DNA of 44,436 nt from Bacteroidales bacterium. Lineage in GTDB: Bacteria; Bacteroidota; Bacteroidia; Bacteroidales; UBA932. Both the position numbers and the translations under genes were made by a program. How positions within the stretch are numbered: the first letter of the stretch is position 1; the number at the start of each line of letters is the position of its first letter. The stretch lies in NCBI GenBank assembly GCA_017439305.1, contig JAFSJK010000015.1:1-44436 (forward strand), in the 5' to 3' direction. A model generated the notes under the pieces. It was not told where the DNA came from. It saw only the letters and a list, made by a program, of their open reading frames with translations, and ran no database searches. Positions 1 to 44,436 of the stretch are shown piece by piece.

Positions 1-170
1 AACACATGGGCTATGAGTCCGGACTTCCCCATACGGCGGGACGAAATCAGCACCGTGTTCCGCCCGTTTGCGATATTGCTTTCCAAGGCTTCCGTCTCGG
101 CCTGCCTGTCACAGAAATATTCAGGGCCGTAGTAATCGGCGGTAATGATGAAAGGATTCGGCTGCAGCAT
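1..170 (-). CDS. AAA-type ATPase, N-terminal part (runs off left edge)
   Basis: Only 56 codons are visible. The start at 170 is an ATG giving MLQPNPFIITADYYGPEYF, followed by a helix-forming stretch and a Walker A-like motif SSRRMGKS at residues 43-50, with G48, K49 and S50 as the phosphate-binding residues. This layout (short start, then a P-loop near residue 45 in an RRxGKS context) is typical of the ATP-binding proteins of the archaeal-ATPase/STAND-like type that are frequent in Bacteroidota. Their substrates are mostly unknown. A good -7 box and a -33 TTG lie just upstream, supporting this start. The gene lies on the outer side of the tRNA-fragment site at 418-441, so it could belong to an integrated element, but this is inference. 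The remaining domains lie outside the window. Confidence 0.72.
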   Translation of the reverse strand, partial: MLQPNPFIITADYYGPEYFCDRQAETEALESNIANGRNTVLISSRRMGKSGLIAHV

Positions 171-186
171 CGTTTCTCGTTTTAGG

Positions 187-217
187 CAAAGATAATATTC
201 AGGATCGAATTATGCAA
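187..217 (-). promoter_or_regulatory. Bacteroidota-type promoter of the ATPase gene
   Basis: On the minus strand a TATCTTTG box (194 to 187) matches the Bacteroidota -7 consensus TAnnTTTG. A TTG lies 20 nt upstream (217 to 215) in -33 position. The box is 16 nt from the ATG at 170. Confidence 0.6.
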
Positions 218-274
218 GATTAAATAATCTAAAATTAAATAATCCCGTTCCGCCCATTATCGGTGCTTGTATTT

Positions 275-323
275 GAAGTCTACAGAAGTCGTCTTTATGG
301 GTGTCAAGTGGCCGTTCAAGTCG
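275..323. repeat. 49-bp dispersed repeat, copy 1
   Basis: Matches 2609-2657 at 42 of 49 positions in the same orientation without gaps; the last 33 positions differ at only two. On the minus strand both copies can be read as a peptide tail with the shared motif NGHxTPIKT. Copy 1 reads DLNGHLTPIKTTSVDF and ends at a TAA at 257-259, in a frame that is open from about 407 but has no ATG. The differences between copies are conservative in that frame, so this may be the debris of a protein-coding element, although a structured RNA or DNA site cannot be excluded. Confidence 0.7.
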
Positions 324-417
324 CTTCCCCCACACGTCCTGAAAAGCCACGAAAGTTTCACCTGATGTCTTTTCGCATTCTCGCAAACAGCTGATTATCA
401 ATATATTATAAGATTTA

Positions 418-441
418 GTTCGAGTCTCGTTTTCCGCTCCA
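418..441 (+). other. tRNA 3'-end fragment (tRNA-Gly-like), probable attachment site remnant
   Basis: The 24 nt starting GTTCGAGTCTCG and ending CCGCTCCA reproduce the T-loop, the 3' half of the T-stem, the acceptor strand and CCA of a tRNA, with one difference from the 3' end of E. coli tRNA-Gly(GCC) as I remember it. The sequence 5' of it is AT-rich and does not fold into the rest of a tRNA: no acceptor 5' strand, D-arm or anticodon arm is present. A hairpin terminator follows directly. This is the arrangement left when an element integrates into the 3' end of a tRNA gene and displaces the original end with its terminator. The element itself is not identified; it would lie on the side of base 1. 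Confidence 0.6.
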
Positions 442-471
442 AACGCCTCGCAATCCTGTGGGGCGTTTTTT
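441..471 (+). terminator. Rho-independent terminator behind the tRNA fragment
   Basis: AAACGCC at 441-447 pairs with GGCGTTT at 462-468 across a 14-nt loop and is followed by further T residues. It sits immediately after the tRNA CCA, where a tRNA terminator would be expected. Confidence 0.65.
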
Positions 472-506
472 GTTATGCCCTGGCTGGTTTGCGCTGCCCG
501 GTTTGT

Positions 507-576
507 GTACAAGTCTCGCTTGTACATCACGGTATTGACTCCGCCCTTTTCTTTTCGGCCAATTGACTTGTATTTA
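507..576 (+). promoter_or_regulatory. Repeated promoter module P1 with 19-bp palindrome
   Basis: A perfect dyad GTACAAG-TCTCG-CTTGTAC at 507-525 is followed 43 nt later by a -7-like TGTATTTA at 569-576. The block up to about 590 is roughly 80 percent identical to 3484-3570, and its downstream half also matches 5420-5465. The shared core is CAATTGACTTRTATTTACA. The dyad is a plausible operator. The module precedes the lipoprotein gene at 650. Confidence 0.5.
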
Positions 577-649
577 CATCGATTAATCGTAATTGAATGC
601 AAGATTCTGTATATACTCGCATTTAGGTATTGTTCTGAACAGATCTTTA

Positions 650-1135
650 ATGAAAACGATTATTATGAAGATACACGCTATCGTTATTTTGGTCTTGACA
701 ACCATTCTTATGTCATGTGCAAAGCAGGACATTCCAGCCATATCAGTGGCCCAGGAAGAGTATTTGGTTGATTCTAATGGTGGAGAAATCACCATTCCAG
801 TCACGTCAACGGGAATTGATGATATAACTATAAAACTTGGCTATTCAGATAGATGGAATACCGATCCGGCCAATGGGGATCGCACGCCTGCGACGCCTTG
901 GATCAGTGTCTCCAAAGTAATCGAAGACTACCCTCAGACCAGGGCTCTTTTATCTTGGACATCTGGTGTCGTCCTGATTATTGAGCCAAATAAGACCACG
1001 TCCAAGCGTGAAGCGATCGTGCTGATAAGTTCTTTCTCAAAGACGGAATCAGTCAAGGTGGTTCAAACGGGTCTCTCAAGCCACCTCCTCCCCAATCCTT
1101 TCACGGACAGAAACTCTATCGGGAAGGGAAAGTGA
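650..1135 (+). CDS. BACON-domain-like lipoprotein
   Basis: 161 residues from the ATG at 650. The N-terminus is a lipoprotein signal ending in LMSC with C23, so the product should be lipid-anchored and exported. The mature part begins with a stretch typical of BACON domains of Bacteroidota: an alternating beta pattern with SNGGEITIPV, then WISVSK, then LIIEPN and a closing VKVVQTG. BACON domains often accompany carbohydrate-active or surface proteins. Only one such domain is present and no catalytic domain follows, so the protein is short for the class. After VKVVQTG the last 20 residues look unlike a folded end, and a different frame becomes protein-like from 1093, so the 3' end may be rearranged. 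A second ATG at 665 is possible as start. Expression is probably driven by the module at 507-576. Confidence 0.72.
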   Translation: MKTIIMKIHAIVILVLTTILMSCAKQDIPAISVAQEEYLVDSNGGEITIPVTSTGIDDITIKLGYSDRWNTDPANGDRTPATPWISVSKVIEDYPQTRALLSWTSGVVLIIEPNKTTSKREAIVLISSFSKTESVKVVQTGLSSHLLPNPFTDRNSIGKGK

Positions 1136-1260
1136 TTGAGCTGTATTCGGTTATTGTGTTCGGCAAGATACTTTACGATCCCGGAATTGTCACGGATGTG
1201 CCCTCTTGCACGGATGGCCTGTTCAAGCAGGTCGGGATGCGCGTGGCGTTAGAGTTCTGA
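1093..1260 (+). pseudogene. Possible orphan C-terminal gene fragment
   Basis: In the frame shifted by +2 relative to the BACON lipoprotein, the sequence reads FHGQKLYREGKVIELYSVIV and continues to a TGA at 1258-1260 with ordinary composition. It has no start codon and overlaps the last 43 nt of the lipoprotein gene. It may be the end of a longer protein whose front was replaced, or the true end of the lipoprotein after a frameshift. I do not recognise it. The remaining bases to 1305 show nothing else. Confidence 0.3.
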
Positions 1261-1305
1261 GCAGGACTTAAATTCGATTCTATCGGTCTCTTCCGAGTGG
1301 CGGTC

Positions 1306-2046
1306 TTAGCGAGGCTCCGGCGCGTCGCCGTTTTGCGGTATGGGCAATACGACTCTGACGGAATCCTTGTATTTCCGGGAAACGGGAAGCGCTTTGCCGG
1401 CGATTTCGACGATGTCGGGCGAGGAGAGCACAGATTCCGCCACATTGACAAGGAAGGCACGGTGAATGCGGAGGAAGCCGGCGCCCAGGAGGTTCTCCCA
1501 TTGGGTGATACCGTTGCGGTTGCGGTAGGCCTGTCCGTCACGCGCCATAATCCACACTTCGGAATCGCGGGATTCGACATAGAGGATGTCTTCCTTCTTC
1601 AAGGTAATCTTCCGGTGTTCAGAGTTGAAGGTAATCGGATATGTCGATGGAAACCGTTTCTCCAGCCACGTCACCAGCAGGTAATGTCCATAGGCGAGCA
1701 GGGCGAGGATCGCGGCGATGAAGAACGGATTCCGAAGCATCGCCGGGAAATCCCAGAAGCGCTCATGAGAATGGTTGGAGAAAAGGATCACCTGCAGCAG
1801 GAAAAGGAACAGAAAAGCCATCGACATGACGCCCAGGATGATGAAGACCGTGTCCTGGATGCGTTCCTTCCGCCCCAACGTCCGGTCCACCTTGGGCAGG
1901 AAGAACGACAAGGCCAAGGCCGACGGCAGGAACGCGAGGCTCATCATCGTAGCTTGCCTCAGATCATAGTCCAGGCTAACGAGGATCTGCGCCGTCACCA
2001 GCATGGCGGCGATCCAATACGCGATCATGATGAGCACCTTCTTCAT
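1306..2046 (-). CDS. Membrane-bound LytTR-type transcriptional regulator
   Basis: 246 residues. Four hydrophobic segments lie at roughly 5-23, 31-50, 66-88 and 106-126. They are followed by a LytTR DNA-binding domain at about 140-240, with the family pattern KKEDILYVESRDSEVWIMAR, then FLRIHRAFLVNV and LPVSRKYKD. There is no receiver domain, so the protein belongs to the group in which a membrane segment replaces the phosphorelay input. It is likely to sense something in or near the membrane and bind DNA from there. A divergent small membrane protein starts at 2225, and the shared intergenic region holds two direct repeats with the spacing expected for LytTR sites, which suggests autoregulation and control of that neighbour. 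The ATG is only 7 nt from a -7 box, so the message may be nearly leaderless. Confidence 0.88.
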   Translation of the reverse strand: MKKVLIMIAYWIAAMLVTAQILVSLDYDLRQATMMSLAFLPSALALSFFLPKVDRTLGRKERIQDTVFIILGVMSMAFLFLFLLQVILFSNHSHERFWDFPAMLRNPFFIAAILALLAYGHYLLVTWLEKRFPSTYPITFNSEHRKITLKKEDILYVESRDSEVWIMARDGQAYRNRNGITQWENLLGAGFLRIHRAFLVNVAESVLSSPDIVEIAGKALPVSRKYKDSVRVVLPIPQNGDAPEPR

Positions 2047-2053
2047 TTCCCTG

Positions 2054-2082
2054 CAAAAATACGGAATCTTTGGAGATTACAA
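2054..2082 (-). promoter_or_regulatory. Promoter of the LytTR gene
   Basis: Minus-strand TATTTTTG (2061 to 2054) matches TAnnTTTG, with TTG 18 nt upstream (2082 to 2080). The box ends 7 nt before the ATG at 2046. Confidence 0.6.
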
Positions 2083-2110
2083 GGCTCCCGTCAGTCCGAA
2101 AGGGCTTTCT

Positions 2111-2144
2111 GTACGGATTTGACACCCGACCGTACGGATTTGAC
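2111..2144. promoter_or_regulatory. Tandem direct repeat, probable LytTR operator
   Basis: GTACGGATTTGAC occurs at 2111-2123 and again, identical, at 2132-2144. The start-to-start distance is 21 bp, two helical turns, which is the geometry known for LytTR proteins (two 9-bp direct repeats about 12 bp apart). The repeats lie between the divergent -7 boxes, about -66 and -45 from the likely rightward start site. Confidence 0.6.
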
Positions 2145-2169
2145 TTTGCATTTTTCACTGGTTCCTGCG

Positions 2170-2177
2170 TACCTTTG
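2170..2177 (+). promoter_or_regulatory. -7 box of the small membrane protein gene
   Basis: TACCTTTG fits TAnnTTTG and lies 47 nt before the ATG at 2225. Confidence 0.5.
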
Positions 2178-2224
2178 CAACAAGGAATTCCGAACCCATT
2201 GTCAAACCTTAAACTACTTTTACC

Positions 2225-2557
2225 ATGTTACCTTTGTCAGGCAATATCTTCACACTTTTCGTCGAGGCCGGCGCCGGATTCATGACCATCATCACGCTCA
2301 TGCTGATCGCCCTGTTCTTCGCCGCCTGGAAAGCCCCGGCCTGGATCAAGGAAATCGGTCTTCTCGCGCTGGCTTTTGGATTCTTGGCAACCTTCATCGG
2401 TTTCATACAAGCGGCCGAATTCATCCAATCACTAGGGGATATCTCCCAGAACGTCATCTGGGGAGGAGTCAAAGTCGGCTTGATCCCGACCGCTTACGGC
2501 ATCATCGTCTACATCGTCTCCCTCGTCCTCCGCATCATCAAGAAGCCGAGGATCTGA
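2225..2557 (+). CDS. Small MotA/TolQ/ExbB-like membrane protein
   Basis: 110 residues with three hydrophobic segments at about 17-36, 43-66 and 80-104. The central FGFLATFIGFIQAAEFI and the following GGVKVGLIPTAYGIIVYI recall the pore helices of the MotA/TolQ/ExbB proton-channel family, but the protein is about half the usual ExbB length and has no obvious TolR/ExbD partner beside it. Energy coupling is therefore uncertain. It is divergently transcribed from the membrane-bound LytTR regulator, and the two direct repeats between them suggest that it is the regulator's target. It may act as a membrane effector or as a sensing partner; both are inference. Confidence 0.7.
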   Translation: MLPLSGNIFTLFVEAGAGFMTIITLMLIALFFAAWKAPAWIKEIGLLALAFGFLATFIGFIQAAEFIQSLGDISQNVIWGGVKVGLIPTAYGIIVYIVSLVLRIIKKPRI

Positions 2558-2608
2558 TTGTCGCGGGAAATAAGCCGACACCTTCACGGCCGCTCCAGAC
2601 CTATGTTA

Positions 2609-2657
2609 GAAGTCCATTGATGACGTCTTTATGGGTGTCGAGTGGCCGTTCATGTCG
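2609..2657. repeat. 49-bp dispersed repeat, copy 2
   Basis: Second copy of 275-323, 2.3 kb away in the same orientation. On the minus strand it reads DMNGHSTPIKTSSMDF and stops at a TAA at 2606-2608. An in-frame TGA lies shortly upstream of the motif, so no intact gene is present. The rest of 2558-2766 holds no gene that I can support. Confidence 0.7.
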
Positions 2658-2766
2658 GGTTCGCTAAACTTGCTTCATTGAGCACGCCGGCGGGAACGTT
2701 TTCAAGGGTTTTTGTGCCCAACGAGACACTCGACGGACTGAAACGATGAAGGAGGAACGGGTATGA

Positions 2767-3177
2767 TTAATCGCGGAGGATGCAGAAGCCGGAAGCCGTG
2801 AATCTGGTCGGTCTGCCGGTGACGTCCTTCTTCAGCGAGGACTTGAAATCGACGATGGCGTCGGCACCGAGTTCGCGCGCCTTCTCCTCGACGATCCGCA
2901 GGAATCCCTCATAATCAAGTTCTTCGAATGGTGGTCTTCCCTCGTGGAAACCTTCGTGGCGATAGGTTGAAGGGGTGAGCACCACCTTCAGTTCGGCGAT
3001 GGGGGTGAACCCTCCGGTCCAGGGCCGGTTGGGGATGAAATAGAAATCATCGTCCAGGAACGGACGGTAGTCGATATAACTGACAGGCTCCGACGCGGAC
3101 TCGAAGCCGGAAACCCCGACCACCCCGCAGCTCGCCAGCACGGATGCAAATGCCAGAAGTGCGATGAACTTTTTCAT
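2767..3177 (-). CDS. Small lipoprotein, YbjQ-like C-terminal part
   Basis: 136 residues. The signal peptide MKKFIALLAFASVLASC ends with a lipobox at C17. The mature protein has an acidic, aromatic region (SYIDYRPFLDDDFYF) and a C-terminal half with EKARELGADAIVDFKSS, followed by a strand ending in GFCILRD. The last part resembles the fold of YbjQ/heavy-metal-associated-like lipoproteins, where a conserved GA(D/N)AI(V/I) helix precedes beta strands. The resemblance is by eye and weak. The gene is a single unit with its own upstream -7 box. Its function is unknown. Confidence 0.75.
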   Translation of the reverse strand: MKKFIALLAFASVLASCGVVGVSGFESASEPVSYIDYRPFLDDDFYFIPNRPWTGGFTPIAELKVVLTPSTYRHEGFHEGRPPFEELDYEGFLRIVEEKARELGADAIVDFKSSLKKDVTGRPTRFTASGFCILRD

Positions 3178-3202
3178 TTCTTTATTTCGCGATTGATCCG
3201 TA

Positions 3203-3210
3203 TAAAGATA
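3203..3210 (-). promoter_or_regulatory. -7 box of the lipoprotein gene at 3177
   Basis: Minus-strand TATCTTTA (3210 to 3203) lies 25 nt upstream of the ATG and fits the Bacteroidota -7 pattern except for the last base. Confidence 0.45.
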
Positions 3211-3295
3211 GTCATTTTCGGATTAAACACAATCCGCCCCGGCCAAAAGATAAGGCTTGATGAAACGCTGTTCGGAGGAGACCTGCTATGAAACG

Positions 3296-3317
3296 GCCAT
3301 TTCTGTCATCAAATGGC
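3296..3317. repeat. Small inverted repeat in the 3178-3587 intergenic region
   Basis: GCCATTT at 3296-3302 pairs with AAATGGC at 3311-3317 over an 8-nt loop. The surrounding AT-rich stretch to about 3480 holds several TATTT(T)TG-like boxes but no gene that I can support. Confidence 0.4.
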
Positions 3318-3485
3318 GTCTGCTCCCCCTTATTTTACTCCTCGTTCTTCTTGTATTTTTGCCAATATTTGCACATATTTCGGCCATATAAGCGCTCCTT
3401 TGTTCAAATCTCGCGGATTTGGCCGGTTATCCGCACAATCTCGCAAGACTTGAGCAGAGAACCCCAGCCTGAGACGTATTTTGGC

Positions 3486-3556
3486 GTACAAACGAGACTT
3501 GTACATCACGGCATTGACTCCGGCCTTTTTCTTTTCGTCAAATTGACCTATCTTTA
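3486..3556 (+). promoter_or_regulatory. Repeated promoter module P2 with palindrome
   Basis: The dyad GTACAAA-CGAGA-CTTGTAC at 3486-3504 is followed 44 nt later by TATCTTTA at 3549-3556. Sequence and spacing match module P1 at 507-576. The 5-nt centre of the dyad is the reverse complement of that in P1, as expected if a symmetric protein binds the arms. The module precedes the 35-codon gene at 3588 and probably the downstream lipoprotein and radical SAM genes. Confidence 0.55.
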
Positions 3557-3587
3557 CACCGATAACCCCTTGCTATCCATAAATCAG

Positions 3588-3695
3588 ATGATTACCGTCA
3601 AGCACTTCATGTTGATCTCCATCTCCTCTTTAGCCATGGCCTGCACTCCCAAGGAGCCCGTAAAGTATCTCGCTTTAGCCCTGGAGGCCCTATAA
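3588..3695 (+). CDS. 35-residue lipopeptide
   Basis: The short frame begins MITVKHFMLISISSLAMAC. It is a compact lipoprotein signal peptide with a lipobox (AMAC, C19) followed by only 16 residues, TPKEPVKYLALALEAL, before TAA. A -7 box lies 31 nt upstream of the ATG, the right distance for a short leader. It precedes the lipoprotein at 3779 and the radical SAM gene at 4323 and may share their promoter. It could be a genuine small lipopeptide, a peptide substrate of the radical SAM enzyme, or the truncated front of a decayed lipoprotein gene. The mature peptide contains no Cys other than the lipidation site. No function can be assigned. Confidence 0.45.
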   Translation: MITVKHFMLISISSLAMACTPKEPVKYLALALEAL

Positions 3696-3733
3696 ACCTG
3701 TTGTCTTTTTTATTGCGTCCGGGATGCAAGATT

Positions 3734-3762
3734 CGTCCGTTTTGCCGTTTAATGAACGGACG
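3734..3762 (+). repeat. Inverted repeat before the lipoprotein gene
   Basis: CGTCCGTT at 3734-3741 and AACGGACG at 3755-3762 are perfectly complementary and could form an 8-bp hairpin with a 13-nt loop, ending 16 nt before the ATG at 3779. No T-run follows, so it looks more like an mRNA-leader or operator structure than a terminator. Confidence 0.5.
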
Positions 3763-3778
3763 TTCATGAAAGAGCCGT

Positions 3779-4333
3779 ATGAAAACCAAGTATTATCTCA
3801 TCTATGTCTTCGTTGGAATCGCCTTTCTGGCGGTTTCTGCGTGGGTGTTTCTCTCGCGCGGGAAGAACGCGAAAGCCATCCGGGCCAAGTACAAGCTGGG
3901 CGGGATCATGCTCATGTGCATGGCCATGCTGTCCGTCGCTTCCTGCGGCGAGATCCTCAATCCGGGTGAAGTGATGTGCTACGATCCGGTGTTGGATTAC
4001 TCTTTTACGGTCACCACGGGAAAACACGATGCGGATTGGCAGTATATCCTGTCACCGGGGGCTGTCCTGACGGTGCAGGTCGAATGTCGCCGTTACGAGA
4101 AATACGGGATCGTCATCCGCCAGTTCGAAGACATGAAGGAAGGGGACGTCCTCCAGACCGCCACCTTCGAATCTGAGGGAAAAAACCCGTTCCAGTACGA
4201 ACTGTTGTATGATCCGGCCGATAAAGCCTATGCAGGGATCGCCCTGGTGGACATTTATGGATATCCCGAAGGAAAAGAAGACGGGAGTCTGCTCTACTCC
4301 ACTATCTTGCTCGTTACGACCAGTGCAGATTGA
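3779..4333 (+). CDS. rSAM-associated-type lipoprotein with an extra N-terminal membrane segment
   Basis: 184 residues. A first hydrophobic segment spans about 6-25. After a basic linker (RGKNAKAIRAKYK) comes a second hydrophobic stretch that ends in the lipobox VASC at C56. The mature region starts GEILNPGEVMCYDPVLDYSF, which resembles the motif MYGxPxADYxV of the Bacteroidota radical SAM-associated lipoproteins (rSAM/lipoprotein system, TIGR04133/TIGR04134 as I recall them). The stop overlaps the probable GTG start of the radical SAM gene by 11 nt, so the pair is likely translationally coupled. The function of such lipoproteins is unproven; modification by the enzyme has been proposed. The oddity here is the additional N-terminal segment of about 36 residues, which would leave the lipobox inside the chain unless translation also starts internally near 3908. 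Confidence 0.68.
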   Translation: MKTKYYLIYVFVGIAFLAVSAWVFLSRGKNAKAIRAKYKLGGIMLMCMAMLSVASCGEILNPGEVMCYDPVLDYSFTVTTGKHDADWQYILSPGAVLTVQVECRRYEKYGIVIRQFEDMKEGDVLQTATFESEGKNPFQYELLYDPADKAYAGIALVDIYGYPEGKEDGSLLYSTILLVTTSAD

Positions 4334-5324
4334 CCATCTTGTCTACGAATTGACCGGGGCCTGCAATCAATGTTGCAGGTTTTGTTATAACTATTGGCGT
4401 GACGGCAATATGCCTATTGCGCCACCGGACCCGTCCGCTGCCCGGAAAACCCTGAAAAAGCTGCTTTCGCAGGCCTCTGTGGGCAGTCTTTCCTTCTCCG
4501 GAGGCGAACCGATGCTGCTCTCCAATGTCCATGGCCTGGTTCTTTATGCGAGATTCAAGGGCTGTAAAGTGAACATTCTCACCAACGGGACCCTCCTGAC
4601 CGACGATGCCCTTGAGAACTTCCTGAGCCTGGGCGTCCGTATCATCCAGATTCCGCTCCTCAGTGCCGACGCGGCCATCCATGATTACCTCACCGGCCTT
4701 CCCGGTTCCTGGGAGAAGGCGGTCGATGCGCTGCGCCGGACAGGCCATGCGGGCATTGGCGCCGCCGTGCTGGTCATCACTAAGGTCAATGCTTCCGGTA
4801 TTGCGGAAACGCTCTCACTCATGGCGGAATGCGGTATCCGGACGGTGATGGTGAACCGGTTCAACATCGGTGGAAACGGAATCAGGCATGCCCGGGAACT
4901 GGTTCCGGACCGGAAGACGCTGCAGGATGCCTTCACGGCTGTCGAGACATTCGCTATGGGGAATCCGGCCATGCGATTCGTAAGCGGCGTTTGCACGCCC
5001 CTGTGCTATCTGGACACCACGCCCTATCCCCATATCCGTTTCACCCGATGCAGTACCGATCTCACAGGCCGGCCGGTCACGGTGAACCATAACGGAGACG
5101 TCCGCTTCTGCAACCATTCTCCCAGGGTGCTGGGAAACATCCATGCACGGCCGATCGGGGATATCCTGACAGATCCTGAAATCAATGCCCGGTATGCCGG
5201 GGTACCGAAGGAGTGCGGAACATGCGCCCTGCTCCAACGATGCGGCGGCGGATGCAGGGCCGCTTCCGAGCAGGTCCACGGCACTTTTTCCGCCCTCGAC
5301 CCCATCCTGGATTACGGGAATTAG
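4323..5324 (+). CDS. Radical SAM/SPASM domain protein
   Basis: 333 residues if started at the GTG at 4323, which directly precedes the conserved first strand (QIDHLVYELTGAC). In-frame ATGs at 4209-4257 would lie deep inside the upstream gene and add an unconserved tail. The radical SAM cluster motif is C14-x3-C18-x2-C21, followed by FSGGEP, which helps to bind S-adenosylmethionine. The C-terminal SPASM region has a Cys before the strand VTVNHNGDVRFCNHSP, then CGTCALLQRCGGGC, enough ligands for auxiliary iron-sulfur clusters. Such enzymes usually modify peptides or proteins. The adjoining overlapping lipoprotein gene is the obvious partner; the 35-residue lipopeptide is another candidate substrate. 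The reaction cannot be told from sequence. Confidence 0.88.
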   Translation: MQIDHLVYELTGACNQCCRFCYNYWRDGNMPIAPPDPSAARKTLKKLLSQASVGSLSFSGGEPMLLSNVHGLVLYARFKGCKVNILTNGTLLTDDALENFLSLGVRIIQIPLLSADAAIHDYLTGLPGSWEKAVDALRRTGHAGIGAAVLVITKVNASGIAETLSLMAECGIRTVMVNRFNIGGNGIRHARELVPDRKTLQDAFTAVETFAMGNPAMRFVSGVCTPLCYLDTTPYPHIRFTRCSTDLTGRPVTVNHNGDVRFCNHSPRVLGNIHARPIGDILTDPEINARYAGVPKECGTCALLQRCGGGCRAASEQVHGTFSALDPILDYGN

Positions 5325-5419
5325 ACCTTTACAAAAACCAGCCGTATTTGAGCGGTCATGACAAGGGTTCGACGATAATAACGGTCCAATTCATAGCCTG
5401 TGTGAAGTTACATTTATTT

Positions 5420-5447
5420 TTCTTTTCAGCCAATTGACTTATATTTA
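5420..5447 (+). promoter_or_regulatory. Repeated promoter module P3
   Basis: This copy carries the core CAATTGACTTATATTTACA with a -7 box TATATTTA at 5440-5447, nearly identical to the downstream half of P1 (541-590). The GTACAA dyad found in P1 and P2 is missing here. It lies 46 nt before the ATG at 5494. Confidence 0.5.
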
Positions 5448-5493
5448 CACCGATGAATCGGAATTATCGGAGACACAGAACTGTTTTATTCCA

Positions 5494-5790
5494 ATGAAAA
5501 TCAGAATCACGGCCGTCAGGAAGGCTTCGTATCCGGATTTGATGGCGAAATATGAGAACCCGATCGAACACACTTGCGATGTGCTGGAGGGGCAGGAGTG
5601 GATTTCCGTCGATGGAAAATGTCCGGAAGGGATGTGCCCTTCGGCCTGGGGCTCCATGCGGGAATTCGTCGAGGCGCTGGCCCGTGGTGAGGGAAACTTC
5701 TTTGACGGATGGATGAAGAATCCCCTGAGCGCCATGATCAGCTGTAACGACGGCTTCAGACCGGTGAGCTTCTACATTGAAGTGATCTGA
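5494..5790 (+). CDS. TIGR04076-like small cysteine-containing protein
   Basis: 98 residues from the ATG at 5494, with no signal peptide. It carries four cysteines: C28, C43, C48 and C84. The central CPEGMCPSAWGSM and the C-terminal ISCNDGFRPVSFYIEVI match the pattern of the small TIGR04076 family as I remember it (a core with C-x4-C-P/L-x-A followed by a basic or acidic helix, then a Cys before a final strand with FxIE). The four cysteines could bind a metal, but the family has no established function. The gene has its own copy of the repeated promoter and follows the radical SAM gene by 169 nt, so shared regulation is more likely than a shared transcript. Confidence 0.7.
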   Translation: MKIRITAVRKASYPDLMAKYENPIEHTCDVLEGQEWISVDGKCPEGMCPSAWGSMREFVEALARGEGNFFDGWMKNPLSAMISCNDGFRPVSFYIEVI

Positions 5791-5861
5791 AGCGATGGCT
5801 CTCCGCCCTGTCAGAGGGAAAATCCCAGTCTTTATTGAACGGGGGGCCTAAAAGGCGTATT

Positions 5862-6347
5862 TCATCGCGAAGCGAACTCCTCGAAGGGCTTCAGGCCGCC
5901 GGCACCGGAGCCGTACCCGAAGGGGCCGCCCAGACCCAGCGCCGTGATCACATGGGGGTCGAAATAGTCGTAGGTGTATTCGGAGATATTTTCTCCCTGG
6001 ATCACCTGCATTTCGAGGTGGTCGCCCAAGTCGGTGTCGATGGTGATGTCCGCAGAGCGCGGCTCGCTCCCGCTCGCAATGTCGTACCCGTCGTATTCCA
6101 GCAGCAGCACCTTCCTCTGTCCCGTCTTCGCAGCGAGCGCCTGTTCCGTCATCCCTTCTTTCAATGCGCCCAGGTCCAGCGTATCCAGGTCGATGACCCG
6201 GCCGCCATCCGAAAGCTTCAGCCAGGAGGCGTCGCTCCGGATGGTAACCTTGGCCTGCGGAACCAGTTCGCAGAAAACGATTTCTTCCTGCCCCTGCCCG
6301 TTGAGTACCAGGTGGACATAATCGGTTTTCGTTACCGGCTGGTGCGT
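5862..6347 (-). pseudogene. Exported-protein-like frame without a start
   Basis: A good coding frame is open from 6347 to the TGA at 5862-5864. It reads VHLVLNGQGQEEIVFCELV, then a strand-rich middle and a Gly-rich end (GLGGPFGYGSGAGGLKPFEE). An in-frame TGA lies directly upstream at 6350-6348 and there is no early ATG, GTG or TTG. The first ATG in frame is at 6164 and would discard the first third. An ATG at 6351 lies one frame off, so a frameshift near the start, or loss of a signal peptide, is likely. Not recognised. It precedes nothing obvious and is separated from the GH3 gene by 139 nt; 6352-6486 shows no feature that I can support. Confidence 0.45.
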
Positions 6348-6486
6348 TCATGTGTGACGTGGTTATTCTGTTAACGGAGAATGTATTCCTTCCGGATACA
6401 AAATTAACAAAAAAACGCCTGTTGTCGTCACTTGTCCCATGAAAAGAGGAATCAGACCCCGAGCCTTTTCCCTTTCGCCGATGGCA

Positions 6487-8754
6487 TTACAGAGTCAGAG
6501 TCACGCTCTGACGGATGTCCCGGGAACTGGCCGCGGCGGAGATGACATATTCGCCCTCGTCAAGTTTCCACGCCCGCTCATAGGCGTCGAACCAGCGCAA
6601 GTCCGCAAGTTTGACCGTCATCGAGAGCACCTCACTGGCCTTGGGCTTCAGCTCCGCGGTTTTCCCAAAGGCACGGAGTTCCTTCACGGGTTTCACAGCT
6701 ATTCCTTTCGGTGCGCCGACATAAACCTGCACGGCTTCGCGTCCGCTGCATTGGCCGGTATTCGTCACCCTCACGCTGATTTTCAGTTCATCGCCGCAGC
6801 GTTCGGCCTTCAAGTCGGAATACTCGAAAACCGTGTAGCTCAGGCCGAAGCCAAAAGGATACAGAATCGCCGCGGGATTGCGGTCAAAGTGGCGGTAGCC
6901 GACGAAAATGTCTTCATCATAGTTGACATCTCCGGGATTGCCGTTGGACATCGGGAAGTCTTTGGCGGAAGGATAATCCTCATAGCGCCTTGCAATGGTC
7001 ATCGGCAGCTTGCCCGAAGGGGAAACCTTGCCGCTGAGGACGTCGGCCACGCTGTTGCCGGCCTCCTGGCCGGCCATCCAGGTATGGAGGATTGCATCCG
7101 GCTTGTCGCACCATCCCATATCCACGATATTGCCCATATTCAGCAGGACAATCACTTTCTTGCCCGCCCGGTGGAAAGTCTCACAGAGCAGGTCAATGTT
7201 CGCTTGCTCGGTCTCCGAGAGATACCAGTCGCCCGGGGTCAGGATGCGGTCTCCGCCTTCACCCGCCATACGGCCGATACTGTAGATGCAGACATCATTG
7301 CGCTTTGCCGCCGCCTCTGCATCCTCCCGGCTGACAACCGTTTCCTGTACGGTAGGGATGATCCAGAAATACTCAGCCGGCTGCCTGGCCTTCTCCTGCT
7401 TCACATAGTTCCGATAGGATTCCGCAAGCTGCCTGTCCAGCCGGAAGCCGGCGGTCTCCAGTCCTTCATCAACAGTCACTTTGTAGGCGCGGTTCACATA
7501 ACCTGAACCGGAGCCTCCGACCATCGTGTCATAGGACGGAACTCCGAAGAGCGCCACTTTGCGTTTATTGCTTAGAGGCAGGACGCTTTCGTTCTTCAGC
7601 AGAACCATTCCCTGAGCGGCGGCCTCGCGCGTGATTTGGGCGTGTGCGGCGAGATCGGGTTTGTTACTGTATTGGTAGCGGTTGAAGGTGGGCGATGCCA
7701 CCATCACCTGAAGGATGCGCCGGACACAGTCATCCAGGAAACGGATGTCCAGACGGCCGCTCTGCACGGCGTCAAGGATGTCGTCATACTGGTGAGGCGT
7801 GCCGGGCATCAGCATATCATTGCCAGCGGCAATCTGGCGTGCACCGTTCTCTTCGGCCCACCAGTCGGTCATCACAAAGCCCTTGAAGCCCCATTCTCCG
7901 CGGAGAAGGTCCGTCAGAAGCCAGCGGTTCTCCGAAGAGAGCACGCCGTTGATCTTGTTGTAGGACGACATGATGGTCCAGGGCTGTGCCTCCTTCACCA
8001 CGATTTCAAAGCCCTTGAGATAGATTTCACGCAAGGCCCGCTCACTGATGGAGGCATTCTGTCCGTTGCGCAGGGTCTCCTGGCTGTTGGCGGCGAAGTG
8101 CTTCACGGAAGTGCCGACGCCGTTTCCCTGGATGCCCCTGACATAAGCGGCCGCAATCTTTCCCGCCAGCAAAGGGTCCTCGCTATAATACTCGAAGTTA
8201 CGTCCACACAGTGGGTTCCGGTGTATGTTCATGGCCGGTGCAAGGAGCACGTCGGCGCCATATTCCAGGACCTCATTTCCCATGGCTGCCGTTATGCGTT
8301 CCGTGAGTTCGGGATCCCACGATGCCGACAGAAGTGACCCGATGGGGAAGGCCGTGCAATAGTAGGTATTGTCATCTCCGGGGCGCGTGGCATCGATACG
8401 GAGGCCGGCAGGACCGTCGGCAAGAACCATCGTGGTGATTCCCAGTCTTTCCACAGGCACGACGTCGCCGGCGGCACCTTTCACGCGGCCGCTGGAGAAG
8501 GCGGTAACCCCGTCACTCTGGGGTTTTTCGAGGATGCCGCGCATGTCCACGGACCTGCGCACGGGCATTCCAGGCGCAGGTCCAGGACCGTTTTCATCTC
8601 CCACATAGCGGTTTGCTCCGACGACAAGGGTGATTTTTTCCTCGAGCGTCATCGCTTTCAATACTTCCTCGATATTGTTGCGGTCGAGCCGGGGAGCCTG
8701 CGAAAAGGCCGCCATCGTGCAAAGCAATGCACCGAATGTAAGGATGGCTTTCAT
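6487..8754 (-). CDS. Glycoside hydrolase family 3 (beta-glucosidase-like), exported
   Basis: 755 residues with a signal peptide (MKAILTFGALLCTMAAFSQA). The TIM-barrel domain shows GH3 landmarks: NIHRNPLCGRNFEYYSEDP, VKHFAANSQET, and GFVMTDWW, whose aspartate D297 is the expected catalytic nucleophile. An alpha/beta sandwich follows, with VALFGVPSYDTMVGGSGSG, and a C-terminal fibronectin III-like domain ends the protein (REAVQVYVGAPKG, VKELRAFGKT). Length and order are normal for GH3. The enzyme should hydrolyse terminal beta-linked sugars in the periplasm; beta-glucoside or beta-xyloside specificity cannot be decided. It is the last gene of the operon phosphatase-SusC-SusD-GH3, 3 nt after susD, and is the only glycosidase of this locus. 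Confidence 0.95.
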   Translation of the reverse strand: MKAILTFGALLCTMAAFSQAPRLDRNNIEEVLKAMTLEEKITLVVGANRYVGDENGPGPAPGMPVRRSVDMRGILEKPQSDGVTAFSSGRVKGAAGDVVPVERLGITTMVLADGPAGLRIDATRPGDDNTYYCTAFPIGSLLSASWDPELTERITAAMGNEVLEYGADVLLAPAMNIHRNPLCGRNFEYYSEDPLLAGKIAAAYVRGIQGNGVGTSVKHFAANSQETLRNGQNASISERALREIYLKGFEIVVKEAQPWTIMSSYNKINGVLSSENRWLLTDLLRGEWGFKGFVMTDWWAEENGARQIAAGNDMLMPGTPHQYDDILDAVQSGRLDIRFLDDCVRRILQVMVASPTFNRYQYSNKPDLAAHAQITREAAAQGMVLLKNESVLPLSNKRKVALFGVPSYDTMVGGSGSGYVNRAYKVTVDEGLETAGFRLDRQLAESYRNYVKQEKARQPAEYFWIIPTVQETVVSREDAEAAAKRNDVCIYSIGRMAGEGGDRILTPGDWYLSETEQANIDLLCETFHRAGKKVIVLLNMGNIVDMGWCDKPDAILHTWMAGQEAGNSVADVLSGKVSPSGKLPMTIARRYEDYPSAKDFPMSNGNPGDVNYDEDIFVGYRHFDRNPAAILYPFGFGLSYTVFEYSDLKAERCGDELKISVRVTNTGQCSGREAVQVYVGAPKGIAVKPVKELRAFGKTAELKPKASEVLSMTVKLADLRWFDAYERAWKLDEGEYVISAAASSRDIRQSVTLTL

Positions 8755-8757
8755 ATC

Positions 8758-10524
8758 TTATTCAATCCAGCCGGTATACTCGTCCGAGCCTTCATATCCC
8801 GGATTCTGCTTGAACTTGTACTCCTCGCCGGCACCGGCGGAAAGGTTGATCTGTTCGGTCGGAATGGGAGCGAAGCCCTTCGTTATCTCAAAACGCTGTC
8901 CGTAACCACCGTTGAAATCACTTGCGTGATTCGTGCTCTTGTTGCCCTTGAAGTAGCATTCAACGCCATCCTGCTTGTCCAAAGCGGCCTTGGCATAAGC
9001 CATTCCATATCGACGCAAGTCCCCGAGTCTGACGCCTTCAAAAGCGAGCTCCCAACGGCGTTCGTTCCGGAGGTTCTCTTCCGTAAGCGCGATGGCGGGC
9101 AGACCGGCGCGGGCGCGCACCTTGTCGAAGGATGCCTTGTTTCCATTGATCTCGGCATCCATCAGCAGGACTTCGGCAAAGCGGATGAGCACCATATCGT
9201 CGCAGAAATTGTACTGGTAGTCGTCCTTGGACCAGGAAAGGTTATTGTACATGACCAGCAGATAAGACCAGCGGATGGTTCCGTTGTTGTCTCTGCCCAT
9301 GACCGGCATGACCTTCGTCTGGTAGTAACCGGTTTCCTGGACGTTGTCACCTTTCACACCGTACTTATAGCCTTTCACAAAATCCTCGGGGTACATAATG
9401 GAAGCTTCGCGGCGCGGGTCATCCGGTTCGATGGTCTCCCATTCCTTGACAAAGGCGGGGCTGACAGGGCAGTTTCCGTATCCGTAGCTCAGCGGGAAGG
9501 TGTCTCCATTCTGGCATTTCTGCTTGTTGCCACGGACACCGCCGATGAAAAGAGCCGTCTGGTTGGAATATCTGCGGTAGGGATCGCCTTTGCTCAGGGC
9601 GTTGAACTTGATGACGAACATCGCTTCCGGATTGACTTTCCCGTCATCGCAGACATATCCGTAACCTTTGTCCTTCCACTTGGCCGGGCAGAGTTCGTCG
9701 GACATCGTGATGCGGTTGCTGTACGCCCACAGGTTGTGGAAATCAGGAACCAGGGAATACCCCGAATTCTCCACACAGTCCTTGATATATCCGCCTACAT
9801 CGGCCTTGGTCAGATCCGTTCCGTCAGGCAGGGTGACGACTTCGTCATTGTAGAATCCGGAATAGAACAGGTACACACGGCCGAGAAGGGCTTCCGCGCA
9901 GTATTTGTCCACGTGGCCGTCACCATCGGACCGCTTGGAGGGCATGATGCTGATGGCCGTTTTGAGGTCCAGCATGATCTGTCCCCAGAGCGCTTCTCCG
10001 GAAATCTGGGGAAGGGTGGGATCCGCCCCGGTGGTCAGGGGACAAGGCACGTTCCCGAACTGGCTTGCCAGCTCGTAGTAGTAATAGGCGCGCAGGAAAA
10101 GGACCTGGCCGGTGTAATCCTTCTTCACCTCATCGGAAATGAAAGTGCAGTTTTCGAGCACTTCCAGGGCGCTGTTCGCCCGGGCAATTCCCACGTAGCG
10201 CTGTTTATAGACGCCGTTGTATCCGTCGCCCTGCTTGAGCATCATGTCGGCCGCCTGGATGATGGAGACGTTTGCGCCGTCGCCGCCAAGGCACTCGTCG
10301 GCCGTCGCCAGGGCCCAGGGGTAGTGCCAGGTGACCTTGTTCGCTTCCTGGATGGCGTTCAGGTTGTTGTAGACACCGGTGACCATCTGCTCCACCTCTC
10401 CGGCATTCGAAGGGAAGTCGGCCGTGGTCTTGGTCATATAGTTGGTCGTATCGAGAAGGCTCTCACAGGAGGAAAGCAGAAACGTCAATGCGGCAGCCGC
10501 CGTTTTTTTCAATATCGTTTTCAT
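8758..10524 (-). CDS. SusD/RagB family outer-membrane lipoprotein
   Basis: 588 residues from the ATG at 10524; a GTG at 10533 is less likely. The signal peptide ends in LLSSC with the lipidated C20. The mature part shows SusD features: the N-terminal NNLNAIQEAN helix region, RANSALEVLENC, FLRAYYYYELASQFGNVP, and a late RNERRWELAFEGVRLGDLRRYG. SusD proteins sit on the cell surface over the SusC barrel and help to capture the glycan. The gene begins 14 nt after susC and ends 3 nt before the GH3 gene, so the three are certainly co-transcribed. Its ligand is not predictable; the presence of GH3 suggests a beta-linked oligosaccharide. Confidence 0.96.
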   Translation of the reverse strand: MKTILKKTAAAALTFLLSSCESLLDTTNYMTKTTADFPSNAGEVEQMVTGVYNNLNAIQEANKVTWHYPWALATADECLGGDGANVSIIQAADMMLKQGDGYNGVYKQRYVGIARANSALEVLENCTFISDEVKKDYTGQVLFLRAYYYYELASQFGNVPCPLTTGADPTLPQISGEALWGQIMLDLKTAISIMPSKRSDGDGHVDKYCAEALLGRVYLFYSGFYNDEVVTLPDGTDLTKADVGGYIKDCVENSGYSLVPDFHNLWAYSNRITMSDELCPAKWKDKGYGYVCDDGKVNPEAMFVIKFNALSKGDPYRRYSNQTALFIGGVRGNKQKCQNGDTFPLSYGYGNCPVSPAFVKEWETIEPDDPRREASIMYPEDFVKGYKYGVKGDNVQETGYYQTKVMPVMGRDNNGTIRWSYLLVMYNNLSWSKDDYQYNFCDDMVLIRFAEVLLMDAEINGNKASFDKVRARAGLPAIALTEENLRNERRWELAFEGVRLGDLRRYGMAYAKAALDKQDGVECYFKGNKSTNHASDFNGGYGQRFEITKGFAPIPTEQINLSAGAGEEYKFKQNPGYEGSDEYTGWIE

Positions 10525-10538
10525 ATCAGGCACTGTTT

Positions 10539-13500
10539 TTAGAATTTGATGTTAAGACCCACGAGCATGGTGCGGGGCTGGGGATAGAAACCAAGGTCGA
10601 TACCCTTGGCCCAGGAGTCGAATCCGCTGGAAGTTCCCACTTCCGGATCCATGCCCTTGTATCCCGTGACCGTGTACAGGTTCTGGCCCTGGACATAGAG
10701 ACGGAGCTGGCCGAACGGGGAGTTCTTCCACAGTCTGTTGAAATCGTATCCGAGCGTGACCGTCTGGAAACGGAAGAAATCGCCGTTCTCGATGAACATG
10801 TCGGTATTGAGGCCTTTGCTGTTGCTGGAATACAGGATGGGCAGCCGGTTGGATGTGCCCTCACCGTGCCAGTAGTCGAACACTTCAGTGGTATAGTTCT
10901 GATAGGGCCGGTGGCCGTATTGTCTCCAGGCACGGAAGATCTGGTGGCCGAACATGCCATATCCGCTGAGGCCGAAATCGAAGCCCTTGTAGTTGATGGA
11001 GAGGTTGAGACCTGCCGTGAAATGCGGGTTGGGATCGCCGGTCATGGTCTTGTCGTCATCCTGGTTGAGCGTACCGTCGTCATTGAGGTCGAGGACCTTG
11101 AGATCGCCGGGCTGGGGATTGTCGCTGATGGTCGGCTTGCCGGCCGCCAGCCAGGCGTCGAGTTCCTCCTGCGTCTGGAACACGCCGTCCGTGACATACG
11201 TATGGAAATAGCCGATCGGATAGCCCACCTCGGCGCGATACAGTTCGGCGGCCTGTTCGACGACGGCCCGGCCGTGGATGACGCCTTCGCCGTTCGCGAT
11301 ACGGGTGACGCGGTTCTTGTTGTATGCACCGTTCACGCCGATACTGTAGTAGAAATCCTTGTTCACCTGGTCGTTCCAGGTAAGGGCCAGTTCAACACCG
11401 GTGTTGCGCACGTCACCGCCATTGATATAAGGGGCGTCGGCGCCGTAGTGGCCCATGATCGGGGCCTTCACCAGCCAGTTCTTGGTATCCTTCTGATACC
11501 AGTCGAAGGTCAATCCCAGGCGGCTTGCGAAGAAACGGGCGTCCAGACCGAAGTCAAGCTGCTGCGAGGTCTCCCAGGTCACATCGGGATTGGCCAGCTT
11601 GTCGGCATAGGAGCCATTGCTGAGCTGGTCGGTAATGCCATGGGCGAAACCGTATCGGCCGTCATTCGGACCGACCTGGACGGTCGCGAGATACTGGAAG
11701 TTGTCGATGGCGCAGTTACCGTTCTGGCCCCAGCTTCCGCGGAACTTCAGGAAACTGAGCGTGTTGCGGAGTCCCGCCATCCAAGGCTCGTTGGTGATCA
11801 CCCAACCGGCGGAAACCGAGGGGAACGTACCCCAGCGGTGACCGGGAGCGAAATTGGAGGAACCATCACGGCGAAGGATGAAGGATACCATATATTTCTC
11901 GGCGTAGTCATAGTTGATACGTCCGAAGTATGAAAGCAGGCCGCTGTCACTCCAGGGGGAACCCGTGATCTTGCTTTCCGTGATGAGTCCTGTCATATTG
12001 CTCACATAGGCGTGGACAGGATCGTCGACCCATTTTCCATCTTCCCTGCCGGCGCCGACCGACTCGCCGTAGCCCGAGTGTTCGATGGACATACCGGCCA
12101 TCGCGTCGAAGTTGTGCTGGCCGAAATGGAACTTGTACGCGGCCGTATTTTCCCAAGACCAGCTCCAGCCGAGGCCGGCATCCTGGGATACCTTGTCCAC
12201 ATCGAGGAAGGTGGTGGAATTGGCCTGGTAGGTCATATCGTAGGAGCGCTTGCTACTGGCACTCGCCTTATAATTGTACTGGCTCCTGAGAATCAAGTCT
12301 TTGATGGGCTGGATGCGCAGGTTGGCGGACATGTTCAGCGCATAGTTGTTTCTCCAGTTGTTGCCCTGGCTCGTTCTCGAGATCACATACAGCGGATTCT
12401 TGGCGTCGCCGTCAAACTTGAAAATGCCGAAATCCGTATAGTCGTCCGCGGTCGTGTACTCGCCGTCAGCCCTCCGCATGGGGGCGAGCGGATTCGCCGT
12501 CAGCGCGTCGAACATGTTGTTGGAGTACTGGTTGCTGAGGTTGATGCCGCTCTTCCTGCTGTAGGAGAAGCTGACGTTTTCGCCGATCGTGATGATGTCG
12601 AGGTCGTTCTTCTTGAGCAGCACGTGGTCGGAGTTCAGCCGGACCGTCGCCCGCTTGTAGTTGGAGGCTGCGGGCTTGCCGAAGATACCTTCCTGGTCAG
12701 TGAAGCTGACACCCATCGAGAACTTGGACCGGTCCGTTCCGCCGGCGAGATTGATGGCGTGATTGGAAACCGGTGCATTGTCATTGTGGAACTCCCGGAT
12801 CCAATTGGTCCCGGTGAAGGAACCGTCCATGATGCTCTTGTAAAGTTCGGGACTGAGAACGGTCGGGAAATCAGTAGGAGTGAGCCCGTTGTTCTTCTCG
12901 GCGGTGTTGATCACCTCGATATACTGCTTCGCATCCAGCACCTGCGGAATGATGGGCGCGTTCTGCCACCCGACATAGCCATCGTAGCTGATCTGGATAT
13001 TGCCCTCCTTGCCCTGCTTGGTGGTCACCAGGATGACGCCGTTCGCAGCCCGGGCACCATAGATCGCCGCCGAGGCCGCATCCTTCAAGATATCGATGCT
13101 CTCGATGTCGGAAGGGTTGAGGGTGCTGATGTCGCCGCCGGCCACGCCGTCGATGACATAGAGCGGCTTGTAAGAGCCGATGGTGCCCATACCGCGGATG
13201 TTGACATTGAATCCGTCGCCGGGCTGACCGGTATTGGCGATGATGCTCACACCGGGCGTCGAAGACTGCAGCGCGCCCAGCGCACTGGTGCTGTTGAGCT
13301 TCACAATGTCATCACCCTTGACCTGGATGGTCGAACCGGTGACCAGCTTCTTTTTCTGGACGCCGTAGCCGACGACGACGACATCCTCGAGGAATTCCGA
13401 GCTGCTGCCGAGCACGACGTTGATGACACTGCTCCCGTTCACGGCCACTTCCTTTGTATCATAGCCGAGGGACGAGAATACCAGAATCGCATCCGCGGCC

Positions 13501-13718
13501 GTGACAAGCGTGAACCGGCCGTCCAGATCGGAAACCGTACCGTTGCTCGTTCCCTTTTCCTGGATACCGGCTCCGATCACCGGCTGGTTTGTCTCATCGA
13601 CAATACGGCCGCTCACGCTCAAAGACTGAGGTTGGGCGGATGAGCTGAGCATTGCACTGAAGACAAAAGCCAGCGAAACGCAACATCTCATCAAAACAGT
13701 TCTTGATAACAGTTTCAT
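10539..13718 (-). CDS. SusC/RagA family TonB-dependent receptor
   Basis: 1059 residues. A signal peptide of about 29 residues is followed by a carboxypeptidase-like domain typical of SusC (SVSGRIVDETNQPVIGAGIQ, SDLDGRFTL), the SusC motif VVVVGYG, a plug domain (IRGMGTIGSYKPLYVIDGV, IYGARAANGVILVTTKQGK) and a long beta-barrel ending in a C-terminal aromatic/hydrophobic strand (LVGLNIKF). It imports oligosaccharides across the outer membrane with energy from TonB/ExbB. It is preceded, 21 nt upstream, by the histidine phosphatase gene and followed by susD. The hybrid sensor-regulator on the other strand at 15113 is the obvious regulator. Confidence 0.97.
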   Translation of the reverse strand: MKLLSRTVLMRCCVSLAFVFSAMLSSSAQPQSLSVSGRIVDETNQPVIGAGIQEKGTSNGTVSDLDGRFTLVTAADAILVFSSLGYDTKEVAVNGSSVINVVLGSSSEFLEDVVVVGYGVQKKKLVTGSTIQVKGDDIVKLNSTSALGALQSSTPGVSIIANTGQPGDGFNVNIRGMGTIGSYKPLYVIDGVAGGDISTLNPSDIESIDILKDAASAAIYGARAANGVILVTTKQGKEGNIQISYDGYVGWQNAPIIPQVLDAKQYIEVINTAEKNNGLTPTDFPTVLSPELYKSIMDGSFTGTNWIREFHNDNAPVSNHAINLAGGTDRSKFSMGVSFTDQEGIFGKPAASNYKRATVRLNSDHVLLKKNDLDIITIGENVSFSYSRKSGINLSNQYSNNMFDALTANPLAPMRRADGEYTTADDYTDFGIFKFDGDAKNPLYVISRTSQGNNWRNNYALNMSANLRIQPIKDLILRSQYNYKASASSKRSYDMTYQANSTTFLDVDKVSQDAGLGWSWSWENTAAYKFHFGQHNFDAMAGMSIEHSGYGESVGAGREDGKWVDDPVHAYVSNMTGLITESKITGSPWSDSGLLSYFGRINYDYAEKYMVSFILRRDGSSNFAPGHRWGTFPSVSAGWVITNEPWMAGLRNTLSFLKFRGSWGQNGNCAIDNFQYLATVQVGPNDGRYGFAHGITDQLSNGSYADKLANPDVTWETSQQLDFGLDARFFASRLGLTFDWYQKDTKNWLVKAPIMGHYGADAPYINGGDVRNTGVELALTWNDQVNKDFYYSIGVNGAYNKNRVTRIANGEGVIHGRAVVEQAAELYRAEVGYPIGYFHTYVTDGVFQTQEELDAWLAAGKPTISDNPQPGDLKVLDLNDDGTLNQDDDKTMTGDPNPHFTAGLNLSINYKGFDFGLSGYGMFGHQIFRAWRQYGHRPYQNYTTEVFDYWHGEGTSNRLPILYSSNSKGLNTDMFIENGDFFRFQTVTLGYDFNRLWKNSPFGQLRLYVQGQNLYTVTGYKGMDPEVGTSSGFDSWAKGIDLGFYPQPRTMLVGLNIKF

Positions 13719-13739
13719 AAGTGTTTTATTTTGAATTAA

Positions 13740-15023
13740 TTAGTGTATAGTGTCCATGGTTCTGGCCCTGTCGCAGAGGTCCCGGTAGAACTTCCGGAAG
13801 TCGCTCCATCTGTAATAGGGATGAAGGTCTCCTGGCAAGGGGAGCGTCACCTCCCGGCCGCACAGGAGCGCCTTGACAAGGATCTCGCTGCCCGGTTTCC
13901 TGCTTTTGTAGAAGACCAGTTGGATGTTTCCGGCCATACAGGTATTATAGTTCTGGTACACGTACTTGAAACCGTCCGGATCGGCAGGGACCGTCAGGGA
14001 ACCGTCCAGGCCCAGGAGGATGTTGAGCGGGCCCAGATAGGAATCGTGCCCGAAACGCAGGTCTGCGATTTCGGAGCTTCTGCCGGAAATCACGGCCTCC
14101 GCCCTGTCCAGGATATCCTCGACGATGGGAACCGCGATTTTGCGTCTGGACCAGTAATGACGGTAGGAGCCGGCGTTTGACAGTTCCCATCGGCTGAATA
14201 TTTCATCCGGAGAATAAGGTTCCCCCATGATCCCCTCATGGCCGATACTGGGGAGGGAAGTATAGAAAGTGCCCAGTGTAGACTGGATTGTCCTTGCCTC
14301 CCGATTGTCCAACGACGCATCCTTGAAGTACATCTCCACGAACGGCATTTTCTCGGCGGCAGGACTGGCGGATACGGACGGCTCGCCCGATACGGGGAAA
14401 GGCTCGGGGTCGCAGGTCCAGCGCCGGGGATTATCTTTCGAATCCGGGACGACGGCGCCAAGCGTCTCCCTGGAAGCCCGCTGGAAAATATCCAGCTTTC
14501 CGTTCAGTCCGGCCAGGGACTGGCAGAAGGCCGCCATGCTGACGATGCACCGGCCCTCAAGCGAGGAGAATGCCTCTACGTGTCCGCCTTTCTTGAATAT
14601 CCCCGGAAAAGAATCATACATCGTCTTTGCGATACGCTCGTGCTGCTCATATCCCAAAGGAGTCAGCTCCGTGACCCTGACGGTCAATTCCGGCAGGATG
14701 GAAGAAAACTGCCGATAGAAGGCTTCACCTGCTTCCGTGAGAATTCCTTTGGCGTGTGCCTCGGTCAGCAGCGAGTCGATACGCCTGTATAAAGAAGATT
14801 CCCAATAGTAACGGGATCCGTGACGGCCGTAATGACTGATATAGAACGGCCTGTACCCTTTGGGGGAAGGGGTCTGCCTGTAGGTTTCGGCAGGATAAGG
14901 GAAATCGTTGCCGTATGACCTCAGCGGATTCGCAAAGACCTCTTCGCGGACATCTGCCCTCTGTCCCCGGACAAGCAGGAACGAAAAGAGGAGCAGAACA
15001 ATCAAAAAAACCTTCTTTCTCAT
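13740..15023 (-). CDS. Exported histidine acid phosphatase (HP2 type)
   Basis: 427 residues with a signal peptide ending near residue 20. The catalytic motif is GRHGSR, with R67, H68 and G69, and the distant acid motif GHD is at about 325-327. Together these define the histidine phosphatase clade 2, which includes phytases and inositol polyphosphate phosphatases; the trailing proline of the classical RHGxRxP is absent. It should remove phosphate from an unknown ester in the periplasm. It is the first gene of the SusCD/GH3 operon and lies opposite the sensor-regulator, so phosphate removal appears to be built into this glycan-uptake locus. A paralogue lies at 26551-27831. The ATG follows a -7 box by 4 nt. 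Confidence 0.9.
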   Translation of the reverse strand: MRKKVFLIVLLLFSFLLVRGQRADVREEVFANPLRSYGNDFPYPAETYRQTPSPKGYRPFYISHYGRHGSRYYWESSLYRRIDSLLTEAHAKGILTEAGEAFYRQFSSILPELTVRVTELTPLGYEQHERIAKTMYDSFPGIFKKGGHVEAFSSLEGRCIVSMAAFCQSLAGLNGKLDIFQRASRETLGAVVPDSKDNPRRWTCDPEPFPVSGEPSVSASPAAEKMPFVEMYFKDASLDNREARTIQSTLGTFYTSLPSIGHEGIMGEPYSPDEIFSRWELSNAGSYRHYWSRRKIAVPIVEDILDRAEAVISGRSSEIADLRFGHDSYLGPLNILLGLDGSLTVPADPDGFKYVYQNYNTCMAGNIQLVFYKSRKPGSEILVKALLCGREVTLPLPGDLHPYYRWSDFRKFYRDLCDRARTMDTIH

Positions 15024-15027
15024 GTTG

Positions 15028-15035
15028 CAAAATTA
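15028..15035 (-). promoter_or_regulatory. -7 box of the phosphatase-susCD-GH3 operon
   Basis: Minus-strand TAATTTTG (15035 to 15028) matches TAnnTTTG and ends 4 nt before the ATG at 15023. Confidence 0.5.
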
Positions 15036-15100
15036 TTCAACGCCCATGGCAACGATGGGAAAAAATGTTGCAAACTGGTGTCAACTACGTCTCATTTTCT

Positions 15101-15108
15101 TATATTTG
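15101..15108 (+). promoter_or_regulatory. -7 box of the hybrid sensor gene
   Basis: TATATTTG matches TAnnTTTG exactly and ends 4 nt before the proposed GTG start at 15113. Confidence 0.5.
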
Positions 15109-15112
15109 GGCC

Positions 15113-18100
15113 GTGAAACGCCTGTTACCAAGCCTTGCCGCTGTATTATTCCTGTTGCTCTGCACCTCCTTGAAGGGTGCGGAGTTTCGTCGTCTGACCA
15201 TAAATGACGGCCTGTCCGACAACAGCATATACGTCGTATACAAGGACTCACGGGGGTTTCTGTGGATTGGCACCCACGTAGGGCTCAACCGCTATGACGG
15301 TTTCCGCTTCAAGCATTTCTTTGAAGGGCCGGAGGCGATTCCGGACAATTCCATCAACGATATCTTCGAGGATTCGGCAGGACACCTTTGGATCCATACG
15401 CCTTTGGGATACTCCTACATGGACCTGTCCGACGAGCGGGTGGTCCAGGACCCTTCCCCTTGGCTGGCGAGCCACGGTATCACGGAAAGAATCGAAATCA
15501 TGAAGGTCGATGCCCACGGTGACATCTGGGCGATACATGGCTCTACCTTATATAAAGTGGACCTCCGCTCAGGCAAGACCGGATCGTGGACCTTTGAAGG
15601 CAAACCCGCCGATATCCGGGCTACCGACCTGGTCTTCTCCGAGGACGAGATCACCCTCTGCTGCGTCGACGGACGTATCCTCCGCATCGACCCGGTGACG
15701 ATGAAGGCCGCGTCGGTGGAGACACACATCACCCTGAACCCTGATCCGCAGGACTCCGATTACCGGCTTTTCAAGGATTCGGCCGGCCTGGAAATCATAT
15801 ACACCGGCGGGGCCTCCTGGACCCACGATACCGTCACCGGTGAATGGACGTCTCACAGTCTGTTGATCAGGGATGTCGCAGCCGACACTTCGGGGCGCGT
15901 CTGGATCGCCACCGACCACGACGGTCTGCTGGTTTACACCCCCGGAGAAGACGTCGTGGACCTGTTCAACGGCGACCGGTCATCCGACACGCCCTTCCTG
16001 GGAGAATGCATCCAATGCCTGTACAGCGACAACAATGGCGTAATGTGGCTCGGCACCTACAAGAGCGGGCTGAGTTTCATATACGACGGGAAGAACACCT
16101 TTGCCCACACGCCTCTTGAAGATGTCACCACTGTCCTGGAAGACAACTCCGGAATCATCTGGTGCGGCACTGACGGCAAGGGTATCATCCGCTACGATCC
16201 CCAAACCGGGAAGCGCACCCAGATCCGGATGGATGGGAGCAAACTGCTTTCCGATATTGTGTTGAGCAGCGCGCTTGCCCCCGACGGCTCCCTCTGGTTC
16301 GGCGGCTTCCGGAGCGGTCTTGCCCATTACAGTGGCGGCAAGTGGACGTCTTACAACACCGCCACCGGCAACCTGGCAAGCAATGACATCTGGGACATCA
16401 AATGCTCCACGGACGGGAAAATCTATCTCGGCACCCTCGGGGCGGGTCTCCAGGTAATGGACATCGCCACCGGCGAATCGGAGAACTATCATCACGGGAA
16501 CAGCCCGTTGAAGGAAGACCACGTCAGTTCTTTGTGCTTCTCCAAAAGCGGGCTCCTTTACATCGGACACGCCAAAGGTGTCGATGTGTTCGATCCGGAA
16601 ACCAGAACCATCCGGACCGTCGGTTCCGAAGAACTGGCCGAATTGCACGTCAGAGATGTCTTCATCGACTCCAGGGGCCTTCTGTGGATTGCCTCCAACA
16701 AGGGCATCCACGCCTACGACACCTCCACCGAAAAGACCTATTCGGTGGACGTCCGGGGGAACTCCACCAATTTTCAAACCGTTTCCGTGGCGGAAGACGC
16801 CTTGGGCGGTCTTTGGGTATGCTCCAACAATCTGCTCACGCGCATCCAGGTGAATTCCGGGGATGACGGCTGGGATTTCTTCGCCACATCTTACGGTACG
16901 AACGAAGGAGTGCCCGATGTCCTCTTCAACAAGAACTCGATGGTCAGCCTCAGGAACGGCGACATCCTGGCCGGCAGCCAACGGGGATTCGTAAGGATCG
17001 TTCCCAAGGACATTGTCGAGGACCAGGACTCTCCTTATGTGATATTCAGCGGTATCGTCCTTCCGGAGGGAGAGAAGAACGTGGAACCCCGCATGACCCT
17101 CTCCTGGAAACAGCGCTCCTTCATCATCCACCTGGCTTCTTCCTCCTTCGGAAAGCCCGGCCAGCCGAGGTTCATCTTCAGTACGGACGGAAGTAAATGG
17201 ACTCCGACGCCGGACGGCATGCCGGCGGTGCAGTTCGCCAATGCGAAATCCGGAAGGATGAAACTGGATGTCGCCATTGCCGATGCAGAGGGCAACGCTT
17301 CCGGTCCCGTGAGCAGCCTGGACATCACCGTTCGTCCGCCCTGGTACAGGAGCACCCTGGCCATCCTCGTCTATTCCCTGTTGCTGCTTGGATTCCTGTC
17401 CGTTATCTACCGGATAAGCCAGAAGCGCAGGAAGGAAAGGGAAGAGAAGGCCATTTCCGAAATGAAGCAAATCTTCTTCACCAATATCAGCCACGAACTC
17501 CGTACCCCCCTCTCTCTCATCCTTTCTCCCCTTTCCGACGCCATCGGAAGGGAACAGGACATGCAGATAAAGGGGAAGCTGGCCATTGCAGAAAGGAATG
17601 CCCACAAACTGCTGGATATGGTGAACCAGATGCTGGACCTCAGAAGCCTGATGATGAATGCCCAGAGCGTCCACTTCTCACGGAAAGACCTCGTGGAAAC
17701 GGTCCGCTCTTCCGTGGAACAATTCCTTGCCCTGAAAGAGAAGGGCATCACGCTGACCTTCCGGACCTCGAAAGACCATATCGAAATGCTGTACGACGAG
17801 GACAAGGTTTCGAAGGTGGTGACCAACCTCCTGGGCAATGCCATCAAATATACCGATGAAGGCGGAAGGGTGAAGGTGGACCTTACCCTGGATGGCGACG
17901 ATGCCGTTATCCAAGTATCCGACAATGGCAAGGGAATCCCCGACAAGGAAAAACCGCATCTCTTCGACCGGTTCTGGCAGGGTGAAGGCTCTGCCAACAA
18001 GGGCGGGAGCGGAATCGGGCTCAACATCGTCCAGGAATATGTCCGTATGCATGAAGGACGGGTGGAAGTTTCCGACACCCCGGGAGGAGGCGCAACATTT

Positions 18101-18964
18101 ACGGTGTTCATTCCCGCAAAGGAGGGCAAAGCCTCAGGAGACGGATTCGTGAAAGGATCTTTATATCAGGAAGAAACGCCTGCTGACATTGATACCGCCC
18201 GCCCCGACGCCCGGAGAATCAACCTGCTGCTGGTCGACGACAGCGAAGACTTCCTGGATTATCTTTCCGGCGTCCTCTCTTCCGAATATAACGTAATCAC
18301 GGCCACGGACGGGCAGGCTGCGCTGGAAAAGATGGAAACCCTCCGTCCGGACATCGTGCTCTCGGATGTGATGATGCCCAATATGGACGGCAATGAACTC
18401 TGCCAAAGGATTAAAGCCAATCCGGCGACGGCCCATGTCCCCGTCGTCATGCTGACGGCAAGGCTCACCGTTGAAAACGAGAAGAAAAGCCGCGATTGCG
18501 GGGCGGACGACTACTTCACCAAGCCCTTCGACATCAAGGTACTCCAGGAACATATCGCCATCCTTGTCTCCCGGACCGGCATCGATACCTCCGGCAAGTT
18601 GAAGGCCCGTATCAAGGAAAGGAACGTGGTATCCGCGGACCGCAGATTCGTCGACAAGGTGACGGCCTTTGTCGAGGAGAACATTGTCGAAAGCGAACTG
18701 AGCGTAGAGCAGATGGCCGATGCCATGGGCATGTCGAGAGCCAACCTCTATCGCCGTATGGTCTCCGCCACCGGCAGTACTCCTTCGGAATTCATCAAGA
18801 TCGTAAGGCTCCGCCACGCCGAAAGGCTGCTTATCCAGGGAGGGCTCACCATCTCGGAAATCTGCTACGAAGTCGGCTTTACCTCGCCGCGCTATTTCAG
18901 CAAGTGCTACAAGGAACTTTACGGATACCTTCCTTCAGAAGCCAAGAGAGGCAACACGAAGTAG
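15113..18964 (+). CDS. Hybrid two-component system sensor/regulator (HTCS)
   Basis: 1283 residues from a GTG at 15113, which gives a clean signal peptide (MKRLLPSLAAVLFLLLC); an upstream ATG at 15065 would add an unsuitable leader. The periplasmic sensor consists of repeated two-component propeller blades (for example GFLWIGTHVGLNRYDG, GVMWLGTYKSGLSFI, GLLWIASNKGIHAYD) up to about residue 640, then a Y_Y_Y-like domain and a membrane span at about 745-768. Inside the cell follow a histidine kinase with ISHELRTPLS (H794), an ATPase domain with DNGKGIP and GGSGIGLNIV, a receiver with phosphate acceptor D1085 (LSDVMMPNMDG), and a C-terminal AraC-type DNA-binding domain. This is the classical PUL regulator that detects breakdown products and activates susCD. 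It is divergent from the phosphatase-susCD-GH3 operon. Confidence 0.96.
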   Translation: MKRLLPSLAAVLFLLLCTSLKGAEFRRLTINDGLSDNSIYVVYKDSRGFLWIGTHVGLNRYDGFRFKHFFEGPEAIPDNSINDIFEDSAGHLWIHTPLGYSYMDLSDERVVQDPSPWLASHGITERIEIMKVDAHGDIWAIHGSTLYKVDLRSGKTGSWTFEGKPADIRATDLVFSEDEITLCCVDGRILRIDPVTMKAASVETHITLNPDPQDSDYRLFKDSAGLEIIYTGGASWTHDTVTGEWTSHSLLIRDVAADTSGRVWIATDHDGLLVYTPGEDVVDLFNGDRSSDTPFLGECIQCLYSDNNGVMWLGTYKSGLSFIYDGKNTFAHTPLEDVTTVLEDNSGIIWCGTDGKGIIRYDPQTGKRTQIRMDGSKLLSDIVLSSALAPDGSLWFGGFRSGLAHYSGGKWTSYNTATGNLASNDIWDIKCSTDGKIYLGTLGAGLQVMDIATGESENYHHGNSPLKEDHVSSLCFSKSGLLYIGHAKGVDVFDPETRTIRTVGSEELAELHVRDVFIDSRGLLWIASNKGIHAYDTSTEKTYSVDVRGNSTNFQTVSVAEDALGGLWVCSNNLLTRIQVNSGDDGWDFFATSYGTNEGVPDVLFNKNSMVSLRNGDILAGSQRGFVRIVPKDIVEDQDSPYVIFSGIVLPEGEKNVEPRMTLSWKQRSFIIHLASSSFGKPGQPRFIFSTDGSKWTPTPDGMPAVQFANAKSGRMKLDVAIADAEGNASGPVSSLDITVRPPWYRSTLAILVYSLLLLGFLSVIYRISQKRRKEREEKAISEMKQIFFTNISHELRTPLSLILSPLSDAIGREQDMQIKGKLAIAERNAHKLLDMVNQMLDLRSLMMNAQSVHFSRKDLVETVRSSVEQFLALKEKGITLTFRTSKDHIEMLYDEDKVSKVVTNLLGNAIKYTDEGGRVKVDLTLDGDDAVIQVSDNGKGIPDKEKPHLFDRFWQGEGSANKGGSGIGLNIVQEYVRMHEGRVEVSDTPGGGATFTVFIPAKEGKASGDGFVKGSLYQEETPADIDTARPDARRINLLLVDDSEDFLDYLSGVLSSEYNVITATDGQAALEKMETLRPDIVLSDVMMPNMDGNELCQRIKANPATAHVPVVMLTARLTVENEKKSRDCGADDYFTKPFDIKVLQEHIAILVSRTGIDTSGKLKARIKERNVVSADRRFVDKVTAFVEENIVESELSVEQMADAMGMSRANLYRRMVSATGSTPSEFIKIVRLRHAERLLIQGGLTISEICYEVGFTSPRYFSKCYKELYGYLPSEAKRGNTK

Positions 18965-19016
18965 CAGCCATCAGAATCTGCCACGCAAAAGAGCCTGGCC
19001 GTCCTGTTAAGAGCAC

Positions 19017-21470
19017 CTAAAAATCAAATCCAACCGACAAGGCGACGGAAAATCCGGTCATGCTGCACCACTGCGCCCCGAGTTTCATCGGGCCGACGAT
19101 GGTCTTCTGTCCAATCTCTGCACCGAACGCATAGGCCGTGGGACGCGTCCGGACCAAATCCGCCAGCACGCTCTTGTTTTGGAACACGCCGCCGCGCACG
19201 GTGAGGTAATTCTTGTGGTTCAGACGGAAGCGGACGTCCATCTGGGCCGTAGCGGCGTAATTGTCACATACATAGAACCCCTGGCTGAACCCGAAGAACG
19301 GTATCTGGTTGTCGATGTACCGGCTCGCCAGGGTGCCGCCCACTGCCAGTGTGTGGATGAAATTCATGTGACCGGGCGTCTCTGTCTGCCAGCCGGCGTA
19401 AACGGAGGGTTGCAGGACGACGACACGGCCCAGGGGCACCGCAACGGAAGCATGGACCATTCCGACGCTATAGGGAGGGACTTCGCCCTCATAGTGCTCA
19501 CCGGCTTCCATGCCTTCGTCCTCCTGATAAATGGAGAATCCGTCAAACACATAGCGGGTATCCAGCTTGAACCGGAAACCGCGGGTCGGGAAATAACTCT
19601 CGTTGAACGTGTCGTAACGCAGGGAAGCGAAGGTGGAAAACCAGCGGCTACGGAAATCCCAGCCCTGCCAATGCATCTGGTCATCCAGATAGTTCTCGTA
19701 CGGCTCCATGTCCATGGCGACGCCGAAACGGACGTTCCCATAGACCAGTCGCGCGTCTTCGGCATAGAGTTCCAGGCGGGAGTTCACGCCGTTGTACCGA
19801 GCTTTCGAGAAACGCTCGTCCGGGGTGTCGCTGTCCATCCGGTAGCTGAAGTTCCGGTAGGAGTTCTTCCAGGCTGCGCCGAGGACCGGCAACGGAGCGA
19901 GGGGTTTATAGGAAAGGTCCAGGTCCAGCTGGGTGACCTGGCCGACCTTGACTTCTGAGATGAAGCGGAGCCCGCTCAGCCTCCGGGTACCGATGCCCAG
20001 GTGGGCGCCGAGGTACAGCGCCTCGTCCAAGTCCAGGTGGATGCCGACGCCGGCCTCGTTGGTCTGGCCTTTCTGGCAGTCGAAAATGAGCGTGTACGGC
20101 TCTTTGTCTCCGCTGATCTGATAGGTGACCGACTCGAAGGCCTTCGTACCATAGAGGCTGGAAAGCACCTGTTCGATTTCCTTCCGGCCATACATCCCGT
20201 CCCGGGGCAGCAAGGCCGGACTGACGATGTACTCCGATTCTTTCTCGGTAATCCCCACATACCGGATCTCCCCGACCCGCACCTTGTGCTTGGTCAGGTC
20301 GATGGCCTGACGACGTTCCTGGGCCTGGCCCGGAACCGCGCCGACCCGCTTCGCAACCGCCTCGAAGGCTTCTTTGTTCTCTACGGCCCGGGCATAGCCC
20401 TGGGCAATGATGTCGTCCACACTCTTCGAGTCAAAGGACAGCATCGTGTAACCTTTCAGTTCATGCTGGAGCAGGATGTCCGTATTCCGCCGGTTGGTCT
20501 CACAGATGTCCGCGGACATCAGGGTGATGTTCTGCAGGATCAGGTTCGCGATGCCGCCGAGATCGGCCAGGGTGCGGGGGGTGGGCATTTCCGAGCCGAT
20601 GACGATATCGGCGCCCATCGCCCGCGCGATGTCCACCGGGAAATTATTGCGCGTGCCGCCGTCCACCAGCACCATGCCCTCCAGGCGCACGGGCCGGAAA
20701 TAGCCGGGAATGGCCATGGTAGACCGCATGGCATCCACCAGGCTGCCCGAAGTCCAGTTCTTCTCCTTCATGCTGAGCATGTCCGTGGCGACGCAGAAAA
20801 AAGGAACCGGGAGACTGTCAAAGGCCAGGGAATCCTGGTAGCCGACGGTGACGGAACTGAGGGTGTTCCGGACATTGAACCCGAAAAGGAAGCCATCCGG
20901 AAGACCCATGCCCACCTTGGCCATCATTTCCTGGCCCATGTCACCGGTCCGGGTATCGCTTTGCTCGTAATTGTCGTTGATGCGGGTCTGCCGGGCGATC
21001 CGGTCCTGCATGTCCGCGTCATCGTAATGGAACGGAACCGTCAGGGCGAAACGCTCCTTGTTGCGGCGGACCTTGTACGTCTGGTAACTGTCAGGAATCT
21101 TGTCGGACATCATCACGGTCCAGTCGATGGCACGCACCAGCGAATCCAGGTACTGCGCCCCGAAGCCGAGCGAATAGAGGCCCGAAACCAGGCCGCCCAT
21201 GCTGGTACCGCCCACCAGATCCACCGGAATCCCCATCTCTTCGATGTACCGCAAAACGCCCAGATGGGCCATGCCACGCGCACCGCCGCCTCCCAGCACA
21301 ACCGCAACGGTGGGACGGTACTGGCGGATCGAGTCCATCTTCGCCCGCACGCGGGCGACCGCGAGCGAGTCTTCCTCCGGATTGACACTGGGCGCAATGA
21401 TTCTGTTTTGCGCAGCCAGGACGGTTGGAATGCAAGCGCAGATAAGGAGCAGGGTACTTTTAAGAGTCAT
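19017..21470 (-). CDS. Patatin-like phospholipase fused to an Omp85-type barrel
   Basis: 817 residues with a signal peptide (ending near A20-Q21). The patatin domain has the oxyanion loop GGGGARGMAHLG at 60-71, the nucleophile motif GTSMG with S90, and the Asp of the dyad in VDGGTRNN at D270. After about residue 385 comes a POTRA-like piece, and the remainder is a beta-barrel of surface-antigen (D15/Omp85) type, ending in a terminal aromatic strand FSVALSVGFDF. The order patatin-POTRA-barrel is that of type Vd/PlpD-like proteins and of the RssA/NTE-like outer membrane proteins of Bacteroidota. It should hydrolyse lipid esters at or outside the outer membrane. It is probably co-transcribed with the upstream membrane-protein gene, 28 nt away. 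Confidence 0.93.
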   Translation of the reverse strand: MTLKSTLLLICACIPTVLAAQNRIIAPSVNPEEDSLAVARVRAKMDSIRQYRPTVAVVLGGGGARGMAHLGVLRYIEEMGIPVDLVGGTSMGGLVSGLYSLGFGAQYLDSLVRAIDWTVMMSDKIPDSYQTYKVRRNKERFALTVPFHYDDADMQDRIARQTRINDNYEQSDTRTGDMGQEMMAKVGMGLPDGFLFGFNVRNTLSSVTVGYQDSLAFDSLPVPFFCVATDMLSMKEKNWTSGSLVDAMRSTMAIPGYFRPVRLEGMVLVDGGTRNNFPVDIARAMGADIVIGSEMPTPRTLADLGGIANLILQNITLMSADICETNRRNTDILLQHELKGYTMLSFDSKSVDDIIAQGYARAVENKEAFEAVAKRVGAVPGQAQERRQAIDLTKHKVRVGEIRYVGITEKESEYIVSPALLPRDGMYGRKEIEQVLSSLYGTKAFESVTYQISGDKEPYTLIFDCQKGQTNEAGVGIHLDLDEALYLGAHLGIGTRRLSGLRFISEVKVGQVTQLDLDLSYKPLAPLPVLGAAWKNSYRNFSYRMDSDTPDERFSKARYNGVNSRLELYAEDARLVYGNVRFGVAMDMEPYENYLDDQMHWQGWDFRSRWFSTFASLRYDTFNESYFPTRGFRFKLDTRYVFDGFSIYQEDEGMEAGEHYEGEVPPYSVGMVHASVAVPLGRVVVLQPSVYAGWQTETPGHMNFIHTLAVGGTLASRYIDNQIPFFGFSQGFYVCDNYAATAQMDVRFRLNHKNYLTVRGGVFQNKSVLADLVRTRPTAYAFGAEIGQKTIVGPMKLGAQWCSMTGFSVALSVGFDF

Positions 21471-21498
21471 GGTATCTATTCGGTTTTCAATTTTCTGT

Positions 21499-22056
21499 TC
21501 AAACCAGCACGCGTCTCAGGGTCCAAGCGAACCAGATTTCCACGGAGATCGTGATCATCTCCATGACCGCAAGTCCCCAGGCGCTTTCCAGCAGACCTGT
21601 CACATAAAAAAGGACCGGGACCAGATTGACCACCAGGATGCGGACGATCATCCAGAAGCCCGCATTGCCGAGGCGCCCGCGATACCAGACCAGGAGGAAG
21701 GCTCCCAGCGGAATGTAGATGAGCGGTAGCGCGGTGGCGGTAGCGGCCGACAGCCCGGCCATCGATTCTCCCAGGCAGAGAATCACGAAGTCGCACAGAT
21801 TCAACCCGATAGCAATCCACCAGAGCACGGTCAGCGGGTGGGGAAGCCCTTTCATCCCGCGAAGGAAAGCATAGTAGATGACAACCATCCCCACCGTATG
21901 GACCAATCCGGCCACAACGGGAATGTGCGAAGACATCCAAGTATTGACGGGCCCGTAGGTGCAGATGGCGGAAAGGACCATTATCACAAAGGCGGCTTCA
22001 ATGACGGGGCGCGGAAGTCCGCTTTGCAGAGAGTCAATCTGCAGCTGCTTATTCAT
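21499..22056 (-). CDS. Integral membrane protein of unknown function
   Basis: 185 residues with five hydrophobic segments (about 20-38, 45-66, 75-97, 103-125 and 135-175). The sequence begins MNKQLQIDSLQSGLPRPVIE and has no recognisable catalytic motif; charged residues are confined to the loops. It precedes the patatin/barrel gene by 28 nt and is likely to be in one transcript with it. The message starts very close to the ATG, since TACATTTG ends 7 nt away. Confidence 0.75.
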   Translation of the reverse strand: MNKQLQIDSLQSGLPRPVIEAAFVIMVLSAICTYGPVNTWMSSHIPVVAGLVHTVGMVVIYYAFLRGMKGLPHPLTVLWWIAIGLNLCDFVILCLGESMAGLSAATATALPLIYIPLGAFLLVWYRGRLGNAGFWMIVRILVVNLVPVLFYVTGLLESAWGLAVMEMITISVEIWFAWTLRRVLV

Positions 22057-22063
22057 ATTCTTA

Positions 22064-22071
22064 CAAATGTA
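22064..22071 (-). promoter_or_regulatory. -7 box of the 22056 membrane-protein operon
   Basis: Minus-strand TACATTTG (22071 to 22064) matches TAnnTTTG. Confidence 0.5.
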
Positions 22072-22188
22072 AGGAAAAATGGAAAGAATCCGAAGATTTT
22101 ATCCCTAAAAAGCCCAAAAACCGGACATTTCGCCACAATGCAGCCGAATCAGCCAATGTTTTTATGATCGTAATACGAAAGAAATCCT

Positions 22189-22196
22189 TACTTTTG
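22189..22196 (+). promoter_or_regulatory. -7 box of the AraC-type gene
   Basis: TACTTTTG fits TAnnTTTG and lies 18 nt before the ATG at 22215. Confidence 0.5.
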
Positions 22197-22214
22197 CGAT
22201 TCATTTGAATTGAG

Positions 22215-22760
22215 ATGTTTGCGCCCTCTACAATCGTTGTCCTGGCTTCGCTCCTGGCCTTTCTGGCAATGGCACTGGTGATGGTCCTGCTCATCAGGAC
22301 GACCCGGAAGGTTGTTGACAACAATGCGCAGCTGGTGGAACAATTGAAAAAGACGCCGGTCGACAGGATCAGGGAAGACGTTTCCTCCCTGGAACAGCCG
22401 ATGAAGATGGAAGACGCCCAGCTGATGGCCTGGCTGGACGGGAAAATGCAGGAGAACCCGCTGTATCAGCAGCCGGACTTGGACTTGAAGACGATGGCCG
22501 AATCGCTGGGCGTTTCCCAGCGCCGCATCGTCCGGTTGTTGAAAAGCCAGCCGAAGTACGGCAGTTTTGGCACTTACATTACTGAAAAACGTTTGGAAAA
22601 GGCCTGTGAGTTGTTGAAATCACACCCCGAATATACCATTGAGAGTATCAGCCAGGACGCCGGTTTCCCCTCCAGACGTACTTTCCAGACGATCTTCAAA
22701 ACCCGTTTGGGCATGAGTCCGTCCGAATACCGGAGCGCCGTGTCGAATGAAAACGAATAA
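22215..22760 (+). CDS. Membrane-tethered AraC-type regulator
   Basis: 181 residues. The first 27 residues are a transmembrane helix (VLASLLAFLAMALVMVLLI), followed by RTTRK, a short linker (helical, about 30-65) and then a C-terminal AraC/XylS-like helix-turn-helix domain at about 80-175. Its signatures are DLKTMAESLGVSQRRIVRLL, the first HTH, and YTIESISQDAGFPSRRTFQTIF, the second, ending in GMSPSEYR. The protein has no ligand-binding domain. A DNA-binding domain fixed to the membrane by a single helix is unusual for AraC proteins. The lipoprotein at 22801 follows 40 nt later and may be its target or partner. Confidence 0.85.
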   Translation: MFAPSTIVVLASLLAFLAMALVMVLLIRTTRKVVDNNAQLVEQLKKTPVDRIREDVSSLEQPMKMEDAQLMAWLDGKMQENPLYQQPDLDLKTMAESLGVSQRRIVRLLKSQPKYGSFGTYITEKRLEKACELLKSHPEYTIESISQDAGFPSRRTFQTIFKTRLGMSPSEYRSAVSNENE

Positions 22761-22800
22761 TTTACCAATCCTAAATTTATCAACCATTAATTTTTTAATC

Positions 22801-23187
22801 ATGAAAGCATTTAAACTTATTGCAATCGCGGCGGCTGCCTGCCTCGCCCTCGGCTTCTCTTCCTGCACCAAGATCTCCGGTGACGACAAGAACGTCGGCT
22901 CCTACGGCGCCATCTGCGACACCCAGGTTTCTACCTCTGAAGGCTCCGGCGTTATTTTCAGCGCCATCAGGGATGCTGTCATCATTGCCTCCAGGAGTTT
23001 CGATGTCCGTTCCGACGCCAATGACAAGGCCGTCATCGCCGCCGCCGACAAAGCGGCCGAAGAGCACAAGAACCAGGCCAACAAGAAGATTGTCGTTTCC
23101 GTCGTCTTCCAGCCCGGCAACGCCATGGGCGAAAGCGAGAAGAAGCCTATTGTCCTCAAGAGCTACACCTTCACTCCTGCAGAGTAA
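22801..23187 (+). CDS. Small lipoprotein
   Basis: 128 residues starting with MKAFKLIAIAAAACLALG. The lipobox is GFSSC with C22, followed by a short disordered TKISGDDKN. The remainder is rich in Ala and Lys, with a long stretch of alternating charged residues (DKAVIAAADKAAEEHKNQ) and a strand VVSVVFQPGN. I do not recognise a family. It follows the membrane-tethered AraC-type gene by 40 nt, so the two are probably in one operon, and a terminator hairpin lies 28 nt downstream. Confidence 0.75.
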   Translation: MKAFKLIAIAAAACLALGFSSCTKISGDDKNVGSYGAICDTQVSTSEGSGVIFSAIRDAVIIASRSFDVRSDANDKAVIAAADKAAEEHKNQANKKIVVSVVFQPGNAMGESEKKPIVLKSYTFTPAE

Positions 23188-23215
23188 AAAGTTGCTTCTT
23201 GAAGTCTTCTTTCGA

Positions 23216-23251
23216 GGCTGACCAGAAAGTCAAAATGACTTTTGGTCAGCC
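23216..23251. terminator. Bidirectional terminator hairpin
   Basis: GGCTGACCAGAAAGTC at 23216-23231 pairs with GACTTTTGGTCAGCC at 23237-23251 (one bulged base) around a 5-nt loop. It lies between two convergent genes and its right arm contains the stop codon of the leftward gene (23246-23248). Confidence 0.7.
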
Positions 23252-23821
23252 TTTCAACTCTTCGATCTGACCGAGCAGGTCGTCCGAGGCATCCAGGATG
23301 TCGCGACGGTTCTTGAGACCCAGGACCAGGCCGAGGACCAGGCCGAGGACCGAGCCGCAGAGGAATCCATACAGTTCGGGTCCGCCGAGCTGGAGATTCT
23401 TGACCACGTCCCAAATCAGGATGCCCAGCCACACAAGCAGGAGGGGGATGCCGTATTTGTACCAGTCGGCGTTGATCTTTCGGAACTTGGTAAGTTCGGT
23501 CGTGGCGGAAACCAGGTCCTTGTTCAGGTTGGGGATGTACTGCTTGGTGATGAGGGTGGCGACAATGCCCGCAATCATAAAGACACCCGTGACAATCAGC
23601 AGGAGGAGGGAGAAGCCCAGATGATGAAGGAAGGGGATCAGCGCCAGACCGGCAAGCCCGGCAAAGATGGGGGCGTTGGACTTGATCCGCAGGCGGTCGA
23701 TCGTCCGGCCGCAGGACCGGCGGAGGATCCGCTCGTTGACAATCTTCTGGCTTTCCAGCTTTTCGCGCAGCTGCTGCATCTGCTGCTGCATTTCGAGGAG
23801 GGTGTTATCGGTCGTTTCCAT
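23246..23821 (-). CDS. Membrane protein partner of the ECF sigma factor
   Basis: 191 residues from the ATG at 23821, one base after the stop of the sigma-factor gene. A coiled-coil-like start (LLEMQQQMQQLREKLESQ) precedes a basic segment with INERILRRSC-like sequence and four hydrophobic segments (about 52-72, 77-95, 128-147 and 155-172). The last segment repeats GLVLGLVLG, encoded by a nearly perfect 12-bp tandem repeat. Similar two-gene pairs of ECF sigma factor and membrane protein occur in Bacteroidota, and an anti-sigma role is a reasonable guess. However, no zinc-binding anti-sigma domain was seen. Confidence 0.7.
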   Translation of the reverse strand: METTDNTLLEMQQQMQQLREKLESQKIVNERILRRSCGRTIDRLRIKSNAPIFAGLAGLALIPFLHHLGFSLLLLIVTGVFMIAGIVATLITKQYIPNLNKDLVSATTELTKFRKINADWYKYGIPLLLVWLGILIWDVVKNLQLGGPELYGFLCGSVLGLVLGLVLGLKNRRDILDASDDLLGQIEELKG

Positions 23822-23822
23822 G

Positions 23823-24293
23823 TTACTGCATCTTTTTGAGTTGTTCCTTGATCCTGACAAGACGGACGGAGACATTCCCCGGGGTGATTCCCACGATCTG
23901 GCCGATTTCCTCATAACTGAGGTTTTCCAGCCATAGGAGGACGATGGCGCGGTCGAAAGGGCCCAGCTTGCCGATGCGCTCCCGCAGCAGGCCGAACTGG
24001 CGGGTGTCCTCGGCCTGCTCGTCGAACAGGTCGATGTCCATCGACAAGGGTTCGGTCCGCAGGCCGCGCTTCTTTTTCCGATCCTGGGAGATGCAAGTGT
24101 TGAGGGCGACTTTCCAAATCCAGGAATTCAGCGCGCTGTCCCCCCGGAAGGTTCCGGAGCCCCGCCAGAGGTTGATCAGGATTTCCTGGAAGAGGTCGGC
24201 CACCTCGTCCTTGTCGGTCGAGAACATATAGCACACGGTGTAAATCGTGCTGCGATGTTCTCTCACCAGGGTTTCAAATTCTCGTTCTGTCAT
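23823..24293 (-). CDS. ECF-type RNA polymerase sigma factor
   Basis: 156 residues from the ATG at 24293 (MTEREFETLV); longer readings add a tail that does not look like sigma factor. Region 2 is at about 5-70, with the core YMFSTDKDEVADLFQEILINLW, which contains the DLxQEI promoter-melting helix. Region 4 at about 95-155 holds LSYEEIGQIVGITPGNVSVRL, the helix-turn-helix for the -35 element. There is no sigma 1.1 or 3 region, as expected for ECF. The gene is followed by the membrane protein at 23821 and lies divergently to the lipoprotein at 24473, which may be one of its targets. Confidence 0.93.
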   Translation of the reverse strand: MTEREFETLVREHRSTIYTVCYMFSTDKDEVADLFQEILINLWRGSGTFRGDSALNSWIWKVALNTCISQDRKKKRGLRTEPLSMDIDLFDEQAEDTRQFGLLRERIGKLGPFDRAIVLLWLENLSYEEIGQIVGITPGNVSVRLVRIKEQLKKMQ

Positions 24294-24472
24294 GGTCCGT
24301 CTTGCTTGTTTCTGCTCATTAGACGCAGGTTCCGCCAAAAAACTACAACACGAAGATACAATTTTTTCCATTCTCGTGCCGACAAGGGGTGTAAACCGGG
24401 CGGCTGCGTTCAGGTACGGATTTTGCGGGGATTCAGTTATAGAATGATGAAAAGACATTAAATCGATAAGCT

Positions 24473-25360
24473 ATGAAAATGATGAGAATGCTTGCCCTGG
24501 CAAGCGCATTCCTTTTTGCGTTCGCAGGAATGACCTCCTGCAACAAGGACAATGGCGGAAAAAACGCTGACCAAGTGACCGGTAAATTCGAGATCAAGGA
24601 TGCTTCCAGCCCCGTCAAGTCCATCGAGCTCACCCCGGACGGCGAATACATCGTCACCAAGAACCCCGCTGTCACCAGAAGCGGCGAAGACCTGGACCTC
24701 GATGATGTCTGGGTGTATGGCAAGTTCACCTTCATCGACGGATGCTATGTGCTGCAGGGTTTCGGCAAGATTGTCATTGACTGGCTGAACGGCGGCGCGG
24801 CCGAAATCGCCATTGAAAGCGGCGGCTGGGATCCCTTCACGGTCCAGGCCAGCCTGGCATCCAACGTCCAGGAAACGAAGATCAACCGGAGCCTCTGCCA
24901 CCACTGGGTCTTTGACAAAACCCACTTCTCCCTCACGTACAACAACCTGACCTTCCTGGATTTCGAACTGGCCGGCTGCGACTTCACCCGCTGGTTTGCG
25001 GAATCCGGCGATGCGGACGGCGATGACATCGAGGAGGAATGCACCGGCCTCATCTTCACGCAGGCCGGAACCTATGCGGTCGTCTATGACAACGGCAAGG
25101 TCAATGTCGGTTCCTGGGCCTGGGAAAACGCTGAGGACGGTTCCCTCAAATGCGACTGGAGCACCCAGTATCAGTCCTTCTTCAAGGATTATCGCTTCCA
25201 GGGTTCCCTCGTCGTAGACGTCGTGGAGGGAAATCCCGATACCTGCACCATCATCCGTTCCTTCGAAAGCACCATGGAGAAGTATCACCTCTTCTCCGGT
25301 CCTTCCGTCCACAGCCTGAAGACAACCCTCACCTATTACCTTTCGGAGTACACGGACTAA
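24473..25360 (+). CDS. Lipoprotein of unknown function
   Basis: 295 residues. The signal peptide MKMMRMLALASAFLFAFAG continues to the lipobox TSC (C23). The mature protein has an early beta-strand region GKFEIKDASSPVKSIELTPD, a Trp/Asp-rich middle (EDLDLDDVWVYGKF), and a C-terminal half with two Cys-containing segments (LCHHWVFDK and EECTGLIF). The pattern of strands suggests a beta-sandwich or lipocalin-like fold, but no family is recognised. It is divergent from the ECF sigma factor gene and its stop overlaps the convergent glycosyltransferase gene by 4 bp. Confidence 0.75.
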   Translation: MKMMRMLALASAFLFAFAGMTSCNKDNGGKNADQVTGKFEIKDASSPVKSIELTPDGEYIVTKNPAVTRSGEDLDLDDVWVYGKFTFIDGCYVLQGFGKIVIDWLNGGAAEIAIESGGWDPFTVQASLASNVQETKINRSLCHHWVFDKTHFSLTYNNLTFLDFELAGCDFTRWFAESGDADGDDIEEECTGLIFTQAGTYAVVYDNGKVNVGSWAWENAEDGSLKCDWSTQYQSFFKDYRFQGSLVVDVVEGNPDTCTIIRSFESTMEKYHLFSGPSVHSLKTTLTYYLSEYTD

Positions 25361-26514
25361 CGCAAGAATTTGCAATAGTCTGCGAAGACGTCACGGACGA
25401 CGTCGTCCCAATTGAGATAAAGGTCCCGGCGCGCTGCGTCGGAGACCTTTTCGTATAGGTCCGGATGGTCCAGGATGTCCAGGATCATCCGCGCATAGGC
25501 CTCCTCTTCCGGAGGACAGACGTACCCGTTGACGCCGGGCGTCACGGTGGCGGCCGTACGGGCCCCCTCCAGGAAGACGGTAGGGGTTCCCTGACAGGCC
25601 GCCTCAATCTGCACCAGCGAATTCGCATCGTACAGCGAGGGGAACAGGAAGAGTTTCGCCCGGGAATAGAGATTCTCCAGCATTTCCCGGCCGGAAACGA
25701 GGCCGCACATCACGACTTCTTCCGTCAGGCCCTGCTCCTTGACCAGGGCGGCGAGTTTGTCCTCGTCCTGCCCCCTGCCGGCGAACAGCATCCGGAAGTT
25801 CTTCAGGCCCATTGCCTTGGCCTTCGCCAGGGCGCGGACCGTGAAGTCGATGTTCTTGATGAAATTGATCCTGCCCACGAAGAGGAAGACGGTGGCGTCG
25901 GCCGGGATGCCATACGTTTCGTTGACAGTCCGCGCCGCTTCGGCCGGGTCGAGCACCGGCAGGTGGTCGGTGGCATTGAGCCGCACCTTGCAGGGCGCGG
26001 TCAGTCCGTATTCCTGGATATACAGGTCCCTGATACCCCCGTTCACGGCCCAGCACTCGTCGCAGGCGTTGAACACCCGCATGATGGCGTCCATCGCCGC
26101 GTTCACGGCCGGCTTGAACTTCAGGGGTTTCTCGAAGTCCTGCCTGTACTGCGAATGCAGGGTTGCAATCACGGGAAGTTTGTGGATCTTGGCATAAAGG
26201 ACGCCCGCCAGGCTCACGGAGAACGGGGAATGGATATGGACCAGGTCGATGCCGCTCATCAGGAGCTGCGCCTCGAATTTCGGGTCCAGGATAGGAGTAG
26301 GGATGTCATAATCGCTCTTGATAAGCGGCAATGACGAGCAGCGCACCACCTTATACGGCATCCGGGCGTCATCTTCCCGGTTGAATCCCCGGGTTTCGGG
26401 ACAGAACACCACGACATCGCAGTACTGCACCAGCCGGCGGGCATAGTTGTCCACGACTTTGATGACCCCGTCCACCATCGGATACCAGGTGTCGATAAAC
26501 AATCCGACTTTCAT
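25357..26514 (-). CDS. Glycosyltransferase family 4
   Basis: 385 residues of GT-B type. The N-terminal Rossmann domain begins MKVGLFIDTWYPMVDGVIKV and includes IDLVHIHSPFSVSLAGV. The C-terminal domain contains FLFVGRINFIKNIDFTVRAL, the nucleotide-sugar region, and the donor-binding motif IEAACQGTPTVFLEGARTA in place of the classical EAMACG. No membrane segment is seen. It should transfer a sugar to a lipid or glycan acceptor in the cytoplasm; the resemblance to glycolipid-forming glycosyltransferases is by eye. It is the last gene of the leftward operon GH36-phosphatase-GT4. Confidence 0.92.
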   Translation of the reverse strand: MKVGLFIDTWYPMVDGVIKVVDNYARRLVQYCDVVVFCPETRGFNREDDARMPYKVVRCSSLPLIKSDYDIPTPILDPKFEAQLLMSGIDLVHIHSPFSVSLAGVLYAKIHKLPVIATLHSQYRQDFEKPLKFKPAVNAAMDAIMRVFNACDECWAVNGGIRDLYIQEYGLTAPCKVRLNATDHLPVLDPAEAARTVNETYGIPADATVFLFVGRINFIKNIDFTVRALAKAKAMGLKNFRMLFAGRGQDEDKLAALVKEQGLTEEVVMCGLVSGREMLENLYSRAKLFLFPSLYDANSLVQIEAACQGTPTVFLEGARTAATVTPGVNGYVCPPEEEAYARMILDILDHPDLYEKVSDAARRDLYLNWDDVVRDVFADYCKFLR

Positions 26515-26550
26515 GTTTGCTTTCAGTTCAGGTTAAGCCAAGTCAAGGGA

Positions 26551-27831
26551 CTATATCGCCAGTTTGTCGAACTTCTCCTTGAAGTCGCTCCAACGGTAGA
26601 ATCCCGGGGCGGCTTCGGGAAGCGGCAGGGTGGCGCAGAAACCGTTCAATAGCACCTGGATGAGGATTTCGTCCGGGTGCTTTTTGCTGCGGAAGAAGAC
26701 CAGCTGGAAGTTGCAGGCCATCGGGATGTCGTAGCTGTGCCAGACCTTTTCCACGTCATAGGGATTCGCGATGGAGGCATCCATCCCGTTCACGCCCAGG
26801 TAAGAGATGAGCGGGGCCAGGGCCGTATCGTGCGAAAAGCGCATCCTCAATGCGACGCCGTTCGCCCGGTCCTCCTCGAACTTGTCGATGATGTCCTTCA
26901 CGGTGACGGACATTTCCAGGCAGCGGCGGATGTCGATGCCGGGAGCCTTCGCCGTATACAGGTAGTCGCTGTAGTTCTGGACCCGCCAGATGCCGTAACG
27001 CTCTTCCGGGGTAAAGGCCTCCGTCAGGACCTCGGGAACCGCGAAATCGAGGTTGCTGAAATCCGAGACCAGCTGCATCATATTGTACATGAAGGATTCC
27101 CGGTCCAGGCCGATGCCCTCGGTGGACGTGAACCATTTCCCGAGAACGGCCTCCTCGTCGAAGACGGCCTTTGCGAAATCGTCGTATTTCTTCAACGTTT
27201 CCTCCGGGAAGGGCACGCGGGGAACGAAGGTCGGACAGGAAGAGCTTTCAGGCACCAAGACCGGATAATAGGAACGTCCGTAGTCCACGTGGAAAGTCAA
27301 GTCCGGATCCAGGGTGTTCAGTTCGTCCACGCAGCACATCATGCTCACGATGACGCGGGAGGATTCCGTTGACAGCAGTTCCGCCCGGGTTTTCCCCTTG
27401 AAAACCTCCGGATAGTTCCGGTAGATCTGGCCGGCGATCTGCCGATGCTGCCGCTGGCCCTTCTGGGTCAGGATACCTTCGTGGTACAGCAGGCGGGGGT
27501 AGACCTCAGCATAAGCCTCGAAGAATTTCTTTCCTTCGGGCGTAAGCTGCCCTTTTTCGTCGGCCGTCTTCCACAGTTCATACATGCCGGGATAGAACTT
27601 GGAGCCGTCGACAAAGCGGGCGCCGTGCCGACCCATGTGACTGATATAGAATGGCTTATACCCTTTCGGCGGGCGAGGGGGCAATGGCTGGCCCTCGGGA
27701 TACATGCTGAAGGTACCGCCCCAGCGCGTCGGATCGGAAAGGACGTCTTCCCGGGCCCACTGGGGGTCCTGTGCGGAAAGCTGCACCGCGCAGGCGAGCG
27801 CCAGGATTGCGGAGAAAAGCTTCTTGTTCAT
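26551..27831 (-). CDS. Exported histidine acid phosphatase (HP2 type), second copy
   Basis: 426 residues from the ATG at 27831, with a signal peptide ending near A20-Q21. The catalytic motif is MGRHGAR with R68, H69 and G70, and the acid motif MRFSHDTA lies in the C-terminal third. It is a paralogue of the enzyme at 13740-15023: both share GYxPFYISHxGRHG and a C-terminal FYRWSDF. It lies 10 nt after a GH36-like alpha-galactosidase gene and 36 nt before a glycosyltransferase gene, so again it is built into a carbohydrate operon. The substrate is not known; inositol phosphates or sugar phosphates are possible. Confidence 0.9.
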   Translation of the reverse strand: MNKKLFSAILALACAVQLSAQDPQWAREDVLSDPTRWGGTFSMYPEGQPLPPRPPKGYKPFYISHMGRHGARFVDGSKFYPGMYELWKTADEKGQLTPEGKKFFEAYAEVYPRLLYHEGILTQKGQRQHRQIAGQIYRNYPEVFKGKTRAELLSTESSRVIVSMMCCVDELNTLDPDLTFHVDYGRSYYPVLVPESSSCPTFVPRVPFPEETLKKYDDFAKAVFDEEAVLGKWFTSTEGIGLDRESFMYNMMQLVSDFSNLDFAVPEVLTEAFTPEERYGIWRVQNYSDYLYTAKAPGIDIRRCLEMSVTVKDIIDKFEEDRANGVALRMRFSHDTALAPLISYLGVNGMDASIANPYDVEKVWHSYDIPMACNFQLVFFRSKKHPDEILIQVLLNGFCATLPLPEAAPGFYRWSDFKEKFDKLAI

Positions 27832-27841
27832 GGCCGGCCGT

Positions 27842-29908
27842 TTATGGGATTTCAACCGCTTCGACCAGCAGGGCACCGTCTACGGGAACCGGAAGGACGG
27901 TCTTCTCCTCCGCCGTGACGACACCGAGGTCCTTATGGTTGTAGTAATCGGTCAACTGGTAACGGTGGCCGGTTTCCAGGCCCCTCAGCTCCACTTCCTG
28001 AACCGGCTTCCCGTGGGTATAGAAAGCATAGTTGAGCGTGCCGTCCTTGCGGATCACATGGGTCTCCGGATAATCGAAGCCGATGTCGTACAGGCCGGAA
28101 ACATACTCGCCGTGAGCCAGGTCTTTCTGATAGAAAATGTCCAGGGCGTTCTTCAGCAGGGCCTCCCGCTCCGGGGTCAGGAGATATCCGGGCTCGCCCT
28201 TCTTCAGGCGCGGGTTCTCCTTGGGCCAGGTGAATTTCGTGCCCAGGATGGCACCGATGCCCAGCTGCGTGGGATAATCGTTGCCGCCGTCGGAAAGCTC
28301 GATGTGGTCGCCGTAATAGGCGGTCTTGGGCGCCAGGGCACGGAGGACATAGCCCTTGGTACGGATCTGCCAGCTGGACAGCGGGTCGGAGGAGACCGTC
28401 TTGTTGGTGTAGGGCAGGTTGTACACGGAGAAACAGTCTCCGCAAGGGCAGTACTGGAGCACAGCGTGCGGATTGATGCCGCGGGCCGTGTCGTAGATAA
28501 GCTTGAAGATGGTCGGCAGCTCCCGGACGACCTTCTCCGGATCGTCCGGATGGTGGGCGGGATTGTAATCCGGCGGCACTGCGTTCATGTACTGACCATC
28601 CAGCTTGAGGCCTTCGTAGCCGTATTCTCCGATGAACTTCTCGACGAGCCGCTTCGTCTCGGCCCGGACTTCCTCATCCACGGGGGAGAGGTACCAGCTG
28701 TCCCACCAGGTGATGTCCCGCGGCTTTCCTTCCTGGTCCAGGATCAGGGTGTTGGGATGCTCTTCGAGGAACTTCGTGCCGGGATCGGCCGCGAACGGCG
28801 CCCACCACAGGTCGGCCTTCAGTCCGTATTTGTGGATTTCGTCCACCATGTACTTCATGTCGGCATCCCCGCGGGGGAAGCGGTCCGTGTTGAGGTCCCA
28901 GTCGCCTTCCGCGATCTGGTAACCGTCGTCCAGGGTGGCCCACTTGAATCCCAGTTCCTTCACCTTCGGAAGGGTGCCGATAATCTCGTCTATCGTGAAC
29001 AGGCGCTCATAGCCCCAGGCACACCACGCCGGTTCGAAAGCGTCCGGCTCGCTCTCCGGCATCACGACGCCCACGCATTCAAGCAGTTGTGCATAGTTGC
29101 GGAGGGCACCGAAGCAGTCGCCCTTGAAGACGTGGAAGAAAGTCGTGCAGGTCGCAAGCGAACCACCGTCTTCCAACACCACCGGGGAGTCAAACTCCTT
29201 GACGATGGACACGGTGGCCTTGGACTCGCCCGCCTTCATCTCCACCGGCAGGCTCACCCGCTGGGGAACGGGCTCCAGATGGCCGACGGCCAGGCCGGCA
29301 TCCTGACGCCAGAGGCAGGTTACGGGAGTGCCTCCGCCATAGTCAGAGCCGTTCATGCCCATGTAGTTCTTCTGGAAGAAGCCCTCCCGGACCGGGAAGA
29401 TCCAGTCGGCCCGGTTCTCCGTGGACTGTCCCTGGAAGGACCAGAAGCCGGGGTCGGACGTTCCGGCCGCCATTTCGAAACGGTCCATGGTCCAGCCATT
29501 TACCGAAATCGGAGCCCCGGTGGCGTTGGTGAATTCCGCCCGGGCGATGACGGTGGAAGGGAAGCGGTCATAGGCCGTAAAGGTAAGCTTCTGGAGGATC
29601 TTTCCTCCTGCAGCAGGAGCCTCGCCGTGGAAGACGAGAGCCGTCCCCTTTCCGAAAGCGTCGGTCACCGTCTTCTTTTCCGTCCGGACCAAGGAGAAAA
29701 CAGGCGCATCCCCTTCCATCGAAAGGGCGCTGAAAGTCGCAGGTTCCGCCACCAGGGAAAGATCGGTCAGGGCGGTCGAAAGCTGAACTTTCATTCCTTC
29801 ATCCAAGGATACCGTCAGGTCACCATTCGCCAGCTCGCGGCCCGGCGTACAGGCGGCCACAAGCAGCAGGGCGGACAGGCCCATCCAAGCAAAAAATGGC
29901 TTTCTCAT
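27842..29908 (-). CDS. Alpha-galactosidase-like glycosidase (GH36 type), lipoprotein
   Basis: 688 residues from the ATG at 29908. The signal peptide ends at LLVAAC, a lipobox. An N-terminal beta-sandwich of about 300 residues precedes a TIM barrel with the GH36 features FEPAWCAWGYERLFTIDEII, KWATLDDGYQIAEGDWDLN, and YEGLKLDGQYMN, whose D437 is the likely nucleophile. VSSDPLSSWQIRTKGY may contain the acid/base aspartate. The C-terminal beta domain is short. The enzyme should act on terminal alpha-galactosides or related sugars outside the cytoplasm. It is the first gene of an operon with a histidine phosphatase and a glycosyltransferase and lies opposite the phosphatase/CotH pair. Confidence 0.88.
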   Translation of the reverse strand: MRKPFFAWMGLSALLLVAACTPGRELANGDLTVSLDEGMKVQLSTALTDLSLVAEPATFSALSMEGDAPVFSLVRTEKKTVTDAFGKGTALVFHGEAPAAGGKILQKLTFTAYDRFPSTVIARAEFTNATGAPISVNGWTMDRFEMAAGTSDPGFWSFQGQSTENRADWIFPVREGFFQKNYMGMNGSDYGGGTPVTCLWRQDAGLAVGHLEPVPQRVSLPVEMKAGESKATVSIVKEFDSPVVLEDGGSLATCTTFFHVFKGDCFGALRNYAQLLECVGVVMPESEPDAFEPAWCAWGYERLFTIDEIIGTLPKVKELGFKWATLDDGYQIAEGDWDLNTDRFPRGDADMKYMVDEIHKYGLKADLWWAPFAADPGTKFLEEHPNTLILDQEGKPRDITWWDSWYLSPVDEEVRAETKRLVEKFIGEYGYEGLKLDGQYMNAVPPDYNPAHHPDDPEKVVRELPTIFKLIYDTARGINPHAVLQYCPCGDCFSVYNLPYTNKTVSSDPLSSWQIRTKGYVLRALAPKTAYYGDHIELSDGGNDYPTQLGIGAILGTKFTWPKENPRLKKGEPGYLLTPEREALLKNALDIFYQKDLAHGEYVSGLYDIGFDYPETHVIRKDGTLNYAFYTHGKPVQEVELRGLETGHRYQLTDYYNHKDLGVVTAEEKTVLPVPVDGALLVEAVEIP

Positions 29909-30023
29909 CGTTGTTCGCAATATGATCGATTCAAATCCGACTTACAGGCATCGGTCTCCCGGCGCGTCAGTTCACCAGGGTGACCGGCCCGTCTGTCATA
30001 ATGACAAAGATAAGAAAAATCCG

Positions 30024-30031
30024 TATATTTG
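30024..30031 (+). promoter_or_regulatory. -7 box of the phosphatase-CotH operon
   Basis: TATATTTG matches TAnnTTTG and ends 5 nt before the ATG at 30037. Confidence 0.5.
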
Positions 30032-30036
30032 CGGTC

Positions 30037-31182
30037 ATGAAAAAACGGGCCTTCCCCCTCTGGCCGGTTCTTGGCCTTTGCTTCCTCCTCCTGACGACGG
30101 AGGCGGCGGCTCAGATCGTACCCCCGGAGGTCTCCGTCGAGAACGAACTTCTCGCCCGTTACCTGGACGATTCCAACTACGATCCCGCGGACTATACCTA
30201 CACCCATATCGACCGGTATATCCCCGAGATGTATGGCCAGTTCGACAAACCCCAACCCGTGACGTTCACCTGGGAAAGGGACCTCTCCTGGAAGAATTAT
30301 CTGCTGGAGATCTATGACCTGCAGCTGCACGGGGATCCGGTCGTCAGCCATACCCTCCCCGCCGAAGCCCTTACTTGCCATATATACAATCTGATACCCG
30401 GACGGGAATACGCCTACATCCTGATGGGCAAGAGCGACAGCCTCCTCTTCCCCATCGAAGAAGGGACTTTCCTTGTGAAAGGACGGCGCCGGATGATCCG
30501 GGCCGATTTCGTCACGAACATCCGGGATTTCGGCGGTCTCCGGACCGAGGACGGAAGGACGCTCCGCTACGGGCGTCTGTTCCGGGGCGCCGCTTTCGAC
30601 CACATCCGCAGCAAGGAGCGCAGTCCGCTGATCGTCCCTGAGGGAATCGCCGTCATCCGGGATGAACTCCGGGTCGGGGCCGAAATCGACCTCCGGTCGG
30701 AAAAGGAACTGCTGCTGCTCGACGACAATCCCGACAACGACATGACCAACTCGATGCTCGGCGAGGGCGTCGAATACTATCATTTCCCGATTTCCGACTT
30801 CGGTGCCATCACGACCGAAAACCTGTACGGGCCGCCCATCGCGGCCATCGTCAATTGCCTGGAGCGGGGACTGAACGTGTACTTCCATTGTGCTGCCGGG
30901 GCGGACCGGGCAGGTGTCCTGTCCTTCCTGCTGGCCGCCATGGCCGGCGTCTGTGAAAACGACCTGGCCCGGGATTATGAGATCACCGACCTGACGCTCG
31001 GCCGAACGGCGAGACACACCCGGAATTCGACGGGCGCCTATAATTACGCCCCATCCATCGATTATCTGAAAACGAATTTCCAGGGAGCGACCCTCGCGGA
31101 AAAAGTCCAGAACTACCTTATCCTCAAACATCACGTCACGCGGGAGCAGATTGAAACCCTCCAACGGATCCTCGTGGAATGA
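30037..31182 (+). CDS. Exported tyrosine/dual-specificity phosphatase
   Basis: 381 residues from the ATG at 30037, which gives a proper signal peptide ending in AAAQ. Residues 30-140 form an Fn3-like region (PVTFTWERDLSWKNYLLEIY). The catalytic domain starts with DFVTNIRDFGGLRTEDGRTL, followed by RSEKEL and the P-loop HCAAGADRAG with the nucleophile C285, the CX5R motif of cysteine phosphatases of the bacterial Y_phosphatase3 type. The export signal places it in the periplasm or outer leaflet, which is uncommon. It ends in an ATGA overlap with the CotH-like gene, so both are translated from one message. Substrate proteins or lipids are unknown. Confidence 0.88.
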   Translation: MKKRAFPLWPVLGLCFLLLTTEAAAQIVPPEVSVENELLARYLDDSNYDPADYTYTHIDRYIPEMYGQFDKPQPVTFTWERDLSWKNYLLEIYDLQLHGDPVVSHTLPAEALTCHIYNLIPGREYAYILMGKSDSLLFPIEEGTFLVKGRRRMIRADFVTNIRDFGGLRTEDGRTLRYGRLFRGAAFDHIRSKERSPLIVPEGIAVIRDELRVGAEIDLRSEKELLLLDDNPDNDMTNSMLGEGVEYYHFPISDFGAITTENLYGPPIAAIVNCLERGLNVYFHCAAGADRAGVLSFLLAAMAGVCENDLARDYEITDLTLGRTARHTRNSTGAYNYAPSIDYLKTNFQGATLAEKVQNYLILKHHVTREQIETLQRILVE

Positions 31183-33557
31183 ACGCTCCCTCCCTTATGG
31201 TAAATCGCGCCTTGACCTGTATACTCCCCTTCCTTCTCCTTGCCTGCCGGCCTGCGGTGCCTGCGGACCCCTATGCCCTGGAGACTTCACCTTCTCCGGT
31301 GTTCATTTCGGAATACCGGGTGCTGGACGGCTGGCTTGAACTGTACAATCCCGCCGACACGACCGTCAGCCTCGGAGGATACCGGCTGATCGTGGACGGA
31401 AAGGACCAGGATCTCTCCACCAGCGCGATGGGTCCGAAGGAATACCGGCTGGTGGACGGTCTCAAGAGCTTCCCGGAAGCAGCCAGCTGCTTCCTGCTGG
31501 ACGGAAAGGGGCGGCTCGTGGACATCCTGGACCCGCTCGAGAGCAAGAAACACAAGTCCATCGTCCGGGAAATAGGCGCGGCCGGAGAGATGGACGAGCG
31601 CTCCGAAGACGACCTCACGCCAGGCTATTCCAACGACGAAGCGGGCCGGAAGGCTTACCAGGCCACGCGCAGGAAACCCAACCGGACCGGAATCGTCTTC
31701 AGCGAAATCTCCGCCTCCGGAAACCTGGATTTCGTGGAGTTCCACAATCCGACCGGCAAGCCGGCGGACCTTTCCGGATTCGGTCTTTCCGACAAGGAGA
31801 ACTACTCCCTTTTCCGCTTCCCCGACAAGACCGTCCTCCTTCCGGGCGGATACCTGGCCGTGTATTGCGATGCAGGTTATGAGGATGCCGCCCCCTCGGA
31901 CACGCTCCGGGCTCCCTTCTCTATCGGCAATGGCAAGGACTGGCTCTATCTGTCGGACCCGGACGGCAACATCGTCCTGGAATACGGCCCCGTAGGGATG
32001 CCGAAAGGGGAAAGCCTGGTCTCCCTCCGCGGCTGTCCCTTCATCACCAGCAAGGTCATTACCCCGGGACGGGCCAACGAGGCCGCCGGCATCGCTCCGG
32101 CAGCCACGGTCGCATCGGGACAATATGACGGAATCGATACCCTGAAGGTGGAACTCTTCGCCCTGGGGGAAATCCATTATACGACGGACGGCTCCATTCC
32201 CGACCGCCGTTCCCCCAAGTACGAAAAGCCTTTCCTCCTGACCAAAACCACCGTCATCCGGGCCATCGCCTATGCGGAAGACGGCTCCGGATCGCCGGTC
32301 GGTTCCTACACCTACATCATCAACGAAGGACACGTGCTGGATGTCGTCAGCCTGGTCAGCGATCCCGGCGGACTGTTCTCCACGGGGAACGGCATCTATT
32401 CCAACGGGCCCTACCGGCTGAAGCCCATCGGGACCGAGGAGGACGGAACCCCGGGCATCAATTATCCTTATATCCGGGCCAATTACTGGAGAAAATGGTG
32501 GCGGCAGGCCAATGTCTCGCTGCTGCCCCGGGAAGGCATCGGATTCTCCTATGACTGTGGCACTTCCATCTTCGGGGGATACTCCCGCATCAACGCCAAG
32601 AAGAGCCTCAAATTCAAGTTCAAGTCGACCTACGGGCCGTCCAAGCTCCACTACCCGCTCTTCCCCGACCGCGACATCGACGAGTACAATTCCTTCGTAA
32701 TGCGCTCCGGCGGGCAGGACGCCTATGGAACCTTGATCAAGGACGACCTGGCCTCTTACCTGGCCGATAGCCTGATAGACGTCATGGCCACCCGCCCCGC
32801 CATCTTCTACATCAACGGACAGTATTACGGCCTGTATTACATCCGGGAGAAGATCAACGAGCATTTCATCGAGGAACACTACCAAATCCCGACCGACTCC
32901 CTGGATCTCGTCGAAAGACATGTCGATGCGGAGTTCGGGTCGGCAAGGGAATGGCGGGCCTTGCTGTCCTATGTCCGGAGCCACGACCTCTCCAAGCCGC
33001 AGAACTACGAATATGTCTGCGACCGGATGGACGTACAGAGCTATGCCGACTGGATTGTGGCCGAGATTTGGCTCGACAACAAGGATCCCGGCAATGTCCG
33101 CTGCTTCAAGTCAGCCCACCTGGACAACAAGTGGCGCTGGATCCTGTATGACGTGGACATGGGCCTGAACGGCCCCCGCTCCGACGGGTTCCTGCTCTTC
33201 CTCAAGCCCACGTCCCAGCCGCTCTGGCAGACCGACCTGATCCGGGCGCTGCTGAAGAATCCCGATTTCCGGGCCCTTTTCGTCGAACGGCTTGAATATC
33301 AGATGACTTACATCTGGAACAAAGACCGCGTAAATGCGGCCATCGACCATTTTGCGGAGATGATCGGGCCGGAAGTGGAACGGAACAACAAGCGCTGGAT
33401 GGGTGACTATAAACGCTGGACCGGCAGGATCGACGGCCTCCACAAGTACGCCGACGGGAGGCAGGCATACCTGAAGGAACAATTCGCCAACAACGCTTTC
33501 CTCAAGCAGTTGCTACACCTCACGCCGGAAGAACTGGACCGCTGTTTCGGGCATTGA
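31179..33557 (+). CDS. CotH-kinase-family lipoprotein with lamin-tail domains
   Basis: 792 residues. The signal peptide ends in LLLAC, a lipobox. Two lamin-tail domains follow (about 40-125 and 165-270; FVEFHNPTGKPADLSGFGLS is the second), then a chitobiase-like beta domain (YTTDGSIPDRRSPKYEKPF). From about 420 to the end comes a CotH domain, with SLKFKFKSTYGPSKLHYPLF, FVMRSGGQDAYGTLIKDDLA, INGQYYGLYYIREKINE and WRWILYDVDMGLN. CotH proteins are atypical protein kinases known from spore coats; relatives with the same fold occur on surfaces of Bacteroidota. The ATG lies inside the stop of the phosphatase gene. Confidence 0.92.
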   Translation: MNAPSLMVNRALTCILPFLLLACRPAVPADPYALETSPSPVFISEYRVLDGWLELYNPADTTVSLGGYRLIVDGKDQDLSTSAMGPKEYRLVDGLKSFPEAASCFLLDGKGRLVDILDPLESKKHKSIVREIGAAGEMDERSEDDLTPGYSNDEAGRKAYQATRRKPNRTGIVFSEISASGNLDFVEFHNPTGKPADLSGFGLSDKENYSLFRFPDKTVLLPGGYLAVYCDAGYEDAAPSDTLRAPFSIGNGKDWLYLSDPDGNIVLEYGPVGMPKGESLVSLRGCPFITSKVITPGRANEAAGIAPAATVASGQYDGIDTLKVELFALGEIHYTTDGSIPDRRSPKYEKPFLLTKTTVIRAIAYAEDGSGSPVGSYTYIINEGHVLDVVSLVSDPGGLFSTGNGIYSNGPYRLKPIGTEEDGTPGINYPYIRANYWRKWWRQANVSLLPREGIGFSYDCGTSIFGGYSRINAKKSLKFKFKSTYGPSKLHYPLFPDRDIDEYNSFVMRSGGQDAYGTLIKDDLASYLADSLIDVMATRPAIFYINGQYYGLYYIREKINEHFIEEHYQIPTDSLDLVERHVDAEFGSAREWRALLSYVRSHDLSKPQNYEYVCDRMDVQSYADWIVAEIWLDNKDPGNVRCFKSAHLDNKWRWILYDVDMGLNGPRSDGFLLFLKPTSQPLWQTDLIRALLKNPDFRALFVERLEYQMTYIWNKDRVNAAIDHFAEMIGPEVERNNKRWMGDYKRWTGRIDGLHKYADGRQAYLKEQFANNAFLKQLLHLTPEELDRCFGH

Positions 33558-33562
33558 CGGCC

Positions 33563-34882
33563 CTACAGCGCGCCCAGGATATCCTTCAGCAGGCGGTTCC
33601 ACTCGATGACGTGGTCCGGCTTCGGGGAATAACCCAGGACAACCACCACCAGTTCCTTGGAGGGGATGATGAAAATCTCCTGGCCGTCGTGGCCCCGGCA
33701 TTCAAAGAGGTCCTCCGGAGCATCGGGATAATCGCCTCCCCGGTTCAGCCAGAAGAAGGCGCCATAGCGGCCCTGACTGTCCGCGGCCGGTGTCGTCGAG
33801 TATTCCACCCAGCCTTCCGGCAGGATCCTTTTCCCGTCGACACAGCCGTCATCCAGGTACAACTGGCCGAAACGGGCGTAGTCGCAGGCCTTGAGGTACA
33901 GGTAGGACGACCCGACCGGCGTACCGCCCAAGTCGGACTCGAAACAGGCGTCGCGGATGCCCAGTGGGGCGAAAAGGCGGTCATGCAGAAAGCCGAGGAA
34001 AGCCTCGCCGGAGTCGAACTGTCCACGCAGGCAGCGCATCACGATGTTCGTGTTTCCGCTGGAATAATACCAATGCGTACCCGGCTCATATTCAAGAGGT
34101 TTCGAGAGGGCATACAGGCCCATGTCCGTTTCCCGGTGCAGCATGAGGTTCACGTCGGAGCGGCTGCCGTAGTCCTCGTTCCAGGAAAGGCCGCTCTGCA
34201 TCTGCATCAGATCGTTGAGGGTAATGTCCTTGCGGCCGTCTTTCTGCCACTGGGCGATGTCCATCGGAGCCTGGATGTCCAACCGGCCGTCCCCAACCAT
34301 CAGGCCGATGGTCGCGTTCGTGAAACTCTTGGCCATGCTCCAGCTCAGGAGCCGGGTATCCCGGGAGAAGCCCTGCCGGTAACGCTCTGCCACCAGCTTT
34401 CCTTGATGGAGGACGACGAAAGCGTAAGGAGTCCCGTTATAGGCCTGGTCCTGGACCAGGGCCGTGGCAATGGGTGCCAGCCGCGCGGTAAGGGCGGAAT
34501 CGCCGGCCGGCAAGGGCTTGGCCGGCAGCGTGTCCACGAAGGACAGGCTCGCCTCCGGAAGCAGGTCCTTCCGGCCGCGGAGCAATGTAACACCGTATCC
34601 GTCACGGTATTGTGCAGTGGATTTGCGCCAGAGGAAACGGCTGGTCACCGTCCGGTTCTCGTAATCCACCTTGTTGCGGTTGAACTTGATGAAGGAAAAG
34701 TGCAGGTCCTTCGCCTCCACGTCTGCCTGGTCCCGCCCGGAAACGAAGACGGCCGAGGCAAGGTTCTTGGCCGCATAGCCCGTGATGATGGGCATCAGGC
34801 TGTCCAGGTAGAGGCACCCGCCGAGGAGGGCGGTCAGGAGCACCGCCAGGACGATGCCGAGGATCTTCTTCTTGTTTTTCAT
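33563..34882 (-). CDS. Beta-lactamase-like serine hydrolase (class C type)
   Basis: 439 residues with an N-terminal membrane anchor (about 8-26). The catalytic SxxK is SMAK in LLSWSMAKSFTNATIGLMV. The second motif is YSSGNTN, the third HDG in ECRGHDGQEIFIIP, in the place of KTG. This is the pattern of class C beta-lactamase relatives and 6-aminohexanoate-dimer-hydrolase-like enzymes, which cut a range of esters or amides. True antibiotic hydrolysis is not indicated. It begins within the stop of the upstream membrane-protein gene (ATGA), so the two are co-translated, and it converges with the CotH gene, 5 nt away. Confidence 0.9.
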   Translation of the reverse strand: MKNKKKILGIVLAVLLTALLGGCLYLDSLMPIITGYAAKNLASAVFVSGRDQADVEAKDLHFSFIKFNRNKVDYENRTVTSRFLWRKSTAQYRDGYGVTLLRGRKDLLPEASLSFVDTLPAKPLPAGDSALTARLAPIATALVQDQAYNGTPYAFVVLHQGKLVAERYRQGFSRDTRLLSWSMAKSFTNATIGLMVGDGRLDIQAPMDIAQWQKDGRKDITLNDLMQMQSGLSWNEDYGSRSDVNLMLHRETDMGLYALSKPLEYEPGTHWYYSSGNTNIVMRCLRGQFDSGEAFLGFLHDRLFAPLGIRDACFESDLGGTPVGSSYLYLKACDYARFGQLYLDDGCVDGKRILPEGWVEYSTTPAADSQGRYGAFFWLNRGGDYPDAPEDLFECRGHDGQEIFIIPSKELVVVVLGYSPKPDHVIEWNRLLKDILGAL

Positions 34883-35532
34883 GCTTCGATATCGTTAAGG
34901 AACGGGAAGGCCTCGCCCTTGACCAGCCAGGCAAAACCGAACAGGTGCAGGAGGATGATTTCCACGACCATCACCGTCCAGCCCGGGGCACCGAGGAGTT
35001 TGGCGACGGCGAAGGCCACCATCAGTCCCAGCATGCCGTAGCCGCAGATGCGATAAATTTTGTTGCGGAGGATCTTGCGCTCCGTCATGACGGCTCCGTG
35101 CTTGGTGAACTGGAGGATGCTGTTCAGGGCGATGGTCAGGAAAAACAGGCAGGCGAAAACGGTGTGGAGGATATTGGAGGCCTCCATCGGTATTTGGAAA
35201 AAGCCGACGGGCGTGCCGGGCTCCTTCCAGCTGACCGCGCACGGAAACAGCACGATACCCAGGCCGAAAAGGCCGGAAAGGGTGGTGATCAGGTTGTCCG
35301 TCCAGTCGTAGCCGATGTAGGAAATCAGGACGATGCAGGCGGGAACCAGGACCCCCACCAGGGCGGGACTCACATAATAGGTGGCGGAAATGCTCCACCA
35401 CCATTCGCTGTTATGACGCTCCGCGATCCCGGCGGAAAACAGGGCCAGCCAGGGGAGGATGACGCCCAGAAGCCCGCAAAGGTTCCGGATCCGCAGGTAC
35501 ATTTTCTCTTCTTTGGTCGATCGTAATGCCAT
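34879..35532 (-). CDS. DUF998-like integral membrane protein
   Basis: 217 residues from the ATG at 35532 ([17 protein letters not shown]), the first methionine after a -7 box. Six to seven hydrophobic segments follow. The region [19 protein letters not shown], then [20 protein letters not shown] and [13 protein letters not shown], resembles DUF998 proteins by eye. No enzymatic motif is recognised. It is coupled to the serine hydrolase by an ATGA overlap. Confidence 0.75.
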
Positions 35533-35562
35533 GATGTTGATGCTTTTTACAGGCCGATAGCC

Positions 35563-35570
35563 CAAAGATA
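35563..35570 (-). promoter_or_regulatory. -7 box of the membrane-protein/serine-hydrolase operon
   Basis: Minus-strand TATCTTTG (35570 to 35563), 30 nt upstream of the ATG at 35532. Confidence 0.55.
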
Positions 35571-35613
35571 CAAAATAAATGGGAGACCGGGTGCTTTTTC
35601 GGCGGCGATTCAT

Positions 35614-35621
35614 TATCTTTG
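35614..35621 (+). promoter_or_regulatory. -7 box of upp
   Basis: TATCTTTG matches the consensus exactly and lies 28 nt before the ATG. A T-rich stretch is about 15-20 nt upstream. Confidence 0.6.
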
Positions 35622-35649
35622 TATTCCGGAAAACCATTCAACCACGACT

Positions 35650-36279
35650 ATGAGCCAATTGCACGTTATCGACCACCCGATGATCCAGCACAAGCTGACG
35701 ATCATGCGGGACAAGAACACCGGATCCAAGGACTTCCGCGAACTGCTCCGGGAAATCGCCCTGCTGATGGGCTATGAAGTCACCCGGGACATCCCGCTCG
35801 AAGACGTCGACATCGAAACCCCCATCTGTCCGATGAAGGCGAAGAAAGTCTCCGGACGCAAGCTCGCCATCGTCCCGATCCTCCGCGCCGGAATGGGCAT
35901 GGTCGAAGGCCTGCATGAGCTGGTTCCCGTCGCCAAGGTGGGCCATATCGGCCTGTACCGGAACGAGGAGACCCACAAGCCCGTGGTCTATTACTGCAAG
36001 CTGCCGGAAGACATCCAGAAGCGCATGGTCATCGTGACCGACCCGATGCTCGCCACCGGCGGCAGCGCCTGCGACGCCCTCACGATGCTCAAGGAGCGAG
36101 GCTGCACGAGCATCCGCCTGATGTGCCTGGTCGGTGCCCCGGAAGGGATCGCCAAGGTCCAGGCCGAGCATCCGGACGTGGACATCTACCTCGCCGCGGT
36201 GGACGACCACCTCAACGAGAACGCCTACATCGTTCCCGGACTGGGCGATGCCGGCGACCGGATCTTCGGAACCAAATAA
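35650..36279 (+). CDS. upp: Uracil phosphoribosyltransferase
   Basis: 209 residues, normal length. It converts uracil and PRPP to UMP in pyrimidine salvage in the cytoplasm. The PRPP-binding loop is [16 protein letters not shown] near residue 130, and the family motifs [13 protein letters not shown] and the C-terminal [16 protein letters not shown], which contacts uracil, are both present. It lies in front of the metalloprotease gene (19 nt), possibly as one transcript, and has its own -7 box at 35614-35621. Nothing unusual. Confidence 0.97.
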
Positions 36280-36298
36280 AACGAACATACCTCTACCG

Positions 36299-38737
36299 AT
36301 GAAACAGATCCTCCTTGCCGCCGTGGCGCTGATGATGACCACGGCTACCGCTGCATATGCGCAGCGCCCGGCTTCCCGGTCGGAGAAGAAGACCGAAGCG
36401 GAAACGAAAACGGAACCGGAGAAGCCCGCGCCCGAGCTGAAGGTCACCGCCGGCCTTTTCGGCGTGTCCCAGCATGAGAAAGACTGGTATTTCGACGTTC
36501 CGGACAGCCTGCTCGGCCGCCGGATCCTCGCGGTGACGCGTTTCGTGAAACATACCCAGGGCGCCTCCGAGTACGGCGGTGAAATGGTCAGCAACCGCAT
36601 GATCTACTGGGAGAAAGCCGTCAACGGCAACCTGCTCCTCCGCATCGACCCGAACGTCATCCATGCCGAAGAGGGCGACGAGATCGGCCTCGCCGTCGCT
36701 GCCAGTTCCGAGAATCCGATCGTCGCCTCGCTGAAGCCCGAGAAGGCGGCCTCCCCCGGTTGTACGCGCGTGAAGGTGACCTCCCTGTTCGAGGGCGACA
36801 CCCAGCCGTTCACCCTGTCCGCCGCCGCCAAGCGCGCCTACAACCTGGGCGGCATCAAGGGCGATGCCAGCTTCATCCAGAGCATCCGCACCTATCCCAT
36901 CAACACGGAGGTTACCACTACCAAGACATTCACTTACAACGCGCCCGCGCCTACCGCGCCGGGTCCGGCCGCCCGGGCCAATACGCTGGCGGCAGGCCTC
37001 CAGGCCGGCGTCGTCACGCTGGTGCTCAACACTTCCATGATCCTCCTGCCTGAAAAGCCCATGCAACCCCGGTGGTTTGATTCCCGCGTGGGTTACTTCG
37101 CCGATGGTTACACGGAGTTCTCGGACGAACAGCAGGCCGTGGAGCGCATCCGTTTCATCACCCGCTGGCGCCTGGAGGCCCGTCCGGAGGACGTGGAGAA
37201 GCAGAAACGCGGCGAGCTTGTGGAACCGATAAAGCCCATCGTCTATTACATCGACCCGGCAACCCCGAAACAGTGGCGGCCGTATCTCATCGCCGGCGTG
37301 AACGACTGGCAGAAGGCTTTCGAGCAGGCGGGCTGGAAGAACGCCATCCGCGCCGAGGAGTGGCCCGAGGACAACCCGGACATGAGCATGGAGGATGCCC
37401 GTTTCTCCGTCATCCGCTATCTGGCCTCCTCGACGGCAAATGCCTACGGACCCAATGTCCACGACCCGCGTTCCGGCGAAATCCTGGAGAGCCACATCGG
37501 CTGGTACCACAATGTGATGACCCTGGTCCACGACTGGTACCAGGTGCAGGCCGGCGCCGTGGACCCGCGCGCCCGCAAGATGAAATATGACGATGAACTG
37601 ATGGGCGACCTCATCCGCTTTGTCTCCTCGCACGAAGTCGGACATACGCTGGGCCTGCGGCACAACATGGGCTCCAGCAGCTTCACTCCCGTGGAGAAAC
37701 TCCGCGACAAGGCCTGGGTGGAAAAGCACGGCCATACGGTGAGCATCATGGACTACGCCCGCTTCAACTACGTGGCACAGCCTGAGGACGGAATCGGCAA
37801 GGCCGGCCTGTATCCCCGCATCAACACCTATGACAAGTGGGCCATCGAATACGGTTACACACCCACGGACTTCAAGACTCCGAAGGAAGACCACTTGTAC
37901 TGGAACAAGGTGATAATCAAGCGGCTGGCTGCACAGCCCGAACTCTGGTTCGGTGGCGAGGGCTCCGACTCCGACCCGCGTGCCCAGCGCGAGGACCTGG
38001 GCAATGACGCCGTCGCCGCGAGCAATTACGGACTGCAGAATCTCCGGCGCATCATCGGGCAGCTGCCCGAATGGAATGCGGAGGAAGCCGACCAGTACGA
38101 CAACCTGTCCCGGATGTACAAGGCCCTGCTCGGCCAGTACAACCGGTATGTCGGCCACGTGGCGGCCAATATCGGCGGCCGTTTCGTCACCAACCACAGT
38201 ATCGAACAGCCGGACGCCGTCAAGTACGCCCCCGTCCCGAAAGACCGCCAGAAGCGCGCCCTGGACTGGCTGAATGACAACCTGTTCCGGAAGCCTTCCT
38301 GGCTGGTGGACGTCCCTTACATCTTCAACATCACCGACCGCCCGGACAGCCAGCTCTATCCGTATGTGAAGAGCGCGGTCAGCGCCACCAACCTCCTGAA
38401 CGTCCAGAAGCTCGAGCGCATGGGCCAGTTCGCGGACTATGGCTCCGGCAACTATGCGCCTGCGGAATACCTGGACGACCTGACCGGCATGGTGTTCGAG
38501 GAACTCTACAAGGGCCGTGCGACCGACAGCTGGCGCCGCTATCTCCAGCGCCAGTTCGTGACGGCCGCCCTGGAAGTCGTGGGCAGCAAGGCCGCCGAAG
38601 GCACCGACGCCCGGACGCTGCTCCTCGGGAAACTCACCGAGCTCCAGAAGAAAGCCTCCAAGGCGAAGTCCTCCGACGATGCCACCCAGGCCCACTGGCA
38701 GGACCTGGCGAAGATGATCGAGAAAGGATTGAAATAG
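36299..38737 (+). CDS. Exported zinc-dependent metalloprotease (DUF5117 type)
   Basis: 812 residues from the ATG at 36299. A signal peptide (MKQILLAAVALMMTTATAAYA) is followed by a charged linker of Lys and Glu, then a DUF5117/DUF5118-like region with QGASEYGGEMVSNRMIYWE. The protease active site is HEVGHTLGLRHN, beginning at H445, with the three zinc-binding histidines and catalytic Glu of the metzincin class. The following GSSSF and SIMDYARFNYVAQPED supply the Met-turn-like segment. Length fits these Bacteroidota proteases (DUF5117, DUF4953, DUF5118). It should degrade proteins in the periplasm or outside. It follows upp by 19 nt and converges with the TonB-C gene. Confidence 0.93.
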   Translation: MKQILLAAVALMMTTATAAYAQRPASRSEKKTEAETKTEPEKPAPELKVTAGLFGVSQHEKDWYFDVPDSLLGRRILAVTRFVKHTQGASEYGGEMVSNRMIYWEKAVNGNLLLRIDPNVIHAEEGDEIGLAVAASSENPIVASLKPEKAASPGCTRVKVTSLFEGDTQPFTLSAAAKRAYNLGGIKGDASFIQSIRTYPINTEVTTTKTFTYNAPAPTAPGPAARANTLAAGLQAGVVTLVLNTSMILLPEKPMQPRWFDSRVGYFADGYTEFSDEQQAVERIRFITRWRLEARPEDVEKQKRGELVEPIKPIVYYIDPATPKQWRPYLIAGVNDWQKAFEQAGWKNAIRAEEWPEDNPDMSMEDARFSVIRYLASSTANAYGPNVHDPRSGEILESHIGWYHNVMTLVHDWYQVQAGAVDPRARKMKYDDELMGDLIRFVSSHEVGHTLGLRHNMGSSSFTPVEKLRDKAWVEKHGHTVSIMDYARFNYVAQPEDGIGKAGLYPRINTYDKWAIEYGYTPTDFKTPKEDHLYWNKVIIKRLAAQPELWFGGEGSDSDPRAQREDLGNDAVAASNYGLQNLRRIIGQLPEWNAEEADQYDNLSRMYKALLGQYNRYVGHVAANIGGRFVTNHSIEQPDAVKYAPVPKDRQKRALDWLNDNLFRKPSWLVDVPYIFNITDRPDSQLYPYVKSAVSATNLLNVQKLERMGQFADYGSGNYAPAEYLDDLTGMVFEELYKGRATDSWRRYLQRQFVTAALEVVGSKAAEGTDARTLLLGKLTELQKKASKAKSSDDATQAHWQDLAKMIEKGLK

Positions 38738-38740
38738 CGT

Positions 38741-39448
38741 CTATTCCGGAATGACGAAGATCACCGGAAGGGTATAGGTGACGCGGACGGGCTTGCCGTC
38801 CTTCATGCCGGGTTTCCACTTCGGGGAGCTTTTGACGACCCGGACGGCTTCCGCATCCAGAGCTGGTGTAACGCCTTTCAGGACTTGAACTTCCTGGACA
38901 CCGCCATTCTTGCCCACGACAAACTGGACGGTAACGGTGCCGTCGATATGGGCGGCCTTCGCCTCCTTCGGATACTTCAGGTGGGCGGTCACCCAGGCGG
39001 AAAAGGCCTCCTTCCCTTTCCCCTTGAACGTGGGGTGGACATCCAGGCCGCGCGCCTTCTCCAACTGGGCGGCATGGTCAGGACCGTTGGCCTTGCGGAG
39101 CAGGTGACCACCGGCCATTTCGATGATAGTGCCGTTATAGACGGTGCGCCGGCCGTAGACGGTAAGGGTATCACCCACAACGATTTCCATCTGCGGGAAG
39201 GATACGTTCGATCCCGGACGGCCGTCGACCAGGCCGTAGACATAAGCCTCGCCCGTTTCATCCTTCAGATAGAAAACTCCGCGCTGGTCGCCCCGCATGC
39301 GGCTCACCACGCCGTGCAGTTCCACCAGCGACGTGTCGCTGCGGGACATCTTGTTGAATTCGTCCGCCGTCTTGCGGACGCCCTGGGCCGAGACCGGCAG
39401 GCCGGCGGCAAGGAGGAGAAGAACGAAGAGGAACCGTTTCATGGTCAT
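38741..39448 (-). CDS. Exported OB-fold plus TonB C-terminal domain protein
   Basis: 235 residues. The signal peptide ends near residue 21 (VSAQ). Residues 40-115 form an OB-fold-like beta barrel (ELHGVVSRMRGDQRGVFYLK, GDTLTVYGRRTVYNG). The C-terminal part is a TonB-C domain with FSAWVTAHLKYPKEAKAAHI and GTVTVQFVVGKNGGVQEVQV. TonB proteins normally have an inner membrane anchor and a proline-rich linker; here both are missing, so it is not an energy-coupling TonB but an exported protein that borrows the domain. It starts in an ATGA overlap with the YfhO-like gene. Confidence 0.85.
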   Translation of the reverse strand: MTMKRFLFVLLLLAAGLPVSAQGVRKTADEFNKMSRSDTSLVELHGVVSRMRGDQRGVFYLKDETGEAYVYGLVDGRPGSNVSFPQMEIVVGDTLTVYGRRTVYNGTIIEMAGGHLLRKANGPDHAAQLEKARGLDVHPTFKGKGKEAFSAWVTAHLKYPKEAKAAHIDGTVTVQFVVGKNGGVQEVQVLKGVTPALDAEAVRVVKSSPKWKPGMKDGKPVRVTYTLPVIFVIPE

Positions 39449-41967
39449 TGCGCTGTTTGCTTCCGGGCCGGCAGGAACAGACCCGCAATAGAAAGAAGGA
39501 GGAGAAGGATCAGGGTGATGGAGGAGGCACGGGAAATGTTCGCGCCCACGCGGTAGGACGCGGGCTCGAAACGCATGACGAGGTCATGCTCCCCTGCCGG
39601 AAGTTCCGCCGCGCGGAGTGTCCAGTCGGCCCGCAAGACATCCACGGGCTTGCCGTCCACTTCCGCTTTCCAACCGTCCGGATAGTAGATTTCGCTGAAC
39701 ACGGCGAGGCGGTCTGCCGCCGTCTCGTAATGATAGCGGAGTTCGTTCGGGGCGTAGGAGGTAAGGATGATCGTTTCGGAGGAATCGGCCGGGGCGGCGG
39801 TCACGGCTGGCATATCCTTGCCGATGACAGCCTGACGGCGCAGATCCACGGACCCCAGGAAGGCGATCTCCTCGTCCGGCGTTGCTGCGGAAACGACCTC
39901 GTCCACGAACCAGGCATTGCCAAGCGCATTCCCGTTATAAACCGGCGCATACTCTCCCCCGATGATGATATATCTGGTATTCAGTGCATTGAGCACCGGA
40001 ATGCCCGGCAATCCAGCCTCCACGTCGTCAATGGTTTCGGCCGTTTGCATCGACCCGTAAATGGCGTTGATCTCTCCCGTCAGATAATGGTCGATGAGGT
40101 CCTGGTAGCGCTGGAGCTTTGCGGGAGAATAGCCACCGACGCTCTTGTGGTGATAAGACGGAACGGAGGAGTTGAACACATTGACACTCAGGTCCAGGAC
40201 GCGGTAGGACGGGTCGGGGTCGGCCTTGATCATCTGGTCCACGGGGCGCTCGGCGAACGGTTTGTTGAAGTCTTTCGGCGTGGTGAAGTGGTCCGCGTTG
40301 AGGTAGCGCTTGCCCACGGCGAACAGGTTCACGGCCACCAGGGCGCAGATGGCGAGGCCGGCGATGACCTTGCGGGGGGCCTTCGACTCGGCTTTCGCCG
40401 GCAGGCTGGCCCAGAGAAGGAATCCCCATGTGACGGCAATGAGAAGGAAGGATGCCAGGGCGTCCCGCCGCATCAGGGCGATGCGGTCGGCCTGGAAGGC
40501 CTCGACGAGGATATCTTGCTGGCCGGCGTCCGAGGCGGCGGTGAAATCGCCCGCCAGCGTGGGAATCAGCGCGAACAGGAGACAAAGACCACCGGTCAGG
40601 GCGAAAGCGATGCCGCTCTTGCGCAGGAAGTCCTTCCGGTCATAGCTGTCCTTGACAATCCGGTCGAGGGTCAGGAAGCCCAGCACGGGCAGGGTCACCT
40701 GCAGGACAATGAGAGCCATGGACACCGTCCGGAATTTGTTATACAGCGGCAAGACATTGAAGCACAGCTTGGTAAAAGCCATGAAATGGCTGCCGACAGC
40801 CATCAGGACGGCAATGACCGTCCCCACGATGAGCCACCATTTCTCTTTCCCCTTGTACAGGAAAAGGCCCAGGATGAACAGGAATACCGTAATGGCCCCC
40901 ATATACATCGGCCCGGCCGTGAAGGGCTGCGGCCCCCAATATAGGGGCAGCCCTTTGGCTATCTCGCGGAGATTCGACTGGCCGGCCCGCCGGAGAAGCT
41001 GGATGGTCTCGGACTTCGCCGGATCAACGGGTTGGGCCGAGGAGCCTCCGTTGAAATTCGGAATCATCAGGTTGGGAAGCTCCTGCCAGCCATAGGACCA
41101 CGCCGTGGCATAGTCCAAGTCAAGGCCGCCGCCCTTGGTCGCTCCCTCTGTCGTCAGCTCAGTACCTCCCCGCATCGTGTTGGGCGTGTACTTCGCAAGC
41201 GGCAGAAGCTTATTCACATTGGTCGCGATACCCACCCCGCCGACGACCAGCAACAGGGCCGAGGCGATGAAGAACCGGCCGATACGGTCTTTCCGTTTCC
41301 GGAGGATGTCGATGATCTCCACCAGCGCGTAAAGCAGGACCAGGATCGCGAGGTAATACGTGATCTGCTGATGGTTAGCCTTGATCTGCATGCTCAAGGC
41401 CAGGCTGAACAGGACGGAACCGAGCAGCACCTTCGCGAGCCAGCGGTTCTTGGACTCGATGCTCCGGTACGTATAGACCAGGGCGGCCAGCACCCACGGG
41501 AAGAAAGCGATCGCCTGCATCTTGGTGTTGTGTCCCACCTGGATAATCTGGAAGTTGTACGAACAGAAAGCCACCGCCACGGCTCCGCCGAGCGCCAGCG
41601 GCCAGCTGATCCCGAGCGACAGCATGAGCAGGAAGGCGCCCAACAGGGCGATGAACAGGTAAGTCGCAGGCCGTTTTCCAGTAAGCAACAGATTATAAAT
41701 TCCTTGCGTGGCATCCCCACTGTTCTGCGTGGAAATCGCCGTCGTAGGCATTCCGCCGAACATCGCGTCCGTCCAGTACGTAGGGTCGTCCGGGTGCGCG
41801 GCATTCCACTCCGACATCTCGTGCGACATGCCGATATAACCCGAGATATCGCTCTGGTTCACGATCTTCCCCTGCAGCACCTGCGGCACAAAGCCGTAGC
41901 TCAGCACGAGGAACAAAACGACGGCTCCGAGGGCGATGCCGATATTCTTCAACAGTTTCTTGTCCAT
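39445..41967 (-). CDS. YfhO family membrane protein
   Basis: 840 residues. Multiple hydrophobic segments cover the first 600 residues, with GT-C-like topology: a first periplasmic loop containing HPDDPTYWTDAMFGGMPT and the repeated pattern of 12-13 membrane helices. The C-terminal third is a soluble exported region (VLDLSVNVFNSSVPSYHHKS) and a final helix with LILLLLLSIAGLFL. YfhO relatives are implicated in glycosylation of cell-wall polymers or lipids, based on Bacillus. It follows the glycosyltransferase gene by 3 nt and overlaps the OB/TonB-C gene by ATGA, so the operon GT4-YfhO-OB/TonB-C may assemble or decorate a surface glycan. Confidence 0.9.
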   Translation of the reverse strand: MDKKLLKNIGIALGAVVLFLVLSYGFVPQVLQGKIVNQSDISGYIGMSHEMSEWNAAHPDDPTYWTDAMFGGMPTTAISTQNSGDATQGIYNLLLTGKRPATYLFIALLGAFLLMLSLGISWPLALGGAVAVAFCSYNFQIIQVGHNTKMQAIAFFPWVLAALVYTYRSIESKNRWLAKVLLGSVLFSLALSMQIKANHQQITYYLAILVLLYALVEIIDILRKRKDRIGRFFIASALLLVVGGVGIATNVNKLLPLAKYTPNTMRGGTELTTEGATKGGGLDLDYATAWSYGWQELPNLMIPNFNGGSSAQPVDPAKSETIQLLRRAGQSNLREIAKGLPLYWGPQPFTAGPMYMGAITVFLFILGLFLYKGKEKWWLIVGTVIAVLMAVGSHFMAFTKLCFNVLPLYNKFRTVSMALIVLQVTLPVLGFLTLDRIVKDSYDRKDFLRKSGIAFALTGGLCLLFALIPTLAGDFTAASDAGQQDILVEAFQADRIALMRRDALASFLLIAVTWGFLLWASLPAKAESKAPRKVIAGLAICALVAVNLFAVGKRYLNADHFTTPKDFNKPFAERPVDQMIKADPDPSYRVLDLSVNVFNSSVPSYHHKSVGGYSPAKLQRYQDLIDHYLTGEINAIYGSMQTAETIDDVEAGLPGIPVLNALNTRYIIIGGEYAPVYNGNALGNAWFVDEVVSAATPDEEIAFLGSVDLRRQAVIGKDMPAVTAAPADSSETIILTSYAPNELRYHYETAADRLAVFSEIYYPDGWKAEVDGKPVDVLRADWTLRAAELPAGEHDLVMRFEPASYRVGANISRASSITLILLLLLSIAGLFLPARKQTAQ

Positions 41968-41970
41968 GTC

Positions 41971-43302
41971 TTACTTGTTTTCGTAGGAGACCCGCTCCAG
42001 CAAGGCGGCGAGTTCACGGGTGAGGTTGCGGCGGGAGAAACGGGCGATGTCTCCGGCGACAGGCGGGACACCGCCGGCCTTGTGCTGCTCCCAGGCTTTG
42101 TCGGTGAATGCCCGCATCGCTTCCAGGTTGTCCCAATCGGCGGTAATGCCGGCACCGGTGTCAGCGAGGACACGGGCCATGGCCCCGTCTTCCTGGCCGA
42201 TGCCGAGGACCGGCCGCCGCGAAGCGAGATATTCGAACAGCTTGCCGGGCAGGATGGGCCGGTATTCCGGATCGTTGCGAAGCGGAAGGATGAGTACCGA
42301 TGCGGCGAGCTGCTCACGCACGGCCGTCAGGTGGTCACAGTAGCCAAGGTCCACGACGTTGTCACGAAGCCCTGCCTCTTCGATGGCGGCGTACACCTCG
42401 CGGTCCACCTTGCCCACGAGCCGGAGCCGGAGCGCTTTCTTGAAATCCGCATCGGCCCATGCCTTGATTCCCAAGACTTTCCAAAGGTTCAGCGGATTGC
42501 CGTCGGCTGCGAAAAGTCCGGTGTGGACGATGTTGAACAGACCGTCCGGCTCGACCGGCTGGTCGAAGTCGCCGCCGTCATAGCCGTTCGTAATCATCGC
42601 CACGGGCGTATTCGTCTGCGCCCGGAACTCTTCCTGCACAAGCGGCGTGACGGCCAGCACGGTGGAGCATTCATCCAGCACGGACTGCTCCATGGCCCGG
42701 AGCCGACGCCAGGTGCGGTGGGTCATCGGCAGGTGCTTGAGGTAGTACATCCGGCTCCAGGGATCGCGGAAATCGGGAATCCAGGGAATCCCCAGCTCCT
42801 TGTGCAGCCGCTGGCCAATCAGGTGCATCGAGTGCGGCGGCCCTGTCGTAACAATCACATCGACAGGATGTTCCGCCAGGTATTCCTTCAAAAAACGGAC
42901 ACTCGGCCGCACCCAGCCCACGCGGGGATCCGGCACGAACAGGTTGCCGCGGATCCACAGGGACAGACGCTGCTTGAAGGACTTTTTCCCGGACGAGATT
43001 TCCGTAACCTCGCCCTTGGAGGCTCCGGCCGTAAGGGTTTTCATGTCCGTCGACGCGCCCTTGCCCATCAGCTTGCGGTAGATGTTGTAAGGCTCAGAGA
43101 TGGGCCGACGGATGATTTCCGCCTCGTGCGGGATTTCCGCCTCCAGGGTATGGTCGATAGCCGTATACTCCGGATTCTCAGGCGTATAGATAACCGGCTG
43201 CCAGCCCTCTTGAGGAAGATACTTCGCAAACTTCACCCAGCGCTGGACCCCCGATCCGCCGGACGGGGGCCAATAATAGGTGATGACCAGGACGCGTTTC
43301 AT
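41971..43302 (-). CDS. Glycosyltransferase family 4
   Basis: 443 residues of GT-B type. The start MKRVLVITYYWPPSGGSGVQ is typical of GT4 enzymes of surface polysaccharide synthesis. The donor-binding half contains LFNIVHTGLFAADGNPLNLW, then VLILPLRNDPEYRPILPGKL and the EYLASRRPVLGIG stretch in the place of the usual E-x7-E. No membrane helix is seen. It is the first gene of the leftward operon and lies divergently to mutS; the two -7 boxes are only 12 bp apart. Confidence 0.92.
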   Translation of the reverse strand: MKRVLVITYYWPPSGGSGVQRWVKFAKYLPQEGWQPVIYTPENPEYTAIDHTLEAEIPHEAEIIRRPISEPYNIYRKLMGKGASTDMKTLTAGASKGEVTEISSGKKSFKQRLSLWIRGNLFVPDPRVGWVRPSVRFLKEYLAEHPVDVIVTTGPPHSMHLIGQRLHKELGIPWIPDFRDPWSRMYYLKHLPMTHRTWRRLRAMEQSVLDECSTVLAVTPLVQEEFRAQTNTPVAMITNGYDGGDFDQPVEPDGLFNIVHTGLFAADGNPLNLWKVLGIKAWADADFKKALRLRLVGKVDREVYAAIEEAGLRDNVVDLGYCDHLTAVREQLAASVLILPLRNDPEYRPILPGKLFEYLASRRPVLGIGQEDGAMARVLADTGAGITADWDNLEAMRAFTDKAWEQHKAGGVPPVAGDIARFSRRNLTRELAALLERVSYENK

Positions 43303-43308
43303 AGCTTA

Positions 43309-43316
43309 CAAAGTTA
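43309..43316 (-). promoter_or_regulatory. -7 box of the GT4-YfhO operon
   Basis: Minus-strand TAACTTTG (43316 to 43309) matches TAnnTTTG and ends 6 nt before the ATG at 43302. Confidence 0.5.
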
Positions 43317-43328
43317 AGTAAAAAATCG

Positions 43329-43336
43329 TATCTTTG
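43329..43336 (+). promoter_or_regulatory. -7 box of mutS
   Basis: TATCTTTG matches TAnnTTTG, 26 nt before the ATG at 43363. Confidence 0.55.
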
Positions 43337-43362
43337 TATGTTCCGAAAAAGCAGACAGACGT

Positions 43363-44436
43363 ATGACGAAGATGGCGGAAGATACCCCCCTGATCAAGCA
43401 GTTCTTCGAGGTGAAGGCACGGCACCCCGAGGCGATGCTGCTGTACCGGGTGGGTGACTTCTACGAAACCTACTCGGATGACGCCGTGACGGCAGCCCGG
43501 GTACTGGGCCTCGTGCAGACGAAAAAGTCCAACGGCGACAAGGGGCCGATCCCGATGGCCGGCTTCCCGCATCATGCCATTGAGAACTATCTGACAAAAC
43601 TGGTGCGGGCCGGTTTCAAAGTGGCCATCTGCGACCAGCTGGAGGACCCGAAATTCGCGAAGAAACTGGTCAAGCGGGGTGTGACGGAAATCGTTACGCC
43701 GGGCATCTCCTTCGGCGAGAACATGCTGGAAGTCAAGGAGAACAACTACCTTTGCGGCCTCGCCTTCGAACGCGACCAGTGCGGCGCGGCCTTCCTGGAC
43801 GTGTCCACGGGACAGTTCCAGGTGGCGCAGGGATCGCTGGACTACATCGGCACGCTGATGGGCTCGCTCTCCCCCAAGGAACTGGTTGTTCCCCGGAGTT
43901 ATGAACGGGGCGTCAAGGACCGTTTCGGCGATTACTATGTCACGAGCCTGGACGAATGGGCGTTCGTGTATGACGCGGCAGTGGAGAAACTCAAGCGGCA
44001 GCTGCGCGTGGACAGCCTCAAAGGCTTCGCCGTGGACACGATGCCCCTGGGCCTGTGCGCCGCCGGGGCCTTGATGGTCTATCTCGAGCAGACGCAGCAT
44101 GCGGGGCTCCGGAACATCTCCACCCTCGGCCGCATCGACGAGGCCAAGTTCGTGTGGATGGACCCGTTCACCCTCCGCAACCTGGAGGTCTTCCAGGCCG
44201 CGTCGGGCCGAGAGGGTGTTTCCCTGGTGGAAACCATCGACCGCTGCTCTTCGCCGATGGGCGCGCGCCTGCTCCGCAACTGGCTTGCGATGCCGGTGCT
44301 GGACCGGAAGGAACTGGACTGCCGCTATGACATCGTACAGTTCTTCGTGGACAATCCCGACACCCTTGCGCAGGTGCAGGAGGAGTTGGGCAAGCTCGGT
44401 GACCTGGACCGCATCCTGGGACGCGTCGCGAACGGC
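43363..44436 (+). CDS. mutS: DNA mismatch repair protein MutS, N-terminal part (runs off right edge)
   Basis: 358 codons are visible of a protein that is normally 850-900 residues. The mismatch-recognition domain contains GDFYETYSDDA with the F-x-E motif at residues 33-35, and PMAGFPHHAIENYL follows. The connector domain is next (LCGLAFERDQCGAAFLDVST) and the lever region begins with LRNLEVFQAASGREGVSLVE and MGARLLRNWLAMPV. The ATPase domain lies outside the window. It acts in the cytoplasm in postreplicative mismatch repair with MutL. Confidence 0.98.
   Translation, partial: MTKMAEDTPLIKQFFEVKARHPEAMLLYRVGDFYETYSDDAVTAARVLGLVQTKKSNGDKGPIPMAGFPHHAIENYLTKLVRAGFKVAICDQLEDPKFAKKLVKRGVTEIVTPGISFGENMLEVKENNYLCGLAFERDQCGAAFLDVSTGQFQVAQGSLDYIGTLMGSLSPKELVVPRSYERGVKDRFGDYYVTSLDEWAFVYDAAVEKLKRQLRVDSLKGFAVDTMPLGLCAAGALMVYLEQTQHAGLRNISTLGRIDEAKFVWMDPFTLRNLEVFQAASGREGVSLVETIDRCSSPMGARLLRNWLAMPVLDRKELDCRYDIVQFFVDNPDTLAQVQEELGKLGDLDRILGRVANG

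Follow-up and report, generated by a model that had tools for sequence, protein, structure and literature searches.

The window, 44,436 nucleotides of DNA from a Bacteroidales bacterium, is the whole of contig C7 of a 2.99-Mb, 90-contig assembly. All four reading frames that an earlier note had grouped into a radical SAM/lipoprotein cassette are present where that note placed them, on the forward strand: a 35-codon frame carrying a lipobox (3588..3695), a lipoprotein gene of 184 amino acids (3779..4333), an overlapping gene for a radical SAM/SPASM enzyme of 333 amino acids (4323..5324) and a gene for a TIGR04076 family protein of 98 amino acids (5494..5790). The lipoprotein begins with a two-helix leader (amino acids 1–56; 3779..3946, forward strand), comprising helix 1, a basic loop and a helix 2 that ends in the lipobox (VASC, Cys56), and continues through an MCYDP motif (amino acids 66–70; 3974..3988, forward strand), whose Cys67-Tyr68 pair is the predicted modification site, into an Ig-like beta-sandwich cargo domain. 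A promoter-like repeat lies on the forward strand upstream of the lipopeptide, lipoprotein and enzyme genes (3540..3563) and recurs, with three mismatches, upstream of the TIGR04076 gene (5431..5454). Judged from conservation among related sequences, the cassette reduces to two genes, those of the enzyme and the lipoprotein, which are conserved as a pair, and its actual novelty is the conserved leader and Cys-Tyr (CY) motif of the lipoprotein rather than the lipopeptide or the TIGR04076 protein.

The listed frame of the enzyme begins at 4209, and alignment with relatives suggests a GTG start at 4323, from which the gene would overlap the lipoprotein gene by 11 bases. Numbered from this start, the enzyme carries CX3CX2C at C14/C18/C21 and matches the Pfam models Radical_SAM (PF04055; 72.4 bits, cut-off 29.5) and SPASM (PF13186; 25.3 bits, cut-off 21.5), which together place it among radical SAM superfamily enzymes with a SPASM domain. 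Alignments with 34 relatives show C224, C228, C243, C263, C298, C301, C307 and C311 to be invariant. Measured against the SPASM seven-cysteine motif as given in an excerpt of PMC6231123 (CX9-15GX4C - CX2CX5CX3C - C), C243-X14-G258-X4-C263 and C298/C301/C307/C311 are present, the final cysteine is absent and C224/C228 are additional and upstream. The folds nearest to an AF2 model of the enzyme alone (pLDDT 93.5) are SkfB, SuiB, anSME, ChlB and CteB, and its closest sequences and folds are peptide-modifying enzymes; its best NCBIfam scores (GeoRSP 90, AhbD 89 and NirJ2 86 bits) are all far under the respective cut-offs. Whereas SkfB, CteB and SuiB have a leader-binding RRE domain fused at the N-terminus (excerpt of PMC6231123), the radical SAM motif here starts at residue 14 of 333, which leaves the enzyme without such a fused domain. 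It differs from the RiPP radical SAM/SPASM or Twitch maturases (SkfB, CteB, SuiB, PqqE) in lacking the last cysteine of the seven-cysteine motif and in its presumed substrate, a full-length lipoprotein instead of a small peptide, and from anSME in that the substrate motif is not the same and no sulfatase was found in the window's unit.

The pairing of this enzyme with a lipoprotein, which may be its substrate, holds well beyond the window. We compared 81 enzyme loci, namely the window and 80 loci from a genome collection (the best 80 of 243 relatives), and a hidden Markov model of the leader found a leader protein near the enzyme in 75 of them. The other six comprise two loci with CY proteins that have divergent leaders (L104 and L117), one CY protein cut by the contig end (L109), one Cys-His form in place of CY (L111) and two enzymes at contig edges, with 135 and 7 bases upstream of them (L073 and L110, respectively). 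In L114 and L115, the partner lies downstream of the enzyme. Clustering of all neighbours at the same 81 loci (best 80 of 243 relatives plus the window) recovered the enzyme at every locus and the lipoprotein at 75, with the next genuine families in at most 13; other clusters found in more than 13 loci are shadow frames or opposite-strand frames over these two genes.

The same pairing is seen when whole genomes are scanned, with the top five candidates per genome scored for the enzyme and, in most genomes, 14 for the leader. The enzyme (E ≤ 1e-30) occurs in 15 of 101 related genomes, and at all 12 other same-genus loci a lipoprotein homologue lies directly upstream of it, with frames that overlap or are a few bases apart; since 11 of these 12 are on contigs that also belong to the 80, the two sets are not independent. 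Across 393 sampled genomes of the order, 21 carry the enzyme (E ≤ 1e-50; loci on contigs shared with the 80 include those of G085, G092, G189, G315, G366 and G447) and 14 match a leader-plus-motif model (E ≤ 1e-6), all 14 of them among the 21 enzyme carriers (hypergeometric P = 6e-21, calculated with kinship ignored and at a threshold chosen after seeing the list). Among the enzyme genomes without a strong leader match, four have CY proteins with divergent leaders (G124, G155, G255 and G279), one has the CH form (G366) and two have the enzyme at a contig end (G189 and G360). Seven further genomes gave weak leader-plus-motif matches (E 0.001 to 0.005; 18 to 21 bits), of which G366 alone has the enzyme; we take the other six to be chance matches. 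In a phylum-wide sample, 3 of 395 genomes match the enzyme, including that of the window. A CY lipoprotein is present in the second (G612), and the third (G488), which has no CY lipoprotein within 1.5-kb flanks and in which the match adjoins another radical SAM enzyme, probably represents another family. Among the more distant loci are some from records of Spirochaetales (L114), Kapaibacterium (L115) and Deltaproteobacteria (L117).

No comparable conservation extends to the lipopeptide and the TIGR04076 protein, which the earlier note had proposed as parts of the system and as its likely novelty; by the test that the note itself had set, both fail as such parts. The 35-codon frame is genuine as an open reading frame; it matches no NCBIfam or Pfam family and has no credible homologue among relatives, the best E value being 0.31 at 16 loci and 0.53 at 80 loci (the best 80 of 243). 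Small lipobox-like frames lie upstream in 8 of 75 loci, including the window (from the best 80 of 243 relatives), compared with 74 of 1,500 Markov controls, and those other than the window's are mostly unrelated. The TIGR04076 protein is a bona fide member of its family (75 bits, cut-off 33) and probably an unrelated neighbour: of the 101 related genomes, 17 carry TIGR04076 and 15 the enzyme, from which 2.5 with both would be expected, and 3 have both. Pointing the other way, a tblastn search with the window's protein, which divergent members may escape, placed a homologue about 1.3 kb or less from the enzyme at L057, L060 and L070, three of the 80 other loci (best 80 of 243), and such closeness would hardly arise by random placement. 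In L057 and L060, the two are separated by a transposase-like gene (Y1_Tnp was tested for L057 only), and we take the proximity at these three loci as probable local synteny.

The promoter-like module in front of the lipopeptide and TIGR04076 genes is as the earlier note had described it, and its copies at 3540–3563 and 5431–5454 are the sole two sites in the genome within three mismatches, against none for a reversed control pattern. These two copies and the TIGR04076 genes near the enzyme in 3 of those 80 loci would fit a lineage-specific extra part, either the lipopeptide or the TIGR04076 protein, that is co-regulated through the repeated module. We think this improbable, given that the module was not seen upstream of relatives and that TIGR04076 lies on contigs other than the enzyme's in two of the three joint genomes (G004 and G023). 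Upstream of relatives' lipoprotein genes, a 25-base version of the module finds only sites with at least nine mismatches (two at nine; best shuffled control ten), while in front of 13 further TIGR04076 genes every site has at least ten; because relatives' upstream regions match so poorly, the module looks private to the window's contig.

The layout, a radical SAM/SPASM enzyme beside a lipoprotein, is indeed akin to that of the TIGR04133/TIGR04134 system (both hypothetical equivalogs in NCBIfam), to which the earlier note had assigned the pair, and membership is refuted by the family cut-offs. TIGR04133 scores the window enzyme at 41.5 bits over positions 22–196, against a cut-off of 425, and the Alistipes relative in L091 at 55.2 bits; the window enzyme scores higher on the GeoRSP, AhbD and NirJ2 models. 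The lipoprotein at 3779–4333 has no TIGR04134 match at E ≤ 10 (cut-off 39.8 bits), nor any other NCBIfam match at E ≤ 10 or Pfam match over cut-off, and it differs from that family in its two-helix leader and CY motif. Genuine TIGR04133 enzymes are encoded elsewhere in the same genome at two loci (564 and 457 bits), and TIGR04134 (E ≤ 0.001) is found only on contig C14, beside the 564-bit locus, where a short lipoprotein gene also lies upstream. A motif scan further revealed a TIGR04133-type enzyme downstream in the same cluster at 14 of 80 loci, all from Alistipes sp. (best 80 of 243 relatives), two of which were scored (573 and 570 bits). A TIGR04134-like family was recovered in 13 loci by neighbour clustering (best 80 of 243 relatives plus the window); of four such lipoproteins scored (L085, L091 and L093), three are over the cut-off and one reaches 36.1 against 39.8 bits. 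The shared layout, the 14 composite clusters and the short lipoprotein upstream of the genome's own TIGR04134 locus are what would favour a TIGR04133/TIGR04134 system with the lipopeptide and the TIGR04076 protein as added parts; with both profile searches negative, the lipopeptide lacking conservation and TIGR04076 co-occurring with the enzyme at chance level, that reading is highly improbable. On these profile scores, we consider the pair an unmodelled system that is parallel to TIGR04133/TIGR04134.

What defines the lipoprotein family is a conserved leader followed by a short motif and a variable remainder. An AF2 model of the window's lipoprotein alone (pLDDT 85.2) has helices at residues 2–25 and 31–58 followed by seven strands, and throughout the family the second leader helix usually ends in a lipobox. 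Soon after the leader come one or two copies of [TMS]CY[DE]P. In 99 motif copies, the residue before CY is T (44), M (25), S (22), E (5), Q (2) or G (1), the residue after it is D (73), E (23), A (2) or K (1) and the second residue after it is P (70), V (19) or another (10); this count excludes L050 and L080, both of which carry the motif in an alignment of 72 lipoproteins. In that alignment, from which L047 and L109 (truncated) and L104, L111, L114, L115 and L117 (divergent, or lacking a partner upstream) were left out, M1, F16, K37, G41, C67 and Y68 do not vary in any of the 72 sequences, and the mean frequency of the most common residue is 0.63 in the leader, 0.81 in the motif and 0.38 in the cargo. 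A model built from the leader only, with CY left out, retrieved 97 distinct proteins after removal of duplicates, and all 97 have CY within 45 amino acids, compared with 1 of 39 other lipobox frames; with as many as 42 of the 97 used to train the model, the count is partly circular, and it ignores kinship. CY is kept even where the lipobox cysteine is lost (L070 and L104). In an array in G366 (L156, the same place as L111), five peptides have CH instead of CY, so that the tyrosine is not strictly needed.

Cargo, by comparison, varies and is swapped among leaders, ranging from Ig-like domains through TonB_C (L151, L152 and L155) to almost none (L156). L088 and L097 have a common leader (dN 0.008) and different cargo (dN 0.89), while L097 and L105 have the cargo in common. 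Over 71 loci, enzyme distance tracks the leader (r = 0.86) above the cargo (r = 0.66), although cargo distances approach saturation (mean 0.80), which by itself lowers the latter value. In L149, L148 and L145, two to four leader proteins form an array beside one enzyme, and G207 has a set of leader-like proteins on a contig different from the enzyme's.

We judge it somewhat probable that the two genes form a protein-modification system, with the lipoprotein's CY site, or residues beside it, as the enzyme's target. The pairing, the near-invariant CY, the leader kept above the cargo, the swapping of leaders and cargo and the predicted fold can be read from the sequences and models; from them we infer that the lipoprotein is the substrate, where it would be modified, in what order the steps would occur and by what chemistry. 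The overlapping radical SAM/SPASM enzyme would recognize the conserved N-terminal leader while the lipoprotein chain is still in the cytoplasm; radical SAM enzymes are cytoplasmic, and the enzyme would for this reason act before export. A radical modification would then be made at the Cys-Tyr pair, about ten residues beyond the lipobox, most likely a cross-link through the cysteine sulphur or the tyrosine ring with the loss of two hydrogens. The lipoprotein would next be exported, lipidated and cut at the lipobox, so removing the leader, and the modified site would end up next to the lipid anchor that holds a variable cargo domain. Conservation of the leader, its closer tracking of the enzyme and the near-invariance of CY support such leader-guided modification. 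Replacement of the tyrosine by histidine, with the cysteine retained, suggests a part for both side chains. Weighing against the reading are that the tyrosine can be replaced at all, that the residue after CY varies (D, E, A or K), so that no cross-link partner is fixed, and that the enzyme has no fused domain for recognizing the leader.

Two other roles for the partners deserve weight. The lipoprotein might be modified elsewhere, in the leader, the lipid anchor region or the cargo, with CY serving as a recognition element or as a docking ligand for an auxiliary Fe-S cluster; in CteB, according to an excerpt of PMC6231123, a substrate cysteine that does not form the thioether is found on the Aux I cluster, and the retention of CY amid varying neighbours would suit such a role. 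Docking alone, however, leaves the tyrosine kept beside the cysteine unexplained, and cargo is an unlikely target because it is replaced wholesale, by TonB_C in L151, L152 and L155 and by almost nothing in L156; we regard this alternative as not very likely. Somewhat less likely still is that the lipoprotein is a partner of the enzyme, such as an electron donor, membrane anchor or sensor, and that the substrate is another molecule. The enzyme scores about equally, and far under cut-off, on models of small-molecule enzymes (AhbD and NirJ2) and of a peptide enzyme (PqqE), and modification of the lipoprotein is a prediction from sequence signatures; yet two to four leader proteins per enzyme, the leader-like set apart from the enzyme in G207 and the swapping of cargo fit many substrates per enzyme better than one subunit.

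If the enzyme does modify the lipoprotein at CY, a radical-made residue would be added to cell-envelope lipoproteins of gut Bacteroidales. More tentatively, the system may be a RiPP-like pathway for lipoproteins, in which a signal peptide with an extra membrane helix is the leader, lipobox cleavage is leader removal and a single enzyme makes one and the same change at Cys-Tyr (or Cys-His), close to the lipid anchor, in swappable cell-envelope proteins, including proteins with a TonB C-terminal domain. The recurring pair and the near-always kept Cys-Tyr point to a predicted, undescribed chemical modification, and naturally occurring forms (CH instead of CY, lipobox missing, TonB_C as cargo) make the question of modification testable. 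In the open-access literature, where absence is weak evidence, we found no paper that names TIGR04133 or TIGR04134, one that names TIGR04076, none that uses 'radical SAM-associated' together with 'lipoprotein' and no title or abstract opening that deals with this system, and the word 'lipoprotein' is absent from the excerpt of PMC10352776. Radical SAM enzymes with lipoproteins are known as a kind and uncharacterized in the papers searched, and these searches brought up no description of the lipoprotein family, its motif or its modular leader.

The window's unit is a second, separate radical SAM/lipoprotein pair, minimal in its two genes and with a short, sharply defined candidate target, and its relation to the first extends to the distribution of the two. 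TIGR04133 (E ≤ 1e-100) occurs in 92 of the 393 genomes of the order, 86 of them over the cut-off, and in 13 of the 21 genomes that carry the new enzyme (10 over the cut-off), against 4.9 expected (P = 1e-4, kinship ignored). TIGR04134 members have a tyrosine motif soon after the lipobox (MYGxP or EYGxP) that is comparable with the CYDP of the new family, and in our reading the two are parallel solutions that act on neighbouring lipoproteins.

The genuine TIGR04134 locus of the window's own genome is L034, on contig C14, and it is there, at a locus other than the window cassette, that a short-lipopeptide partner is present. A short lipoprotein with an LMYGVP motif lies immediately 5' of the TIGR04134 lipoprotein, which itself carries the motif CMYGQP (about 5776-6639 in the reverse-complement coordinates of L034). 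The second TIGR04133 enzyme of this genome (457 bits) is encoded on contig C33, at L035, and is without a recognised lipoprotein because a TIGR04134 profile search of the genome (E ≤ 0.001) returned a sole match, on C14. At a locus termed L105, a 60-amino-acid (aa) lipopeptide with an MYGCP motif and an acidic tail was observed about 320 bp 5' of the lipoprotein, in a cluster that also holds a TIGR04133-type enzyme.

Leader or leader-like sequences of the window's lipoprotein family, in which the leader is nearly always followed by a Cys-Tyr (CY) motif, also occur in short peptides. In array L156 (genome G366), five tandem leader peptides of 75-81 aa each, with CH replacing CY, occupy 2903-4059 and adjoin an enzyme of the same family as the window's. 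A run of very short leader-like proteins (75-98 aa) with varied CY motifs occurs at L147 (4285-5483) in genome G207, on a contig other than that of the enzyme. The TonB C-terminal domain is fused as cargo to CY-motif leaders at three loci: L155 (3178-4963), L151 (3770-4336) and L152 (4391-5089).

Around the cassette, window positions 315-433 share 79% identity over 119 bp with the start of L038, 5' of that locus's lipoprotein; L038 is the closest relative among the matches listed. A search for tRNA in the window found none. On the minus strand at 6487-13718 are genes whose translations, judged by eye, resemble a family 3 glycoside hydrolase and proteins of the SusD and SusC types, a gene set that points to a probable glycan-use locus next to the cassette.
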